The notes beneath the pieces are model-generated. The model was not told the origin of the DNA, made no database searches, and saw only the letters and a list, made by a program, of their open reading frames with translations. Position numbers and translations under genes: made by a program. A DNA stretch of 64,000 bases from Anaerolineae bacterium. GTDB lineage: Bacteria; Chloroflexota; Anaerolineae; Aggregatilineales; Phototrophicaceae. Shown here piece by piece: positions 1 to 64,000 of this stretch (the stretch's first letter is position 1; the number at the start of each line of letters is the position of its first letter). Where the stretch lies: the NCBI GenBank assembly GCA_022822305.1, contig JAJEBY010000016.1, forward strand, positions 930,001-994,000. The letters are read 5' to 3'.

Positions 1-828
1 GACGAATTGCGGCCTGATCTCGGCATAGGGCTTGCCGCCCGATTCAATGGTCAGGCTGGCTTCCTGGCGAGTTCGCTGACCCACCGCGTCTTGCGCCAGC
101 GCGATTACTTGATACGTGCCGTCAGGCGGCGGATCGACGCCGAGATCTATTCCCCCTTCATAGTCATAGCGGTGACGACCCGCCTCGCCGTACTGACGTT
201 CTTCGACCCGCGCCGAAATGGGAATGCGCCCGCCCGCCGGCCCGACCAGAAAGACATCAAGACTCTGGACGTCTGTTTCCAGATAGACATTGATTTCTAC
301 TCGATCGTCGATGCCGTCCTGATTTGGCGAAAACACCGGAGGGGAAACCGTGAACACCGACATTACCGGCAGCGGCGCGTCTTCCGCCTCAATCAGCAGC
401 GTGCCACTGGCGCTCATAGTCTCGGCGTCGTCGCCCTTCGCGTCCAATCGCCAGCTATATTTGCCGTTAGGGAGAAGCCGGCGTTCGATCACGCCAGGAA
501 CATCTTCGCCTTCCAAGACGAATCCATCGACAACGCCGCTGAACAGCACGCTGAAGTCATCATCATCTCTTGGCTGGTCTTCTCGGAAAATATACCTGCG
601 CCCGTCGTCCGAAAGCAACGATATGTCAATGTTGGCCGGTCGAGATAGTCTATACTCAAAAACTGCAAGATCATTTTCGCCATCCGCGTCCGGGCTGATT
701 GCCGGACGATCAAATCCGGCATGAACGACCAGCGGAAGCGGTGGCGCAAGCGCGAAACTGCCCACCGCGATGACCAGCCCAATTCCGATGGCAGCGGCGA
801 GCAAGAGCAATCCCGGATGAATGCGCAT
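1..828 (-). CDS. Membrane-anchored Ig-like (FlgD/CHU_C-type) surface protein, partial
   Basis: The reading frame is open on the minus strand from an ATG at 828 to the window edge (276 codons), so the C-terminus lies outside. Residues 5-35 form a hydrophobic segment after a short basic N-terminus, a signal peptide or signal anchor. The rest is rich in beta-type sequence. Around residues 145-155 there is an FSPNQDG motif, typical of Ig-like domains of the FlgD_ig/CHU_C type, followed by a second Ig-like pattern ending in PPDGTYQV and ALAQDAVGQ. Such domains usually sit in extracellular or cell-envelope proteins as structural modules. No strong ribosome binding site precedes the ATG; a GTG at 849 is an alternative. 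It is transcribed divergently from lon. The exact role is unknown. Confidence 0.72.
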   Translation of the reverse strand, partial: MRIHPGLLLLAAAIGIGLVIAVGSFALAPPLPLVVHAGFDRPAISPDADGENDLAVFEYRLSRPANIDISLLSDDGRRYIFREDQPRDDDDFSVLFSGVVDGFVLEGEDVPGVIERRLLPNGKYSWRLDAKGDDAETMSASGTLLIEAEDAPLPVMSVFTVSPPVFSPNQDGIDDRVEINVYLETDVQSLDVFLVGPAGGRIPISARVEERQYGEAGRHRYDYEGGIDLGVDPPPDGTYQVIALAQDAVGQRTRQEASLTIESGGKPYAEIRPQFV

Positions 829-864
829 TCGGAGCAAGTTCCAAGTCACTTGGCAAGCACGACA

Positions 865-893
865 AGTCTACCGAGCGGTCTGGCCAGCGACAA
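865..893 (-). promoter_or_regulatory. Possible promoter of the Ig-like protein gene
   Basis: On the minus strand TTGTCG (893-888) and TAGACT (870-865) are separated by 17 bases, each matching four of six consensus positions. The site lies 37 bases upstream of the ATG at 828, in the divergent intergenic region shared with lon. Confidence 0.33.
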
Positions 894-903
894 GTCCCGA
901 TAC

Positions 904-933
904 TTTACACATGAGCCAGGCGTGGGCTACACT
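904..933 (+). promoter_or_regulatory. Likely lon promoter
   Basis: TTTACA (904-909) and TACACT (928-933) are 18 bases apart, a sigma-70-type arrangement. Transcription would start near 940, about 27 bases before the TTG start of lon. No CIRCE or other heat-shock operator was seen here. Confidence 0.45.
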
Positions 934-966
934 CGTTGATGGAACACCTTACAGCGAGACAAATCC

Positions 967-3402
967 TTGGAACGCCAACCCACACCCGATTTTGCCGCAA
1001 CTGAAAATGCCAAGCCCGGAGAAGACGGAACGTTGATTCTGCCCGTGCTGCTGCTGGACGATCAAGTGCTCTTCCCCGATGTGATCAGCATCGTTCCCTT
1101 GGAGACGGAGGCCAACATTCTTGCCGCGCGGGTTGCCGCCGAGAACGGCCAAACGCTGATTGCCGTCAAGCTAAAGCCAGATGTAAACGGCGGCAGTCTC
1201 GCCTCGCGAATTCATCGCATAGGTACGGAGGCGGCGCCGGGTCATGCGGGCGCAATCGCCGGTAGTCAACTGCAAGTCATGCTCCAGGGACGTCGTCGGC
1301 TCGAGATTCTCGATATCGACGAGACCGCGCCCTATCCGACCGCGCGAGCGCGAGCCATCGCTGTGGCGGGAGGCGGTTCCGAACGCGCGCATCAGCTTTC
1401 GATCACCGTGATCGATTTGTTCAAGCGTTCCAGCCAATACAACGAAATCGTGCCGGAATCTGTGATAACCCACTTGTCGTCGATCGCTGAACCTGGCCGC
1501 CTCTGCGATTCCTTGGCAGCCATGCTGTCGGCGGATTCCGAGCAGCTGCAGCAGATACTTGAACGGGTAGAAATCGAAGAACGCCTGGAATTGTTGGTAG
1601 GCGCCTTGTCGGCCGACCTGCATGACGATCAGTTGCACGATGAGGTCCACTCTCGTCTACAAGATGAGATTGCGGCCAATCAGCGCGAGATGTACCTGCG
1701 CGAACAAGTCCGCGTCATCCAACAAGAATTGGGCGAGAGCGATGTCTTTCAGCAAGAATTGCGCGAACTCTCCGAAAGAATCAAACATGCCGACTTGCCC
1801 CAAGAGGCGCGCGAAAAGGCGATGAAGGAAGTATCGCGTTTGGGTGTCGTTCCGCCGATGTCTCCCGAATCAGGAGTGATCCACACTTACCTTGACAGAT
1901 TGCTTGCCCTGCCATGGAAAAAACTTGGCGAAGAGAATCTCGATTTGAGCCACGCCGAGGAAATCTTAGAGAGCGCGCACTACGGATTGGACAAGGTTAA
2001 GGCGCGCGTTATCGAACACATTGCGGTACGCAAGCTGGCAAAAGACAAGATGAAGAGTCCAATCCTGTGTTTTGTTGGTCCGCCCGGCGTCGGCAAGACT
2101 TCTCTGGGCAAGAGCATCGCCGATGCCTTGGGCTGCAAGTTCCTGCGTATCAGCTTGGGCGGCATCCGCGATGAGGCGGAGATCCGAGGGCATCGGCGGA
2201 CATATATCGGCTCGATGCCCGGTCGCATACTTCAGCAGATGGAACGCGCCGAGACCATAAATCCCGTCTTCATGCTGGACGAGATCGACAAGATGAGGTC
2301 CGACTTCCGCGGCGATCCCGCATCGGCTCTGTTGGAGGTGCTGGATCCCGAACAAAATCAAAGTTTTGTCGACCACTATCTCGAAGTGCCCTACGACCTG
2401 TCCAAAGTGACCTTTATCACCACCGCCAACGACCTCTACGCCATTCCCGAGGCGCTGGAAGATCGGCTTGAGGTCATTGAATTCAAAGGCTATTCGGAAG
2501 AAGAAAAAGTGCAGATCGCGCGCCGATTCTTGATACCCAAGCAACTCGAAGCCAACGGCTTGCCAATCGAGCGAATTCAGTTTACTGGCAAGTGCTTGCC
2601 GCATATCATTCGGCACTATACCTACGAGAGCGGAGTCCGAACGCTAGAGCGCGAGATCGCCAAGATCTGCCGAAAAGCGGCGCGCCAGCTAGCTGCGGAG
2701 AAGCCCCATCCACGCCGTATCAACCCCGCCATCGTCGAAAGACATCTGGGGCCGCCCCAGGTGCTGGATTCGCGCGTGAATCGCACCGATGCCATCGGCA
2801 CCGCCAGCGGATTGGTTTGGACGCCCAACGGCGGAGATATCCAGACCATCGAAGTGAGCCTGGCGCCAGGCAAAGGCAACCTGATGCTGACCGGTCAATT
2901 GGGTGACGTGCTGCAGGAATCCGCGCATATCGCGCTCAGTTACCTGCGCTGGCGAGCGCACGAATTTGGATTGCCCGCCGATGATTTTGACAACTACGAT
3001 ATTCACGTCCACTTGCCCGAAGGCGCGGTGCATAAGGATGGTCCCTCGGCCGGGATTCCCTTGGCGGCCGCGCTAATATCGGCATTCACGGAACAACGGA
3101 TCAGGTGCGATTTCGCCATGACGGGAGAAATTACCCTGCGCGGACACGTTCTGCCGGTCGGCAGTGTAGTCGAAAAACTACTGGCGGCTCGCCGGCGCAG
3201 CATTCCAAACATAATCCTGCCTAAAGACAATCGAAAGGACTTGCAGGAAGTCCCCAAAGCCGTCAAGCGCGATGTCTCGGTGAGCTTTGTCGAGGATATG
3301 CGCCAGGTGCTGGAGCTGATTTTGCACGAGGCGCCTTCGCGTCGTCAGCGTGATATTGACGCGGAAGAAAGACAAAAGGCCGAGGGCGACGACCAACCCT
3401 GA
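967..3402 (+). CDS. lon: ATP-dependent protease Lon (LonA type)
   Basis: This is an 811-residue cytoplasmic serine protease of the AAA+ class that degrades misfolded and regulatory proteins. In order it has the N-terminal LON substrate-binding domain (about residues 20-215), a coiled linker, the AAA+ module with Walker A GPPGVGKT near residue 372 and a Walker B (MLDEIDK), and the C-terminal protease domain. The catalytic dyad is Ser694 (in KDGPSAG) and Lys737 (in VEKLLAA), with the spacing of E. coli Ser679/Lys722. The start is TTG at 967. It is the only usable start in frame, since an in-frame stop lies at 937-939 and the nearby ATG at 939 is in another frame and closes quickly. Length is normal for LonA. 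The C-terminus carries a short acidic tail. Confidence 0.96.
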   Translation: MERQPTPDFAATENAKPGEDGTLILPVLLLDDQVLFPDVISIVPLETEANILAARVAAENGQTLIAVKLKPDVNGGSLASRIHRIGTEAAPGHAGAIAGSQLQVMLQGRRRLEILDIDETAPYPTARARAIAVAGGGSERAHQLSITVIDLFKRSSQYNEIVPESVITHLSSIAEPGRLCDSLAAMLSADSEQLQQILERVEIEERLELLVGALSADLHDDQLHDEVHSRLQDEIAANQREMYLREQVRVIQQELGESDVFQQELRELSERIKHADLPQEAREKAMKEVSRLGVVPPMSPESGVIHTYLDRLLALPWKKLGEENLDLSHAEEILESAHYGLDKVKARVIEHIAVRKLAKDKMKSPILCFVGPPGVGKTSLGKSIADALGCKFLRISLGGIRDEAEIRGHRRTYIGSMPGRILQQMERAETINPVFMLDEIDKMRSDFRGDPASALLEVLDPEQNQSFVDHYLEVPYDLSKVTFITTANDLYAIPEALEDRLEVIEFKGYSEEEKVQIARRFLIPKQLEANGLPIERIQFTGKCLPHIIRHYTYESGVRTLEREIAKICRKAARQLAAEKPHPRRINPAIVERHLGPPQVLDSRVNRTDAIGTASGLVWTPNGGDIQTIEVSLAPGKGNLMLTGQLGDVLQESAHIALSYLRWRAHEFGLPADDFDNYDIHVHLPEGAVHKDGPSAGIPLAAALISAFTEQRIRCDFAMTGEITLRGHVLPVGSVVEKLLAARRRSIPNIILPKDNRKDLQEVPKAVKRDVSVSFVEDMRQVLELILHEAPSRRQRDIDAEERQKAEGDDQP

Positions 3403-3543
3403 TTACGCTGACGAGCGCGCCGTGGATTTTTCATTTCGCTCATGCCTTTAGTTTTCGAAAACAGCCGGATCGCTCGCGAAAGACTCAGCACTTCTGCGCC
3501 GTGTAAGATAACCTGCAAGATGACAGACCTAGGCAGAGTCACC

Positions 3544-5100
3544 ATGCGACGAATGCTCATCATTGGCCTCCTGGCGTCGGCGCTCAGCGCATGCAGCGCG
3601 CTCGGCCAGGCGCCCGCCACGCCAACGGCGGCTCCAAGTCATACGCCCACGCCAACGGTCACTCAAGTCCCAAGCGAGACGCTCAGCCCAGCAACACCCA
3701 GCGCAACTGCCACAGCAAGCCCTACAGCAACAGCGACTGCCACAGCGATAGCCACCGCAACTGTGACAAATACGCCAACCATCACGCCCTATCCGGCGAT
3801 CGGCCTCGCCTTTGACAATTGGACGATTGCGGAGCTGCCGGATTCCATTAAGGACGGCATCTCCAGCCCGATGATTGCTTTCCTGAACGCCAATAATCGA
3901 CAGAGCATCGGCAACATCGCGACTGCCTTGCCCAATACCGGTCAGCAAACGTTGTATCTAGTATCGCCATCCAATCCGGGGCGGCGCATTCCAATTCTGG
4001 ATGTCACTTCCAGCTCGACCCTTAAGGTCTACCTCGCCCAGAACGGCGAAGCGCTCGCTTATGTCAAGGATGACGAAGACGTCGGCAGCAATGGCCTCTA
4101 TATCATGGATTTGTCCAGCGGATTTTCTGCCAGAGTGCTGCCCGGCGACAATCCGCTGGTGCAGCGCGGCATATTTGCTGAACCAGACTGGTCGCCCGAT
4201 GGCAGCCAACTCGCTGTGACGGTGGCAACAGGATATGACCTCGATATATTCCTATACGCCAAAGACGGCTCCGGGCGCGTGAATATCAGCGATCACGGCG
4301 CTTTCGACTTCTGGCCGCGTTGGTCGCCGGACGGACGTTATCTGGCATTTGTTTCGGATCGTGAGCAATGTCCCAGCTGGACTCCGGGAGAAGCTGGATT
4401 CTGCGATGCCAGCAAGCTGGACTTCCCAACTTCAGGCAAGGTCTATCTGATCGAAGTGGCAACTGGAATCCTGCGCCAGATGTCGACTGTTGAGGTCGCC
4501 GAACCGCCTTATTGGATCAATGCTGATCTGTTGGCATTTGCGAGTGGCGATCCTTTTGACTTGCTCAGCCCGCAGCGCCGACTGTGGCTGGCAAACATCG
4601 ACAACGGGAATACATCCGAGGTCCGGCTCGAGACTGGCCGAGAAAACGCAAGTTATCTGTCCGAAGCGTGGTCGCCCGATGGTCAGCAGCTGCTGGTGCA
4701 AATTGCGGATCAAGGCAGCCAACTGCTGCTGATGACTCGCGATGGCCGCCTGCTGCATCAAGACAACGATCTGGATTTCCCGCGGTTTGGCATGTCCGCA
4801 GATTGGTCGCCGGATGGCCGTCGCCTGGCCATTGGCGGCGCCGCGGGGCAATGTCCCTATGGCGTGCGCGTGAAGGCAGAGGACTATCGAAACGTCGCCA
4901 CGGGCGATCCGCCGCCCAGCATGTGCGATCCGGTTTTCTCTCCGGACAGCCAGCGCATCGCGTTCAGTGGCGTTAATCCGCGCGTTGACGGGCGCAATGA
5001 TGTCTTCGTCGCCAACTTCAACGGCTTTGGCGCCATCAATCTAACCGCGAACCTGCGCGGACAAGTCGAGTTGCTGGGCTGGGTCGGCGGATTACCATAG
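3544..5100 (+). CDS. Lipoprotein with TolB-like PD40 beta-propeller
   Basis: The 518-residue product begins with a lipoprotein signal peptide (MRRMLIIGLLASALSAC), with the lipidated Cys in an LSAC lipobox. A Thr/Pro/Ser/Ala-rich linker follows, to about residue 85. The remainder has at least five WSPDG or FSPD repeats (PD40/WD40-like), which build a beta-propeller like that of TolB. An anchored extracytoplasmic binding or scaffolding protein is the likely role; the ligand is not evident. The ATG at 3544 is chosen over a longer in-frame start at 3442 because only it gives the signal peptide. It follows lon on the same strand after 141 bases with no clear terminator between. Confidence 0.85.
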   Translation: MRRMLIIGLLASALSACSALGQAPATPTAAPSHTPTPTVTQVPSETLSPATPSATATASPTATATATAIATATVTNTPTITPYPAIGLAFDNWTIAELPDSIKDGISSPMIAFLNANNRQSIGNIATALPNTGQQTLYLVSPSNPGRRIPILDVTSSSTLKVYLAQNGEALAYVKDDEDVGSNGLYIMDLSSGFSARVLPGDNPLVQRGIFAEPDWSPDGSQLAVTVATGYDLDIFLYAKDGSGRVNISDHGAFDFWPRWSPDGRYLAFVSDREQCPSWTPGEAGFCDASKLDFPTSGKVYLIEVATGILRQMSTVEVAEPPYWINADLLAFASGDPFDLLSPQRRLWLANIDNGNTSEVRLETGRENASYLSEAWSPDGQQLLVQIADQGSQLLLMTRDGRLLHQDNDLDFPRFGMSADWSPDGRRLAIGGAAGQCPYGVRVKAEDYRNVATGDPPPSMCDPVFSPDSQRIAFSGVNPRVDGRNDVFVANFNGFGAINLTANLRGQVELLGWVGGLP

Positions 5101-5162
5101 TCAAAGCTGGGCCTTGTCGATATAGTTTGGCCGGTTGCAGATGATCGCATATGGGAGAACTT

Positions 5163-5909
5163 ATGTCGGACCTCAAGGGTAAGGTCGCGTTGGTCACCGG
5201 GGGCAGCCGTGGTATCGGCAAAGCCATCTGCCTCGAATTGGCGGCGCGCGGCGCGTCCGTGTTCGTCAACTACCATCGCAATGCTGATGCCGCTGCGGCG
5301 GTCGTCGCCGAAATAACCGCCGGTGGCGGCGAGGCGACGGCGCTGCAAGCCGATGTGCAGAGCGCCGATCAGGCGCCCGCGCTGTTCAAAGACGTGACCT
5401 CCGCAAAGGGCAAACTGGATATCCTCGTGAATAACGCCGGCATCACGCGCGACAATGTCATCATGCTGCTGAGGCCAAGCGACTTTGATGATGTCATTTC
5501 CACCAATCTGCGCAGCACCTGGCTCTGCTGCAAAGAGGCGTCTCGACTAATGATGCGTAAACGCAGCGGCTGCATCATCAATATCAGTTCGGTTGTCGGC
5601 ATCGCCGGGAACGGCGGCCAGACCAATTACGCAGCCAGCAAGGCCGGCATCATCGGACTGACCAAATCGCTGGCAAAAGAACTGGCGGTACGTGGTGTGC
5701 GGGTCAACGCGGTAGCGCCAGGCTTCGTAGAAACGGATATGACCGCCGATCTGGCCGACGAGATCCGGGATAAAGCCGTTGAAGCCATCCCATTGAGAAG
5801 GCTGGGTTATCCCGCGGATATCGCCAAAGCCGTGGCTTTTCTGGCTTCTGAAGACGCTTCATACATCACCGGTCAGACCCTGGTCGTTGACGGCGGCATG
5901 GTCATGTAG
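5163..5909 (+). CDS. fabG: 3-oxoacyl-ACP reductase (SDR family)
   Basis: A classical short-chain dehydrogenase of 248 residues that reduces 3-oxoacyl-ACP with NADPH in fatty acid elongation. It has the Rossmann TGGSRGIG motif (residues 12-19), NNAG (90-93) and the catalytic tetrad Asn115, Ser143, Tyr156 and Lys160 in a YAASK motif. The C-terminal [12 protein letters not shown] is typical of FabG. I prefer the ATG at 5163 over the one at 5151 because GGGAG (5153-5157) sits at the right distance from 5163. Many SDR enzymes look alike, and no other fab genes adjoin, so another 3-ketoacyl or alcohol substrate is possible. The HIT gene follows 14 bases later. Confidence 0.85.
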
Positions 5910-5923
5910 TTTGGAGCGGAATC

Positions 5924-6280
5924 ATGAGTACGATCTTTACCAAAATCATCGCCAAGGAGATACCGGCCGATATCGTCTACGAAGACGATCTGGTGCTGGC
6001 GTTTCGAGATATCGCGCCACAAGCGCCGCTGCATATTCTGGTCATCCCCAAGCAAGAGATCGCTACTGCAAATGACGTTACTGCCGACGATGAGCTTGCA
6101 TTGGGAAGACTGTTCACGGCCGCCGCCAAAATCGCCGCCGATCAAGGCATCGCCGAAAACGGTTATCGCTTGATCGTCAATTGCAACGCGCACGGCGGCC
6201 AGGAAGTCTTTCATTTGCATATGCACATTCTCGGCGGTCGCTCGCTAGGACCCATGCTTACGAAGCGCGAAACCGACTGA
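5924..6280 (+). CDS. HIT family nucleotide hydrolase (HinT-like)
   Basis: A 118-residue histidine-triad protein with the signature HLHMH at residues 97-101; His99 should be the nucleophile. HinT-type enzymes hydrolyse purine nucleoside phosphoramidates and aminoacyl-AMP adducts in the cytoplasm. The N-terminal [18 protein letters not shown] and [15 protein letters not shown] blocks match bacterial HinT closely. The start ATG is preceded by GGAG. It lies 14 bases after fabG and is probably co-transcribed with it. Confidence 0.93.
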
Positions 6281-6321
6281 CGGCTGCATACGAGGTATCC
6301 AATCGGCTTGGCTCACGGTCG

Positions 6322-7377
6322 TTAGTTTGAGCTATCCTCGGTCACGGACGCTTGATCATCGTCGGGAATCTCGGTTGCAGCCTCGCCAGCGGGTGTTGAA
6401 GGAACTTCCGTAGACTCTAGTTGATCGTCGTCATCACCTGCTTCGAGCTCTGCCGAATCGACAACGCGAGTCGCCGCCTCGGCGGCAACCTCCTCGTCCC
6501 CCTCAGTCACGACGCTCTCGGCATCCTCATTCATTTCATCGGAATCGACCGAATCATCGCTGGCTGCCCCACTGTCCTCGTCTGATGTTTCCGCAGGTGA
6601 TTCTTCGGCTGCCGGCGGTACTTGCTCCGCAGGTGTTTGTCCCCAGTCGTCTGGTGTGGCCACATCAATCGCCTGCAAGATTTCCGCTGTGGACGGGATG
6701 CCGCCCGCCTGCTGAGACGCCACGCTGACCCCATTAACGTTAATGGTCGGCGTGCCGGTGACATCTTCCGTCATCGCGGATGTCAGGGTCTCATTGATCG
6801 CCGCCGAGTTGAAGCAGCTGGTGAAGGCGCTTTCATTGAGTCCCAGCGCCGATACACCCGCCAACAATCTGGCTTGCGAATAGGCGGTATTGGCGTAACG
6901 CGTCTGCCAATCGAAGAGCACATCGTGCATTTCCCAAAACTTGCCCTGTCTGCCGGCGCATAACGCGGCGCGAGCGGCGCCGGAAGCGTTCGGGATAGAT
7001 CCGGTCTGCAATGGCACGTAAGTGAACAGAATCTGCCCGGACCGCACGCGTTCCAGAATTGCGCTAAGGGATTCACGATGCAAGGCCTCGCAACCTGGGC
7101 AGGCGAAACTGGAATACTCGTCCACAGTCACCGGCGCGTCTTGATCGCCAAGCTGAGGATAGCCCCTGGAAGAGAATGACCTGGTAATGCCCTGGTAGCG
7201 GTCTTCCAAGTCAGGTGGAAGGAAGACATCGACCGGCTGATTGGAGACAATCAACATGGCTGCCGCCACAACGGCGACGATAACGATTGCCAATAGCGCC
7301 AGACCGCGTTGACTACGCCTGCGCTGCTGCTGACGCCGATGACGAGCTTCACGAGTGCGACTTTTTTTCTTGGCCAT
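6322..7377 (-). CDS. Membrane-anchored DsbA-like thiol oxidoreductase with acidic tail
   Basis: A 351-residue protein with a very basic N-terminus (residues 1-24), one transmembrane helix (about 25-45) and an extracytoplasmic thioredoxin-fold domain of the DsbA/Thioredoxin_4 type. The redox motif is CPGC at Cys93 and Cys96, and the cis-proline loop is GTPTI. Two further cysteines (in AALCAG and TSCFN) could form a structural disulfide. From about residue 240 the protein turns into a tail of over 100 residues made almost only of Asp, Glu, Ser, Thr, Ala and Val, probably disordered. It likely forms or isomerises disulfides in exported proteins. Unusual for the family is the length of the acidic tail. 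It ends convergently with the HIT gene and is divergent from aconitase. Confidence 0.85.
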   Translation of the reverse strand: MAKKKSRTREARHRRQQQRRRSQRGLALLAIVIVAVVAAAMLIVSNQPVDVFLPPDLEDRYQGITRSFSSRGYPQLGDQDAPVTVDEYSSFACPGCEALHRESLSAILERVRSGQILFTYVPLQTGSIPNASGAARAALCAGRQGKFWEMHDVLFDWQTRYANTAYSQARLLAGVSALGLNESAFTSCFNSAAINETLTSAMTEDVTGTPTINVNGVSVASQQAGGIPSTAEILQAIDVATPDDWGQTPAEQVPPAAEESPAETSDEDSGAASDDSVDSDEMNEDAESVVTEGDEEVAAEAATRVVDSAELEAGDDDDQLESTEVPSTPAGEAATEIPDDDQASVTEDSSN

Positions 7378-7543
7378 GGCTCTCCCGCTCCCGCGTTTTC
7401 CATCTGTATCCGACTACGATAACAGCGGCAAGTCTACTGCACGGCGCAAAGAATGTACAAGGACAAGTGCCAGGAAGCGTCCGGTCAGATTCTGTTGCTC
7501 AAACCGGAAACAAATCGCGGTAACGGAGCGGCTACAATTCTGG

Positions 7544-7549
7544 TAGAAT
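7544..7549 (+). promoter_or_regulatory. Possible extended -10 box for aconitase
   Basis: TAGAAT is directly preceded by TGG, giving an extended -10 pattern about 125 bases upstream of the aconitase ATG. A second -10-like hexamer, TACAAT, lies at 7533-7538. Neither has a convincing -35 box. The 295-base gap between the divergent DsbA-like gene and aconitase shows no other feature to me. Confidence 0.25.
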
Positions 7550-7672
7550 GCTGGCAGTAATCCGACTGTCTGCAAGAAAAGTTGCGACAACGTCAGGCCT
7601 TGGCTTTCGCGAGAGGCGCGGCGTCGCATTTTAGAAGTCTCCATCCGTTTCGGCATATTAGAGAGAGAACCG

Positions 7673-10378
7673 ATGAGCGATCGATTCGGCGCACGAGGTA
7701 ACTTTGACACCGGCCACGGCCAGGCAGTCATGTATCGCCTGGACAGCTTGTCCCAACGCGGTATCGGCCAAATTGATGCCTTGCCCTTCAGCATCAAGGT
7801 CCTCCTGGAAAACGCTTTGCGCAATCAAGATGGGCGTCATTTCACCGCCGACGATGTTGAACATCTAGCATCCTGGGATGCCGACAACTATCGCGCGGTC
7901 GAAATCCCCTTCCGGCCGGCTCGCGTGATCTTGCAGGACTTCACCGGCGTTCCCTCGCTGGTCGATCTTGCGGCGCTGCGCAGCGCCATGGCGCGCATGG
8001 GCGGCGATCCGCAGAAGATCAACCCCACCGTGCCGGTCGATCTGGTCATTGATCACTCCGTCCAGGTGGATGTATTCGGAAGCCCGGACGCCATCGCGCG
8101 CAATGCCGAGATGGAATTTGTGCGCAATCGTGAACGATATGAATTCTTGCATTGGGGACAGAAGGCCTTTGAAAACCTCAAAGTGGTGCCTCCCGCAACC
8201 GGGATTGTGCATCAGGTCAATCTCGAATATTTGGCTAAAGTCGTGCAGCTCTACGACGATCCGCACGGAGGCGGCAAGGTAGCGCTGCCGGATACGCTGG
8301 TCGGAACGGACAGCCATACCACCATGATCAATGGTCTAGGCGTCTTGGGTTGGGGCGTCGGCGGCATCGAAGCCGAAGCTGCGATGCTGGGTCAGCCGAT
8401 CTATATGCTAATGCCGCAGGTCGTCGGATTCAAACTCGTCGGTCAATTGCCGGAAGGGTCAACCGCCACCGATCTAGTCCTTGTCGTTACGCAAATGCTG
8501 CGCGCGAAAGGCGTTGTCGGCAAGTTCGTCGAATTCAATGGTCCGGGTTTGAGCAACATGACGCTGCCCGATCGCGCAACTATCGCCAATATGGCGCCGG
8601 AGTACGGCGCAACCATGGGCTTCTTCCCGGTTGATGACGAAGTCATCAGCTATCTGCGCCGCACCGGCCGTGATGAAGCAGCCGTGAGTCTGGTAGAGGT
8701 CTACTGCAAGGAGCAAGGGCTCTTCCGCACGAATGACACGCCTGACCCGCGCTTCAACGACACTCTCGAGCTTGACCTGAGCACAGTGGAGCCGAGCGTT
8801 GCAGGCCCGCTGCGTCCACAAGATCGCATTCTGGTCAAAGAACTCAAACCGCGCTTCAACGAAGTGCTGACTGCTCCGCTCGGGCCACAAGGATTCGCTT
8901 TGTCCGGCGATCAGTTGAAGGCTACCGGCAGATTTGAGAGCAACGGAGATCAGGCCGATCTGCGTCACGGTTCAGTTGTGATCGCCGCCATCACATCCTG
9001 CACCAACACCAGCAATCCTTCGGTGATGGTGGCGGCCGGCCTGCTGGCGAAAAAGGCCAGCGAGCGCGGATTGCAGCGCAAGCCCTACGTGAAGACCAGC
9101 CTGGCGCCCGGCTCCAAGGTCGTCACCGAGTATCTGGATAAAGCCGGCTTGACGCCGCATCTCGAAGCGCTGGGATTCCATACGGTGGGCTACGGCTGCA
9201 CCACTTGCATCGGCAATAGCGGTCCGCTGCCGGAACCCGTGCGCGAAGCCATTCACCAGGCGGATATCGTCGCCGCTTCGGTATTGAGCGGCAATCGCAA
9301 CTTCGGCGGTCGCATTGGTCCCGATGTTCGAGCGAACTTCCTCGCCTCGCCGCCCCTGGTCGTCGCCTATGCTTTGGCCGGCACTGTGGATATCGACCTC
9401 AACAAGGAGCCGATCGGGCAGGACCGCAACGGCGCTGATGTCTATCTCGATGAAATCTGGCCCTCGCAAGCGGAAATCGTCAGCACGGTGCAGAATAGCC
9501 TCGATGCCGATATGTTTATCGAGCAGTACGGCAATGTTTACGATGGCAACGCTCAATGGAACGCGATTCCCAGCACCGATGAACCCGTATATGAATGGCG
9601 CGCGGACAGCACCTATATCCAGGAACCTCCATTTTTCGTCGATTTGCCGCGGGATGCCGCGCCTATCGCGCCAATTGACGACGCCAGAGTGATGGTCGTC
9701 GGCGGCGACTCGGTGACCACGGACCACATTTCACCCGCCGGCGCCATAGCCATCAACGGGCCCGCCGGCCAATATCTGCTGGACAACGACGTGAGCGCGC
9801 AATATTTCAACAGCTTTGGATCACGACGGGGCAACGATCGCGTCATGACCCGCGGCACCTTTGCCAACGTGCGCTTGCGAAACCTGCTGGTCCCGGGCAG
9901 CGAAGGCGGCGTCACCTACTATCTGCAGACCATGGAAGAAATGTCAATCCATGAGGCATCGCTCAGATACCAGGCTGATGGCACGCCACTGATCGTATTG
10001 GCGGGCAAAGACTACGGCATGGGATCCTCGCGCGATTGGGCGGCAAAGGGCTCTTTGCTGCTGGGCATCAAGGCTGTGATTGCCGAGAGCATTGAACGCA
10101 TCCACCGCAGCAACCTGGTGATGATGGGCGTTCTGCCGCTCACTTTCGCCGATGGCGAATCGCGCCTGTCACTCGGCCTAAGCGGACACGAGACCTATGA
10201 CATCCCCATCACTGATGAAATCCAGCCGCTGGACCGTTTGACGGTAACAGCAACGGACATGGACGGCACGCGGACTCGGTTCCAGGTAATCGCGCGCCTC
10301 GATTCGTCGGTGGAAGTAGACTACTATCGCAACGGCGGAATCCTGCACACCGTGCTACGCAATTTCCTGGCAGAATAG
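7673..10378 (+). CDS. acnA: Aconitate hydratase (AcnA/IRP type)
   Basis: A 901-residue monomeric [4Fe-4S] enzyme that interconverts citrate and isocitrate through cis-aconitate. The three cluster ligands are Cys443 (SCTNTSNPS) and Cys509 and Cys512 ([14 protein letters not shown]). The swivel domain with TTDHISPAG and [10 protein letters not shown] is complete, so the length is full for AcnA. The start ATG is preceded by GAGAGAA. With citrate synthase (21254) and the ferredoxin-linked 2-oxoacid oxidoreductase (15680-18561) also in the window, it suggests a TCA-type cycle in which the 2-oxoacid step uses ferredoxin. Confidence 0.96.
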
Positions 10379-10450
10379 ACATCTGTGCGCTACTTGATGC
10401 CGATGCCGGACAAGCATCCACGCATGCGCAATTGCTCGGGAGCCGCGTGA

Positions 10451-11758
10451 ATGTATCCCCTACGCGTTAGTCATCGGCTACTCCTCACCATATTCATCAC
10501 GCAAAGCTTGTTTTCGGCATCGCAGATATCCATCATCACCTTGCATTCCATCGCCGCCGGCATCCTGGGCGGCGGAGATAGCACGGCCGGCATGCCAACG
10601 ACGGTTGTGACCTTTTCGACCGCGCTGACCGCTTACTTCTTTGGCATCTATCTTGGTCGCTTTGGACGGCGCATTGGACTGACGACATCTTATGCTCTGG
10701 GAGCGATGGGAGCATTCCTGGGCATTGTTGCGGTGCTCAACGGCAGCTTTCTCTTGCTGCTGATCAGCGCGGCCGGGATCGGCATGGGCAGAGCCGGGTC
10801 ACAAATGAGCCGCTTTGTCGTCGGCGAACTGTATCCCATCGACAAGCGCGCGCAAATGATCGGGCGGGTAGTCTTTGCCGGCACCATCGGCGCCATTTTT
10901 GGCCCCGCCCTGATCGAACCCGGAACGCGCATGGCTGCCTTTCTACGTGTTGACCTGCCGCCGGGACCGATCTTGGCAAGTTCGGATTTGCTCAGTTCAT
11001 TCATGCCGGTAGCCAACTTCAATCAGGGTCTGACCACCGGCCCATGGGTGATCGCCTGCGCCCTCTATTGTCTGGCGACGCTGATCTCGATCCTGTTCTT
11101 GCGGCCGGAACCCGCGGTCATCGCCAAACAATACAGCGAGCCCATAGCGGTCGAACGCGGCAAGAGGAACGGCGCGGGATTGATGGAGCTGCTGCGGCTG
11201 CCCAACGTCCAACTGGCGATCCTGTCGATGCTCATCTGCCAAACTGTCATGACCACGCTCATGACCATCACGCCCTGGCATATGCATCAATCAGATCACG
11301 GCAATTCGGTGGTATCGCTAGTGATTTCCGCGCATGTCTTTGGCATGTTCGGCTTGTCGGCTGTCACCGGTTATCTCATCGATCGCTACGGACGCATACC
11401 GATGATGGTGGTCGGGGGACTCACGCTCGTCGCCTCGACGATCATCGCGCCCCTTTCCACGCAGCTGCCCTACTTGCTCGCCGGACTGTTCCTGCTGGGC
11501 CTGGGTTGGAATTTCGGATACATCGCCGGCTCGTCCATGCTCGCGGATGCGCTCAGCGGATCTAACCGCACGCGCGTCGCCGGCTTCAACGATACCCTGG
11601 TCGCGTTCTGCGCCGGGCTAGGCACGCTGAGTTCAGGCTTCCTCTACGGTCTTGGGGGCTTTCTGCTGGTCAGCATTGGCGGCGGCGCCTTGGCGCTGGT
11701 TCTGCTGGCGTTGGTTCGGCAGCTGTCAACCAAGCAGATATCGCTGCAAGCCACCTAG
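10451..11758 (+). CDS. MFS transporter
   Basis: A 435-residue integral membrane protein with about 12 predicted helices. Two MFS loop 2-3-like motifs are visible: GRFGRRIG near residue 65 and DRYGRIPM in the second half, as expected for the duplicated six-helix fold. The substrate cannot be told; the general look is that of a drug/metabolite exporter. GGAG at 10439-10442 lies eight bases before the ATG. It follows aconitase after 72 bases and may be read from the same transcript. It ends convergently on a minus-strand membrane protein gene, overlapping it by four bases. Confidence 0.85.
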   Translation: MYPLRVSHRLLLTIFITQSLFSASQISIITLHSIAAGILGGGDSTAGMPTTVVTFSTALTAYFFGIYLGRFGRRIGLTTSYALGAMGAFLGIVAVLNGSFLLLLISAAGIGMGRAGSQMSRFVVGELYPIDKRAQMIGRVVFAGTIGAIFGPALIEPGTRMAAFLRVDLPPGPILASSDLLSSFMPVANFNQGLTTGPWVIACALYCLATLISILFLRPEPAVIAKQYSEPIAVERGKRNGAGLMELLRLPNVQLAILSMLICQTVMTTLMTITPWHMHQSDHGNSVVSLVISAHVFGMFGLSAVTGYLIDRYGRIPMMVVGGLTLVASTIIAPLSTQLPYLLAGLFLLGLGWNFGYIAGSSMLADALSGSNRTRVAGFNDTLVAFCAGLGTLSSGFLYGLGGFLLVSIGGGALALVLLALVRQLSTKQISLQAT

Positions 11759-12189
11759 ATTTCATCGCGGTCGCGCAAGAAGTATTGTTGCTCCACAATC
11801 GCCAACCAGGCGACTCCAATGATCAGCGTTGAACTGCCGAAAGCCAGGGCAGTGATGATCGCATTCGCGATGGGAATCGTTTCCAGAATCTCACGCAATA
11901 AGGCTTGCGCCAACCGGATGCCGATATAACCGGCTAATCCGCCGCCCAGAATAACGACGCCGGTCGTCTGCAGCATGCGCGCCAAGTCTTGAGCCGAAAG
12001 CTCATCGTCAAAGTACTTGCGATAAATCTCGAGGCACATCCAGGCATCGGCGATTGAGATGCCCAACTGCTTGGCCAATTCCAGGCTCGGACCCGGAACC
12101 GCGCCGGTCAATGCCGCGCCGCCCATGGTCTGTGTGATCTTCACCAGGGCTTCGTAGCGCTTCTTCTGTAAATCCGAATGATCGGCCAT
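11755..12189 (-). CDS. DUF697/YcjF-like membrane protein
   Basis: A 144-residue protein with a soluble helical N-terminal half (residues 1-75) and two hydrophobic helices, around residues 78-100 and 108-135. The pattern of a helical segment, a YGV/LGIS-type turn, then a Gly-rich helix and a helix after an IP motif resembles the DUF697/YcjF family, often found with GTPases. That is a weak, memory-based match. I prefer the ATG at 12189 to the longer start at 12243, because the latter would run into the region just upstream of RNase H. No partner GTPase is nearby. Function unknown. Confidence 0.6.
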   Translation of the reverse strand: MADHSDLQKKRYEALVKITQTMGGAALTGAVPGPSLELAKQLGISIADAWMCLEIYRKYFDDELSAQDLARMLQTTGVVILGGGLAGYIGIRLAQALLREILETIPIANAIITALAFGSSTLIIGVAWLAIVEQQYFLRDRDEI

Positions 12190-12223
12190 CACTGAATTCG
12201 ATGCCTGTGAGACAAAAGTCGAA

Positions 12224-12229
12224 TATGAT
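12224..12229 (+). promoter_or_regulatory. Possible -10 box for the RNase H gene
   Basis: TATGAT lies 37 bases before the proposed ATG at 12267. Transcription from it would begin near 12236, which excludes the longer reading frame starting at 12201. No clear -35 box was found. Confidence 0.25.
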
Positions 12230-12266
12230 AGACTCCAAACCAATCTTAATGCAATCGGTCGGCGAG

Positions 12267-13151
12267 ATGCAAATCACGATTTACACGGACGGCGCCTGTG
12301 ACCACCACGCAGAAAACCGACCGGGCGGCTGGGCGGCGATCCTGCGAGCAACTGACGAACATGGCAAGGCGCTCAAGGAAACGGTGATCAGCGGCGGCGC
12401 GGAAAATACGACAAACAATCAGATGGAATTGACCGCCGTAATCGAGGGCTTGAAGAAACTTCTGAGTCCGTCGCGCGTCACGATTGTCACCGATTCACGC
12501 TATGTCATCGATATCGCAAGCGAACAAAAGCGCAAGCGCAAGAACGCCGCGCTCTGGAACGCGTTCTCCGCTGCTTCGGCAGATCATCATATCCAATGGA
12601 GATACATCGAGGGCCATAGCGGCCACCTCTTCAACGAACGATGCGACAAGCTGGCTGTCGCTGAAAAGAATCGTCTTGTAAGAAATGGAGATACTGGCGA
12701 TCGTAATTCGATGCCGCACGCCGATATCCAAATCTATCTGTCTACTGCCTATTCGAGAAAGCGCAAGTCCTCCGCATATTCTGCCGTCGTCGTTTCTAGA
12801 CAGGTATCTGCAGACAAGAGCGGAATTCTGCCCGGCAAAACCGAGCTCGAATGCGTGCTGGTCGGCGCGCTTGCCTGCCTGCGCGAATTGCCAGCGGATC
12901 AATCAGTGACCGTTTTCACCGCCCAGGAGTATCTATCGAAGGGCATGACACAGTGGCTGCCCGGCTGGAACGCGCGCGGATGGAAAACCAAAACCGGCGA
13001 GCCCGTGAAGTATAAATCTCACTGGCAAGCGCTTTGGCAAGCGTGCCAACAGCGACGAGTTGCCTTTGCATTTGTGAAGGCTCGCGACGATGAGCCTAAT
13101 TTTACGCGCGGCAAATCGCACTGCGTTGAACTGCTCAATAGCGCCGGTTAG
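12267..13151 (+). CDS. Two-domain RNase H: active HI domain plus degenerate second domain
   Basis: The product has 294 residues, about twice a normal RNase HI. Residues 1-135 are a catalytic RNase HI with Asp8 (TDG), Glu54 (NQMEL), Asp76 (TDSRYV), His117 (GHSGH) and Asp127 (ERCDKLA). It lacks the usual basic protrusion, having only a short KRKRK loop at 88-92. Residues 150-294 align by eye with another RNase H: a YLSTAYS strand where TDG should be, TELE near 192-195 with Glu193 kept, and FTAQEYL where TDSQYV should be. A complete basic handle then follows (about 226-253, TQWLPGWNARGWKTK). Its aspartates and histidine are replaced, so it should not cleave. The enzyme should cut RNA in RNA-DNA hybrids, with the second domain perhaps binding substrate. 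ATG at 12249 is an alternative start. Confidence 0.85.
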   Translation: MQITIYTDGACDHHAENRPGGWAAILRATDEHGKALKETVISGGAENTTNNQMELTAVIEGLKKLLSPSRVTIVTDSRYVIDIASEQKRKRKNAALWNAFSAASADHHIQWRYIEGHSGHLFNERCDKLAVAEKNRLVRNGDTGDRNSMPHADIQIYLSTAYSRKRKSSAYSAVVVSRQVSADKSGILPGKTELECVLVGALACLRELPADQSVTVFTAQEYLSKGMTQWLPGWNARGWKTKTGEPVKYKSHWQALWQACQQRRVAFAFVKARDDEPNFTRGKSHCVELLNSAG

Positions 13152-13192
13152 CAACATGACTTTGACGGAAATACGCTGACAGGAAATCTCAC

Positions 13193-14359
13193 ATGCCCAG
13201 TTTTGCCCGACGCGTAGCCAGCTTTGGCACGACTATCTTCACGGAGATTAATCAGTTGGCGGCACAGCACCAAGCCGTCAATTTGGGACAAGGACGACCC
13301 GATTTTGACGGTCCGCCAGAAATCATCGACGCGGCCGTGCGCGCGCTGCACAGCGACACCGCCAATCAATACGCGCCCAGCCCGGGACTGCCGGAATTGC
13401 GCGAGGGCATAGCCAGGCATGCGGGCGTATTCTATGATCTGGATGTCGATCCAAATGCCGGCGTCATCGTCACCGCCGGCGCCACCCAGGGTATCTTCAG
13501 CGCTATCATGGGCCTGATAGATCCCGGCGACGAAGTCATCATCATCGAGCCTTATTACGACAGCTATGTGCCGGGCGTGCAGATGGCTGGCGGCAAACCC
13601 GTTTATGTGCCGATGCATCCGCCCGCCTGGACGTTTGACGCGGACGAACTGCGCGCCGCCTTCAGCCATTCAACCCGAGCCATCATTCTCAATACGCCGA
13701 ACAATCCCACAGGACGTGTCTATACGCGCGCCGAGCTGCAGTTGATCGCCGATCTATGCATCGAATACGATGTCATCGTCATTTCAGATGAAGTCTATGA
13801 GCACTTGATTTTCGAAGGCCATCAGCATGTCGCCATCGCCTCTCTCGACGGCATGTTTGAGCGCACCGTCACCGTAGGCAGCGCTGGGAAAACCTTCGGC
13901 ATGACCGGCTGGAAGATCGGCTGGGTATACGGTATGCCGGAGCTGGTCACCGGCGTCTGGCGCGCGCACCAATTCATCACCTTCGCCGCCAACCACCCCA
14001 CGCAAGCTGCGGTGGCCTATGCCTTCACGTTGGGCAACAGCTATTACGAAGAATATCAAGCGCTCTACAGCCACAAGCGCGAATTGGTGATGCAGGTCAT
14101 CAACGCGGCCGGCATGTCCGCCATACAGCCCGAAGGCACCTACTTCATCATGGGCGACTTTTCTGAAGTCTTCGATGGCAACGATGTAGAATTCTGCAAG
14201 TATCTCATTGAACAAATCGGCGTCGCGACCATACCGCCGTCCGCATTCTTCAGCGAGAAACACCGCAAACACGCCGAGAACCACGTTCGCTTTGCCTTCT
14301 GCAAGAGCGATGAAACCCTGGAGCGCGCCGCCGAGCGGATGAGGCGACTACGGACTTGA
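13193..14359 (+). CDS. Class I/II PLP-dependent aminotransferase
   Basis: A 388-residue fold-type I aminotransferase. The PLP lysine is Lys233 in SAGKTFGMTGWKIGW, and the NTPNNPTG loop and DEVYEHL block are present. The sequence features (NLGQGRPDFDGP at the N-terminus, GMTGWKIGWVYG) fit the kynurenine/glutamine transaminase K and methionine aminotransferase group rather than AspC. It transfers amino groups from aromatic or sulfur amino acids to 2-oxoacids in the cytoplasm; the exact substrate is open. AGGAAA precedes the ATG. It lies 41 bases after the RNase H gene on the same strand. Confidence 0.87.
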   Translation: MPSFARRVASFGTTIFTEINQLAAQHQAVNLGQGRPDFDGPPEIIDAAVRALHSDTANQYAPSPGLPELREGIARHAGVFYDLDVDPNAGVIVTAGATQGIFSAIMGLIDPGDEVIIIEPYYDSYVPGVQMAGGKPVYVPMHPPAWTFDADELRAAFSHSTRAIILNTPNNPTGRVYTRAELQLIADLCIEYDVIVISDEVYEHLIFEGHQHVAIASLDGMFERTVTVGSAGKTFGMTGWKIGWVYGMPELVTGVWRAHQFITFAANHPTQAAVAYAFTLGNSYYEEYQALYSHKRELVMQVINAAGMSAIQPEGTYFIMGDFSEVFDGNDVEFCKYLIEQIGVATIPPSAFFSEKHRKHAENHVRFAFCKSDETLERAAERMRRLRT

Positions 14360-14424
14360 AGGAAGTGGCATCCATGATACGTGGACTGGGTATATCATAA
14401 GTTGAATCAGGTTAGGAGCTTACA

Positions 14425-14769
14425 ATGTGCATGCAGTTGGTTGGCTGGGCTTTGTTGGCTGTTGTTGTTGGCGGGGTGATAGGATCCGCTTCTCCCGGGC
14501 TAGGAGTAATAGCGTTCGTAGCGATTCTTATGTTTGGCGCAATAAAAGGCAATTCTACACAAACCCAAAAGAAAGAGCGCGAAACTGAATTGACAAAGGC
14601 GCTATGGCTTGCGAGAGATGCTGGCGCAATCGAGACGGATGACCGGAATCGCTACAGGATCATAGACCAGGATTCCTTCGACGAGTTGCCAGCGGAAATA
14701 CGCATGACACTTGACCTAAGTGGAACAAAGGCCAAAAGCGCGACAAGAAAGAAAAAGCAAGAAGTTTAG
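14425..14769 (+). CDS. Small membrane protein, unknown function
   Basis: The 114-residue product has two hydrophobic helices near residues 5-20 and 24-42, joined by a Gly/Ser-rich turn, then a charged, mostly helical cytoplasmic part ending in a Lys-rich tail (KSATRKKKQEV). AGGAG at 14414-14418 sits six bases before the ATG, a strong translation signal that supports it as real. I do not recognise a family. It is flanked by the aminotransferase and a GntR regulator. Confidence 0.6.
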   Translation: MCMQLVGWALLAVVVGGVIGSASPGLGVIAFVAILMFGAIKGNSTQTQKKERETELTKALWLARDAGAIETDDRNRYRIIDQDSFDELPAEIRMTLDLSGTKAKSATRKKKQEV

Positions 14770-14838
14770 CTATGGCTGTCGATTGTTCCAATTGTACAAG
14801 CAACCTGTGAGACTCTAAGAAATCTCCCAAACTCCAAC

Positions 14839-14866
14839 TTTACAGATGTCTATTCAATGATATAAT
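14839..14866 (+). promoter_or_regulatory. Strong promoter of the GntR regulator
   Basis: TTTACA (14839-14844) and a consensus TATAAT (14861-14866) are 16 bases apart, the best sigma-70-type promoter in the window. Transcription would begin near 14873, about 30 bases upstream of the regulator's ATG. Confidence 0.65.
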
Positions 14867-14875
14867 TTATATCAT
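14857..14875. promoter_or_regulatory. 19-bp palindromic operator over the -10 box
   Basis: ATGATATAA and TTATATCAT form perfect 9-bp arms around one central base. The palindrome covers the whole TATAAT box and the probable transcription start, so a protein bound here would block the promoter. The natural candidate is the GntR-family protein encoded 29 bases downstream, acting as an autorepressor. Confidence 0.55.
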
Positions 14876-14903
14876 CTACCGATTAATCGTATTCATCTGA
14901 CGA

Positions 14904-15599
14904 ATGACCATCGTGAACCTTGGCTCTGACTTCCTCAATTTTATCGTTCACAAGGGTTACCAACCCGGCGACCTGCTGCCGTCGATACAAGAATTGACCA
15001 ACGACGCCCATCTGGATATGAGCGCCAACAAAGTCCGCGAGCAACTGGAAGTCGCGCGCGCGATGGGCTGGGTCGAGGTGCGTTCGAAGCGCGGCACGCG
15101 CGTCAAGGAATACGCCTTTACACCGGCCGTCCGCCTGAGCGCGCTATATGCGTTGGCTTGTGGCGAGCGATTTGAGTCCTTTGCGTCGCTGCGCAATCAC
15201 GTCGAATCAGCTTACTGGAACGAAGCCTGTGCTCTGTTGAGTGACGAAGACCTGAGCATTATGCAGGGCTGCATCGACGAAGCCCATCAGAAGCTGGATT
15301 CGCCTCCGATTCACATACCAAATCCCGAGCACAGACGCTTCCACATGACAGTCTTTAAGCATTTGGATAACACCTTCGTCCTCGGCATCCTGGAAGCCTA
15401 CTGGGATCTTTACGAGGAAGTCGGCATCAATCGCTATATGGACTACAGCTACTTGCGACAAGTATGGGATTATCACTCCAGGATTCTGGAGCGTATCAAA
15501 GCAGGGCAGTTTGACGATGCTCGGCAAGCGTTTGAGGAGCACACGCGGTTACTGCGCCATGAGCCTCATAACGCCTCGTGGGAGATGGAAAGGGGTTAG
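14904..15599 (+). CDS. GntR family regulator, FCD (FadR-like) subfamily
   Basis: A 231-residue transcription regulator. Residues 1-72 form the winged helix-turn-helix, including LLPSIQEL and a recognition helix region SANKVREQLEVARAMGWVEV, followed by the RGTRV wing. Residues 80-225 are all-helical and fit the FCD ligand domain, with His residues in RRFHMTVFKHLD and YHSRI that could bind a metal or carboxylate ligand. FCD regulators commonly sense organic acids or sugar acids. It sits immediately upstream of korA-korB, so control of that operon as well as itself is plausible. The ribosome binding site is weak. Confidence 0.85.
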   Translation: MTIVNLGSDFLNFIVHKGYQPGDLLPSIQELTNDAHLDMSANKVREQLEVARAMGWVEVRSKRGTRVKEYAFTPAVRLSALYALACGERFESFASLRNHVESAYWNEACALLSDEDLSIMQGCIDEAHQKLDSPPIHIPNPEHRRFHMTVFKHLDNTFVLGILEAYWDLYEEVGINRYMDYSYLRQVWDYHSRILERIKAGQFDDARQAFEEHTRLLRHEPHNASWEMERG

Positions 15600-15679
15600 C
15601 CAAACGCTGCCCATCCTGATTGATCAGATCTGCAAGAATTCCTGAAAGGAGTCATGCGCAGCGGATTGCGCATTATCGT

Positions 15680-17512
15680 ATGGCTATCAACGTACAGTCT
15701 CAACCTAAACTTCAAGACCGCCAGGCGGTCATCAACGACTTCGCCTTCTCCGTGGCCACCAAGAATGGCTCGGGCAGCCAGACATCAAACAATGTGCTGG
15801 TGAAATCGCTATTTCAAATGGGAATCCCTGTGAGCGGCAAGAATCTCTTCCCTTCCAATATCAAGGGCTTGCCCACCTGGTATACCATCCGCGCCAGCAA
15901 AGATGGCTACACCGCCCGCAAAGCCATTACCGAGATCGTCGTGGCCTACAACAATGACACCGCCCCGGAAGATGTCTCCAATTTGCCGGTTGGCGGCGTC
16001 TGCGTCACAACCGACAAGATCGCGCGCGTGATCAAGCAGCGCGACGATATCTCCTACTACGAGATTCCGGTCGCCAAGCTGATGAAGCAGACAGAGGTGC
16101 CCTCCGCGTTTCGCAAGCTAGTCGAGAATATGACTTACGTGGGCGCCGTTGCGCGTCTATTCAGCATCCCGCTCGAGACCATCTACGATGTGCTGCTGGC
16201 CAATTTCAAGGGCCGCGAGAAGCCGGCAAAGATGAACTTTGACGTCATCCAACTGGCCTATGACTGGACCGCGGAGAACATCGAGAAAACCGATCCCTAT
16301 CGCTTTGAGGCCATGGATGGCACGACCGGCAAGATCATGATGACCGGCAACGATGCGGGCGCGCTCGGCTCAATTTTTGGCGGCGTCAACGTGGTGGCGT
16401 GGTATCCAATTACGCCCTCAACCAGCTTTGTTGACGGCATCATCAGCTTCCGTCACTTGCGGCAAAACGAGAAAAAAGAAAACACCGTCGCCATCGTGCA
16501 GGCAGAAGACGAATTGGCCGCCGCAGGCATCGTCGTCGGCGCCGGCTGGGCGGGAAGCCGCTCGCTCACGTCAACCAGCGGTCCCGGAATCAGCTTGATG
16601 GCGGAATTCGCCGGACTGGCGTACTTCGCGGAGATTCCGTCTGTGTTCTGGAATATCACACGCATGGGACCCAGCACGGGCTTGCCCACCCGCACCAGCC
16701 AGGGCGATCTCCTGTTCACGCACTTCCTGGGCCACGGCGACAGCCGGCAGATTTGTCTGCTGCCCGGCAACCTGCAGGAAGCATTCGAATTCGGCTGGAA
16801 ATCATTTGACATCGCGGAAGCCTTGCAGACGCCGGTCTTCGTCGTCAGCGATCTGGATCTGGGCATGAACAACTGGCTGTCCGATCCCTTTGAATACCCC
16901 GACCAGCCGATAGAACGCGGCAAAGTCCTGGATGCCGAGAGCTTGCAAGCCTTTATCGATGAACATGGCAAATGGGGCCGTTATCTGGATGTCGACGGCG
17001 ACGGCATTCCCTACCGCACGGTTCCAGGCACGGACCACGCATTCTCCGCCTATTTCGCGCGCGGCACCGGCCACAATGACATGGCCGTCTATAGCGAACG
17101 CAGCGACGACTGGATCGACAACATGAACCGGCTGAGCCTCAAGATGGAGTCCGCGCGGAAAATGCTGCCCCAGCCGATAGTTGACGACGCTGCCGTCGCC
17201 GATATCGGCATAATCAGTTTCGGCACCAACGACGATGCGATTCGAGAAGCGCGCGCCTGGCTATCAAATGACGGCATCGAAACCGACTACTTGCGAGTCC
17301 GGGCCTTGCCTTTGTCAGACACGGTTGGTGAATTCATCGCCGGGCACAAAAGCGTATTCATCATCGAAAACAACTTCGACGGCCAACTCAATCAACTGAT
17401 CCACATGGAGAGCACGAGCGATATCACACATTTGCGCGCTCTGAAACTAGGCGATGGCCTGCCGATGACGCCAAGCTGGATCTACGAGAATATCAGGGAA
17501 CAGGAAGGTTAA
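15680..17512 (+). CDS. korA: 2-oxoacid:ferredoxin oxidoreductase, gamma-alpha fused subunit
   Basis: A 610-residue subunit of the CoA-dependent oxidoreductase that decarboxylates 2-oxoglutarate or a similar 2-oxoacid and passes electrons to ferredoxin. The N-terminal part (about 1-190) is the gamma domain, with the GSGSQTSNN motif and GIPVSGKNLFPSNI. The alpha domain follows from about residue 220, with GNDAGALGSIFGGVNVVAWY and PITPSTSFVDG. This gamma-alpha order is that of KorA-type two-subunit enzymes. A frame-consistent TTG at 15620 exists, but the ATG at 15680 gives the normal N-terminus. A strong AAAGGAG at 15646-15651 is too far away to serve it well. korB begins three bases after the stop. 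Confidence 0.92.
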   Translation: MAINVQSQPKLQDRQAVINDFAFSVATKNGSGSQTSNNVLVKSLFQMGIPVSGKNLFPSNIKGLPTWYTIRASKDGYTARKAITEIVVAYNNDTAPEDVSNLPVGGVCVTTDKIARVIKQRDDISYYEIPVAKLMKQTEVPSAFRKLVENMTYVGAVARLFSIPLETIYDVLLANFKGREKPAKMNFDVIQLAYDWTAENIEKTDPYRFEAMDGTTGKIMMTGNDAGALGSIFGGVNVVAWYPITPSTSFVDGIISFRHLRQNEKKENTVAIVQAEDELAAAGIVVGAGWAGSRSLTSTSGPGISLMAEFAGLAYFAEIPSVFWNITRMGPSTGLPTRTSQGDLLFTHFLGHGDSRQICLLPGNLQEAFEFGWKSFDIAEALQTPVFVVSDLDLGMNNWLSDPFEYPDQPIERGKVLDAESLQAFIDEHGKWGRYLDVDGDGIPYRTVPGTDHAFSAYFARGTGHNDMAVYSERSDDWIDNMNRLSLKMESARKMLPQPIVDDAAVADIGIISFGTNDDAIREARAWLSNDGIETDYLRVRALPLSDTVGEFIAGHKSVFIIENNFDGQLNQLIHMESTSDITHLRALKLGDGLPMTPSWIYENIREQEG

Positions 17513-17514
17513 TC

Positions 17515-18561
17515 ATGCCCCCGCGCACCAATCACCTAGGTTTGAGCCGCAACCAATACAAAGGCCGACCGAGCACGCTCTGCCCCGGCTGCGGTCATGA
17601 CTCGATATCCAATCAGATTATCTCGGTCGCCTACGAAATGGGCATCGAGCAACACAAGTTCATCAAGGTCAGCGGCATCGGCTGTTCCAGTAAGACGCCC
17701 GCCTACTTCCTGGGGGGATCCCACGGCTTCAACGCCTTGCACGGGCGGATGCCTTCGGTCGTCACCGGCGCGCTGCTGGCAAACAAAGATCTCGAGTGCG
17801 TCGCCGTCAGTGGCGATGGCGACAGCGGCTCAATCGGCATGGGTCAATTCAAACACGTGATCCGCCGCAACGTGCCTTTCGTTTACATCATCGAGAACAA
17901 TGGCGTCTATGGGCTGACCAAAGGTCAATTCTCCGCCACTGCCGATGAAGGCCAATTCCTGAAATATTATGGCACGAACGACATGCCGCCGATCGACCTG
18001 GCCCTGGAAGCCGTGATCGCCGGCGCGACCTTTGTCGCGCGCAGTTTCAGCGGAGACGCCAAGCAGGTGCAGGCGCTCTTGCAGGCCGCCATCCGCCATC
18101 ACGGGACGGCCGTGCTCGATATCATCAGCCCCTGCGTCACCTTCAATAACGCCGAAACCTCAACCAAGAGCTATCCCTACGGCAGAGACCACGAAATCCC
18201 CTTGCACGAGATCCAGATTCTCGCTCCGGATTATGTGGACGCCAAAGAGGAGATCGAGATCGGCGACTATGAAGCCGGCGATATCATCGATGTTGAAATG
18301 CACGATGGCAGCTTCGTCAGGCTCAAGAAGCTCGACAACGACCACGATCCTCGCAATCGCCGCATGGCCATGGAAGTGCTTGAACGGTCAATGCGCGAGC
18401 AGATCTTCATGACCGGCCTGCTCTACTATGAAGAGCCCAGACCAACCCTGGCCGATACCGAGCAGCTGGTGGATACGCCCTTGGCGCAACTCGACGCAAA
18501 CAGCCTTCGGCCATCGCCGCAGGCCTTGGACCAAGTCATGGGCAGCCTTATGGCCAGCTAG
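17515..18561 (+). CDS. korB: 2-oxoacid:ferredoxin oxidoreductase, beta (TPP) subunit
   Basis: A 348-residue thiamine-diphosphate-binding subunit that partners korA. The N-terminal CPGCGH (Cys23, Cys26) is typical of KorB. The TPP/Mg motif starts with GDGDSGS at residues 100-106 and ends with IIENNGVYGLTKGQ about 30 residues on. KorA/KorB pairs of this size usually prefer 2-oxoglutarate, but pyruvate or branched-chain 2-oxoacids cannot be excluded. There is no separate ferredoxin-like delta subunit, as is usual in the two-subunit class, so an external ferredoxin must accept the electrons. Confidence 0.93.
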   Translation: MPPRTNHLGLSRNQYKGRPSTLCPGCGHDSISNQIISVAYEMGIEQHKFIKVSGIGCSSKTPAYFLGGSHGFNALHGRMPSVVTGALLANKDLECVAVSGDGDSGSIGMGQFKHVIRRNVPFVYIIENNGVYGLTKGQFSATADEGQFLKYYGTNDMPPIDLALEAVIAGATFVARSFSGDAKQVQALLQAAIRHHGTAVLDIISPCVTFNNAETSTKSYPYGRDHEIPLHEIQILAPDYVDAKEEIEIGDYEAGDIIDVEMHDGSFVRLKKLDNDHDPRNRRMAMEVLERSMREQIFMTGLLYYEEPRPTLADTEQLVDTPLAQLDANSLRPSPQALDQVMGSLMAS

Positions 18562-18571
18562 AAAAAGCAAA

Positions 18572-18596
18572 GAGACCGACACAATGTGTCGGTCTC
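18572..18596 (-). terminator. Terminator of the sulfur-carrier operon
   Basis: GAGACCGACAC and GTGTCGGTCTC form a perfect 11-bp stem with a 3-base loop. Read on the minus strand it is followed by TTTGCTTTTTC, a T-rich tract, which fits termination after the MoeZ-like gene ending at 18620. The stem may also stop korB transcripts from the other side, although the T tract is poor in that direction. Confidence 0.75.
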
Positions 18597-18619
18597 CCCA
18601 TCTGCTCAACTCCCCAGCT

Positions 18620-19864
18620 TTAATACTTCGGCATTTCAGGATCGATCTCGTCCGCCCAGGCCAGGATCCCGCCTTCGACATTGAACATCTTGTCGAGGTC
18701 ATAGCCTATTTCGGACAGGAATGCGATGCTGTCCGCGCTGCGCTTTCCCGAGCGGCAATGCACATAAAGAGTCTTGTCCCTGGGGATTTCCTTCAGAACT
18801 GTTTCTTCCCAGAGCCGGCGGCCGGCCTGAATGCCGTTCTTCGCCAACTGAATGTCCGGTTTGGGAATGCGCAGGGTGCCTTCGATGGCGCTGATATCCC
18901 ATTCGTGCGGATCACGCACATCCACCACCACAACATCTTCGCCATTTTCGAGCGCGGACTTGACATCGTACACATTAACCGTCTGGATCTCTAAATCCTC
19001 GCTATCCTCGACCGCGCTGAACTCGCTATGATCGTGCGCGGGCATGCCGCAAAACTGTTCGTAATCGATCAGTTCAACAGCATCTTTGGGTATTCCGCAG
19101 ACCGGACAATTGGGATCCTTGCGCAGCTTGATCGTTTGGAAACTCATATCCAGCGCGTCATACAGCAGCATGCGACCGATCATCGGTTCACCGATGCCCA
19201 GAAGCAGCTTGATCGCCTCGGTCGCCTGCATGGTGCCGATCGTGCCCGGCAGTATGCCCAAGACGCCACCTTCCGCGCAGCTGGGCACCAATCCCGGCGG
19301 CGGCGGTTCCGGGAACATGCATCGATAGCATGGCCCTTGCTCGGCATAGAACACGCTCAGCTGACCCTCAAAGCGGAAAATACTGCCGTATACATTTGGA
19401 ATCCCCAGTTTGACACAAGCATCGTTGACCAGATAACGCGTCGGAAAATTATCCGTTCCATCGATGACCACATCCCAGTCTTCGCTGAAAAGGCGCAGCG
19501 CGTTATCTGAGGTCAGCGGTTCATCATATTTGACCACGCATATATCCGGGTTGAGATCGAGCATGCGTTCGGCCGCGCTATCGAGCTTCGATTTGCCAAC
19601 CGTGCTCACGCCATGGATGACTTGACGCTGCAGGTTGGTGAAATCTACCACGTCGTAATCGACCAAACCGATGCGTCCGATGCCCGCCGCCGCCAAATAC
19701 AGCGCGAGCGGGCTGCCCAAACCGCCAGTGCCGATCAAGAGCACGCTCGATGCCTTGAGCCGGCGCTGCCCGTCGATGCCAACTTCCGGCATGATCACAT
19801 GACGACTGTAACGCTTCACTTCATCGTTGGTGAGTTCAGCAAGTCGCGCGTGCAATGCTACCAT
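18620..19864 (-). CDS. moeZ: MoeZ-type E1 adenylyltransferase-rhodanese
   Basis: A 414-residue E1-like enzyme that adenylates the C-terminal Gly of a ubiquitin-fold sulfur carrier and then places sulfur on it. The ThiF/MoeB domain (1-265) has the nucleotide motif GTGGLGSP (45-52), zinc ligands Cys179, Cys182, Cys253 and Cys256, and Cys196 in CAEGGVLGILPG. The rhodanese domain (about 295-410) has its persulfide Cys370 in HCRSGKRS. This architecture matches MoeZ of Mycobacterium and human MOCS3. It follows the CysO-like gene with one base between stop and start, with GGAG upstream, so the two are translated together. It probably serves that carrier, though MoaD or ThiS might also be substrates. 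Confidence 0.92.
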   Translation of the reverse strand: MVALHARLAELTNDEVKRYSRHVIMPEVGIDGQRRLKASSVLLIGTGGLGSPLALYLAAAGIGRIGLVDYDVVDFTNLQRQVIHGVSTVGKSKLDSAAERMLDLNPDICVVKYDEPLTSDNALRLFSEDWDVVIDGTDNFPTRYLVNDACVKLGIPNVYGSIFRFEGQLSVFYAEQGPCYRCMFPEPPPPGLVPSCAEGGVLGILPGTIGTMQATEAIKLLLGIGEPMIGRMLLYDALDMSFQTIKLRKDPNCPVCGIPKDAVELIDYEQFCGMPAHDHSEFSAVEDSEDLEIQTVNVYDVKSALENGEDVVVVDVRDPHEWDISAIEGTLRIPKPDIQLAKNGIQAGRRLWEETVLKEIPRDKTLYVHCRSGKRSADSIAFLSEIGYDLDKMFNVEGGILAWADEIDPEMPKY

Positions 19865-19865
19865 T

Positions 19866-20165
19866 TCAGTTCTCCAATTCTGACTGCGAGAGCATTAGAC
19901 CGCCGGCGATGCTGGGAATGATCCTCAAACTGTCGTTGGCATCAATTTCCGTGTCCAATCCCTGCAGGAATCTGATGTCTTCGTCGTCTATAAAAATGTT
20001 CACAAAGCTGCGCAATTCATCGTTGTTGAACAGATGCGTCCGAAGATCCGGGTGCTGCGCTACTAAACTGGCGAGCGCCTCGCCAACGGTATTCCCGTCC
20101 ACGTCGATAGTAGCCTTGTCGGCCGTGTACATTCTCAGCGGCGTCGGTATGCGAATCTGTGCCAT
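19866..20165 (-). CDS. cysO: CysO/MoaD-like ubiquitin-fold sulfur carrier with C-terminal tail
   Basis: A 99-residue beta-grasp protein. The core IRIPTPLRMYT, FVNIFIDDEDIRF and DSLRIIPSIAGG blocks closely resemble mycobacterial CysO as I remember it (FVNIYVNDEDVRF, VTILPAVAGG). CysO carries sulfur as a C-terminal thiocarboxylate for cysteine synthesis. Here the Gly-Gly is at residues 88-89 and is followed by ten more residues, LMLSQSELEN, so the protein cannot be adenylated until the tail is removed. The neighbouring JAMM protease is a fitting processing enzyme. The start ATG is preceded by GGGAG. No cysM-type cysteine synthase is in the window. Confidence 0.85.
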   Translation of the reverse strand: MAQIRIPTPLRMYTADKATIDVDGNTVGEALASLVAQHPDLRTHLFNNDELRSFVNIFIDDEDIRFLQGLDTEIDANDSLRIIPSIAGGLMLSQSELEN

Positions 20166-20275
20166 GCTTTACACTCCCTTTATCTGATGCAACAGCGAGC
20201 CTCTCGTCACTCATTGCCTTTCAGCGTTGCCAGGTCCGCCATATGGAGCAATAGCGGGCGGCTATCCTGACAGCT

Positions 20276-20704
20276 TCACGTGACCTCAAGCGTCAATTGG
20301 TCGAATGCGCCCCGATCGGCACGCAAATTCCATACGCGCATCTCCACCGCCCTGCCCATGGTGACCGATGTGATAACGTAGACGAAATTCGGCAACGCAT
20401 GTTCACGGTCATACTCGGACGGTATGGCGGGCGAATCAGGATGGCTGTGATAATAACCCACCAAGCTGAGGCCGCGCGCCTCCGCTTCGTCTTCCAACCG
20501 CATCCAGTCTTGCGGGCGCATCGCATAGCGGTGATGCTGCTCTTCTAAGGCGAAAACATTTTCCACCTGAATGTTGTCCTCAATGACAGCCGCGCCAGAA
20601 TTGATATGCCCCAGCAAGAATCCTCCGCCCTCATTCGGATACGAACATTCCATCTGGTCGAAGATATTCCTCTGCATTGCGCTCGCCAAACGAACAGACC
20701 GCAT
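20276..20704 (-). CDS. mec: JAMM/Mov34 metalloprotease (Mec-like)
   Basis: A 142-residue zinc isopeptidase of the JAB/MPN+ family. All metal and catalytic residues are present: Glu25 (NEGGGFLLG) and the HxHPx6SxxD signature as His86, His88, Ser96 and Asp99. In mycobacteria the homologue Mec releases cysteine from the CysO-cysteine adduct; in Pseudomonas the related QbsD trims residues after Gly-Gly of its carrier QbsE. Either role fits here. The start at 20704 follows a GAGG and matches the family N-terminus. A longer frame up to 20872 would overlap the terminator hairpin and leader peptide, so it is rejected. A gap of 110 bases separates it from the CysO-like gene. Confidence 0.9.
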   Translation of the reverse strand: MRSVRLASAMQRNIFDQMECSYPNEGGGFLLGHINSGAAVIEDNIQVENVFALEEQHHRYAMRPQDWMRLEDEAEARGLSLVGYYHSHPDSPAIPSEYDREHALPNFVYVITSVTMGRAVEMRVWNLRADRGAFDQLTLEVT

Positions 20705-20733
20705 GAGCCTCAAGTCCTTCTGCGCATAAGCAA

Positions 20734-20761
20734 AAGAGCCAACCGTTTCGCGTTGACTCTT
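20734..20761 (-). terminator. Attenuator terminator upstream of the JAMM gene
   Basis: On the minus strand AAGAGTCAAC (20761-20752) pairs with GTTGGCTCTT (20743-20734), ten base pairs including one G-U, around the loop GCGAAACG. A U-rich run (TTTTGCTT) begins within the 3' arm and continues past it. It lies between the leader peptide and the first structural gene, 30 bases before the JAMM ATG, and no other minus-strand gene upstream would need it. Confidence 0.7.
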
Positions 20762-20823
20762 GTGTTTGCCTGATCCGAATCCGGATTCTGTCGTCAAACA
20801 TTTACTAAGCAAGGTCGAACGCG
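20749..20823 (-). promoter_or_regulatory. Proposed antiterminator of the cysteine attenuator
   Basis: CGCGTTCGAC (20823-20814, leader codons 26-29) can pair with GTCAACGCG (20757-20749), nine base pairs with one bulged C. The second segment is most of the 5' arm and the loop of the terminator, so the two structures exclude each other. The 12-base palindrome GAATCCGGATTC (20788-20777) lies in the intervening loop. A ribosome stalled at the Cys codons would leave the first segment free; one reaching the stop codon would cover it. Confidence 0.6.
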
Positions 20824-20900
20824 GGTCGCCTCCTGCGGCTGCAACAACAACAGGAGCAGATATCGACACCACAACATTGAATCGAGAACATGAACATCAT
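20805..20900 (-). CDS. Cysteine-rich leader peptide
   Basis: A 31-residue open frame (MMFMFSIQCC, then GVDICSCCCC, then SRRRRPAFDLA) with seven Cys codons at positions 9, 10, 15 and 17-20, ending at a TAG 43 bases before the terminator hairpin. The codons for Cys17-Cys20 lie inside a further hairpin, CTCCTG with CAGGAG. A protein function is unlikely. Composition and position are those of a ribosome-stalling leader that senses charged tRNA-Cys. No ribosome binding site precedes the ATG, but the likely promoter places the transcript start within a few bases of it, so translation may be leaderless. Initiation could also use the ATG at codon 2 or 4. Confidence 0.7.
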   Translation of the reverse strand: MMFMFSIQCCGVDICSCCCCSRRRRPAFDLA

Positions 20901-20907
20901 GGACGCA

Positions 20908-20936
20908 AGATTAGCACGGTGACTCAGAATCTGCAA
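20908..20936 (-). promoter_or_regulatory. Possible promoter of the leader and sulfur-carrier operon
   Basis: On the minus strand TTGCAG (20936-20931) and TAATCT (20913-20908) are 17 bases apart, and TGC directly precedes the -10 hexamer. The predicted start of transcription falls at about 20901, at the leader ATG. The -35 match is poor. Confidence 0.35.
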
Positions 20937-21253
20937 CGGCATGTTTTCCGTAGCCCTGGACGCAGTAGTTGCAGGCAACGTTTGTTATAGTGGTTGATTC
21001 TGCCGGTAGCTCCTTAAGCCCGCCGCACATTTTCCAACGAAAGTCATTGAAGGCCACAATAGTGACTGCTATACTTGCAGCTTCAAGATGCTACGAACCA
21101 CTGGTATCGCGCGGTTCCAATGCTTGCGACTTGGTGTCAAGCGAGCAAATGATCGTAGCAATCGCGGCTGCGGAAACTTGGAGGGTTGTCTATTGCCCAT
21201 CCGGCAGCCCTTACATAAGGAAGCTGTTAACTTCGAACAAGGAGAAATCGTAA
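20937..21253. other. Divergent intergenic region with citrate synthase promoter
   Basis: The stretch separates the sulfur-carrier operon from citrate synthase. It holds the citrate synthase promoter (21047-21075). The small open frames in it have no ribosome binding sites or recognisable content, and I see no RNA gene. Confidence 0.5.
21047..21075 (+). promoter_or_regulatory. Citrate synthase promoter
   Basis: TTGAAG (21047-21052) and TATACT (21070-21075) are 17 bases apart, and the -10 box is part of an extended TGCTATACT. The untranslated leader to the ATG at 21254 would be about 170 bases long, which leaves room for regulation. Confidence 0.55.
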
Positions 21254-22390
21254 ATGGCGAATCAAGGTGGCTTGGAGGGAATCGTTGTTGCCGATATTGG
21301 TACAAGCTATATCGATGGCGGCATCGGTGTCTTGACCTACGGCGGCTACGCAATTGAAGATGTCGCTGAACACGCCACTTTTGAAGAGGTCACGTTCCTC
21401 CTGCTCAACGGGCGAGTGCCCAACCAATCCGAGCACGAGCAAATTCGCGCTGCGATCGCCATGAATGCCGCGATTCCCGACGAACTCGTCGATATGATGC
21501 GTTCAATGCCCAGACAAACGCCGGCGATGTCGGTCCTGCGGACGGCCGTTTCGATGCTGGCAGCGTTCGACAAAGATGCCGAGAATCTGACGGACAAGGA
21601 TATGGCCGCGGACAAGGCGCTGCGCTTGACCGGCCAAATCACTACCATTTGCGCAGCCTGGATGCGCATTGCCGGTGGATTGCCGCCTGTCGCCCCGCGG
21701 CCCGATCTTAACCTGGCGCAGAACTTCATCTACATGATGACGGACGCGGAGCCCGACGATACTGCCAGCGCCGCGGTCAATGTTTACCTGGTGCTTCTGG
21801 CCGAGCACGGTATGAACGCAAGTACTTTCGCGACGCGTGTCATCACAGCTACCGGCGCGGATATGCACAGCGCCGTCGTCGGGGGCATTGCGGCGCTCAA
21901 GGGTCCCGCTCATGGCGGCGCCAATGCCGAAGCCATGAAGATGTTCCTCGATATCGGCGAGGTTGATAACGTAGTTCCCTGGTTTGAGAAGCACATCAAG
22001 ACTGGCGAGAGGCGCATTATGGGCATCGGCCATCGCGTCTACAAAGCCAATGATCCGCGCGCGGGCATATTGAAGAGACATGCCGAAGCACTGGCCAACA
22101 GCTCCGGACAGCGCAAATGGTTCGATATCGCCGTCAAGCTCGAAGAGACCGCGCGCGCCGATGACTACTTCATCCAGCGCAATCTTTATCCCAATGTTGA
22201 TTATTATAGCGCCATCGTCCTCTATACCTTGGATCTGGACATCGACATGTTCACGCCGTTGTTTGCTATGTCGCGAATCTCCGGATGGTCCGCGCATATC
22301 ATCGGCCAAATGGGCGGCAGATTGATCCGTCCCAAAGCCAATTATGTCGGCCCGCACGACCTGACGTGGATTCCTCTCGCTGAACGCTGA
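21254..22390 (+). CDS. gltA: Citrate synthase
   Basis: A 378-residue enzyme that condenses acetyl-CoA with oxaloacetate. The catalytic triad is visible as His220 (GPAHGGANAEAM), His260 (GIGHRVYKANDPR) and Asp316 (NVDYYSAIV). The length and the short N-terminus are those of the small archaeal and Gram-positive type citrate synthase rather than the longer E. coli type; 2-methylcitrate synthase belongs to the same branch and cannot be ruled out. AGGAG precedes the ATG. Confidence 0.94.
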   Translation: MANQGGLEGIVVADIGTSYIDGGIGVLTYGGYAIEDVAEHATFEEVTFLLLNGRVPNQSEHEQIRAAIAMNAAIPDELVDMMRSMPRQTPAMSVLRTAVSMLAAFDKDAENLTDKDMAADKALRLTGQITTICAAWMRIAGGLPPVAPRPDLNLAQNFIYMMTDAEPDDTASAAVNVYLVLLAEHGMNASTFATRVITATGADMHSAVVGGIAALKGPAHGGANAEAMKMFLDIGEVDNVVPWFEKHIKTGERRIMGIGHRVYKANDPRAGILKRHAEALANSSGQRKWFDIAVKLEETARADDYFIQRNLYPNVDYYSAIVLYTLDLDIDMFTPLFAMSRISGWSAHIIGQMGGRLIRPKANYVGPHDLTWIPLAER

Positions 22391-22520
22391 TTTCGCGCCT
22401 CCCGCCCAAATCCAATCACCCAGCTAAAGACAACGTCAGTCATGCTGTAAGGGCAGCTGCTTGTGCGCGGGCTGTCGTCTATGCTATGCTCGGCGTAGAA
22501 TGCAGTCCTGAAACACGGTC

Positions 22521-23228
22521 ATGATTCCCTATAAGATCGTCGGCAAAACTGATTTTCGCCCTTACGTCGCCTTCTTTGTGACGGCGACCAACGTGCTTGC
22601 CTTCGTATACGTGTTGCTCTATGCCTTCTTGGGTGGCCTGCCTCTGGAGCAGGTTTATCAGAATTACGTGCTCAACGTCTGCGCGATCAGCCAGCAGAGT
22701 TTACTGGAAACGGTGATCGACGGCTTGCGCAGCATTTTTCTGCACATGAGTTTTGTGCATCTGACTTCCAACATTATTATTTTCTATGTCTTTGGCTCGC
22801 GGATTGAAGAACATCTCGGACGATTAAAATTCCTGGCCTTTTATCTGCTCGCCGGTTTTGGCGGACACTTGGGACACTTCCTGTTTGACGGGGGCCAATG
22901 CGCCGACCCCCTGTACATGATCGGCTCCAGCGGCGCCGTATCGGGTGTTATCGGCGCGTTCCTCTTCCTCTTTCCAACGGCTCGCATCAAATCCAAGATT
23001 ATGTTCCTGAAAGTCTTCGCCTATGATGTCAACGTGCCGGCCTGGATCTATCTGGTTTATTGGTTCTTCATGCAATTCTTCTACCAGGTCGGATCGGTCG
23101 CCCCAAAAATCAATGTGCACTGGGGACACGTTGGCGGCTTCCTGGCCGGTCTGGCGCTGATTTTCCTGATATCGCTATTTGTCGCGCCACCGGATACAAG
23201 AAGTCGATTCGCGACAATCGATGACTGA
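22521..23228 (+). CDS. Rhomboid family intramembrane serine protease (first copy)
   Basis: A 235-residue membrane protein with about six helices. The catalytic dyad is Ser137 in GSSGAVSG and His203 in WGHVGGFLAG. The HMSFVHLTSNIIIF segment is the usual L1/TM2 region. Rhomboids cut transmembrane segments of other proteins near the membrane surface. It is followed after 83 bases by a second rhomboid gene of the same length, clearly a paralogue. The longer L1 region with conserved CAISQQSL is shared with the second copy (CKIGEQSL). Confidence 0.9.
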   Translation: MIPYKIVGKTDFRPYVAFFVTATNVLAFVYVLLYAFLGGLPLEQVYQNYVLNVCAISQQSLLETVIDGLRSIFLHMSFVHLTSNIIIFYVFGSRIEEHLGRLKFLAFYLLAGFGGHLGHFLFDGGQCADPLYMIGSSGAVSGVIGAFLFLFPTARIKSKIMFLKVFAYDVNVPAWIYLVYWFFMQFFYQVGSVAPKINVHWGHVGGFLAGLALIFLISLFVAPPDTRSRFATIDD

Positions 23229-23311
23229 TGCATTGCCCGGCTCGTTTACTTGCGCGAAACTATTGGCTTGTGATAACGTAATGGTGTCAAAGTGGATGAG
23301 AGGGCCGCTCG

Positions 23312-24025
23312 ATGTTTCCCTTGACCATCGTTGGACGCGACAAGTCACTGCCCAAGGCGACAATCGCCATTGCAATCTTGAATATCCTGGTTTTTCTGTG
23401 GGAGCTTTCGATCGACGCCCAAGGCGAAGGATTCTTGAAAGCAGCGCTTCAAAACTATGGACTTGAAGTTTGCAAGATTGGGGAGCAATCTCTCGGCACT
23501 ACCTCTCTTGACACCTTTCGCAGTCTCTTCTTGCATGCCAGTATCGCCCATGTCCTGGGCAATATGTGGTTCCTCTTTTTGTTCGGCGGACTGGTCGAGC
23601 GCTATCTGGGCAGCCTAAAATTCATCGTGGCGTATTTTGCATTTGGCGTTCTGGCGACCTTCGCGCACGTCGTCTTCGGCAATACGGTTTGCACCATCAC
23701 CGACACCGGCGTGGTGATCGGGGCAAGCGGCGCCGTTGCCGGCGTTATGGGTGGATTCTTGTTCCTTCGTCCCAGAGCCAAAGTCAAGACCATGCTGGGA
23801 TTCTTCCGTCCCTTCGTGTGGACAGTCAAGATTCCAGCCTTTGCCTTTTTGGGATACTGGCTATTGGCTGACGCTCTGCAACACATCGGATGGATCGGCG
23901 TGGAAACTGATGTGGCGCACATGGCGCATATCGGCGGATTCTTAGCCGGCCTGGCTACCATGTTTTGCGTAGCCTTTTTCAAGCCAATACCCAAGCCGGA
24001 CCCATTGGAGCACCTCGCCGAGTAA
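23312..24025 (+). CDS. Rhomboid family intramembrane serine protease (second copy)
   Basis: A 237-residue paralogue of the preceding gene, with catalytic Ser139 (GASGAVAG) and His206 (MAHIGGFLAG). The TM2 segment is SIAHVLGNMWFLFLFGG. Both copies keep their active sites, so the pair probably arose by tandem duplication and then diverged. GAGAGGG lies just before the ATG. Substrates are unknown. Confidence 0.9.
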   Translation: MFPLTIVGRDKSLPKATIAIAILNILVFLWELSIDAQGEGFLKAALQNYGLEVCKIGEQSLGTTSLDTFRSLFLHASIAHVLGNMWFLFLFGGLVERYLGSLKFIVAYFAFGVLATFAHVVFGNTVCTITDTGVVIGASGAVAGVMGGFLFLRPRAKVKTMLGFFRPFVWTVKIPAFAFLGYWLLADALQHIGWIGVETDVAHMAHIGGFLAGLATMFCVAFFKPIPKPDPLEHLAE

Positions 24026-24078
24026 ATCTCGGGCGGCCGGGGGCGCTTCTGGCACACGCATCAAGTGCTGCCGCAAGC

Positions 24079-24804
24079 CTAAAGAAACGGAATATACAGG
24101 ATGATCAGGTTGGCGACGATCTGACACATCCATGATGCCGCCAAGCCGTTGCGCTCGCGTACGTATACGAAGGTCATGTTCATCAACAGCAGCACAATTA
24201 CCAGCACAAAAGTTACGGCAACAAGTTGAGTGACCGTCTGCCACATCACCGGAAAGAACAGCACCATATTCCAGACAGTGGCCAGTATTCCTACAATCCA
24301 GAAGGGCAACTGACGTTGGAGCAGACCGCGGAAAAACAAGGTTTCGGACATTGGCATGACGAAGACGAGGAAAGCCAACAGGCTGCCTGGCGACATGTCC
24401 ACAAACAATTCCGCTGTGGCAGGTTCCAGAATCGCCTGTCGCAAGACGACCATGAATGGGATACCCAGCATTAGCCCGTAAAGCACGCCCCATCCGATGT
24501 TCTCCGGCCGCTCGCTGCCAATGCGATCCATGTGGCCAAGCAGCCAGGTCAACACGCTGACGCCGGAGAGGGCGCCCCAGGCCAATGTATAGCGAAGGTC
24601 GGCATTATCCGGCAGCAAGGGCGTCAATCCGATGCTCAAGGCGGCTGCAATCATGAATCCGAAGATCGGATCGCTTGTCGGTCCGCGAGCCGGACTGCCG
24701 ACATCATCACCCGCCCCTCGCGAGCGATTCATTCGTTGCGGTCGATCCTCACGCGCTGGACGGCTGCTTGCTTCGGCGGCCTCGCCCAAAGAATCGTCGC
24801 TCAT
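24079..24804 (-). CDS. CPBP-like membrane protein, degenerate active site
   Basis: A 241-residue protein with a polar N-terminus of about 45 residues and roughly six to seven membrane helices. The sequence ETLFFRG (residues 154-160) corresponds to motif 1 of CPBP (CAAX/bacteriocin-processing) metalloproteases, normally EExxFRG, with the second Glu replaced by Thr155. The expected FxxxH of motif 2 is not seen; NMVLFF stands in its place. It is probably inactive as a protease or has another role. It overlaps the end of threonine aldolase by four bases (ATGA), so the two are co-translated. Confidence 0.72.
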   Translation of the reverse strand: MSDDSLGEAAEASSRPAREDRPQRMNRSRGAGDDVGSPARGPTSDPIFGFMIAAALSIGLTPLLPDNADLRYTLAWGALSGVSVLTWLLGHMDRIGSERPENIGWGVLYGLMLGIPFMVVLRQAILEPATAELFVDMSPGSLLAFLVFVMPMSETLFFRGLLQRQLPFWIVGILATVWNMVLFFPVMWQTVTQLVAVTFVLVIVLLLMNMTFVYVRERNGLAASWMCQIVANLIILYIPFL

Positions 24805-25841
24805 GACAAAACTGAACTCACCGCTGCTACAACTTTTTCTATGACTTTCTTGTCAATCCAATAGTGTGTACGCATGCGGACGTGTTTTTCTCCGCGCGAA
24901 TACGGGGACATGAAAATGTTGTATTCGGCGCGCAAACTGCCAACAAACGCATCGACCGACAATTTCGCCCGTTGACTCAAGGAAAAGACGACAAAATTCG
25001 TATTCTGACTCTCGATATTGATGTCGGGGATTTCGCTCAGTCCTTCGGCCAACAGCATGGCATGCTCATGGTCCTCATGCAAGCGATCCTTCATTTCATG
25101 CAGCGCGATCAAACCCGCGGCGGCCAAGATCCCAGCCTGCCGCAGCGATCCTCCCAGCGCCTTGCGGGCGCGGCGCGCGCGGCGGATGAAATCATGCGAT
25201 CCCATCAGGATTGAGCCAGCGGGCGCGCACAAACCTTTCGACAGGCAAAACGTGACCGAATGCGCTCCCGCCGCCAATTCCTTGACGTCTACGCCATAGG
25301 CTGCAGCCGCATTAAAGATGCGCGCGCCATCAATATGCAAGATCAGGCCTTTGTTTCGCGCGAACTCGGCGACCGCTGTCGTATATGCGGCGGAAATCGG
25401 CATGCCGCCGGCAGCATTGTGCGTGTTTTCCAGCCCAATCAAGCGCGTAACGGGTTTATGCTCATCATCCGGATAGATCGCCTTTTCGATATCATCGAGG
25501 CAGAGCGTGCCGTCGGCCTGCACCGGTACAGTGCGCGGAAGGATCCCGCCGATCTGGGCCATCCCGCCCTGCTCAAATTCATAGATATGCGAGAGGTCGC
25601 CCACGATGATGGAGTCTCCGCGCTGGCAATGCGACATCAACGCGCACAGATTTCCCTGCGTCCCGCTAGTGACGAAGACAGCCGCTTCCATTCCGAAGAT
25701 CTCGGCGGCATCGGCCTCAAGCTGGTTCACAGTCGGATCGTCGCGATAAACATCGTCGCCGACCCGCGCCTTCGCCATGGCCTCGCGCATTGCAACCGTC
25801 GGATGGGAGACGGTATCACTTCTGAGATCAATATATTCCAT
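24801..25841 (-). CDS. ltaE: L-threonine aldolase (low specificity)
   Basis: A 346-residue PLP enzyme that splits threonine or allo-threonine into glycine and acetaldehyde. The PLP lysine is Lys202 in SVTFCLSKGLCAPAGS. The N-terminal LRSDTVSHPT, VGDDVYRDDPTV, LENTHN and HIDGARIFNAA blocks are characteristic. AAAGG precedes the ATG at 25841. It is the first gene of a two-gene operon with the CPBP-like protein. Confidence 0.94.
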   Translation of the reverse strand: MEYIDLRSDTVSHPTVAMREAMAKARVGDDVYRDDPTVNQLEADAAEIFGMEAAVFVTSGTQGNLCALMSHCQRGDSIIVGDLSHIYEFEQGGMAQIGGILPRTVPVQADGTLCLDDIEKAIYPDDEHKPVTRLIGLENTHNAAGGMPISAAYTTAVAEFARNKGLILHIDGARIFNAAAAYGVDVKELAAGAHSVTFCLSKGLCAPAGSILMGSHDFIRRARRARKALGGSLRQAGILAAAGLIALHEMKDRLHEDHEHAMLLAEGLSEIPDINIESQNTNFVVFSLSQRAKLSVDAFVGSLRAEYNIFMSPYSRGEKHVRMRTHYWIDKKVIEKVVAAVSSVLS

Positions 25842-26170
25842 GCGAGATCCTTTAGTTGCGCTGCCCGATTGACGCTTTGATACTAGTCAGAAACAAGCAT
25901 GAAGGCAATAGCCAAAGCCTCTGCAGCGGCACTGGCCCAGTGGCCGGTTTCAATAGCGCGATCGCGGCGCTGCTGCTTCGCCTCAATGCTAAAACTGTGG
26001 TAAGGTCAAACCATTGTCGGTCACCCGATTGCGGGCTTCCGTGTCGGGGAGATTGGCGCGCATTATGCGTCAGCGGCAGCGTAAATTCGCGCAAGACGCC
26101 CGGCTAAAACTGCGACAGACAAAAGGCAAACTGTTCACACTGAATTTAGATGCGCTAGCGGGAGACATGG
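25842..26170. other. Divergent intergenic region, no gene seen
   Basis: The region between threonine aldolase and the P-type ATPase shows several TGCTAAAAC or TAG-type hexamers but no complete promoter that I trust. No open frame has a ribosome binding site or recognisable content. A GGGAG at 26160-26164 serves the ATPase start. Confidence 0.4.
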
Positions 26171-29146
26171 ATGTCTGAAACCTACCAACAGGACGTCGAA
26201 CAAGTCCTGGAATCGCTTGGCGTGGAGCGGGCGATTGGTCTTGCGGACAGTGAGGTCATCGAGCGACAGACTCGCTATGGCCTGAATGTTTTGCCCTCTG
26301 ACGATGGCATCAACTGGATTCAGTTGGTTCTCGGTCAATTCACTGATGTCATGGTCCTCATTCTCATCGTCGCCGCCATCATATCCGCGGCCCTGGGCGA
26401 GGCGACCGATGTGATCGTTATCCTGGCCATCGTGGTATTGAACGCCATTTTGGGCATCTACCAAGAGTATCAGGCGGAGCAGGCCCTGGCAGCATTGAGC
26501 CGTCTGCAAGTGCCGCAGGTGCGGACGCGACGCGCCGGCCAGGTGCACGAAATCAGCGCCGAGGAATTAGTGCCTGGTGATATCGTCTTGATCGAAGAAG
26601 GCGATCGCATCCCGGCGGACGGTCGCCTAATCGATGTGATCAACCTGCAAATCGAGGAAGCCGTGCTGACCGGCGAATCGATCCCCGTGAGCAAAGAAAC
26701 CGGCGCAGTTGTTTCCAACGAGAAAGTCGCCGTTGGCGATCAAATCAATATGGCCTTCATGGGCACAGCGGTCAATTACGGTCGCGGCGAAATGGTGGTG
26801 ACGACCACCGGACTCAACACCGAGATTGGTCATATCGCGGCGCTGCTGCTGCAGGTTGAAGAGGGCATTACCCCCTTGCAGCGGCGACTCAATCAGTTGG
26901 GGCGAATTCTGGCGACAGCCGCTCTGCTGGTCGTCGCTATCGTTTTTGTTGTTGGCTTCGCCGTGCAAGGCATACCCGCCGACCAGATGTTTCTGATCGC
27001 AGTGAGCTTGGCTGTGGCCGCTGTACCGGAGGGACTGCCCGCGCTGGTGACTATCGGACTTTCACTGGGCGCCAATCGCATGGTAAAGCGCAACGCCCTT
27101 ATCCGGCGATTGCCCGCGGTGGAAACCCTGGGTTCCGTGAGCGTCATCTGTTCCGACAAAACGGGCACCCTGACTCGCAACGAAATGACCGCGATGTATC
27201 TGGTCTTGCCCAATTATGATGACATTAAAGTCGAAGGCACCGGATATGTGCCTGAAGGGAAATTGGTCTACCGAGGCGCATTGAATCCGCAGCGCGCGGG
27301 CCAGGAGGTCGCTGTCGACAATGACGACCTGGTGTTGCGTTTCCTGAGCGCGATGGCGCTTTCGACCAACGCTTATCTGGAAGAAGAAGAGGCGGGCAAC
27401 CGTTACAAGGTGGTCGGCGACAACACGGAAGCGGCGCTATTGGTGGCGGCGCAAAAGGCGGGTTTGAGCCGTGACGGGCTGGAAACGGAAATGCCGCGCG
27501 TTGCCGAACTGCCCTTCGGCAGCGATCGCAAAGCGATGACCACCGTGCATTCGATCGCGGGTGAAAACGGCAAACGGCTCTTCCCGGATACGAGCGCCAT
27601 CGCCATAACCAAAGGCGCGCCCGACAATCTCATTGAGTGGGCAAGCGCAGAAATCACTGCGGATGGTGTCTCGCCGATTACCGCCGACCGCCGACGCGAA
27701 TGGCAAGACCGCATTGATGCCATGGCCAACGATGGATTGCGAATCCTGGGAATCGCCTATCGGCCGCTGGAGCATGTCCCGCATGAGATCACCTGGGAAA
27801 TCGAACGCGATCTGACCTTCATCGGGCTGATTGGCATTTTGGATCCGGCGCGGCCGGAAGCCACCCTGGCGGTACAGAAGGCGCGCGAAGCCGGCATCCG
27901 CACCATCATGATCACCGGCGACCACGCGTTAACAGCCGAAGCCATCGCACGGGACCTGGGTATCATAAGCGCCGAGCAACGGGCAGTGACCGGAATCCAG
28001 CTGGAGTCCATGAGCGACGAGCAGTTGAAAACCGTCGCCCAAAACACGGATTGCTTCGCTCGGGTTTCGCCGACGCATAAGCTGCAACTGGTGCAGACAC
28101 TTCGCAACGCGGATAACATTGTGGCCATGACCGGAGACGGCGTCAACGATGCGCCGGCGCTAAAGCAAGCGGATATTGGCGTCGCTATGGGCATAACCGG
28201 AGCGGATGTGACCAAGAGCGCCGCCGAAATGATCCTGACTGACGACAATTATCGTTCGATAGTCTCCGCGATTGAAGAAGGACGCGCGATATACGACAAC
28301 ATCAAAAAATTCATCAAATATATGCTGAGTTCCAATGTCGGCGAGATCCTGGTCATGTTCGTCGCGCTATTGATCAATCTGCCGATTCCGTTGCTGGCCA
28401 TCCAGATTCTCTGGATCAATCTGGTCACGGATGGCTTGCCCGCCATCGCGCTGGGATTTGAACCGGCTGAACCCGATGTGATGCAGCGGAAGCCGCGTCC
28501 CATAAACGAAAGTATCTTCGCCCACGGCACCGGTTGGTACATCCTCTGGGTCGGCGTTCTCATCGCCGCCCTTACCTTGGGCGCCTACGCCTGGGCTTAC
28601 GTAGACATTGGCTTGGATCCCCGCAGCCCGTCACTTGGCTTGGAAATGCTGGATAGACCGGCGATGGTCGAGTTGGCCGGTGAAGAGGCGGTGCCGCAAG
28701 ACTGGGACAACTGGACGGATCAGCAGCAAGTCGCCTTCCTGGGCGAGGCAGTGGACGAAGCCGGCGCGCAATTCCTGGAGCATGAAGGAGACGACACCAG
28801 CGGAGATCCGGGACGCGAACTGCTGAACTTGGTCGAGCGAGTGCCTAGGACGATGGCATTCACCGTGCTGGCATTTGCCCAGATGTTTCAAGTGATGGCG
28901 ATCCACGCCGGCGACGGCACATCCTTCTTCCGCGCTGGATTCAAGGGCAATCACTTGCTGTTTCTGGCAGTTTTGTCCACATTCGTGCTGCAGCTAATCG
29001 TAGTCTTCGTGCCTTTCGTTCAAACGCTTTTTGATACGCGCAGCCTGAATCTGACGCAGATGGCGACTGGCTGCGCCATCGCCTCACTCGTCTTGTTCGC
29101 TGTCGAATTTGAGAAGCTAATCGTACGCCGCCGTCAGCGGAATTGA
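26171..29146 (+). CDS. Cation-transporting P-type ATPase, P2A/Ca2+ type
   Basis: A 991-residue ion pump. The actuator loop has LTGESIPVSK, the phosphorylated residue is Asp329 in CSDKTGTLTRNEMT, and the hinge is MTGDGVNDAPALKQADIG. The M4 PEGLPALV and M6 NLVTDGLPA motifs are those of SERCA/PMR1-like Ca2+ pumps. An N-terminal cation ATPase domain precedes M1. The M7-M8 loop (about residues 810-885, starting after AYAWAYVDIGLDP) is long and very acidic, making the protein larger than most relatives. It probably exports Ca2+ or Mn2+. GGGAG lies six bases before the ATG. Confidence 0.93.
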   Translation: MSETYQQDVEQVLESLGVERAIGLADSEVIERQTRYGLNVLPSDDGINWIQLVLGQFTDVMVLILIVAAIISAALGEATDVIVILAIVVLNAILGIYQEYQAEQALAALSRLQVPQVRTRRAGQVHEISAEELVPGDIVLIEEGDRIPADGRLIDVINLQIEEAVLTGESIPVSKETGAVVSNEKVAVGDQINMAFMGTAVNYGRGEMVVTTTGLNTEIGHIAALLLQVEEGITPLQRRLNQLGRILATAALLVVAIVFVVGFAVQGIPADQMFLIAVSLAVAAVPEGLPALVTIGLSLGANRMVKRNALIRRLPAVETLGSVSVICSDKTGTLTRNEMTAMYLVLPNYDDIKVEGTGYVPEGKLVYRGALNPQRAGQEVAVDNDDLVLRFLSAMALSTNAYLEEEEAGNRYKVVGDNTEAALLVAAQKAGLSRDGLETEMPRVAELPFGSDRKAMTTVHSIAGENGKRLFPDTSAIAITKGAPDNLIEWASAEITADGVSPITADRRREWQDRIDAMANDGLRILGIAYRPLEHVPHEITWEIERDLTFIGLIGILDPARPEATLAVQKAREAGIRTIMITGDHALTAEAIARDLGIISAEQRAVTGIQLESMSDEQLKTVAQNTDCFARVSPTHKLQLVQTLRNADNIVAMTGDGVNDAPALKQADIGVAMGITGADVTKSAAEMILTDDNYRSIVSAIEEGRAIYDNIKKFIKYMLSSNVGEILVMFVALLINLPIPLLAIQILWINLVTDGLPAIALGFEPAEPDVMQRKPRPINESIFAHGTGWYILWVGVLIAALTLGAYAWAYVDIGLDPRSPSLGLEMLDRPAMVELAGEEAVPQDWDNWTDQQQVAFLGEAVDEAGAQFLEHEGDDTSGDPGRELLNLVERVPRTMAFTVLAFAQMFQVMAIHAGDGTSFFRAGFKGNHLLFLAVLSTFVLQLIVVFVPFVQTLFDTRSLNLTQMATGCAIASLVLFAVEFEKLIVRRRQRN

Positions 29147-29197
29147 GCCATACAGACGCTATAGACTGCCGTTTGCAACCGCTCGCGGGGTACGGGA

Positions 29198-30916
29198 TTA
29201 GCCGTTGAGGACGTACCCCAGTTCGACCAGCTTGTCTATTACCAGCCGCGCATTGTCTTCGGGTGTCGTGCCCTCAGCGGTCAAGACAAATTCGGGATTG
29301 AGCGGCGGCTCATACGGATCGTCGATGCCGGTGAATCCCTTGATTTCGCCGCGGCGCGCCTTGGCATACAGTCCCTTGACATCGTGCGCCTCAACGTATT
29401 CGAGCGGCGTCGCCATGTGGATTTCCATGAAGCCGTCACCGACCATGTTGCGCGCGTTTTCGCGCGTCGCCCGATAGGGACTGATGGCCGCGCAAACGAC
29501 CATGCCGCCATGCCTCACGATTTCGCTGGCCACATATCCGATTCGCCGGATATTGGTATCGCGATCTTCTTTGCTGAATCCCAATCCCTTGGACAAATGC
29601 GTGCGCACCACATCGCCATCGAGCACGGTCACATTGCGCCCTTTTTCCAGCAGCAAGTTGACAATGCATTCCGCGGTCGTCGACTTGCCGGAGCCGCTCA
29701 GTCCAGTGAACCAAAGACATACGCCGCGACGGTGTCGCGAGGGATAACTGTCCGCAAGGATGTGCGCTACTTCCGGCCGCGAGAACCAACGCGGCAACGG
29801 CACGCCTTTGCCAAGGTAGTCTTCGCGCACTTGCGTGCCGGAGATTTTACGAACTTTGGCGTCCGCCGGCAGTCTGGAACTCTCCTCATAACGGTCTTCG
29901 TCCTCCAGATAGACCATTTCCGTGAATGGAACCGGTTTAACGCCGAGCTCCTCCGCATGCGCCATCACCAGATCTTGCGCGTCATAGGGACCATAGAATG
30001 GATTGCCCTGCGAGTCTGGACCTGGTCCGGCGTGATCTCGCCCTACGATCAAATGATTGGCGCCATAATTGCGCCGGATAATCGCGTGCCAGACGGCCTC
30101 GCGCGGGCCGCCCATGCGCATCGCCAATGGCAGCAGCGAAAGCAAGCTGCGATCTGTTTCATAGTAGTTATCGATCAGCGCCTTGTAGACGCGCACCCGC
30201 GTATAGTGATCGACATCGCCCGGTTGCGTCATGCCGACAACCGGGTGCAGCATCAGCACGCCATCAACCGCGGCCGCGGCCCGTTTCGTCAAGGCTTCAT
30301 GAACGCGATGCAGCGGATTGCGCGTTTGAAACGCCACGACATTTTCGTGTCCGTAAAACTCCAGGACGGCGCGAGTTTCGGCGGGCGTTCGGCGGAGTTC
30401 GGCGAAATCCGGATGGTGAGGCAGCTGCAATACTTCTAGTCGACCGGCGATATTCAACTTGCCCCAGCGATGCATTTCCGCGACGATCGGATGACGGGTA
30501 TCATTCTTGCCGAAGACTTTGGTCGCCGTTTCTTCCAAGTCCCACGCGTAGACTTCGTCGATATGCTGAATCGCCAGGATGTTGTTCCTGCGATCGCGCA
30601 AGGCTACGACATTGCCGACCGCAATCGCGTCATTGGGCTCGACCGGCAAGGTAATCGGTATGGGAAACAGCGTGCCGTCCGTGAGACGCATGGTATCCAG
30701 TACGCTTTGGAAGTCCGCCTGACCCATGAATCCGCACAGCGGCGAAAACGCCCCAACTGCCAGTAACTCCAGATCGCATTCAACGCGCGCGCTCACCTGC
30801 ACCGACGGCAGATTGCCCGCAAATTCCATCTTCGCTTCCAATTCATCGGATGCCGCAAGCAGGTTGACCAACCTGCCCCCATACGGCGCGATCAACTCGG
30901 TTTTGACCTGAATCAT
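29198..30916 (-). CDS. Bifunctional ATP sulfurylase / APS kinase
   Basis: A 572-residue enzyme for sulfate activation: sulfate to APS, then APS to PAPS. The N-terminal ATP sulfurylase (to about residue 385) has QTRNPLHRVH at 197-206 and GRDHAGPG at 292-299. The C-terminal APS kinase has the P-loop GLSGSGKST at 405-413 and DGDVVRTHLSKGLGFS. The order sulfurylase-kinase is that of the fungal-like and Aquifex-type fusions. ATG at 30916 is chosen because GGAG lies just ahead of it, inside the alternative start at 30928. It supplies reduced-sulfur pathways and so connects with the sulfur-carrier operon at 18620-20704. Confidence 0.93.
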   Translation of the reverse strand: MIQVKTELIAPYGGRLVNLLAASDELEAKMEFAGNLPSVQVSARVECDLELLAVGAFSPLCGFMGQADFQSVLDTMRLTDGTLFPIPITLPVEPNDAIAVGNVVALRDRRNNILAIQHIDEVYAWDLEETATKVFGKNDTRHPIVAEMHRWGKLNIAGRLEVLQLPHHPDFAELRRTPAETRAVLEFYGHENVVAFQTRNPLHRVHEALTKRAAAAVDGVLMLHPVVGMTQPGDVDHYTRVRVYKALIDNYYETDRSLLSLLPLAMRMGGPREAVWHAIIRRNYGANHLIVGRDHAGPGPDSQGNPFYGPYDAQDLVMAHAEELGVKPVPFTEMVYLEDEDRYEESSRLPADAKVRKISGTQVREDYLGKGVPLPRWFSRPEVAHILADSYPSRHRRGVCLWFTGLSGSGKSTTAECIVNLLLEKGRNVTVLDGDVVRTHLSKGLGFSKEDRDTNIRRIGYVASEIVRHGGMVVCAAISPYRATRENARNMVGDGFMEIHMATPLEYVEAHDVKGLYAKARRGEIKGFTGIDDPYEPPLNPEFVLTAEGTTPEDNARLVIDKLVELGYVLNG

Positions 30917-30945
30917 GAACTGCTCCATCTATTCTTGATGCGAGA

Positions 30946-30978
30946 CGCCGTCCTCCGGGCTCGGAGGACAAAACGGCG
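30946..30978 (-). promoter_or_regulatory. Leader hairpin of the sulfate-activation gene
   Basis: GTCCTCCG (30950-30957) and CGGAGGAC (30962-30969) form a perfect 8-bp stem with a 4-base loop. CGCCG and CGGCG outside it (30946-30950 and 30974-30978) could extend it past a bulge. It lies about 34 bases upstream of the start. No U run follows on the minus strand, so it is more likely an RNA-stability or control element, or part of a tatC terminator, than a classical attenuator. Confidence 0.4.
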
Positions 30979-30980
30979 CT

Positions 30981-30989
30981 ATTTTAGCA
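30981..30989 (-). promoter_or_regulatory. Possible extended -10 box for the sulfate-activation gene
   Basis: The minus strand reads TGCTAAAAT, an extended -10 pattern. Transcription would begin around 30973, directly before the leader hairpin. No good -35 box was seen. Confidence 0.35.
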
Positions 30990-31018
30990 CAGCGAAGGAT
31001 CTTGTGTTAGCGGAAAGC

Positions 31019-31798
31019 TTAGGCGTCTCGGTCAATTCCGGTCAAACGGCGCCCGAAATAAACCAGCACGATGCTCAGTGCGTAAAGTGTCAACAGCGGC
31101 GCCATAACCAAAAACATATTGACCGGGTCGATTGTCGGCGTGATTAGCGCGGCTGCAATCGACGCTCCAATGACCGCCACCCGCCAGTGTCGAATCAAAG
31201 TGGCGGCACTGACGAAGCCCAGCAGGGATACGATGAAGAACACTAACGGGGTCTGGAAAGCCACGCCCATCCAGAAGATCAAAGACGTGACAAAGCTCAA
31301 ATAAAGATCGGCCGTCCATTCAGGCTCGAATATGTCGGGCTGGAAACCCTCCAGGAAACCCAATGCCGGAGGCAAAAGCACATACCACGAGAATACCGTA
31401 CCAATCAGAAACAAGACCGTGGTCGCCGGAATCGAGGCCAGCACGTAGCGTTTCTCTTTTCGCGTCAGGCCCGGCAATATGAACATCATCAGCTGATAGG
31501 TCACCATGGGAACGGACAAAATCCCGCCGATCATCAGCGCGACGCGGAAATAGACGATGATTGTTCCGGTCGGATCGAGAATGGTCAGTTCGCAATTGTC
31601 GACGCTGGGAATGCGGCAGAATGGTTCGCGCAGGATGTTGAGGGCGTGATCAGCGATGAAGAATCCAACCGCCGTACCGATAACCAGCGAGATCACCGCC
31701 CGCGTCAGACGATGGCGCAGTTCATCCAGATGTTCAAAGAACCCCATTCGGAGTTCATGACCATCGTCAAACGCCTCGAGCTCAGTTGTTTCCGCCAC
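31019..31798 (-). CDS. tatC: Sec-independent translocase subunit TatC
   Basis: A 259-residue polytopic membrane protein with six helices, the receptor for twin-arginine signal peptides. The N-terminal FFEHLDELRHRL block contains the conserved acidic and arginine residues of TatC, and the central PGLTRKEKRYV loop is typical. It follows the TatA/B gene after eight bases, and that gene overlaps nusB, so nusB-tatB-tatC form one transcript. Confidence 0.94.
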   Translation of the reverse strand: MAETTELEAFDDGHELRMGFFEHLDELRHRLTRAVISLVIGTAVGFFIADHALNILREPFCRIPSVDNCELTILDPTGTIIVYFRVALMIGGILSVPMVTYQLMMFILPGLTRKEKRYVLASIPATTVLFLIGTVFSWYVLLPPALGFLEGFQPDIFEPEWTADLYLSFVTSLIFWMGVAFQTPLVFFIVSLLGFVSAATLIRHWRVAVIGASIAAALITPTIDPVNMFLVMAPLLTLYALSIVLVYFGRRLTGIDRDA

Positions 31799-31806
31799 GT
31801 CAAACT

Positions 31807-32397
31807 CTACTCATCCGGAGCTGTTGCAGACCACGTTCCGAGGTCGACGGATTTGCCATTGGCATTGGAGTTGCTTTCGGCCGCTGCCGGGCCACTGCTC
31901 CAACTGCCCAGATTCTGCGTGCTGGTCTCCGTTGCTTTCGCCGCTGACTCCGGCGTCTTGGGCTTGTCAACTTCAGAAGTAGTCCCAGGTGTTGGTCGCT
32001 TGGCCGCCCCCGCAGCGACAGCCTTGTTCGTGACATTGCCCGTCGCTGTCGGTTTCTTGTCCTGCAGCGTGTCACTCAGCTCCTTGAAGGTATCCATATC
32101 TTTCTTGACTTCATCAATCGATTGCTGGACCGGATTCGTCACCGGTTTGACGGCATCGGCGATCGCTCGGTTGAGATTCTGGCGGGTTGGCGGTTCTTTG
32201 GGCAAGGTGATGTCGACGCCCGCTTCGTCAAATTCCTTCTGAACCAGGTCCACCGTCTGCGACCACATCTTGCGGAATTTGGACACATACGTGCCCATAA
32301 CGTATGACCAATGAATCATGCGTTTTGGCCCGGCAAAAACCAGCATGATGACGAGTATGGCGATTATTTCCGCGCCGCCGACCCCGAAGAAATTCAT
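31807..32397 (-). CDS. TatA/TatB family translocase protein
   Basis: A 196-residue protein with one N-terminal helix (GAEIIAILVIMLVFAGPKR), the FAGP/FGP hinge, an amphipathic helix and a long, probably disordered Ser/Thr/Ala/Pro-rich tail. The length and the tail favour TatB over TatA; with only one such gene next to tatC it may serve both roles. Its ATG overlaps the nusB stop (ATGA). Confidence 0.88.
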   Translation of the reverse strand: MNFFGVGGAEIIAILVIMLVFAGPKRMIHWSYVMGTYVSKFRKMWSQTVDLVQKEFDEAGVDITLPKEPPTRQNLNRAIADAVKPVTNPVQQSIDEVKKDMDTFKELSDTLQDKKPTATGNVTNKAVAAGAAKRPTPGTTSEVDKPKTPESAAKATETSTQNLGSWSSGPAAAESNSNANGKSVDLGTWSATAPDE

Positions 32398-32942
32398 TGC
32401 GCGTCTCGCTCTTGATTAACCACGGGCAAAGCGATCGCCGGGTCCGACGTCATTGTTCCCAGCACCCCGTGGACAAAACTGTGCGAGTTTTCGGCGCCGA
32501 ATAGCTGCGCCAGATGCACCGCCTCGTTAATGATCACGGGCACCGGCGTATTCCGCTCTTGCAGAAGAAACTCGAAGACCCCGATACGCAGGATGTTGCG
32601 ATCGACGATCGCCACTTGATCCACCGGCCACTCGGGCGCGTAGCGCTGAATGAGCGCGTCAATTGCTTCCCGGTGCGCGTAAACGCCCACAACAATCCGG
32701 CGGATGAATTGGCGTACCTTGTACGCTTCCGGACGTTCCTGAATATGGGCATTGACAACACTGGCCACCGGATGATCCGTCGTATCCAGCTCGTAAAGAA
32801 TCTGCAAACAAGCGCGGCGCGCGACCGACCTGTCTGCGGAATTCTGCGCCGGCTCAACGATAACCGACGTTATCGAATCCTGGTCGGGATCGAAGTCCTC
32901 AAGGTCAAATGGATACGTGTCTATCCGCCCAGTTGCTTGCAA
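32394..32942 (-). CDS. nusB: Transcription antitermination factor NusB
   Basis: A 182-residue helical RNA-binding protein of the rRNA antitermination complex. The NusB fold starts at ARRACLQILYELD (about residue 41) and includes VDRNILRIGVFEFL and PVPVIINEAVHLAQLFG. The N-terminal 35-40 residues are an acidic extension beyond the usual protein. No ATG or GTG is available in that stretch, so the start is taken as TTG at 32942, preceded by GAGAGTGCGGA. Its stop overlaps the TatA/B start. Confidence 0.9.
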   Translation of the reverse strand: MQATGRIDTYPFDLEDFDPDQDSITSVIVEPAQNSADRSVARRACLQILYELDTTDHPVASVVNAHIQERPEAYKVRQFIRRIVVGVYAHREAIDALIQRYAPEWPVDQVAIVDRNILRIGVFEFLLQERNTPVPVIINEAVHLAQLFGAENSHSFVHGVLGTMTSDPAIALPVVNQERDAQ

Positions 32943-33182
32943 TCCGCACTCTCGAATCCAACCATCACTACAGCTATAGTCTAGCGCAAACGGCAGAGTT
33001 TATCTATGCGCAAGCCAAATTCGCGACAAATGATTCGGCGCCAAATCGCGCGACAATCATCACGCCCGCGTCAATTGGGCCGACAGCAAACCTGTACCGA
33101 TATGCAAGCCAAGTCTACAATAGTGGCTGGCGGACGAACCGACAAACCCTGCATACGCTAGCCGCTCGAAAAGGATAAACAC

Positions 33183-34085
33183 GTGCTGGCCCGACCTTTG
33201 AACGACAATGCCGATGCGCTGGTGGTCAGTGGCATAAGCAAGTACTTTCATCTGCCGCAGCCGCCAATCTGGAAGCGCCTGCTCGGTTTGAAGTCAGATT
33301 CGCCGTTGACAGACGACGCCAAGCCCTCGAAGGCGGGCGTCAAGCAGCCAGTCGTCGCCATCGACAACGTTTCCTTCAAGATCAGACGGGGCGAGATCTT
33401 CGGCGTTCTGGGACCCAACGGATCCGGCAAGTCTACGCTCATCCGTTTGATATCGACCTTGTTGAAAGCCGACGCCGGCGAGGCCGAAATCTTCGGCATC
33501 AATGTGGCGAAAGACGAAATGGCGGTCAAACGTTTGATCAGCCGCGTGTCAGTCGATGCCGCCTTCTTCAAGAAACTCAGCCCGATTGAAAACCTGCTCT
33601 ATGGCGCGCGTCTCTATGGCGTGACCGGTCCCGAGGCCAAAGTGAAAGCCTACGAAATCCTGGGACGGCTGGGGGTCGAGAAGTCGAAATTTAACGAACC
33701 CATGGAAGAAATGAGTCGTGGCATGCAGCAGAAAGTCGCCGTCGCGCGGGCATTCCTGACCTCACCCATCCTGCTGCTGCTCGACGAACCCACCACCGGT
33801 CTCGATCCGCGCTCCAAGCGGGAAGTTCACGCATTCATCGAAGAATTGCGCGATGCTCACGACGCCACCATTTTGATCACAACGCACGATATGGACGAAG
33901 CTGATCTGCTCTGCGACCGCGTTGCCGTCATTCACCGGGGCAAACTAGTGGCGCAAGACACGCCCGACAATCTCAAGCGCAGCATTTCTCACAACGGCAA
34001 TCTGCCCACGCTGGAAGAGGTATTCATGACCCTGACAGGCGAACAGCTGGTTGACGACGCTGAGCCGGGCTCCAACGCCATATAG
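33183..34085 (+). CDS. ABC-2 exporter ATP-binding protein
   Basis: A 300-residue nucleotide-binding subunit. It has an extra 60-residue lead before the core, Walker A GPNGSGKS (77-84), a signature region MSRGMQQKVAVAR in place of LSGGQ, and Walker B LLLLDEPTTGLDP. The family is that of daunorubicin/Nod-type exporters. The start is GTG, with AAGGA at a good distance. The permease gene follows after 17 bases. The substrate could be a lipid, polysaccharide or drug. Confidence 0.92.
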   Translation: MLARPLNDNADALVVSGISKYFHLPQPPIWKRLLGLKSDSPLTDDAKPSKAGVKQPVVAIDNVSFKIRRGEIFGVLGPNGSGKSTLIRLISTLLKADAGEAEIFGINVAKDEMAVKRLISRVSVDAAFFKKLSPIENLLYGARLYGVTGPEAKVKAYEILGRLGVEKSKFNEPMEEMSRGMQQKVAVARAFLTSPILLLLDEPTTGLDPRSKREVHAFIEELRDAHDATILITTHDMDEADLLCDRVAVIHRGKLVAQDTPDNLKRSISHNGNLPTLEEVFMTLTGEQLVDDAEPGSNAI

Positions 34086-34102
34086 CCGGGAAGGCCACAA
34101 TC

Positions 34103-34957
34103 ATGCGGAGAATCTTGCATCGCGGTATCGCGACGCTGCGCCTGGACGCGCTCCAAACTTACGCGTTTCTGGCGCGAAACTGGCATTTGACCAAACGCTA
34201 CTGGGGCTGGGAAGTGGTCTGGTTCTTCTATTCACTGACCAGCGGTCTCGCGGTTGTCTTCATCGCTCAAGGCGCGGAGGCGCTGACCGGCGCTTCGGTA
34301 GATTTTGATGTCCAATACCTGACGATGTACCTGATCATCGGCACCTTGGTCTGGCGTTATCTGGCCAGCATCTTCATATTGACCAGCGAAGTTATCGCCT
34401 GGGAGCGCTGGGAAGGCACGATTGAGTACACGCTTATGGCGCCCGTGCGGCGCTGGGTGCATCTCGTCGGCCAGACTTGCTACTCGCTCATCTACGGTCT
34501 GATTACGTCGCTGATCATCGCCGTAGCAATGGCGCTGTTCTTTGAGCTAGATCTGTCAGGCGCCAATCTGGCCGGCGCGGCCGCGGTTATCCTCGCCGGC
34601 AGCCTCTCCTTGATTTCCATAGGCATCATCGCCAGCATCCTTCCCCTGCTCTATCCGGAGCGAGGCGCCCAAATGACAAACGTCATTGAAGCGTCGTTCC
34701 TGCTGATTTCGGGCGTATACTATCCGATCTCCGTTCTGCCGGAATGGATGCAGACGATAGCCATTTTCTCGCCGGTGACATACGTGCTGGACGGCACGCG
34801 GGCGGCGATCCTTGATGGCAGCAGCGTCTCGGCGCTTATGCAGTACATTGTTCCGCTGCTCATACTTGGCGTGGTATTGCTGCCGATCGGGATTCGCGCT
34901 TTTTCCGCGGCGGAGAACTATGCCAAGCGCACCGGCAGGCTCAAGCGCGTCGGTTAG
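34103..34957 (+). CDS. ABC-2 type exporter permease
   Basis: A 284-residue membrane protein with six helices, forming an exporter with the preceding ATPase. The pattern of an N-terminal cytoplasmic helix (ALQTYAFLARNWHLTKRYWGWE), WERWEGTIEYTLMAPV and the GVYYPISVLPEWMQ segment before the last helices is typical of the ABC2_membrane family. It ends convergently with anmK 57 bases on. Confidence 0.9.
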   Translation: MRRILHRGIATLRLDALQTYAFLARNWHLTKRYWGWEVVWFFYSLTSGLAVVFIAQGAEALTGASVDFDVQYLTMYLIIGTLVWRYLASIFILTSEVIAWERWEGTIEYTLMAPVRRWVHLVGQTCYSLIYGLITSLIIAVAMALFFELDLSGANLAGAAAVILAGSLSLISIGIIASILPLLYPERGAQMTNVIEASFLLISGVYYPISVLPEWMQTIAIFSPVTYVLDGTRAAILDGSSVSALMQYIVPLLILGVVLLPIGIRAFSAAENYAKRTGRLKRVG

Positions 34958-35014
34958 GTTCCTAGCGAGCTGGTATACAAACGTCTGGAGCTGGCAGCCC
35001 GATGGCGCCAGCAA

Positions 35015-36205
35015 CTACAGCGCAGAGTGTCGCCAAGTCTTTTTCACCAGTTCGCCGAAATTCGTCCCCGGGGTGATCTGTCCCAGCACGGTGGGAACAC
35101 GCGCGCCGGTTAGCGCCGGCAACGATCCGGAACGATTGTGCCAACTCTCGTGTGCCAATACTGCGAACACCAGCGCTTCTTTGAAATCGCCGTCAACGCC
35201 GATATCGTCGTGACTTATGACGCGCGCAGGCGCCAGCAATTCTCTTAACAGCCCAACTATCGCCGGATTGTGCCGGCCGCCGCCGCCAAGAATCACCTCC
35301 GTGATCGGCGCGGGGGCAAGACGCGTATACGCATCGGCGATGTTTGTCGCCGTCAGCGCCGTCAAAGTCGCTATAATCTCGTAATGAGTCAAGCCACGCG
35401 CTTTGGCTTGAGCGATCAATTCCAAAGCGGCCTCCGTGCCAAAAGTCTCGCGCCCGGTCGTCTTGGGATATGACCGCTGATAATAGGGATGCTGAAGCAG
35501 GGTATCGAGCCATTCTTCGTTGACGCGCCCGCGCATTGCCATACGGCCATCGCGGTCAAAAGTTTGCGCTCCGCCGGTGAAGTGACCGACCGCGACATCC
35601 AGCATGGCGTTGCCGGGCCCGGTATCAAACGCGACTGGCGCGGATTCTGCGTCATTCAAGGGCGGCAAAAACGTGACGTTGCCCATGCCACCAATATTCT
35701 GAATCGCCCGCCAATGCTCCGGGTGTCGCAGCAGCAGCCAGTCAACATAAGCGGTCAGCGGCGCGCCTTGACCGCCGGCGGCAATATCGCGCGCGCGAAA
35801 GTTGCTGATCGTCGTGATGCCCGTTCGCTCGGCCAGCACGGCAGCCTCCACGATCTGCAGCGATGCGCTGACCGTCCCGTCCGGCAAAACGTTGTGCCAC
35901 AATGTCTGCCCATGCGAGCCGATTAGATCAACGGCTTTGCTCGACAGACCGGTGCTGTCAAGCAATTGCAACACGCAATTGGAGAAAATCTCGCCGAGTT
36001 CGTAGTGCAGCTGCGCGATCTGGTCGATGCGGCTCTTGCCGACATCACAGGCATCCAGAATGCGCTGGCGTATCGAAGACTCAAATGGAAAGGTTTCGCC
36101 GCAGAGAATCTTCGCAGACAGGCTCCCTTGCTCGCCCTCAATTGCACAGAGCGCAACATCGACGCCATCTGCGGAAGTACCCGACATCAATCCTATGACA
36201 TGCAT
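35015..36205 (-). CDS. anmK: Anhydro-N-acetylmuramic acid kinase
   Basis: A 396-residue sugar kinase of the ASKHA fold that opens and phosphorylates 1,6-anhydro-MurNAc to MurNAc-6-P during cell-wall recycling. The N-terminal IGLMSGTSADGVD is the family signature, and DLIGSHGQT, FDTGPGNAMLD and ILGGGGRHNP are all present. No murQ etherase is nearby. An extended -10-like TGCTAAAAT lies on the minus strand at 36243-36251. Confidence 0.93.
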   Translation of the reverse strand: MHVIGLMSGTSADGVDVALCAIEGEQGSLSAKILCGETFPFESSIRQRILDACDVGKSRIDQIAQLHYELGEIFSNCVLQLLDSTGLSSKAVDLIGSHGQTLWHNVLPDGTVSASLQIVEAAVLAERTGITTISNFRARDIAAGGQGAPLTAYVDWLLLRHPEHWRAIQNIGGMGNVTFLPPLNDAESAPVAFDTGPGNAMLDVAVGHFTGGAQTFDRDGRMAMRGRVNEEWLDTLLQHPYYQRSYPKTTGRETFGTEAALELIAQAKARGLTHYEIIATLTALTATNIADAYTRLAPAPITEVILGGGGRHNPAIVGLLRELLAPARVISHDDIGVDGDFKEALVFAVLAHESWHNRSGSLPALTGARVPTVLGQITPGTNFGELVKKTWRHSAL

Positions 36206-36877
36206 GCCTGCGCCTAGCGTTTCAGAGACATTTTGGCCGGCATTTTAGCACGGACCGTCATCAGATGTGATTCCAAGTAAACCATGAAAACTGCTGACAA
36301 TACATAAAGACAAATTGCCAATAGTGGAAACTGGTAAGGCGTGTCCGGTAATCCGGCGCACGGACGTCCTTGCCTTCACGTTGAATCAGCCTCATCTGAT
36401 GACCGTGGGTTAACACGCTATAACATTACACTCCATTACAAGAAATGGCATATGCCAAGCCAAAAACCATTTTCGGACATTTGGCAATTTGGCTAGTTTA
36501 TGTCCGTTTATTGTCCGATCAAAATATTTTTTCGGACATATAGCCGATTTTGTGTCCTCGATACAGGCGCACGAGCGCTGTGGGCGAGCTCCAAGTGCAG
36601 GCTAGCCGACTTTTTCCAGCGAGGGGTGCAAAAATATTTACGATAGAGCCACGGCTGACGGAGTCTTGATACACTGACGGACAAGCCTCGTACGTATGCG
36701 CCACCTGATCGTCCAGTATCGCCATACGCTGTCAATCATCATTTCGCGCGTCTGGCTTGGACCTTCTGAGGCGTCGATGCATGCAGGAGAGGCAGCAAGC
36801 GCGATCAGCTTTGGAATGTCCTAGATGAGAGGGGATGACAGTTGCCGACCATGACATTCGTCATTGCGGGCATGCCC
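36206..36877. other. Gene-poor AT-rich intergenic region with repeated GGACA motif
   Basis: About 670 bases without a convincing gene, lower in GC than the flanks. TTTTCGGACAT occurs at 36470-36480 and again at 36529-36539, with the inverted forms ATGTCCG (36500-36506) and TGTCCGA (36512-36518) between them. A 10-base palindrome GGCATATGCC lies near 36448-36457. Short open frames here have no ribosome binding sites. The stretch may be the remnant of a mobile element or an operator cluster. Confidence 0.45.
36470..36539. repeat. Cluster of direct and inverted TTCGGACAT repeats
   Basis: Two direct 11-base copies of TTTTCGGACAT flank two inverted GTCCG copies within 70 bases of AT-rich sequence. 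Such spacing is seen at transposon ends and at multi-site operators. No matching partner end was found elsewhere in the window by eye. Confidence 0.5.
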
Positions 36878-37291
36878 TTATTTTGATTCCGCGTATCGCT
36901 TGAAGTTGTTGAGAATTGCCTGCCAACCGGCCTGCTGCATATCGACGGGACTCGATGTTTCAGCGTCAAAGCTTGTTGTCACTTGCGTCGAATCGCCCAA
37001 GTCTTCAAAGGTTGTTTCGGCTTGTCGTCCGTCAGTCATCGTATAAGCCAGCCTGGCTTCACTAACCACTTCGTCGTAGACCGCCTCAAAGTCGAAACCG
37101 AAACTTCCGTCCTTGGCTTCCATCCTGTTGCACAATCTTCCACCGACCCGGAGATCGTTTTCAGCTCGGGGGCAACACCATTCGTCAGAAGCGAAATTCC
37201 ATTGGGTGATATGTTCCGGCTCATTCCACAGCGCCCACACGTCGCCACGCTTCCTGGCGATGGTGGCTTCAACGCGCACTTTTTCAGTCAT
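36878..37291 (-). CDS. SRPBCC/AHSA1 family protein
   Basis: A 137-residue START-like protein of the AHSA1 (Activator of Hsp90 ATPase 1 C-terminal) type. The signature VEATIARKRGDVWALWNEPEHITQWNFASDEW and the C-terminal GWQAILNNFKRYAE are present. Such bacterial proteins bind small hydrophobic ligands; the role here is unknown. I choose the ATG at 37291 because GGAGAGG precedes it; the ATG at 37315 is the alternative. Confidence 0.85.
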   Translation of the reverse strand: MTEKVRVEATIARKRGDVWALWNEPEHITQWNFASDEWCCPRAENDLRVGGRLCNRMEAKDGSFGFDFEAVYDEVVSEARLAYTMTDGRQAETTFEDLGDSTQVTTSFDAETSSPVDMQQAGWQAILNNFKRYAESK

Positions 37292-37439
37292 GCGGCCTCT
37301 CCTGTCATCGCTCATCGCTCCAATAGATCAGCAGCACGCGCGCCGACGGATACGATACCGGCGCACGGCATGCGGTCTCAACTCTAATCGACACTCTGTG
37401 GGAGCAATTGCGCTCATGAATCTGGTAATGGCAAAAGGC

Positions 37440-37526
37440 GGAGAGGACAGGATTCGAACCTGCGGTACCCTTAACAGGTACAACCGCTTAGCAGGCGGCC
37501 CCAATCAACCACTCTGGCACCTCTCC
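37440..37526 (-). tRNA. tRNA-Ser (GCU)
   Basis: On the minus strand the 87-base sequence starts GGAGAGG and ends CCTCTCC, a 7-bp acceptor stem. The T arm contains GGTTCGAATCC, and the long variable arm is that of a class II tRNA. The anticodon loop CTGCTAA between CCGC and GCGG gives GCT, reading AGC and AGU serine codons. No CCA is encoded. Confidence 0.95.
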
Positions 37527-37560
37527 GTATACGATATGCGGCTGTTAATGTGGTCAAGGC

Positions 37561-37646
37561 GGAGAGGACAGGATTCGAACCTGCGGTACGGAAGACCGTA
37601 CAATGGTTTTCAAGACCATCGCCTTAAACCACTCGGCCACCTCTCC
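37561..37646 (-). tRNA. tRNA-Ser (UGA)
   Basis: An 86-base minus-strand class II tRNA with the same acceptor stem (GGAGAGG with CCTCTCC) and T arm as its neighbour. The anticodon loop CTTGAAA between ATGGT and ACCAT gives TGA, reading UCN serine codons, mainly UCA. The variable arm pairs TACGG with CCGTA. It lies 34 bases upstream of tRNA-Ser(GCU) and is likely co-transcribed with it. Confidence 0.95.
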
Positions 37647-37679
37647 CACTGCGCTGCATGACTGGATGTGGCGAGCGTC

Positions 37680-37708
37680 ATGCTAGCATAGCGCGTTGAT
37701 TCTGTCAA
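37680..37708 (-). promoter_or_regulatory. Promoter of the tRNA-Ser pair
   Basis: On the minus strand a consensus TTGACA (37708-37703) is followed after 17 bases by TAGCAT (37685-37680). Transcription would start near 37673, about 27 bases before the first tRNA. Confidence 0.55.
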
Positions 37709-37720
37709 TGCGGCCTGACG

Positions 37721-37749
37721 TTGAGCTGCGCTCCTCTCTCCGCTATACT
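37721..37749 (+). promoter_or_regulatory. Promoter of the CPBP protease gene
   Basis: TTGAGC (37721-37726) and TATACT (37744-37749) are 17 bases apart. The start of transcription near 37756 leaves a 23-base leader holding the GGGGAG ribosome binding site. Confidence 0.5.
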
Positions 37750-37778
37750 GCTGGCAGCCGCGATGGGGAGTTTGACTT

Positions 37779-38648
37779 GTGATTTTGAGTTTGCCGGGCT
37801 TGATATATGGCGCCCTTCTGATAGTCGCCGCCAACCTTGAATTGCAGGGGCGCGTCGGCCGGCGCCTGACGGCAATCTTGAGCTTGGGTCTCACGCAACT
37901 TGAACCCTTGTGGCGCGCGGTCGAATTGTTGATCGCGCGAATGAGCCCCTTCGACCAACCGACGTTCAATCGCGCCAATCCGGTGCATCGCGTCGCCGGC
38001 CTGCTCGTGATCGCGGTCGCGCTTCTCTCCGCTCGGCAAGCGCTCTTTCAGGCAGACGAGGGCGCAACCGTGCATTTTGCCGCCGATATCAGCGGGCTGC
38101 TGCAAAGCATGTCAGCGATGGTCCTGATCTATGTCTCCCTTGCTGCTCTGGGCGTCGGCTGGCGAATGCGCCGCAATGGGCGCGACGTGCTCCGCCGTCT
38201 CGGTTTGATTCGACCCACCATTGGAGGCTGCTTCGCCGGAGTCGTATGGGGTTGCCTGATATTCGCTGGCATGACACTTGCATCGTGGATGGTGAGCGCT
38301 CTGCTCTCACCCGGCCAATTTGACACCGGTATGGATGGCTCGCGTCAGCTTTTCGAATTGGCGCGCGACGCCCTGCCCGCGGCATTCCTGGTGGCGATAT
38401 TGGCTGGAACTGGCGAAGAAATTTTGTTTCGCGGCGCTTTGCAGCCCGCCTTCGGGATAGTCCTGTCGTCTTTGGTTTTCGCGCTGGTCCATGTCCAATA
38501 CGGCATTAGTCCGGCGACCCTGATATTGTTCTTTGTATCGCTGGGCTTCGGGCTCGTGCGGAAGCGCCACCACACTACGGCGGCGATAATCGCCCATGCG
38601 ACATACAATTTTGTGCCCTTTCTACTCTATCGATTGCTGCCGGCATGA
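37779..38648 (+). CDS. CPBP family intramembrane metalloprotease
   Basis: A 289-residue membrane protein with about eight helices. All three CPBP/Rce1-like motifs are intact: EEILFRG (Glu213, Glu214, Arg218), FALVHV (His238) and HATYN (His273 to Asn277). Relatives process prenylated proteins or bacteriocins, or act in bacteriocin self-immunity; the substrate here is unknown. The start is GTG, eight bases after GGGGAG. In contrast to the protein at 24079-24804 this one should be active. Confidence 0.88.
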   Translation: MILSLPGLIYGALLIVAANLELQGRVGRRLTAILSLGLTQLEPLWRAVELLIARMSPFDQPTFNRANPVHRVAGLLVIAVALLSARQALFQADEGATVHFAADISGLLQSMSAMVLIYVSLAALGVGWRMRRNGRDVLRRLGLIRPTIGGCFAGVVWGCLIFAGMTLASWMVSALLSPGQFDTGMDGSRQLFELARDALPAAFLVAILAGTGEEILFRGALQPAFGIVLSSLVFALVHVQYGISPATLILFFVSLGFGLVRKRHHTTAAIIAHATYNFVPFLLYRLLPA

Positions 38649-38685
38649 CGATCCATAGCCGCGTACACAAATTGAGAATAGCGCT

Positions 38686-39729
38686 TTGATCAATCTATAC
38701 GAATTGAATCACGAGCAGTTGGTTGACTTCCTCTCGTCGCTGGGTGAAAAGCGCTTTCGCGCTCAGCAAGTATGGGATTGGATGTACATGCGGCGAGTCG
38801 CCAGCATCGACGACATGGTCAATCTGCCCAAGACTCTGATCATTAAACTCAGTGAGAACTCCAGCTTGGGCAGTCTCAAACTGGCGACCGGGCAGCACAG
38901 CCGCGATGGCACAGAGAAGCGACTGTATGGCCTCCGCGACGGCCAGTTGATCGAAGCGGTTCTCATGCCCTATCAGGATGGTCGCCAAACCGCATGCATT
39001 TCGACGCAAGCCGGATGCGCCTTGGGCTGCGTGTTCTGCGCGACCGGTCAGATGGGATTTGGCCGCCACCTCACATCTGCCGAAATCTTCGAACAAGCGA
39101 TGATCTTCGCGCGCGAATTGGCGTCTCAAGGCGAGCGACTGAGCAATGTCGTGTTGATGGGTATGGGCGAGCCATTCCACAATTATGATGCTTCGCTGGA
39201 GGCGATTCGCCAATTGATGAGCCGGCTTGGCATCGGCGCTCGCCATATTACCGTTAGCACGGTCGGGTTGGTCCCCCAGATACGGCGCTTTGCCGACGAA
39301 GGACTGCAGGCCAAGCTCGCCGTCAGTCTGCATAAATCTGACGATGCGGAACGCTCGGCTTTGATGCCGATAAACCGGCGCTGGAACATCGCGTCCGTGA
39401 TCGATGCCTGCCGCTACTATACGGAGAAGACCGGCCGCCGCGTCACATTCGAATGGGCGGCAATTGCCGGCGAAAACGATACGCCGGAGGAGGCGCAACG
39501 CCTGGGCCGATTGTTACAGGGACTGCTTTGTCACGTCAATATCATTCCGCTCAATCCCACCGGCGGCTACTCCGCTGCGCCATCGGATTCTGCGCGCATC
39601 AATCAATTCATTGAGACGCTTTCCAGCTATTCGATTTCGAGCACGGTGCGGGTTCGCCGCGGGATTGATATTGATGCCGGCTGCGGTCAACTGAAAACGC
39701 GTGCTATCAGCGTCGATCAAATTGGCTAG
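38686..39729 (+). CDS. rlmN: Dual-specificity 23S rRNA/tRNA adenine-C2 methyltransferase RlmN
   Basis: A 347-residue radical SAM enzyme that methylates A2503 of 23S rRNA and A37 of some tRNAs. The 4Fe-4S ligands are Cys111, Cys115 and Cys118 (CALGCVFC), and the catalytic C-terminal Cys333 lies in DIDAGCGQL. NVVLMGMGEPFHNYD and STVGLVPQI match the family. The start is TTG at 38686; no ATG is available nearby. It follows the CPBP gene by 37 bases. Confidence 0.95.
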   Translation: MINLYELNHEQLVDFLSSLGEKRFRAQQVWDWMYMRRVASIDDMVNLPKTLIIKLSENSSLGSLKLATGQHSRDGTEKRLYGLRDGQLIEAVLMPYQDGRQTACISTQAGCALGCVFCATGQMGFGRHLTSAEIFEQAMIFARELASQGERLSNVVLMGMGEPFHNYDASLEAIRQLMSRLGIGARHITVSTVGLVPQIRRFADEGLQAKLAVSLHKSDDAERSALMPINRRWNIASVIDACRYYTEKTGRRVTFEWAAIAGENDTPEEAQRLGRLLQGLLCHVNIIPLNPTGGYSAAPSDSARINQFIETLSSYSISSTVRVRRGIDIDAGCGQLKTRAISVDQIG

Positions 39730-39822
39730 ATAGACCTGGTCACACTTGCCTGAAGCCGTTGTTTATCCGGGCGGATGCCGGCCTGATCGAGACTTTCCAT
39801 CAGCAGCCGCATGAGAAACGCT

Positions 39823-39851
39823 TTGCCAACGATTCGCTTAGCAAGTAATAT
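39823..39851 (+). promoter_or_regulatory. Promoter of the rpe-fakA-fakB-fakB-recG operon
   Basis: TTGCCA (39823-39828) and TAATAT (39846-39851) are 17 bases apart, placing the start of transcription about 30 bases upstream of the rpe ATG. Confidence 0.45.
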
Positions 39852-39886
39852 TTGCAAGAGTCGAACACTCAGCTTCGAGGTACGAA

Positions 39887-40570
39887 ATGCCCGAGAGACC
39901 GATCAAAATTGCGCCTTCGATTCTGGCAGCGAATTTCGCTCGGCTGGGCGAAGAAGTGTCAAGCGCGGAAGCGGCCGGCGCCGATTTGATCCATATCGAC
40001 GTCATGGACGGCCGCTTTGTACCCAATATCACCATGGGCCCGATGGTCGTAACAGCAGTCCGGCGCTGCGTCAGCATTCCTCTGGATGTTCATCTCATGA
40101 TTGTAGAGCCGGAGCGCTACCTTGAGCAATTTGCGGGCAGCGGCGCCGATTCCATCACCGTACACCTTGAGGCTTGCGCGCACTTGCATCGGGTACTCGG
40201 TCAAATCGCGGAACTGGGTTGTCGCGCCGGCGTCGCCTTGAACCCGCATACGCCGATGAACGCGCTCTCCGAAGTCTTGCATTTGTTGGATGTCATCAAC
40301 GTCATGACGGTGAATCCTGGTTTCGGCGGTCAACGCTTTATCGCCGGCATGTCAAACAAGATCAGCCAGCTGCGCGCGGCGGTTGACGAGCGTGATCTCA
40401 ACATTGACATCGAAGTGGACGGCGGCATCACGAGCAAAACGCTTCCAATCGCGGCCGCTGCCGGCGCCAATGTGATGATCGCGGGCACTTGTATCTTCGG
40501 CCACGAGCGAGGAATCGTGGCCGGGATTCAAGAGTTGCGCGAGGCTCAAATCAGTATGGGCGTCAAATGA
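39887..40570 (+). CDS. rpe: Ribulose-phosphate 3-epimerase
   Basis: A 227-residue TIM-barrel enzyme that interconverts ribulose-5-P and xylulose-5-P in the pentose phosphate pathway. APSILAANFARLGEE, HIDVMDGRFVPNITMGP, DVHLMI, MTVNPGFGGQ and EVDGGI carry the metal and catalytic residues. Its stop codon overlaps the fakA start (ATGA). Confidence 0.95.
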   Translation: MPERPIKIAPSILAANFARLGEEVSSAEAAGADLIHIDVMDGRFVPNITMGPMVVTAVRRCVSIPLDVHLMIVEPERYLEQFAGSGADSITVHLEACAHLHRVLGQIAELGCRAGVALNPHTPMNALSEVLHLLDVINVMTVNPGFGGQRFIAGMSNKISQLRAAVDERDLNIDIEVDGGITSKTLPIAAAAGANVMIAGTCIFGHERGIVAGIQELREAQISMGVK

Positions 40571-42225
40571 AAAGTTGCGAAACTGTTGGCGCAATTGGCG
40601 CTATCGAATTGAAACAGCGGCTCGCCAACGCCATCGAAGTCTTCAGCGATCATGTAGAAGACATCAACAGATTGAACGTCTTTCCGGTACCGGATGGCGA
40701 TACCGGCATCAATATGCAACACACCCTGCGGCGCGCCTATCGTGAGATCGCATCGCTCGACACAGTAAGCGTTTCACAGCTCATGCGGGACTTCGCCCAG
40801 GGATCGCTGATGGGGGCGCGGGGCAACAGCGGCACCATCATGTCACAACTCCTAAAGGGCTTTGCGGAGGGACTTGGCAACGCCGATTCGCTGTCGTCAG
40901 CACTGTTATCTGCCGCCTGCGAAAGCGCGGTGGAACGCGCATATGCGGCGGTTACGAAGCCGGTTGAAGGCACAATACTAACCGTCGCCCGGGAATCAGC
41001 CGCAAGCATCAGCCGCAAAGACAACGCCAAACTAGATCTAGCGGCGAGCTTCAAAATCATGTTGCGTGCCGCGGAACGGTCTCTGGCGGAAACACCCGAC
41101 AAGTTACCAGTTTTGAAAGAGGCCGGGTTCGTTGACGCGGGCGCTATGGGTCTGGTGGTATTCATGCGAGGCCTGGTCGCCGAGCACAGTACCCGGCCGG
41201 CCGAATCATCCGGCCGCAGCAGGGTCGAGCCTGCCATGGGCGAATCAAAATGGACGCCAGAAGACGATCAGTTTGGGTATGACGTTCAATTCCTGATGCG
41301 CGGAACGGACCTGGACCTTAGTGGCATCCGACACGATCTCGAGCGCATGGGCTGGTCAGTCATCGTTGTGGGCGACGCAAGCTTGGCAAAGGTCCATATT
41401 CATGTCGATAACCCGGCGCATCCGTTGGATTATGCCATCACAACGGGCGCGGAACTCGATGATATTGTCGTCGAAAACATGAGCGCGCAGTACCGCCGTC
41501 ATTCGGCCTCAAGCGAGCCGCTGGAACCGGCATCAGAATCCCAATCGGCCGAATCTGAGTACGCCGTAATAGGCGTCGCGCAGGGCAGCGGCATGCGCGC
41601 CATCTTTGACGAATTGGGCTGTACCGAAACGATTGCCGGCGGACAAGGGCGCAATCCGAGCGTCGAAGATTTCCTTGACGTCTTTCGCCAGATATCCGCC
41701 AATCGGCTGATCATTTTGCCCAATAATCGCAACATCTACTTGAGCGCCTGCCAAGCGGCCGAACTTTACGACAATAGTGACGCGCGAGTGCTACAGACTC
41801 AAACGATGCCCCAAGGCATTAGCGCCATGCTTGCCTTTGGCGATGCAGCGAACGACGACATCGCATTTGAAGCGCTACTGTCGGAAATGCAATCTGCTGC
41901 GGATCAAGTCATTTCGATCGAAATCACGCGGGCCAATAGAAGCGGCAAGCTTGGTCAGGTCGATTTTCAGCATGGTGAGATCATTGCGATTGTTGATGGC
42001 GAGATACGCGCGGCGGCCAATGCCGTCGACAGCGCGATAATCCAAGGCTTCCGAACGATTGACATTGGCATCGCGGAATTGGCAACCGTCTATTACGGGG
42101 AAGACATAACCGAATCAGATGCGACTCAATTGATTGAGCGTTTATCAAATGCGTTAACAGGATTACAATTCGAGCTCATTTATGGTGGGCAGTCCGTTTA
42201 TCCCTTCTTGATCGGCGTTGAGTAA
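40567..42225 (+). CDS. fakA: Fatty acid kinase catalytic subunit FakA-like (DhaL/YloV)
   Basis: A 552-residue protein. The N-terminal DhaL-type ATP-binding domain has NVFPVPDGDTGINM and GARGNSGTIMSQLLKG, the Mg-ATP residues. The middle and C-terminal parts match YloV/FakA, with HIHVDNPAHPLDYAI and a late ILPNNRNIYLSACQAAEL block. FakA phosphorylates fatty acids bound to FakB. The ATG at 40567 is chosen because it overlaps the rpe stop; a longer frame from 40489 runs through rpe. Two DegV/FakB genes follow directly, which supports the assignment. Confidence 0.9.
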   Translation: MKSCETVGAIGAIELKQRLANAIEVFSDHVEDINRLNVFPVPDGDTGINMQHTLRRAYREIASLDTVSVSQLMRDFAQGSLMGARGNSGTIMSQLLKGFAEGLGNADSLSSALLSAACESAVERAYAAVTKPVEGTILTVARESAASISRKDNAKLDLAASFKIMLRAAERSLAETPDKLPVLKEAGFVDAGAMGLVVFMRGLVAEHSTRPAESSGRSRVEPAMGESKWTPEDDQFGYDVQFLMRGTDLDLSGIRHDLERMGWSVIVVGDASLAKVHIHVDNPAHPLDYAITTGAELDDIVVENMSAQYRRHSASSEPLEPASESQSAESEYAVIGVAQGSGMRAIFDELGCTETIAGGQGRNPSVEDFLDVFRQISANRLIILPNNRNIYLSACQAAELYDNSDARVLQTQTMPQGISAMLAFGDAANDDIAFEALLSEMQSAADQVISIEITRANRSGKLGQVDFQHGEIIAIVDGEIRAAANAVDSAIIQGFRTIDIGIAELATVYYGEDITESDATQLIERLSNALTGLQFELIYGGQSVYPFLIGVE

Positions 42226-43100
42226 TGCCACGAATCCATATCGTAACTGATAGTGGCGCGACCTTTTCCAATCCGCGCTTGATCAAACACTATCCGCTGA
42301 CCATCCTGCCGAATCAAATCGAGATTGACGGCAAGGTGTATGCTGAAGACACCGATCTCACGACCGAAGATTCCTTCCCACTGATAGCGGAACTGAGCGC
42401 GCCGCCGAAGATCATTTCGCCCACCGAGAGTGATTACGCTGAATTGTACGCGCAGCTTGCTCATTTCTATGACGCGGTAATCAGTATCCACCCGTCGAGA
42501 GAACTGAGCGACAGCTGGAACAACGGCAAGTTGGCGGCGCAGCAGGTTGGCGGATCCTGCGAGATAGCCGTCATTGACTCGCAGACCCTATGTGCTGGTC
42601 AAGGCATGCTAGTGCGATATGCGTCGCGGGCGACTTATGCGGATGCCGATACCGAAGAAGTGATCCAATCCGTACGCATGGCTGTCAACCGCGTTTATTC
42701 CTTATATTGTGTCAACAATGTCGACTACCTGCGCCACAATCAAATCATGAAACCATCGCATGCCCTATTGAGCGCGCATATCGGCATTCAGCCCTTTGTC
42801 AGTCTCGAAGACGGCAAGATTATCGTCATCGAAAAAGTGAGATCTCACGCGCAAGCGCTCGATCGGCTGGTTGAATTCCTGGTAGAGTTCAATGATCTGG
42901 AAGACGCGATGATCTTGCAGCATCAAAAGCAGATCAGCGACGAGACACGACTGATGCAAGATAGACTGGCGCTGGAATTCCCGGGTCAGCATTTCCCGTT
43001 TACGATGTACAGCACCAGTATGGCGGCGCGTTTGGGCCCTTCAGCCATCGGTGTAGCAGTAATGGAAAAGGAATCGGATTCGCCAGATTATGACTTCTAG
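42225..43100 (+). CDS. DegV family fatty-acid-binding protein (FakB), first copy
   Basis: A 291-residue DegV protein that would hold a fatty acid for phosphorylation by FakA. It has IVTDSGATFSN at the N-terminus, the PTESDYAELYAQL segment and HPSRELSDSWNNGK, matching the TSQP.P and S..LSGT regions of the family in diverged form. Its start shares one base with the fakA stop (TAATG). It is only distantly similar to the second copy, so the two may prefer different acyl chains. Confidence 0.85.
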   Translation: MPRIHIVTDSGATFSNPRLIKHYPLTILPNQIEIDGKVYAEDTDLTTEDSFPLIAELSAPPKIISPTESDYAELYAQLAHFYDAVISIHPSRELSDSWNNGKLAAQQVGGSCEIAVIDSQTLCAGQGMLVRYASRATYADADTEEVIQSVRMAVNRVYSLYCVNNVDYLRHNQIMKPSHALLSAHIGIQPFVSLEDGKIIVIEKVRSHAQALDRLVEFLVEFNDLEDAMILQHQKQISDETRLMQDRLALEFPGQHFPFTMYSTSMAARLGPSAIGVAVMEKESDSPDYDF

Positions 43101-43947
43101 CCGTTTCCGCATCGCTTCAGACAGCGTCTGTGACTTGCCGACCGCAATTGTGGACGAACTCGGAATCAATATCATTCCGACCTACGTCAACATCGGCGAG
43201 CAGAGCCTTCCCGATGACGGAACGGCGCTCGTTCGAGAGCAGTTCTATCGAGACTTGCCGCAGATGCGAGTCCTGCCCACGACAGCGGCGCCCTCGCCAG
43301 GCGACGCCGAATCATTCTTTCGCAATATCTTGCGTCACGACGACCAGCATGTCGTCTCGATTCATGTGCCTGCAAAGCTCAGCGGCGTTCTCAATACTAT
43401 GCGACTCGGCGCGCATGCCGTCTCTTCAGACAGGATCACGCTCGTTGACAGCCAACAGCTGACCTTGGGAATGGGCTTCCAGGTATGGGTCGCGGCTGAG
43501 CTGTCGGCGGCGGGCGCGGAGTTGAAGACCATCCTGGCCACGATCGAGCGCGTTCGGCAGCATACTCGCGTCTATGCCATAATCGATACGCTCGAATACC
43601 TGAAAAGGAGCGGTCGCGTCAATGCGCTGATGGCGAATTTCAGCTCTCTGCTGCGGATTAAGCCGATAGTAGAAGTGAAGGACGGTGAAATCAACGCGAT
43701 GGCGCGGATGCGCACCTGGGCGCGCGCTGCTGCGCGCTTGGGCGAGCTGACGAGAGCCCAAGCGCCATTGGATCGCCTGGCCGTCCTGCACATCAACAAT
43801 CGATCCGCGGGCGAGCGCTTGCTCGATTCCCTGGCTGATATTGCGCCGCCAGACAGCATAATCGTCGAAGTCACGCCGACGCTCGGTACGCATATTGGGC
43901 CGGGCTCAATCGGCGTGGCCACCTTAAACGCGAATTGGAGACAATAG
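43090..43947 (+). CDS. DegV family fatty-acid-binding protein (FakB), second copy
   Basis: A 285-residue DegV protein closer to the family consensus, with IASDSVCDLP, LPTTAAPSPGD, HVPAKLSGVLNTMRLGA and VDSQQLTLGMGFQV. It overlaps the end of the first copy by 11 bases, and recG starts three bases after it. Staphylococcus also pairs one FakA with two FakB proteins of different chain preference. Confidence 0.9.
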   Translation: MTSSRFRIASDSVCDLPTAIVDELGINIIPTYVNIGEQSLPDDGTALVREQFYRDLPQMRVLPTTAAPSPGDAESFFRNILRHDDQHVVSIHVPAKLSGVLNTMRLGAHAVSSDRITLVDSQQLTLGMGFQVWVAAELSAAGAELKTILATIERVRQHTRVYAIIDTLEYLKRSGRVNALMANFSSLLRIKPIVEVKDGEINAMARMRTWARAAARLGELTRAQAPLDRLAVLHINNRSAGERLLDSLADIAPPDSIIVEVTPTLGTHIGPGSIGVATLNANWRQ

Positions 43948-43950
43948 CAG

Positions 43951-46653
43951 ATGCCAACTGCGCTAGAGACTCTGGTCAAGATACTCAAGCTGGAACGCGA
44001 CCAAGGCGGAAACAACACAGCTGTCGTTGGCGGCCTCAGCGCCTACTGCCGAAATTGGGAGAAAGACGCGCGTGTTCAAGCGCGTCGTCCTACGCACCAC
44101 ATATTGATCGATGAAATCGTCGACACGCTTAGTCAATACGAGAGCATCGAAAATGGCGACGGCCGCGTCGCCAAGCTGAATTATTTGCTTGATCGCATCG
44201 TGAATCGCGTGCCGGCGCCACAAGAGTACAAACAGCGGATTCAGGAATGGGAAAGCAAATTGCAGGATCTATCGGAATCCAAACGGTCCGACACGACCAA
44301 GACCCGTCCGTCGCGGCAGCATTCAGACCGCCGCCAGGACCGGCGAGATCGTACACGGCGTACAGGTTCCCAGTCGTCAAGGCAAGTCATCGGTGACGAG
44401 AACTCATCCATGGACCGAGACTACATCAGCGCGCCGCGGCAAGAAGCACCGGATCTTGAACCGTTGCCCAAACTTTCGCATCCGCCGCAAATCCAGCGAC
44501 GGCAACTTGAGTTGGACGAAGCCACCGGGATTCTGAAGGACCTGGATGCCCCGGCAACATCGTTGAAGGGAATCGGAACCAAACAAGCAGCGCTACTGGA
44601 GAATCTCAATCTGCGCACCGTAGCCGATCTGCTATATCAATTCCCGCGCGATTATCACGATTACACCAGCTTCAAGTGTATCCGAGACCTGGACGCAGGC
44701 GACGAACTGCCAGTGATTGGCACGATCACGCACGCCACTGCCGTCTTGGGCAAAAGCGGTCGCAAGGACTTCCTCATTAAAGTGTCCGATGGTTCCGGCG
44801 CAATATCGGCTCGGTTCTTCAGCCAGAGCTTTCTCGCGAACAATCTGAAGACACGTGATGTCGTCGTGATCAGTGGCAAAATATCAGTGTTCCAAAACAC
44901 TTTGCAGATGACCAATCCGGAATGGGAACACCTCGATTCAGACAACTTGCATACGATTGGCATCGTACCGGTCTATCCCATGACCCAGGGCCTCAGCGCT
45001 CGCCTTTATCGCAAGCACATAAAAGCGCTGAGCGAAGATTGGGCGAGCAAGATGCCGGATCCGCTGCCTGCATCTGTATTGGAACGGGCGGAGTTGGCTG
45101 AATTGGGCTGGGCGCTGCAACAGGTTCATTTCCCTGAAGGATGGGATCATTTGCGGCACGCGCGGCGACGCCTGGCCTTCGACGACCTGATGACTTTGCA
45201 GCTAACGCTCCTCGGCAAGCGACGACACTGGCAGTCCACGCCCGGCGAGCCTTTGGAAGTGTCCGACGATGCCTTGGACGCGTTTCTCAAGCAGGTGTTC
45301 TCATTTGAGCTGACTGCAGCTCAACAACGGGTAGTCGCCGAGATTCGCGGTGATATGGCCCTGTCTGTGCCGATGAACCGGCTGCTGCAGGGCGATGTTG
45401 GCTCGGGCAAGACGGCAGTTGCCATAGTGGCGATGGCCATCGCCCGCATGAACAATCGTCAAGCCGCGCTAATGGTCCCGACTGGCATCCTCGCCGAGCA
45501 ACACTATCGACGTCTTACCGATACCTTTGATCGTCTCGCTGCCGACGATCGACCCGTAGTCGCTTTCCTGACCAGCGCCGTCTCGACAGCGGAACGCGCT
45601 TCCATTCATCGCGGCCTTGCCGATGGCTCCATCGACATCGTCGTCGGGACACACGCCTTGATCCAAGACGATGTCGACTTTCATGATCTGGGCATCGCCA
45701 TCATTGACGAGCAGCATCGTTTTGGCGTGGATCAGCGAGCCCACCTGCGCGGAAAAGGGAAACATCCCCATTTGCTGGTCATGAGCGCAACGCCGTTTCC
45801 ACGTACATTGGCATTGACTGTCTTCGCCGATCTCGACATATCCGTGATCGACCAGCTGCCGCCCGGACGATTGCCGGTGATGACCAAAGTTATCGATCCC
45901 ATCGCGCGTGAACGATTGCACGGATTCGTGACGGCGCAGCTCGAATCCGGACGCCAGGCATTCTTTGTTCATCCCTTGGTCGAAGAATCTGACAAGCTGC
46001 AAACGGCGTCGGCCGCTGAAGCTTTTGAACGGCTGAGCAAAGTATTCTTCCGACACAAAGTCTGCCTCTTGCACGGCCGTATGAGCGCGGCCGATAAAGA
46101 TCGCGCGATGCAAGATTTCAGCTTGGGAGAATATGATGTGATGGTGACGACAACGGTTGCTGAAGTCGGCGTTGACGTTCCGAATGCCAGCGTCATCGTT
46201 GTTGACGGCGCGAACCGTTTTGGACTGGCGCAATTGCATCAATTTCGGGGTCGCGTCGGTCGCGGGACGCATCAATCCTATTGTTTCTTGATACCCGATC
46301 AATCGGACAACATCGATTTGGATCGGCTTGATAGCGCGCGGGCGGGCGACTTGACCGAAGATCGCCTGGCTGATGCTGAACGCCGGCTGCTGGCGTTGGA
46401 AAGCAGCAATGACGGATTCGAACTCGCTGAAATGGATTTGCGGATCAGAGGCGCCGGAGACTTGCTGGGCAGGCGACAAAGCGGGGAGCTTCGGATTCAC
46501 ATGCCTTCCTTCTTTTCGTCGGAACTTCTGCTCGCTGCCCAACAAGAAGCGGGCGCCATTTACGAAGAAGATCCGGATCTCTCTCTGCCAGAACATCAAC
46601 TGCTCGCTCGGCTCATTCGGCCTGCCATTGCCGCCTCCGCCGATATCAGTTAG
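43951..46653 (+). CDS. recG: ATP-dependent DNA helicase RecG with N-terminal extension
   Basis: A 900-residue helicase that remodels stalled forks and Holliday junctions. The wedge (OB) domain begins at about residue 198 (ATSLKGIGTKQAALL). Walker A is GDVGSGKT at 481-488, the DEQH box is at 586-589, and later motifs (MVTTTVAEVGVDVPNA, QFRGRVGRG) are present. The first roughly 195 residues are not part of E. coli RecG: a helical block (1-110), then a very charged, Arg/Ser-rich linker (about 115-150). Gene order after fakA resembles Bacillus. Confidence 0.94.
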   Translation: MPTALETLVKILKLERDQGGNNTAVVGGLSAYCRNWEKDARVQARRPTHHILIDEIVDTLSQYESIENGDGRVAKLNYLLDRIVNRVPAPQEYKQRIQEWESKLQDLSESKRSDTTKTRPSRQHSDRRQDRRDRTRRTGSQSSRQVIGDENSSMDRDYISAPRQEAPDLEPLPKLSHPPQIQRRQLELDEATGILKDLDAPATSLKGIGTKQAALLENLNLRTVADLLYQFPRDYHDYTSFKCIRDLDAGDELPVIGTITHATAVLGKSGRKDFLIKVSDGSGAISARFFSQSFLANNLKTRDVVVISGKISVFQNTLQMTNPEWEHLDSDNLHTIGIVPVYPMTQGLSARLYRKHIKALSEDWASKMPDPLPASVLERAELAELGWALQQVHFPEGWDHLRHARRRLAFDDLMTLQLTLLGKRRHWQSTPGEPLEVSDDALDAFLKQVFSFELTAAQQRVVAEIRGDMALSVPMNRLLQGDVGSGKTAVAIVAMAIARMNNRQAALMVPTGILAEQHYRRLTDTFDRLAADDRPVVAFLTSAVSTAERASIHRGLADGSIDIVVGTHALIQDDVDFHDLGIAIIDEQHRFGVDQRAHLRGKGKHPHLLVMSATPFPRTLALTVFADLDISVIDQLPPGRLPVMTKVIDPIARERLHGFVTAQLESGRQAFFVHPLVEESDKLQTASAAEAFERLSKVFFRHKVCLLHGRMSAADKDRAMQDFSLGEYDVMVTTTVAEVGVDVPNASVIVVDGANRFGLAQLHQFRGRVGRGTHQSYCFLIPDQSDNIDLDRLDSARAGDLTEDRLADAERRLLALESSNDGFELAEMDLRIRGAGDLLGRRQSGELRIHMPSFFSSELLLAAQQEAGAIYEEDPDLSLPEHQLLARLIRPAIAASADIS

Positions 46654-46691
46654 CAGCCCCCGGATTTGATAGGAAATTGCCCCTGATTCTG

Positions 46692-46721
46692 TTGGCGCGC
46701 TTTGCCTTATCCCCATAAAAT
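46692..46721 (+). promoter_or_regulatory. Promoter of coaD
   Basis: TTGGCG (46692-46697) and TAAAAT (46716-46721) are 18 bases apart. Transcription would begin near 46728, downstream of the ATG at 46702, which supports the shorter coaD start at 46747. Confidence 0.45.
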
Positions 46722-46746
46722 CATGGCGTACCGTGGGAGATGGCTA

Positions 46747-47247
46747 ATGTCAGGAAGGGGTATCGCGCTTTATCCAGCATCGTTAGACCCGATACATTAC
46801 GGACATATCGATGTGGCCATACGCGCGTCCCGCTTTTTTGACCAGATCATCGTCGGTATTTATGAGAATCCAAAGAGTAAGGCGGTGCTTTTCGACATAG
46901 ACGAACGTGTCGAGCTGGCGCGAAGAGTCTTTCAAAAATATCCCAAGATTAGGGTCGAAAAGTACAACGTACTCACCGTAGCTTATGCTCAATCAGTTGG
47001 CGCCAGTGCCTTGATACGCGGTTTAAGAGTGTTCGGGGATTTTGAGTTTGAGTTTCGAATGGGTATAGCAAACAAGAAATTGGCGCCAGAAATTGAAACG
47101 ATCGCGATACTTTCCGACGAACAGTATATCCACATCAGTTCGAGCACCATTCGGGAAATCGCGGAACTGGGAGGTGACGTGAGTTCGATGGTACCGCCGG
47201 TCGTTGAAAAAGCGCTCAAATCAAAGTTCGCCAATCAAACGCAATAG
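46747..47247 (+). CDS. coaD: Phosphopantetheine adenylyltransferase
   Basis: A 166-residue enzyme of coenzyme A synthesis (4'-phosphopantetheine + ATP to dephospho-CoA). The nucleotidyltransferase motif is YPASLDPIHYGHIDV, and ISSSTIRE is the C-terminal signature. The usual Gly-Ser-Phe is Ala-Ser-Leu here. ATG at 46747 has GGGAGA seven bases upstream and gives the normal N-terminus; the in-frame ATGs at 46702 and 46723 add residues not found in the family. Confidence 0.93.
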   Translation: MSGRGIALYPASLDPIHYGHIDVAIRASRFFDQIIVGIYENPKSKAVLFDIDERVELARRVFQKYPKIRVEKYNVLTVAYAQSVGASALIRGLRVFGDFEFEFRMGIANKKLAPEIETIAILSDEQYIHISSSTIREIAELGGDVSSMVPPVVEKALKSKFANQTQ

Positions 47248-47283
47248 GCAGCATCGCCAATATCTATCCGTAGGAGGAAGCAG

Positions 47284-47847
47284 ATGGATATTCAACACCT
47301 AGTCGATCGTTTGGAAGACCTAGTGGACGAAGGAAGGCACGTATTCGGGACCAAGTACACCATGGTAGACGAAGAACGCGCCTTGGAAATCATCGATCAA
47401 ATGCGGATTTCGATTCCGGAAGAGATCGAAAAGGCGGCGCGAGTAACGCATGAGCGTGACCGCGTATTGGCTGCAGCCAACGAAGAAGCGGCTCGCATTG
47501 TGCAGCAGGCTCGTCAGCACAGCGAAGACCTGATTGATGAGCATGAGATGGTCAAGCAAGCCAAGGTTCGCGCCGAATATGTGATCGAGCAAGCGAAGAT
47601 TGAAACCGCCAAGATCACGCAGGAAGCCGATGACTATGTCTTGGCGCAGCTCAGCCAGCTCGAGCATCAATTCGCCGCTAGCCTGGAAGAAATCCGGAAC
47701 GGCATTGAACTCATGCAATACCAAGAGCCAGTCGCGATGGAAGTTGAGCCGGAGAAGCAGCCGATTCATGTGCCGCGTCCGGAAGTCAGTCGCGAGCCAA
47801 TCAACTTCGACAGACCAGCGCAAGCGCCAGTCGGCGGCCGCATCTAG
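47284..47847 (+). CDS. Coiled-coil protein, unknown function
   Basis: A 187-residue soluble protein. Residues 1-50 are helical, and residues 50-140 form a long charged coiled coil rich in Ala, Glu, Gln and Arg (AANEEAARIVQQARQHSEDL), like ATP synthase b-subunit or DivIVA-type stalks. The C-terminus is Pro-rich and disordered. AGGAGG before the ATG is the strongest ribosome binding site in this region. It follows coaD after 36 bases and is probably co-transcribed. Confidence 0.75.
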   Translation: MDIQHLVDRLEDLVDEGRHVFGTKYTMVDEERALEIIDQMRISIPEEIEKAARVTHERDRVLAAANEEAARIVQQARQHSEDLIDEHEMVKQAKVRAEYVIEQAKIETAKITQEADDYVLAQLSQLEHQFAASLEEIRNGIELMQYQEPVAMEVEPEKQPIHVPRPEVSREPINFDRPAQAPVGGRI

Positions 47848-47907
47848 ATCGCTCCCGCGGTTGTCTATACAGACGAATGGAGTACTCGGCGCCGGTGTCT
47901 GTTAGTG

Positions 47908-47935
47908 TTGCCAGCTGAGGGCGCCAAGCTATAAT
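47908..47935 (+). promoter_or_regulatory. Promoter of comEC
   Basis: TTGCCA (47908-47913) and a consensus TATAAT (47930-47935) are 16 bases apart. The predicted leader to the ATG at 47970 is about 28 bases. Confidence 0.55.
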
Positions 47936-47969
47936 CCTCTAATCTTCGCTTCTATCGCTGCAGGTATTC

Positions 47970-50342
47970 ATGCGGCTGATTCTTGTAACCGTCGCCTGGG
48001 TCTTGGGCATAAGCCTGGCGCGACAGCTTGCAATGGTTGACGCGGCCCATTGGCTTTTGCTGAGCGTCATCAGCCTTGCAGTCGCTCTAGCCTTTCGCAA
48101 TCATCCACATCGCCGGCTCGCTATCCCGCTATTCGCGCTATGTCTCGGCGGCTGGCGTCTGGCGTCTCTTCCAGGCGCCAGCGATCTCGCCCAACACAAC
48201 GACAGCCACGGCACCGTAACCGGCATCGTCATTGATGAGCCGGTCCCCCGCGATGATCGCGTTCAGCTGCGTCTTGCAGCTGAGGAAATCTTCGTAAATT
48301 CCAAAGCTGTCGAAACCAGCGGATTGATCCAAATAGAAAGCTATACCGCGCGACCACCGGAGTATGGCGATCGCATCCGCGCCACCGGGCTGCTGGCGAC
48401 ACCCGCCACCTGGGACACATTCTCGTATGCGGATTATCTCGGCCGGCAAGGCGTATTCACTGTCATGCAAAATGCCGCGATCGAAGTCGTGGGATCCGGC
48501 TACGGCTCGCCATTGCACGCTGCTCTGCTCCGATTCAAGAGCGAAGCGCAGCGCCAAATCGATCGTGCCCTGCCCGATCCGCAAGCGGCCTTGCTCGCTG
48601 GAATCGTTCTGGGCAACGAACAAGGCATCGCGCCGCAACTGGAAGAAGATTTCAGACGCGTTGGCGCATCTCACGTCGTCGCCATCAGCGGCTTCAATAT
48701 GGTGATCATCAGCGCCATCGTCATGCGCGTGGCCGGTGGATTGCTGGGCGAACGAAAAACTGCTGCAACTGTCCTGGCAATTGCATTCATCTTTGCCTAT
48801 TCCCTTCTGGTCGGCGCGACCGGCGGTATCCTGCGCGCGGCGCTGATGAGCAGTTTGCTGGTTATAGGAGAAAACCTCAAACGCAAGACTTTCGTGCCGG
48901 CATCGCTGGCGTTCGCCACTCTGCTGCTGTCAATGCTAGATCCCAACGTTCTGCTGGATATCGGATTCCAACTCAGCTTCTGCGCGGTTCTGGGGCTTGG
49001 CTTGTTTGCCGATCCATTATCGTCGCGATTCCGCCGCCTCCTCGATTCCGCGCTGCCCAAGAACATTGCCAATTGGATGCACAGCGCGCTCAACGAACCC
49101 CTGGTTGTCTCTCTGGCCGCGCAAATCTCGACCTTGCCGTTAATCCTGTTGTATTTCGGCCGGTTGTCACTGGTAGCGCTGCCGGTCAATCTGCTCATCG
49201 TGCCCGTACAATCGGCGATACTCTTGCTCGCCCTGCTCGCGATAGTCGTCAGCTTCATCGTGCCGGTCATCGGCACGGCGCTCTATTGGGCGGGTCTGGT
49301 ATTCTTGACATGGTCTATCGCGGTTGTTCGCGCTTTCGCCCAACTGGAATTCGCTGATGTCGCGCTGCATATCGATGGTAGACTGATTCAACTGTATTAC
49401 CTGCTGATGATCGGAGGCGCGATGGTTGCCGCCGCACGACCTCCAATCTGGAACCGACTGCTCGACCTCGTCACTCATCGTCGGCTGCTCACGACGCTGG
49501 TTGGCGCTGCGTCGTTAGTGCTAGTCTTGCTGGCAGCTGTGTTCCACAGCCGTCCGGACGGCAAGTTGCTTGTCTGGTTCCTGGACGTGGGTCACAGCAA
49601 CGCCGTGCTTCTGCAAACGCCCGCGGGATCGCAAATGCTCGTTGATGGCGGGCGTTTCCCTTCACGCCTGCTAACGGCCATCGGTGATCGATTGCCCTTC
49701 TACGATCGCGAGATAGAGGTCTTGGCGATCACGCATCCTGACGAATGGGATATCGCGGCCATCAACAGCGTACTCGACCGCTACACAGTGGGCGTCGCGC
49801 TGACGAATGGACAAGCGAATCGCAACCAGGTCTATCAAGAGATTCAAAGTCGGCTCGTCGACGCTGGGACGCCGCAACTGGCTGTGCGCGCGGGCTACAC
49901 CATCGATATGGGCGACGGCGTCACAATCGAGGTGCTGCATCCTCAAGGGACCCCGCGTATAACCGACGCGTTGGGAGACCAGGTGATGGCGCTGCGCGTC
50001 AGCTTCGGCGAGGTGTCGATTTTGCTGTCGTCAGATCTGAACAGGACCGGGCAGCAAAGCATCATGGAGAGCGGCCTCTGGCCCCTGGCGGATGTATTGC
50101 AGATTCCCGATCATGGCGCTGCCAGGTCGCTGGACAGCCAATTCCTGGCCGCTGTCCAGCCGCAGATAGCAGTCCTGCAAAGCGATATCGCCAACCGCCG
50201 CGACGATCCCCATCCTGACACGATGCTCGAATTCTCTGACTTGGAAGAGAACGGGCGCCTTTTCCGCACCGACAACATCGGCGTCATTCAGTTGAGCACC
50301 GACGGTCGGACTGTTGAGGTCTTGGGCGAACGGGAAGCCTGA
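47970..50342 (+). CDS. comEC: ComEC/Rec2 DNA-uptake channel
   Basis: A 790-residue membrane protein for transport of single-stranded DNA during natural transformation. It has an N-terminal membrane segment, an OB-like DUF4131 part, the competence domain (FRRVGASHVVAISGFNMVIIS, GATGGILRAALMSSLL) with about ten helices, and a C-terminal metallo-beta-lactamase-like domain from about residue 535 (FLDVGHSNAVLLQT). In that domain the usual THPDxDH is THPDEWD (588-594), losing an Asp and a His, so nuclease activity is doubtful. No other competence genes are in the window. Confidence 0.9.
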   Translation: MRLILVTVAWVLGISLARQLAMVDAAHWLLLSVISLAVALAFRNHPHRRLAIPLFALCLGGWRLASLPGASDLAQHNDSHGTVTGIVIDEPVPRDDRVQLRLAAEEIFVNSKAVETSGLIQIESYTARPPEYGDRIRATGLLATPATWDTFSYADYLGRQGVFTVMQNAAIEVVGSGYGSPLHAALLRFKSEAQRQIDRALPDPQAALLAGIVLGNEQGIAPQLEEDFRRVGASHVVAISGFNMVIISAIVMRVAGGLLGERKTAATVLAIAFIFAYSLLVGATGGILRAALMSSLLVIGENLKRKTFVPASLAFATLLLSMLDPNVLLDIGFQLSFCAVLGLGLFADPLSSRFRRLLDSALPKNIANWMHSALNEPLVVSLAAQISTLPLILLYFGRLSLVALPVNLLIVPVQSAILLLALLAIVVSFIVPVIGTALYWAGLVFLTWSIAVVRAFAQLEFADVALHIDGRLIQLYYLLMIGGAMVAAARPPIWNRLLDLVTHRRLLTTLVGAASLVLVLLAAVFHSRPDGKLLVWFLDVGHSNAVLLQTPAGSQMLVDGGRFPSRLLTAIGDRLPFYDREIEVLAITHPDEWDIAAINSVLDRYTVGVALTNGQANRNQVYQEIQSRLVDAGTPQLAVRAGYTIDMGDGVTIEVLHPQGTPRITDALGDQVMALRVSFGEVSILLSSDLNRTGQQSIMESGLWPLADVLQIPDHGAARSLDSQFLAAVQPQIAVLQSDIANRRDDPHPDTMLEFSDLEENGRLFRTDNIGVIQLSTDGRTVEVLGEREA

Positions 50343-50351
50343 ACGGGAAAA

Positions 50352-50375
50352 CCCTCCCCAGCGCAATGAGGAGGG
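50352..50375 (-). terminator. Terminator between comEC and the oxidoreductase gene
   Basis: CCCTCC and GGAGGG form a 6-bp GC stem with a 12-base loop. Read on the minus strand it is followed by TTTTCCCG, which fits the end of the Gfo/Idh gene 21 bases away. Confidence 0.5.
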
Positions 50376-50395
50376 CTCGCGCGTACCGGTGCAGA

Positions 50396-51601
50396 TTAAG
50401 CGTAACTGATATCTACGCGCCGGCCGCTTTCGGCGGATTCCAATATCGCATCACAAATGACGGCGTTGCGGTAACCATCGACGAAGGTGGCGCCATACGG
50501 CGCGACGGATTCGTCATTGACGATGGCGTTGAAGAAGTGATGGAATTCGTGCACGAAGCTATGTTCCCAGCCGATGATGTGCCCTTGCGGCCACCAGTTT
50601 TCCCAATAGGGGTGATGAGCCTCGGTCACCAGGACATTATGGAATCCCTGAGTCGTATCGGGACTCTCGCCCTTCCAGAATACGTTCAATTCGTTCAGCC
50701 GTTCGAGGTTAAACTGGATTGATCCGTTCTCGGCGTTAATTTCGAAGTTGTTGAAATTCTTCCGTCCCTGAGCGAAGCGGGTGGCCTCAACCGTGCCCAG
50801 CGCGCCATTTTCGAAATCGAGCAGTCCGACGAAGCCGTCATCGACATCGGACTTGACCATGCCCCCCGATCCATCGGGGCGCTCCGTGATCCAGGTATTG
50901 GCCAGGCCGGAGACCGATCGCGGTTCCCCAACCAAGAAACGCGCCAGATCGATGATATGCGCGCCCAGATCACCCAGAGCGCCGCTGCCGGCGATGTGCT
51001 TCTGGTAGCGCCAGCTGGTTTCCATCTCCCGATCCATGCCCCATTCCTGCAGGTAGACCGCGCGCCAATGATAGATTTTGCCCAGCTTGCCGCTATCGAT
51101 GATCTTCTTCGCTTGCTGCACGGCGGGGACAAAGCGATAGTTGAAGGCCACCATATGTTTGACGCCGGCCGCCTCAACAGCATCCAGCATCGATTTGGAT
51201 TCGGCGGCGGTGCGCGCCAACGGCTTCTCACAAAACACATGCTTGCCGGCTTCGGCAGCCGCGATGCAAGGTTCGGCATGGGCGTCATTGGGTCCGCCAT
51301 TGTCAAACACATCCACATCATCGTTCGCCACCAAGTCGCGCCAATCCGTGTAGGCATGTTCGTAGCCGTAGCGCTGAGCGGCGGCATTCACGGCGTCTTG
51401 ATTGCGCCCGGCGATGCCGACGAGACGCGGAATCGCGGCCGGCGGATACATCATGTAGGGGATCTTCTTGAAGGCGTTGGTATGCGCCTTGCCCATGAAG
51501 GCGTAACCCAGCATTCCTATTCCAAGTTCCGGCGCCTCAGTCTCGGCGGCGCTGCCAGCCATGCTTGTGAATGAGCTGCTGACTTGTTTTTCTTCGGACA
51601 T
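50396..51601 (-). CDS. Gfo/Idh/MocA family oxidoreductase
   Basis: A 401-residue NAD(P)-dependent sugar or inositol-type dehydrogenase. The Rossmann part begins at LGIGMLGYAFMGKAHTNAF, and EKPLARTAAE holds the conserved Lys. The C-terminal domain includes the metal-independent catalytic region with GDLGAHIIDLARFL. ATG at 51601 is preceded by GGGAGAG; the GTG at 51607 is less likely. The upstream gene for a TIM-barrel isomerase is 38 bases away, a pairing common in inositol or rare-sugar catabolism. Confidence 0.9.
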   Translation of the reverse strand: MSEEKQVSSSFTSMAGSAAETEAPELGIGMLGYAFMGKAHTNAFKKIPYMMYPPAAIPRLVGIAGRNQDAVNAAAQRYGYEHAYTDWRDLVANDDVDVFDNGGPNDAHAEPCIAAAEAGKHVFCEKPLARTAAESKSMLDAVEAAGVKHMVAFNYRFVPAVQQAKKIIDSGKLGKIYHWRAVYLQEWGMDREMETSWRYQKHIAGSGALGDLGAHIIDLARFLVGEPRSVSGLANTWITERPDGSGGMVKSDVDDGFVGLLDFENGALGTVEATRFAQGRKNFNNFEINAENGSIQFNLERLNELNVFWKGESPDTTQGFHNVLVTEAHHPYWENWWPQGHIIGWEHSFVHEFHHFFNAIVNDESVAPYGATFVDGYRNAVICDAILESAESGRRVDISYA

Positions 51602-51639
51602 CGTCACTCTCCCAACTCAGGTCGTGGATTCGAATAGTT

Positions 51640-52641
51640 TTACTCGTCAGCGAAGGCGGCGTCAAAGGCCACATCAGAGGCGGTGAAATCGTTGCTCTTG
51701 ACCCAGGCGGCCGATTCAGTCGCGCCGAACTCGCGATCCATGCCGCTATCTTCCCATTCGACCGAAAGCGGTCCCTGATAACCCGCTCGGTTCAAGGCGC
51801 GGATCATCGAATCGATATCGAGGTCGCCGCGTCCGCAGGAGACAAAATCCCATCCGCGCCGTGGATCGCCAAAGTTCAAATGCGAACCCAGGATGCTGCT
51901 CACGTTGTCCAGCGTTACTTTGGAATCCTTGACGTGCACGTGGAAGATGCGATCGGCGAAGCGGTCGATGAATTTGACCGGATCGAGCAACTGATGAATG
52001 AAGTGGCTGGGATCAAAGTTAAAGCCAAAGGCCGGATGCTGATCCAGTGCGTCCAGTGACTTCTCCGCCGTGTAGATGTCGTAGGCAATTTCACTGGGAT
52101 GCGCTTCCAAGGCGAACTTGACGCCCTCTTCGGCAAAGACATCGAGAATGGGAATCCAACGCTCCGCAAACTCGGCATAGCCGGCGTCAATCATTTCGTC
52201 AGTGGTCGGCGGGAAACGATAGATCAAATGCCAAACCGGGCTGCCGGTGAAGCCATTCACGACATCAACGCCAAAGGCTTTTGCGGCGCGCGCGGTGTTT
52301 TTCATCTCTTCGGCGCAGCGCTCACGCACGCCGTCGGCATCGCCATCGCCCCAGAGCCGATCTGGCAAGATCGCGCGATGACGCTCGTCGATGAATGCTT
52401 CCGCCACACATTGCCCGACCAAGTGATTACTGATGGAAAAGTACTGCAGTCCATGCGCCGCCAAACCATCCTGGCGCGACCTGATATAGCTGTCGCTCTC
52501 CAGCGCTTTGTCGACCTCAAAGTGATCGCCCCAACAGGCCAATTCCAGGCCATCATAACCGAAGCTCTTGGCCTTTTCGGCAATCGAGTCAAAGGATAAG
52601 TCCGCCCACTGGCCCGTAAACAAGGTCACCGGTCTCGCCAT
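51640..52641 (-). CDS. Sugar phosphate isomerase/epimerase (xylose isomerase-like TIM barrel)
   Basis: A 333-residue protein of the AP endonuclease 2/IolE-like superfamily. It keeps the metal-binding pattern of the fold: [37 protein letters not shown] and a late SVEWED. Substrates in this family are keto-sugars or inosose. AAGGAG precedes the ATG at 52641. It is the first gene of the minus-strand pair with the oxidoreductase and divergent from the amidohydrolase operon. Confidence 0.88.
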
Positions 52642-53006
52642 AAGATTGCTCCTTCCCCAATAAGCTTGATTGTCTAGTCACAGATTGACAACAAGTATAA
52701 CGAGCAACTCAACAACAACCAATACTGCCTGCCGCAATACTTTGCTAACGGATCGTGGATACAAAATAGTCACTCTGGGAAGCGGAGCAAAATCCGCGCG
52801 ATCGCGCTGTCAACGCGAGCTAAACACGGCGGTGACAAGGCTTGAGATGCGCCCTTGGATACAGATTGGGCATCTGAGGGTCGATTTGGATGTAGACTTG
52901 TCGCGGCGATTTTGAGAATTAACTATGACTGCGCTAAGATGGACGCGCGACAAACACGGGGAGACGCAGAACCCCAATTCAATTCGCTTAGCAGAGGACG
53001 GCAACA
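52642..53006. other. Divergent intergenic region with amidohydrolase promoter
   Basis: The 365 bases between the two divergent operons hold the promoter at 52912-52940 and no convincing gene. The first 100 bases are AT-rich and probably contain the promoter of the minus-strand pair, but I could not pick clear boxes. Confidence 0.45.
52912..52940 (+). promoter_or_regulatory. Promoter of the amidohydrolase-transporter operon
   Basis: TTGAGA (52912-52917) and TAAGAT (52935-52940) are 17 bases apart, each with five of six consensus bases. The leader to the ATG at 53007 would be about 60 bases. Confidence 0.55.
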
Positions 53007-53960
53007 ATGTACAATGGACTCGATGTCATCGACTTTCACGTTCACTTTCCCACCCAGCGGCATTGGTTTTCCGAGCGCGGTCCCGATCCGCGCCAGCAAT
53101 ATGTTGAACGCGTAGGCGAGCGGCGCGCGAAAGTCGCCCGCGAACTGGCCATGCAATACAACCGTCAATGGCGCGCGACCTGGGGATTCGATCCGCCGGA
53201 AAGAAACTCATTCACGGATGAAGAACAAGCCGATCGCTGGGCGGAGGAAATCCGGCAATACGGCTTGCGCGCAGTCGGCTTCGTCACCGGAGGCGGCAAC
53301 CAAAACCTGGCCAAGATCGTCAAGCGCCATAGCGACACTTTCATCGGTTTCGCGCACAATTATCTTTTCGACGAGAATGCCGCCGACGAAGTCAGGCGCG
53401 CCGTCACAGAAGACGGCATGAAAGGCTACAAGCTGCTGGCGCCCTCGCTCGATCGACCGGTCGAAGACGAATCGGCCTATCCGGTCTGGGAGGCCTGCGC
53501 CGAACTGGATATCCCGGTATTAATTCACTTCGGCATCCAGGGCAGCGGCGGTGGCGTAGCCTGGCACGAAAACATCAATCCGCTCAAGCTGCACAATATC
53601 GCCAAGGACTTCCCGGAAGTGACCTTCGTGGTGCCGCACTTCGGCTGCGCCTGGATCCGCGAAACGCTGCAACTCTGCTGGGCTTGCGGCAACGTCAGCA
53701 TTGACACGTCAGGCTCCAACCAATGGGTAAAGTGGGTGGACGGCGAATGGGATACCAAGAAACTCTTCCGCAAGTATATGGAAACGATCGGGCCGGAGCG
53801 CATCATTTTCGGCTCGGATTCGAGTTACTTCCCGCGAGGATTCGCCGAGCCCTATCTCAAGCAGCAAATCCGTGATGTGCGCGAACTGAATTATCGGGAA
53901 GCGGACATTCAGCTCATCTTCGGCGGCAACGCGGCGCGGCTGTTCAAGATTGACTTATGA
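53007..53960 (+). CDS. Amidohydrolase (Amidohydrolase_2, ACMSD-like)
   Basis: A 317-residue metal-dependent hydrolase of the ACMSD/LigW type TIM barrel. The metal site is seen in DFHVHF (His11, His13), VLIHFG, VVPHFGCAW and the late GSDSSYFPRG. Members hydrolyse or decarboxylate ring or amide compounds; the substrate is unknown. GAGGA precedes the ATG. Its stop overlaps the ATG of the solute-binding protein frame (ATGA at 53957-53960). Confidence 0.87.
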   Translation: MYNGLDVIDFHVHFPTQRHWFSERGPDPRQQYVERVGERRAKVARELAMQYNRQWRATWGFDPPERNSFTDEEQADRWAEEIRQYGLRAVGFVTGGGNQNLAKIVKRHSDTFIGFAHNYLFDENAADEVRRAVTEDGMKGYKLLAPSLDRPVEDESAYPVWEACAELDIPVLIHFGIQGSGGGVAWHENINPLKLHNIAKDFPEVTFVVPHFGCAWIRETLQLCWACGNVSIDTSGSNQWVKWVDGEWDTKKLFRKYMETIGPERIIFGSDSSYFPRGFAEPYLKQQIRDVRELNYREADIQLIFGGNAARLFKIDL

Positions 53961-55375
53961 GCGCGGTGGATTGGGGCCATGCGTCTGTCTTCAGCAAGTT
54001 TGCCATCAGCCGCAAGATGATATTAAGTCGTACTGACGGTAGATTAGTCACATTTGTGCTTAAGGAGCAGAAAATACGTAAATCGAGAGTGTTGGCATTC
54101 TTCGCGATTGCGATACTTTTGGTGTCGCTTGGCGCGCTGGTTGGCGCCCAAGATGACGTCATTGAGATCGAGTACTGGCAATACAACTTCGGCGCTCGCA
54201 TAGACGCCATGAATATGCTGATTGAACAGTTCCATGCGGAAAACCCGGGCATCCGCGTGGTGCACAACAGCGATATACCCCATGCGAATTTCACACAGGA
54301 AATCGCCGCGTCAGCGCCAGCCGGCGTCGGACCCGACGTTGTGACGCTGTTCTATGGCTGGATCCCGGCTTATGTCGACGCCGGCTATCTGGTACCGCTG
54401 CCGGAAGAACACTTCAGCGAAGAATTCATCCAAGAGACCTTCTCACCAATGGTGGCCAACTCCAAATTCGAAGGGCATTACTGGGCAATCCCCACTGCTG
54501 TGCGCTCGCTGGCGCTGTTCTGGAACAAAGACATCTTTGCCGACGCCGGGCTGGATCCAGAGTCGCCACCCGCCACGCTCGACGAATTTGTTGACGCGGC
54601 AATCGCCACAACAGTCTATGACGGCGGTGTCAAGGATATCTACAATATCTCGCAGCAAGGTCATACGGCGGCATTGGCCGAGCAAGACCACCACTGGTTC
54701 CGCGAGGTTCTGGTCCGTCAATTTGGCGGCGCGCCTTATAGCGATGACGGCCGCACCGTAACCTATAACAGCGAAGAGGGCTGTGCGGCTTTCGCATGGC
54801 TGGCCGCCTTCGAAACCGAGCACCTGACGGGGAGCATTGATATAGGCGATGCCTCGGATGCTTTTGTCAATGGCGAAACAGCATTGCATGTCGACGGCTC
54901 ATTCCGAATTGGGACGATCAGAGGCAACAATCCCGATCTGAACTACGGAGTTGCCGAGTTGCCGGTTGGTCCCAATGGCGAACAACATACCTTCGGCTCC
55001 TACTGGACGCATGGCATCACTCGACGCGCCAATGACGATCCGGCTCGTCTGGAGGCCGCCATTAAGTTCCTGCAATTCATCACCACACCGGAAGCGGGTA
55101 CGCTCTGGGTGAACAATGTGGGTGAACTGCCGGCGCAGTTGACAGCGGCCAGCGACGAAGCGATTCTGGCCGATCCAATCCTCGGCGCATTCTCGGCCGG
55201 CTTGTCCTACGCCCACTCGACCAACTTCGTCAACGAGACCGAGCAGCGTCAAGTGTTAATCGACGCTTTCGACAATATCCGCCTCGGTGGCATGGATCCT
55301 TGCGATGCCCTGGACGAAGCCGCCGCTGCCGAACAAGAACTGATCGACAACTTCTGGGCGGATCGGGATATGTAG
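53957..55375 (+). CDS. Sugar-type ABC transporter solute-binding protein
   Basis: An extracellular solute-binding protein family 1 member (472 residues from this ATG). Its mature part starts at QDDVIEIEYWQYNFG and includes PDVVTLFYGWIPAYV and the FLQFITTPEAG region typical of sugar-binding proteins. The longest frame starts at 53957, overlapping the amidohydrolase stop, but would put 39 odd residues before a perfect signal peptide (RKSRVLAFFAIAILLVSLG). An AAGGAG at 54062-54067 lies six bases before an ATA codon at 54074 that begins that signal peptide, so the true start may be there. Two permease genes follow at 55798 and 56704. Confidence 0.88.
   Translation: MSAVDWGHASVFSKFAISRKMILSRTDGRLVTFVLKEQKIRKSRVLAFFAIAILLVSLGALVGAQDDVIEIEYWQYNFGARIDAMNMLIEQFHAENPGIRVVHNSDIPHANFTQEIAASAPAGVGPDVVTLFYGWIPAYVDAGYLVPLPEEHFSEEFIQETFSPMVANSKFEGHYWAIPTAVRSLALFWNKDIFADAGLDPESPPATLDEFVDAAIATTVYDGGVKDIYNISQQGHTAALAEQDHHWFREVLVRQFGGAPYSDDGRTVTYNSEEGCAAFAWLAAFETEHLTGSIDIGDASDAFVNGETALHVDGSFRIGTIRGNNPDLNYGVAELPVGPNGEQHTFGSYWTHGITRRANDDPARLEAAIKFLQFITTPEAGTLWVNNVGELPAQLTAASDEAILADPILGAFSAGLSYAHSTNFVNETEQRQVLIDAFDNIRLGGMDPCDALDEAAAAEQELIDNFWADRDM
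54062..54076 (+). promoter_or_regulatory. Ribosome binding site facing an ATA codon
   Basis: AAGGAG (54062-54067), a 6-base spacer and ATA (54074-54076) are followed in frame by an ideal signal peptide. No ATG, GTG or TTG is at this position. Either ATA initiates, or the codon was ATG and has mutated or been misread. Confidence 0.5.
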
Positions 55376-55387
55376 AGCCCCCACCCC

Positions 55388-55420
55388 CAAGCCCCCTCCC
55401 CCATAAAGAGGGAGGGGGCT
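55388..55420 (+). terminator. GC-rich hairpin after the solute-binding protein gene
   Basis: AAGCCCCCTCCC and GGGAGGGGGCTT pair perfectly over 12 bases with a 9-base loop. The tail is only TTTAG, so termination may be partial. This would favour high expression of the binding protein relative to the downstream permeases. Confidence 0.6.
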
Positions 55421-55574
55421 TTAGCACTTTCGCGCCGATTTGCCTGGCAACGCCGCAGGAAACGCTTAAAGCAGAAGAATGGAATGCACCGTGTCAACAG
55501 GTTCACAGAGAGTATATGGCAAAGGCTACCACGACGGTCAGCGCGATGCGCGGGGCGGCAGAGTCGCTGGCTGC

Positions 55575-55652
55575 ATGAAGAGTTGCCTTATGCTTGTAGG
55601 CGCGCTAACCCTGCTCTTCATTTGTTTGGCGATTACAGGAGCAGGCGGATAG
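55575..55652 (+). CDS. Possible 25-residue membrane peptide
   Basis: The frame encodes MKSCLMLVGALTL, then LFICLAITGAGG, a single hydrophobic helix. Its ATG overlaps the stop of a preceding 20-codon frame (55516-55578), as in coupled translation. There is no family match, and the ribosome binding site is not obvious, so this is tentative. Confidence 0.25.
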   Translation: MKSCLMLVGALTLLFICLAITGAGG

Positions 55653-55680
55653 ATGCCGCGCTAAACTTGTGAACATGCAG

Positions 55681-55712
55681 ACTACGTTAGGTGGTGATTC
55701 GCCTAACGTAGT
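55681..55712 (+). promoter_or_regulatory. 11-bp perfect hairpin upstream of the permease
   Basis: ACTACGTTAGG and CCTAACGTAGT pair over 11 bases around a 10-base loop, followed by TTGTTG. It may stop transcripts partly or protect an RNA end between the binding protein and permease genes, or be a protein-binding palindrome. Confidence 0.5.
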
Positions 55713-55797
55713 TTGTTGATACTGGCATTCAGCCAACATGTGAGCGGCAACTCCGCAAGAATTATTCGCAAGGCTGCCAGCCGGAGTTTTCCTAAAT

Positions 55798-56694
55798 ATG
55801 ACACTCGCGCGCAAGAAGATTGTTTGGGCTTATATCTTCCTGGCGATACCCATCGTATTCTTCGCCTACATTCGCATATATCCCACTTTGTTCGCCTTCC
55901 AAATGAGCCTGCACGACTACAATCCGCTGGCGGAAGAGCAACCCTTTGTCGGCTTTCAGAATTATGAAAGAGTCCTCGGCGAACTCGGCGAAGAGAAATC
56001 CAAGACAAAATCCGCCTTCCAGAACACAGTCAATTATGTCATTTTTGGTGTGCCGATACAGCTGGGCCTGGCGCTAGGCATCGCCTTGATGCTCAACGAA
56101 ATTCGCACCATGAGCACGGTCTATCGCATCCTGTTTTTCTTGCCCTTCGTTACCTCCACCATCGCCATCGCCTGGGTCTTCCGCATGCTCTACCAGCCGC
56201 GCTTCGGCTTGTTCAACGTCATCCTTCAGCTCGTCTCCCTGCCCCAGCAACCTTTTCTCAGGAGCCAACATCAAGCGCTGCCCTCTGTGCTCGCGCTGGT
56301 CATTTGGCAAGGCATGGGTTTCGCCATCATCATCTTCCTGGCCGGTCTGAAACAGATTCCACGCACCTATTACGAAGCCGCCGAAGTCGATGGCGCCAGC
56401 CGCTGGCACACCTTCCGTTACATTACCTTTCCGCTGCTGAATCCCAGCATCGTATATTTGCTGGTCTTGCAGACGATATCCTTCCTGCGCATGTTCGCCC
56501 CGGTGGTGGCGATGACACAGCTGGGTCGCGGCGGTCCTTTGGATTCGACGCTAACCGTCGTGCTTCACGTCTATAACGAAGCCTTTGGCAGCTACAATAT
56601 GGGTTTCGCCTCGTCGTTGACCGTCGTCTTGTTTATGCTGATATTGGGCGTAACCATTATCCAACTCTCTGTCACATCCCGCCGCATAAACTGA
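55798..56694 (+). CDS. Sugar-type ABC transporter permease (MalF-like)
   Basis: A 298-residue CUT1-type permease with six helices. The cytoplasmic EAA loop YYEAAEVDGASRWHTFRYITFPLL docks the ATPase. It forms a heterodimer with the next gene product. GGAG lies about 12 bases before the ATG. Confidence 0.92.
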   Translation: MTLARKKIVWAYIFLAIPIVFFAYIRIYPTLFAFQMSLHDYNPLAEEQPFVGFQNYERVLGELGEEKSKTKSAFQNTVNYVIFGVPIQLGLALGIALMLNEIRTMSTVYRILFFLPFVTSTIAIAWVFRMLYQPRFGLFNVILQLVSLPQQPFLRSQHQALPSVLALVIWQGMGFAIIIFLAGLKQIPRTYYEAAEVDGASRWHTFRYITFPLLNPSIVYLLVLQTISFLRMFAPVVAMTQLGRGGPLDSTLTVVLHVYNEAFGSYNMGFASSLTVVLFMLILGVTIIQLSVTSRRIN

Positions 56695-56703
56695 GGCAGC
56701 GCT

Positions 56704-57597
56704 GTGGAATCCATCACTCCTTCCAATATCTTCAAAGATCGCGACCGAGCGTCGACGGTCGGCAGCGCACGCGGCGACTGGAAATACAAAGCGTTTTCCT
56801 ACCTGCTGCTCACCTTGGTCGCAATTACGATGATAGTGCCTTTTGTTTGGATGCTGTCCACGTCTTTCAAGTCGGAAAAAGAGATTCTGCGCCGCAACCT
56901 CTTCCCGATAGATCCCACGATTGACAACTATAGCGAGGTTATCAACGACACCGACCTGCCGCTCTGGTACAAGAATTCCTTCATCGTGGCCGTTATCAGC
57001 ACGGTCAGCGTCGCCTTTTTTGATGCGCTGGCGGGTTTCGTCTTCGCCAAGTATCAGTTCCCGGGCAAACGGCCGATCTTCATCCTTTTCTTAACATCGT
57101 TGATGGTGCCTACGGAGATGCTGTTGATACCCTGGTTCATCATGTCCTCAAATCCGCCGATTGGACCAACTTGGGTCGATACCTATTGGGGCATTGCCTT
57201 TCCCGGCGTGATCACCGCCGCCGGCATCTTCCTCATGCGTCAATTCATGCAAGGCGTCCCGGACGAACTGCTCGATGCCGGACGCATTGACGGCGTCAGC
57301 GAATTCGGACTTTTCTGGCGCGTCGCCGTGCCGCTCAGCCTGCCCGCCATCGGGGCGCTCTGCATCTTCAACTTCCTTGGCAATTGGAACGCCTTCATCT
57401 GGCCGCTGATCGCCACGACCAGAAGTGAAATGTTTACCCTGCCCGTTGGAATCCAGTTGTTCTCGTCGGAATCCGACACGTCCTGGAATCTGATCATGAC
57501 CGGCGCCTCGCTGTCGGTCTTGCCGCTGATGATCGTGGTCATCATCTTCCAACGCTACATCATTGAGGGCATCGCCTTGACCGGTCTGAAGGGCTAG
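56704..57597 (+). CDS. Sugar-type ABC transporter permease (MalG-like)
   Basis: A 297-residue permease with six helices and the EAA loop LLDAGRIDGVSEFGLFWRVAVP. The start is GTG at 56704, with GAGG ahead and nine bases after the previous stop. No ATP-binding subunit is encoded in the operon, so the importer must borrow an MsmK/UgpC-like ATPase from elsewhere. Confidence 0.92.
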   Translation: MESITPSNIFKDRDRASTVGSARGDWKYKAFSYLLLTLVAITMIVPFVWMLSTSFKSEKEILRRNLFPIDPTIDNYSEVINDTDLPLWYKNSFIVAVISTVSVAFFDALAGFVFAKYQFPGKRPIFILFLTSLMVPTEMLLIPWFIMSSNPPIGPTWVDTYWGIAFPGVITAAGIFLMRQFMQGVPDELLDAGRIDGVSEFGLFWRVAVPLSLPAIGALCIFNFLGNWNAFIWPLIATTRSEMFTLPVGIQLFSSESDTSWNLIMTGASLSVLPLMIVVIIFQRYIIEGIALTGLKG

Positions 57598-57600
57598 TTC

Positions 57601-59097
57601 ATGGCGGATCCGCCATCCTCATTCCCGCACCCGCTATACGAGAAATTTGTCCTTAAACCCTTCTTTGAGGATGCCAAATCCTACTATTACCGGCCCATGC
57701 TGGCGGCAAATCGCGCGCACGTCGTCATGCTCTGTCGCTGCGGCATTATCACGCCGGACAATGCCAAAGCACTGCTTGGCGGTTTGGGGCGAATTGAGCG
57801 CGACGGCGTCGACAGCCTCCACTATCATTCCGGCGTCGAAGACCTGTTCTTCGCCATGGAAGGCAAGCTGATTGAGATTACCGGCCCCGAATTCGGCGGC
57901 AATCTGCAGCTCGCGCGCAGTCGCAACGATCTTGGATATGCCCTCACTCGTCTGGCTTTGCGTCCCTTGCTGCTTGATGCTATAGATGATCTTCTTCAAT
58001 TGCGCCAATGCCTGGCCGAATTCGCCCAGCGACACACGGGCACGCTGATGCCCGGCTACACGCATACGCAGCCCGCTCAACCCACGACAATGGCGCACTA
58101 CATCGCAGGCATATTGTCGTCGCTGGAGCGCGATGCGGCGCGTCTGAAATTCGCCCACGCGACCAACAACCAGAGCCCGCTCGGCGCCGCAGCTTTGACC
58201 GGCAGCGCTTTCCCCATTGATCGACAGCTGCTCGCCGACTTGCTGGGCTTTGACAACGCGCAACTAAGCACCTACGACAGCATCGGCGCCTCCGACAATC
58301 TGACCGATGTCGCCGGCGCGTTATCCACGCTGGGCGTGAATCTCTCCCGCTTCACGCGTGATATGCTGTTTTGGGCGACGCAGGAAAGCGGCGCAATACG
58401 CATCCACGACAGTTTCATCCAGATCAGCTCGATCATGCCGCAAAAGCGCAACCCGGTCGTGCTGGAACATTTGCGTGCGCGGATCAGCCGCATGCTGGCG
58501 CGAGCGCATGGCATCACCATTCAATGCCACAATGTCCCCTACGGCGATACCCAAGATATCGAAGACGAGATCTTCCCTCTGCTATTTGGCTCATTGGAGA
58601 CCGCCGCCGAGATTCTGCAGCTCTACACCGCGGTCATCGACACGCTGCACGTCAATGTCGAACACCTGGCAAGACGTGCGGCCGCCGGCTTCACTACGGT
58701 GACGGAACTCGCCGATACCCTGGTGCGGCAGTGCGGCCTGCCCTTCCGGCAGGCGCATGGAATTGTCTCGGCGCTGGTCCGTCATGCGCTGGAGAACAAT
58801 CTCTCTCCGGAAGATTTGGATGCGGAAACGCTGCAAGCAATCGCAGAAGCTAACTTTGGGCTAGCCATCGAGCTTGAAGCCGAGTCATTTCGGCGGGCGC
58901 TGGATCCAAGCGTTTTCGTCGGAGCGCGTGATCTGCCCGGCGGCGCAGCGCCAGCGGCCACAGCAGCAGTATTAGATGTCCTGAGATCCGGAATAGGCCA
59001 GGATCGTCATTGGTTAGAGTCGGTCCGCGGACAACTGGAGGACGCTCGGGGGCAACTCGATGATGCAAGCCACCAGATATTGGATATGCCCGCCTAG
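57601..59097 (+). CDS. Argininosuccinate lyase-like enzyme of a catabolic operon
   Basis: A 498-residue member of the fumarase/aspartase superfamily. The signature SSIMPQKRNP (residues 276-285) holds the catalytic Ser loop, and GYTHTQPAQPTT carries the second conserved region. ELAR-type contacts appear as LQLARSRND. It lacks the usual ArgH N-terminus (WGGRF) and starts with DPPSSFPHPLYEKFV. It lies three bases after an importer permease and upstream of a second transporter, which speaks for a catabolic C-N lyase, for example acting on an N-substituted aspartate as EDDS lyase does, rather than arginine synthesis. No arg genes are near. Confidence 0.85.
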   Translation: MADPPSSFPHPLYEKFVLKPFFEDAKSYYYRPMLAANRAHVVMLCRCGIITPDNAKALLGGLGRIERDGVDSLHYHSGVEDLFFAMEGKLIEITGPEFGGNLQLARSRNDLGYALTRLALRPLLLDAIDDLLQLRQCLAEFAQRHTGTLMPGYTHTQPAQPTTMAHYIAGILSSLERDAARLKFAHATNNQSPLGAAALTGSAFPIDRQLLADLLGFDNAQLSTYDSIGASDNLTDVAGALSTLGVNLSRFTRDMLFWATQESGAIRIHDSFIQISSIMPQKRNPVVLEHLRARISRMLARAHGITIQCHNVPYGDTQDIEDEIFPLLFGSLETAAEILQLYTAVIDTLHVNVEHLARRAAAGFTTVTELADTLVRQCGLPFRQAHGIVSALVRHALENNLSPEDLDAETLQAIAEANFGLAIELEAESFRRALDPSVFVGARDLPGGAAPAATAAVLDVLRSGIGQDRHWLESVRGQLEDARGQLDDASHQILDMPA

Positions 59098-59318
59098 AGG
59101 ACCAGACCGGACCAGGAATTGCCTGGCCCAATTATCAAGACTCAGCGATTCTTCGCAGATGCCGTGTGGAATGAATTGATCGAAAGCGCACTGAGCGGAC
59201 GGAGTGTCAATCGGATTCAAGCGAGATTAAACCCAATGGGCGCGGATTATGGTAGACTTAAAAGGATAGTTTGTTCGAAATTGTCTCGAATGTGCGCTGC
59301 TAATAGAAAGGAAAGCCG
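59098..59318. other. Short intergenic region before the peptide-binding protein
   Basis: TATGGTAGACT at 59248-59258 is an extended -10-like sequence about 60 bases upstream of the next start, so the peptide-type transporter may have its own promoter. No terminator or gene is evident. Confidence 0.3.
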
Positions 59319-61112
59319 ATGTCACAGAAATGCTTATCCATAACTGCACTTGTGTTGTTGCTTTTGGCATTGCCGATTGCCGCTCAAGAATGGGAAGAAG
59401 GCCCCGGACCCGGCCTGGGCGGGATCGTCATCCAATCCAATACGGGCGGCGATCCGGCAACCTTCAATCCGCTTATCTCTAGCGACGCGGATTCCAGCAA
59501 TATTTGGGGATGGCTCTATCCCGCCATCATTGGCGTGAGTCCCTTCACCGGTTTGGAGGAACCCAATCTGGACGGCGCCATGGCCGCAAGCTGGTCATAC
59601 GATGAGACTGGTACCGTGCTAACGGTCAATTTGCGTCAAGACATCGCCTGGAACGACGGAACGCCGATCACCTCAGCCGACTACATGTGGGCGGTGGAAG
59701 CGACCCGCAGCGGCCAGATTGACAGCCCCCGAGCCGGCATCTTCCAGACCATGGACGATGGCACGCCGGCCGGCGGCAAGATCGTCAGCATTGAGGCGCC
59801 CGATGATTATACCGTTGTCGTGACCTTTTCCGAAGCGGACTGCATTTCCTTCAGCGATGTCAACGATGTCACGCCCGTTCCCGCCCATATCTTCTCCCAG
59901 TTGTATGGCGAAGACTTGAGCGCCATGATGGACGATCCGCGCCATATCCCGACCGTGTCATTTGGCGCTTTCAAAGACATCGAATTTGCGGCGGGCGAAC
60001 GCGTCAGTCTGCTGGCCGACCAAGCATATCCGGATAGCACGCTCGGCTACGTCAGCCCATCGGAATTGGTTACCCTGCAAGTTGCTGACGAAAATGTCGC
60101 CACTGAGCGCTTTATCGGCGGCGAATTCAGCATCCTCGCCGTGCCCTCGCCACGTCAAAATGACTTCAAAACCGATCCGGAGCTGTTGGAATTCCCGCGT
60201 TTTGAATTCACCGGCAACGGCTTCACTTTCTTCGGCATGAACCACGCCAATCCCGATAATCCGCAGCCGGGCATTGATGAAGACGGCAATGTCATTCCGC
60301 AAGAGCCGCACCCCGTCCTGGGAGACAAATTGGTGCGTCAGGCAATTTCACATGCGGTGGATATTGACGCGCTGATCGAAGGCATCCGCGATGGCAACGG
60401 CGTCAAAGTCGCCACCCACACCATCCCGACTTCCTGGGTATTCAATCCCGAATTGCAGTACGAATACAATCCAGAGCTGGCGATGGAGAAACTGACGCAA
60501 GCCGGCTGGATCGATCATGATGATGATCCGGATACGCCTCGGATTTGTGAGGACTGCCTCTTCGCCCGCGAAGTTGACGCCGAATACAACGGCAGCGAGA
60601 TGACCATCGATCTGCACGTGCCGGCCGGCTCCGATATCGGCGAGCAGATGGGCGTCTTCTTCCAGGCCGAGATGAACAAGGTCGGCTTCAACGCCATCTT
60701 TGAGGCGATTGATTGGGGCAGCGCCTTCATACCGGAATTGGTCGGTCAAACCTTCGATATGAACATGCTGGGATGGAGCCTGGGATTGCCGGTCGATCCC
60801 GATATTTCCGCCTTCTACTATCCGGAAGTGGACGTGCCCGGTTCGGGATTCAATTTTGGCTCCTATTACAGTGCCGAATTGATCGAACTCAACGATCAGG
60901 CCAGAGTGGTTCCGGGTTGCGCGACGGAAGACCGCGCCGCCATTTACGAACGAGTCCAGGAAATCCTCTTTGAGGATATGCCCTACTTTTACATGTATGT
61001 ATCCGAATCCATGACGGCCATCCAGCCGGGCATCGCCAACTGGAATCCGACGCCTTTCTCGCGCACCTATTCCATAGATGCCTGGATTTCGCCGGAACTC
61101 GCCACACCGTAG
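59319..61112 (+). CDS. Peptide-type ABC transporter solute-binding protein (SBP_bac_5)
   Basis: A 597-residue secreted or anchored binding protein with the signal peptide SITALVLLLLALPIAAQ. Family features include TFNPLISSDADSSNIWGWLY, the WNDGTPITSADYMWAVE block and KLVRQAISHAVDIDALIEG. Relatives bind oligopeptides, nickel-chelates or other small charged molecules. AAAGGAAAG precedes the ATG. The two permease genes follow. Confidence 0.93.
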   Translation: MSQKCLSITALVLLLLALPIAAQEWEEGPGPGLGGIVIQSNTGGDPATFNPLISSDADSSNIWGWLYPAIIGVSPFTGLEEPNLDGAMAASWSYDETGTVLTVNLRQDIAWNDGTPITSADYMWAVEATRSGQIDSPRAGIFQTMDDGTPAGGKIVSIEAPDDYTVVVTFSEADCISFSDVNDVTPVPAHIFSQLYGEDLSAMMDDPRHIPTVSFGAFKDIEFAAGERVSLLADQAYPDSTLGYVSPSELVTLQVADENVATERFIGGEFSILAVPSPRQNDFKTDPELLEFPRFEFTGNGFTFFGMNHANPDNPQPGIDEDGNVIPQEPHPVLGDKLVRQAISHAVDIDALIEGIRDGNGVKVATHTIPTSWVFNPELQYEYNPELAMEKLTQAGWIDHDDDPDTPRICEDCLFAREVDAEYNGSEMTIDLHVPAGSDIGEQMGVFFQAEMNKVGFNAIFEAIDWGSAFIPELVGQTFDMNMLGWSLGLPVDPDISAFYYPEVDVPGSGFNFGSYYSAELIELNDQARVVPGCATEDRAAIYERVQEILFEDMPYFYMYVSESMTAIQPGIANWNPTPFSRTYSIDAWISPELATP

Positions 61113-61199
61113 CGTCACGATGCAACTGCTGCCAGAGGGCCCACGCCTTCTGGCGGCATTTTCCCTTTGACAGTCAAGCAATCTTTCGAGTGATTGCCC

Positions 61200-62264
61200 A
61201 TGCAACGGTATATCGCCCGCCGGCTGCTCCAAGCGATCCCTACCCTGTTTGGCATTACCTTGGTCTCGTATATTGTCATCCTCTTGGCCCCGGGCGATCC
61301 GGTTTCGCTGCTGACATTTGATCCCACCATCAGACAAGACGAGCGCGAACGGCTCGCCATACAGCTAGGCGTGAACGATCCCTTCCCGATACAGTACCTG
61401 CGCTGGCTGATCGGCGATGACTGGATGATGGTGGATACCAACGCCGATGGGCAAGCCGATGCCTGGGGCGATAACTACGGCATCCTGCGGCTAGATTTTG
61501 GCACGTCTTTCAAGTTCAGAGGTTCCAGCCCGTTGAAGTTGATCAGCGAACGACTGGCCGCGAGCATCGAGCTGAATATCGCCGTTCTCTTGATCGGCAC
61601 TTCCACCGGCATCTTGATCGGCATCTTGGCGGCGGCCTATCGAGGCCGCTTCTTTGATCGATTTTCCAGGATTTTCGCCGTATTGGGCGATGCCATGCCG
61701 GTATTTTGGCTGGGACTCTTGGCCATCATTTTCTTCGGCATCATCCTGCCGCGTTGGCTCGAACCGCAAGGCATCGGCGATGGTCGTCCGCTCCTGCCGA
61801 TGGGAGGTCGCTGCCCGCCGGTGCGTGGAGGCTGTCCGCCGATTTACGCGCGCTTACACTATCTGATTTTGCCGGCGCTGGTCAGCAGCCTGGGACCGAT
61901 TGCCGGTTGGTCGCGCTTCGTGCGGGCTTCCATGCTGGAAACGATAAACAGCGATTACATTCGAACAGCTCACGCCAAGGGACTCAGCAAACGGGGCGTA
62001 TGGATCCGTCACGGTTTGCGCAACGCCGTCATACCGCTCGCCGTCTTTCTGGGTCCGCTCATGTTCAGTCTGCTGGGCGGCGCGGTCATCATCGAACGCG
62101 TTTTCACCTGGCCCGGCGTTGGCCTGCTGCTATTTGACGCCGTGGTCAGCTACGACTATCCGGTCATCATGGCGTCCGTGGTCATCTTTTCTGTGCTCGC
62201 CATCCTAGGTTATCTGGCGGCCGATATTCTCTACGCGCTGCTAGATCCGCGCGTCCGCTTCTAG
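61200..62264 (+). CDS. Peptide-type ABC transporter permease (DppB-like)
   Basis: A 354-residue permease with six helices. RRLLQAIPTLFGITLVSY is the typical start, and the EAA loop is IRTAHAKGLSKRGVWIRHGLRNA. I choose ATG at 61200 over TTG at 61194. A Cys-containing insert (GGRCPPVRGGCPP, near residue 205) in the periplasmic loop is unusual for DppB and could form a disulfide. Confidence 0.92.
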   Translation: MQRYIARRLLQAIPTLFGITLVSYIVILLAPGDPVSLLTFDPTIRQDERERLAIQLGVNDPFPIQYLRWLIGDDWMMVDTNADGQADAWGDNYGILRLDFGTSFKFRGSSPLKLISERLAASIELNIAVLLIGTSTGILIGILAAAYRGRFFDRFSRIFAVLGDAMPVFWLGLLAIIFFGIILPRWLEPQGIGDGRPLLPMGGRCPPVRGGCPPIYARLHYLILPALVSSLGPIAGWSRFVRASMLETINSDYIRTAHAKGLSKRGVWIRHGLRNAVIPLAVFLGPLMFSLLGGAVIIERVFTWPGVGLLLFDAVVSYDYPVIMASVVIFSVLAILGYLAADILYALLDPRVRF

Positions 62265-62281
62265 GATCGAGGCAATAGCCT

Positions 62282-63208
62282 ATGAGCAAATCGAAGCTCT
62301 TTGAAGTCAGGCCGTTCTCCAAGCGCGGAAGCAGCGACGGCTTCCGACCGTCACTCAATCTTTGGCAAAAGGCCCTGCGCCGGATTCGTCACGATCGCCC
62401 GACCATGGTCGCGTTTACCATATTAGGCATGTTCGCGGTCATCGCCTTTATGGCGCCCTTTCTCAGCGATGTCGTATTTCAGGTCGATCCAGTTACTCAA
62501 GACTTGCGCAACAACTACCAGCCGCTGTTTTCGCCCGGTCATGTGCTGGGCACGGATGAGCTTGGCCGCGATCATCTCAGCAGGCTGCTCTACGGTGGAC
62601 AGATATCGCTTGGCATCGCCATTTTAGGCGCATTCCTGTCCTTGGGCATCGGCATCGCGGTTGGCGTTTTCGCGGGCTACTATGGCGGCGTCGTTGACGA
62701 TCTGATCATGTGGCTGGTCACTACGCTTAACTCGATCCCCGGCCTGCCGCTGCTGATCATCATCACTGCAATTCTTTCCCCTTCGCCGCTCACGCTTGTC
62801 TTCATTTTTGCGGTATTGGGCTGGACCGGCACGACGCGGCTGGTGCGAGCGGAGACTTACTCAATCAAGGAGCGAGAGTTTGTCGTATCCGCCCGCGCAA
62901 TCGGCGCATCCAACCTGCGCATCATGTTTGTCCACATCGTACCTAACGTTTTCTCATTGTTGATCATCAGCTTGTCGCAGGCGATGGGCGGCTTGATTCT
63001 GGCTGAGTCAGCCTTAAGCTTCCTCGGATTCGGCGTGCGACCGCCGACGGCGACCTGGGGCAATATGCTCAACGGCGCGCTGGATTATGCGCGGCGGGCG
63101 CCGCATCTAGTCTTTCTGCCGGGTCTGCTGATAACCGTTACGGTCTTCTGCCTCTATCTGATCGGCGACGGATTGCGCGATGCCTTTGATCCGAAAATCG
63201 CGGATTAG
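62282..63208 (+). CDS. Peptide-type ABC transporter permease (DppC-like)
   Basis: A 308-residue permease with the DppC-type N-terminal extension, LGTDELGRDHLSRLLYGGQISL and the EAA loop FVVSARAIGASNLRIMFVHIVPN. GAGG precedes the ATG. No DppD or DppF ATPase follows, so the ATP-binding subunits must be encoded elsewhere. Confidence 0.93.
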   Translation: MSKSKLFEVRPFSKRGSSDGFRPSLNLWQKALRRIRHDRPTMVAFTILGMFAVIAFMAPFLSDVVFQVDPVTQDLRNNYQPLFSPGHVLGTDELGRDHLSRLLYGGQISLGIAILGAFLSLGIGIAVGVFAGYYGGVVDDLIMWLVTTLNSIPGLPLLIIITAILSPSPLTLVFIFAVLGWTGTTRLVRAETYSIKEREFVVSARAIGASNLRIMFVHIVPNVFSLLIISLSQAMGGLILAESALSFLGFGVRPPTATWGNMLNGALDYARRAPHLVFLPGLLITVTVFCLYLIGDGLRDAFDPKIAD

Positions 63209-63396
63209 TCCGGTTTTCCCTGCGGGCATTCATGCTGGCGAAACGCCCCTACACTTTTCCACACAAGATGAATTTCACCGCTCATGCGAGATTATCTCGC
63301 CAATATTTCGCTTTCCTCGTTGGTTAAATCCCAGCGCTCTCTCAGACTGGCGTACCTGGAGATCGATATTCACCAGTCCCTCCACGCATCGCGCTA

Positions 63397-63425
63397 TGGA
63401 CAAGCGCTTGACGGCATGCTATACT
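63397..63425 (+). promoter_or_regulatory. rpsT promoter
   Basis: TGGACA (63397-63402) and TATACT (63420-63425) are 17 bases apart, and the -10 box belongs to TGCTATACT, the same extended form as at citrate synthase. The leader is about 87 bases. Confidence 0.6.
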
Positions 63426-63489
63426 GCGCGGCTGTTCTAACTGGAATGCGACATACATCGGCTGTCGCCGGGTTACTTTGAAGGGAGCA

Positions 63490-63510
63490 GCAGGAAAAAT
63501 CGGTTCCTGC
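63490..63510 (+). promoter_or_regulatory. Hairpin directly upstream of rpsT
   Basis: GCAGGAA (63490-63496) and TTCCTGC (63504-63510) form a 7-bp stem with a 7-base loop, ending eight bases before the ATG. It contains the only AGGA close to the start, so folding would affect ribosome access. Control by S20 itself is a possibility. Confidence 0.45.
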
Positions 63511-63518
63511 ATCGACAA

Positions 63519-63785
63519 ATGGCAAATCATCAATCCGCGCTCAAGCGCATACGTCAAAATGAAAAGCGGCGCCTGCACAATCGCACGTACCGCAACCGCA
63601 CTAAAACCTTAATCAAGCAAGCGCGCGCCGCCATCGAAAGCGGCGATCTGGATGAAGCGCGCAAGGCCACACAGATTGCCGTTCGCGACCTGGATAGCCT
63701 GGCGAGTAGAGGCGTGGTGCATAGCCGCAACGCTGCCCGCCGCAAGAGCCGACTGATGCGGCAGCTTGCCCGTCTGGAGAGCTAA
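63519..63785 (+). CDS. rpsT: 30S ribosomal protein S20
   Basis: An 88-residue very basic protein of the small ribosomal subunit. MANHQSALKRIRQNEKRRLHNRTYRNRTKT at the N-terminus and GVVHSRNAARRKSRL near the C-terminus are the family hallmarks. Length is normal. It is transcribed alone from the promoter at 63397-63425. Confidence 0.97.
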   Translation: MANHQSALKRIRQNEKRRLHNRTYRNRTKTLIKQARAAIESGDLDEARKATQIAVRDLDSLASRGVVHSRNAARRKSRLMRQLARLES

Positions 63786-64000
63786 CGCCCTCGCAACCCT
63801 TATGTAGATTTAAGTGTTACGCGTCTAATTCGCTGCGGTCGCGGCGATGCGCCTTGCTTTGCGGCGCGCGGGCAATTCCTCCAACGCCAAACAGACGGCA
63901 CGCAATTCGAGTGCGATGGGTTGAAGCGCTTATCGCTTGCTAACTCCTGGCATGCGCTGGTCTCAATCAAAGTCGCTGCTCCGCGCCGGCTACAATTTCC

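Follow-up and report, generated by a model that had tools for sequence, protein, structure and literature searches.

A predicted cysteine attenuator upstream of a JAMM, CysO-like and MoeZ-like operon, with related leaders at other sulfur operons, in a lineage of Chloroflexota

Introduction

Leaders rich in Cys codons are known to precede cys operons of Actinobacteria, without evident terminators in the accessible part of that account (PMC1262725). In mycobacteria, excerpts of later papers describe the poly-Cys short ORFs as leaderless (Canestrari et al. 2020, via PMC9094748, PMC13236596 and PMC4633059) and the leaders as working by translation attenuation (PMC13236596). Judged against those excerpts, the system described here resembles the mycobacterial ORFs in its Cys-codon leader, which is probably leaderless, and in its occurrence at several cysteine-related operons; it differs from them in its conserved intrinsic terminator and antiterminator strand, in its phylum, in its association with a CysO/JAMM operon and in the tandem leader at cysH. 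A second relative is the uORFC-8-2 motif of Rhodobacterales, a Cys uORF and intrinsic terminator upstream of cysS for which transcription attenuation has been predicted, according to the available portion of the paper (PMC8632094). As described there, the Cys codons of the uORF are followed by an intrinsic terminator, as here, but the motif usually has two tandem Cys codons at positions 14-15 and precedes a tRNA synthetase gene of Alphaproteobacteria, whereas our leader has up to seven Cys codons, the targets are biosynthetic operons and the gene in the window encodes a JAMM protein. Streptomyces lividans provides leaderless leader peptides combined with Rho-independent terminators (leuL2, trpL1 and ilvL; PMC8079986, in part), an arrangement like ours but for other amino acids, with no Cys among the eight named in that excerpt. 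Tandem attenuators are found in Salmonella mgtCBR, where the signals are ATP and proline (PMC3641672, in part); two leader ORFs in series serve one operon there as at our cysH locus, but the two signals of mgtCBR differ while both cysH units code for Cys.

Each of the elements has precedents: attenuation by cysteine, leader peptides that are leaderless, and attenuators in tandem. The combination, the host group, the target operon and a mixed Met/Cys form are new to the literature searched. That search, which left most subscription papers outside, found no cysteine leader in Chloroflexota, and those texts that join Chloroflexi, leader peptides and attenuation deal in their relevant passages, as far as available, with subjects other than cysteine. 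A first-pass annotation of this DNA, which had read a cysteine attenuator from the sequence, likewise knew of no description for a CysO-type operon in Chloroflexota. If the reading given below is true, cysteine-codon attenuation governs several sulfur operons jointly in bacteria other than Actinobacteria and Proteobacteria, and the JAMM, CysO-like and MoeZ-like operon of uncultured Chloroflexota is tied to amino-acid supply.

Results and Discussion

The element in the window

The window, meaning the whole stretch of DNA analysed, is 64,000 nt of contig JAJEBY010000016.1 from an Anaerolineae bacterium, and the whole case is comparative and computational. The element lies on the minus strand and has the following parts.

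20931..20936, minus strand: -35-like hexamer TTGCAG, with a 17-nt spacer to the -10; a weak consensus match
20908..20916, minus strand: extended -10, TGCTAATCT, 7 nt upstream of the leader ATG
20805..20900, minus strand: leader ORF of 31 codons plus stop, with seven Cys codons, probably leaderless
20841..20852, minus strand: run of four Cys codons (codons 17-20), the predicted stall site
20814..20823, minus strand: predicted antiterminator strand CGCGTTCGAC (codons 26-29), from complementarity and ribosome-position folding
20734..20761, minus strand: intrinsic terminator hairpin, -13.1 kcal/mol, with a U run from 20733

The leader frame, which reads MMFMFSIQCCGVDICSCCCCSRRRRPAFDLA, runs from the ATG at 20900 to a TAG stop at 20807-20805 and has its Cys codons at positions 9, 10, 15 and 17-20. 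Its stop is followed after 43 nt by the hairpin (AAGAGTCAAC-GCGAAACG-GTTGGCTCTT; 10 pairs, a loop of 8 and a U run), and the hairpin after 29 nt by the JAMM ATG (20704). Both the Cys-rich frame with its spacing and the 10-bp terminator before the JAMM gene, as annotated in the first pass, were recovered (20900-20805 and 20761-20734). Within the leader, CGCGTTCGAC (20823-20814) is complementary to GTCAACGCG, which lies in the terminator 5' arm and loop.

Comparison and computation make it very probable that this element works as a ribosome-mediated transcription attenuator responding to cysteine. The transcript would begin at, or right beside, the first base of the leader's start codon (20900), so that a ribosome following the polymerase would load on an ORF that is leaderless. 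When Cys-tRNA(Cys) is scarce, the ribosome would stall on Cys codons 15-20, leaving codons 26-29 free to pair with the terminator 5' arm, and this antiterminator pairing would let RNA polymerase read into the jamm, cysO-like and moeZ-like genes. When Cys-tRNA is ample, the ribosome would reach the stop and cover codons 26-29, the terminator would form and transcription would end. The start site, the translation of the leader, the stalling and the response to cysteine are what we infer; the anatomy, conservation, fold logic and clade range are matters of observation.

General scans of the window were run as well. The sigma-70 consensus scan reported no promoter on the minus strand at this place, and the window hexamers match poorly. 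A terminator scan of the window alone gave 5 sites in 2.9 kb versus 2.8 in shuffles, so the evidence for the terminator is its conservation. The fold of the whole leader was no more stable than shuffles (z -0.05), and Rfam 15 at gathering score reported, over the whole window, two tRNAs only and no riboswitch, T-box or leader family.

Conservation in relatives

All 98 genomes of the family search had a JAMM match at E <= 0.001. In seven of them (G002, G008, G046, G050, G061, G072 and G096) the best match does not reach 1e-11 and is probably to a paralogue. Of the 353 loci from a scan of named genomes, the best 80 were used; 73 of the 80 bear titles of Chloroflexota groups, and 28 belong by coordinates to the window's genus. 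With the window this makes 81 loci; 78 have at least 290 nt upstream (L064, L068 and L072 were dropped), and 73 remained after removal of five from other phyla (L107-L111), in which the leader was not found. Two loci were retained despite Proteobacteria and Bacteroidetes MAG titles (L065 and L080); among other doubtful rows of the 73, L106 starts inside the gene and L059 is a near-repeat of L056.

Leaders were scored as ORFs lying 6-8 nt after a TAnnnT box, by their Cys count per 8 codons. A leader with at least two Cys was present in 64 of the 73 loci (40 dinucleotide-shuffle rounds: mean 2.4, maximum 6), with at least three in 51 (mean 0.4, maximum 2) and with at least four in 31 (mean 0.0, maximum 0), counts that overstate independence because the loci share ancestry. 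The antisense strand gave 0, 0 and 0 by the same three thresholds. In 13 of the 64 the leader has no more than two Cys per eight codons. A terminator-like hairpin occurred in the last 140 nt of 67 of the 73 loci, against a mean of 9.1 and a maximum of 10 in eight shuffle rounds. Nine loci gave no leader match (L078, L082, L085, L093, L094, L099, L100, L104 and L106), the first three of them having Cys ORFs that lack the promoter spacing. The first-pass annotation had held that loss of the Cys frame or of the pairing in close relatives would speak against attenuation by cysteine; leader and terminator are kept in most relatives, and these figures support the attenuation reading.

Conservation of the ORF might also be expected if it encoded a small functional protein, metal- or thiol-binding, with a terminator of its own, since small Cys-rich proteins exist and the ORF is kept in most relatives. 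We judge this the least probable of the explanations considered and would be greatly surprised by it: the Cys patterns vary from CCCC to MCMCMC while the remaining peptide is widely variable, the peptides at cysM and cysH are unlike that of the JAMM leader, and the codons beyond the Cys run pair with the terminator. An attenuator remains our preferred reading.

Four further genomes of the genus with a JAMM orthologue were read individually. In G063, G080 and G090 a Cys leader lies downstream of the promoter. G064 (L310) keeps the promoter and the leader ATG, but has neither the Cys run nor the terminator, and its JAMM ATG stands 52 nt after the leader ATG. Either the attenuator was lost naturally or the assembly is in error here; the two missing parts are absent together, as if they were one unit. 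At L038, also of this genus, an AAG replaces the leaderless ATG about -203 from the JAMM gene, with promoter, Cys codons and terminator kept, which may again reflect an assembly error or a loss; the entry for L038 among the 64 is an in-frame GTG instead of the leaderless ATG.

Beyond the family, a search across the class gave matches at E <= 1e-15 in 86 of 298 genomes. Of these 86, 73 lie outside the family, and 40 of the 73 were read, namely all 6 from the same order and 34 of 67 from beyond it. Two of the six (L227 and L228) and none of the 34 combine a terminator with a leader that has three Cys in eight codons; L243 has Cys ORFs without a terminator and L249 a terminator without a Cys ORF. 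A CysO-like gene lies beside JAMM in 28 of the 40. Hence the attenuator looks like a trait of the clade and not of the operon.

A leaderless start

The 64 loci were chosen by a TAnnnT box at 6-8 nt, with 7 preferred where several fitted, so that the box itself, whose end lies 7 nt from the ATG in 53 loci, 6 in 5 and 8 in 6, is not independent evidence. Unselected features are the TG of an extended -10 (59 of 64), a -35 TTG at a spacing of 15-19 (62 of 64) and the lack of any SD-like motif before the leader ATG (0 of 64 loci). The ATG is the sole possible start in 10 of the 64. The leader ORF is probably leaderless, with a predicted start site. Leaderless signals were seen in 4 of 12 Chloroflexi genomes, at 4.7% on average, in the accessible part of one report (PMC3160421).

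Ribosome position and the terminator

Folding was modelled at equilibrium, with kinetics ignored. The ribosome was represented by masking the RNA to a point 12 nt from the first base of the codon in the A site, a footprint that is a rule of thumb. For the window, the probability of the terminator was 0.00 when the codon in the A site was Cys15, 17, 18 or 19, 0.02 at Cys20 and 0.15 at Cys9 and Cys10, versus 0.87 with the ribosome at the stop and 0.61 without a ribosome. With the ribosome on Cys codons, the 5' arm was paired with upstream RNA at 0.75-0.91. None of 200 shuffles of the stretch from the last Cys codon to the terminator switched as strongly, in a comparison with slightly different stem limits that gave the window 0.98 and 0.00. 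A mutually exclusive antiterminator governed by ribosome position, as had been claimed for codons 26-29, is present in the window in silico.

Across the 64 loci, the mean probability of the terminator was 0.93 at the stop and its minimum on Cys codons 0.61, the null values being 0.90 and 0.86 (12 shuffles per locus, 200 for the window). The switch exceeded 0.5 in 21 of the 64, the window among them, compared with 4.8% of pooled shuffles; the other 43 do not switch above 0.5 at equilibrium and would need kinetic (co-transcriptional) trapping, which we infer for them. In transcripts truncated ahead of the 3' arm, the 5' arm was more sequestered with the ribosome on Cys than at the stop, by 0.35 versus 0.15 in the null, and 52 of the 64 loci lay above the null mean. 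The leader tail is also complementary to the 5' arm and loop of the terminator, with a mean z of -1.59 over the 64 JAMM loci and p <= 0.05 in 24 of them; the complementarity of the window, at p 0.06, is not significant alone.

Compensatory changes in the stems, which the first-pass annotation had called for, were absent from the JAMM antiterminator within the genus, where 133 of 500 shuffles reached the covariation score in an alignment in which MAFFT misplaces the window's antiterminator; they were found in the corresponding helix of the second attenuator at cysH, described below. The antiterminator pairing falls in different registers in two subgroups of the genus, and RNAalifold on 28 loci recovered the terminator and nothing else. 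A further hairpin proposed around codons 17-20 (CTCCTG with CAGGAG) does appear in the MFE fold, but no more than 2 of the 64 loci have the two hexamers together, so it is not a conserved part.

These results bear on whether control is exerted on translation instead, a stalled leader ribosome freeing the ribosome-binding site of JAMM and the hairpin being incidental. The Cys systems of M. smegmatis are so termed in the available part of one paper (PMC13236596), conserved terminators were not found behind mycobacterial Cys leaders in the accessible part of another (PMC1262725), and the leader here is probably leaderless too. A U-tailed hairpin has nevertheless been kept in 67 of the 73 loci against 9.1 in shuffles, and the terminator arm has a pairing partner in the leader tail, so translational attenuation seems to us very improbable and transcription attenuation the better reading.

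The JAMM operon and cysteine synthesis

Downstream of the terminator, the operon comprises the following.

20276..20704, minus strand: JAMM protease gene (Prok-JAB, 1.3e-23)
19866..20165, minus strand: CysO-like sulfur carrier gene (ThiS family), product with IIPSIAGG and a ten-residue tail
18620..19864, minus strand: gene for a MoeZ-like E1 (ThiF) with a rhodanese domain
18568..18600, minus strand: 15-pair terminator-like site 3' of the MoeZ-like gene, the likely operon end

The JAMM protein contains HSHPDSPAIPSEYD, which we take to be the HxHx7SxxD signature, and its solved relative by sequence is the Mov34/MPN protein 2kcq. Solved relatives of the carrier are the ThiS/MoaD protein 4n6e and, at E 3.6e-14, M. 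tuberculosis chain 3dwg_C, presumably CysO, although the record itself says culture filtrate antigen. A CysM-like protein of the same genome matches 3dki_A, an O-phosphoserine sulfhydrylase, at E 2.9e-59; cysteine synthases B such as 2jc3 and 2bht outscore it. The gene set of the CysO-Mec-CysM pathway is thus present, with JAMM, a GG carrier and a MoeZ-type E1 in one operon and the CysM-like gene elsewhere in the genome. No cysE was found above the cut-off in this 94.3% complete genome, there being one weak match (33.8 bits vs 210.65); such an absence would agree with a CysO/CysM route. A ubiquitin-like tagging role for the operon could also have been guessed.

Residues beyond the carrier GG were present in 46 of the 47 loci with a readable end (of 75, the window and L032-L106), of which L100 looks like a chance match; with such a tail, JAMM may first need to trim the carrier. 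In five loci (L069, L096, L099, L101 and L106) carrier and E1 form a single in-frame fusion.

Other sulfur operons

Runs of four consecutive Cys codons occur at 55 places in the window's own genome, which with their surroundings reduce to 47 sites. Thirteen of these sites lie in ATG or GTG ORFs of at most 60 codons, and 6 of the 13 have a terminator-like hairpin. Three of the six are the JAMM, cysM-like and cysH operons; the others (L116, L129 and L151) were rejected by eye as further Cys attenuators for their long irregular stems and poor U runs. Because the survey rests on runs of four codons, shorter Cys leaders may be missed; a three-codon pattern gave 709 places, and the regulon list is incomplete. 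The cysM and cysH operons, and the tandem arrangement, had gone unseen in the first-pass annotation.

The leader MHYQTCCCCCCLKR with a terminator precedes a PLP-enzyme gene of the CysM/CysK kind (PALP; contig C2). It has a TTGACA-17-TATGCT promoter and GGAG upstream of its ATG, so the cysM leader is not leaderless. On contig C4 (L223, G000), MFQARCSTCCCQTLSNR with a terminator and then MTLNISVCCACCCCCSAPMWPDYPMLA with a terminator lie upstream of cysH, in an operon that runs from PAPS reductase (cysH) through siroheme-synthase-type, CbiX-domain and tetrapyrrole methylase genes to a nitrite/sulfite reductase. The three operons would form a small regulon, with two attenuators in series at cysH. 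Their functions fit cysteine control, being the supply of CysO, a CysM-like synthase and an operon from PAPS reductase to sulfite reductase. The bifunctional sat-cysC gene differs in its upstream region, where none of the ORFs in the preceding 424 nt reaches two Cys in eight codons.

29198-30928 of the window: sat-cysC, bifunctional gene

Comparison of cysM and cysH used the best 30 loci per search, all of the window's genus. A cysM leader (at least four Cys in eight codons) with a terminator was present in 30 of 30 by a loose rule and 27 of 30 by a stricter one, and two tandem Cys units at cysH in 29 of 30; at the thirtieth cysH locus (L197), the second ORF runs into its own terminator. On the antisense strand, an ORF reaching four Cys in eight codons occurred in 1 of 30 cysM and 1 of 30 cysH loci. 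Outside the genus, a Cys ORF with a terminator was seen in 17 of the 20 cysM loci read (of 59) and in 11 of the 20 cysH genomes read (of 28), 8 of the 11 being read as tandem.

Complementarity between tail and terminator was marked at cysH (first units mean z -2.1, 20 of 29 at p <= 0.05; second units -3.5, 27 of 29) and weak at cysM (7 of 27 at p <= 0.05). In the antiterminator of the second cysH unit, two-sided changes affect 3 of 10 pairs in 5 cells, three of them in L219-L221 and possibly a single event; none of 500 shuffles reached the number of cells or the covariation score, and two reached the number of pairs. The cysM and first cysH units of the own genome showed no equilibrium switch at any ribosome position. 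The tandem cysH units offer a direct test of how two attenuators combine.

Mixed Met/Cys leaders

The 35 JAMM leaders outside the window's genus contain 11.2% Met and 11.5% Cys among residues after the start, versus 2.1% Met and 14.9% Cys in the 29 within it. Outside the genus, at least three internal Met were present in 24 of the 35, and MCM or CMC in 23 of the 35 (composition shuffles: mean 2.7, maximum 8). Neither motif was seen, by reading, in 17 cysM leaders with a terminator outside the genus.

The near-equal shares of Met and Cys, the excess of MCM and CMC, and their absence at cysM suggest that the JAMM leader outside the genus may read both sulfur amino acids, the Cys-only form being the genus's own. 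We advance this tentatively, as possible but short of probable: the Met codons might instead serve RNA structure or frame, and some Met occurs in G063 of the same genus as well. Such dual sensing is compatible with attenuation and not exclusive of it. In Wolinella, a JAMM-carrier route leads to methionine. The carrier here may feed methionine synthesis as well.

A wider picture, to which we would give somewhat less than even weight, is of a Chloroflexota lineage whose sulfur assimilation stands under ribosome-run transcription attenuators: the leaderless JAMM-CysO leader, mixed Met/Cys in most genera, would answer to both amino acids and its carrier feed both, cysM would answer to Cys alone, and cysH would have two Cys gates in series. 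The Met/Cys leaders provide a direct test of whether one leader reads two amino acids. Leaders rich in both residues (MCMCMC, MMCMSCMPMMMGMC) occur for example at L065, L076, L080 and L097, with dual sensing possible there.

Codon choice was also noted. The Cys codons of the leaders at the 64 loci show a TGT:TGC ratio of 177:86 (TGT in 177 of 263), versus 6:22 in eight genes of the window (TGC in 22 of 28).
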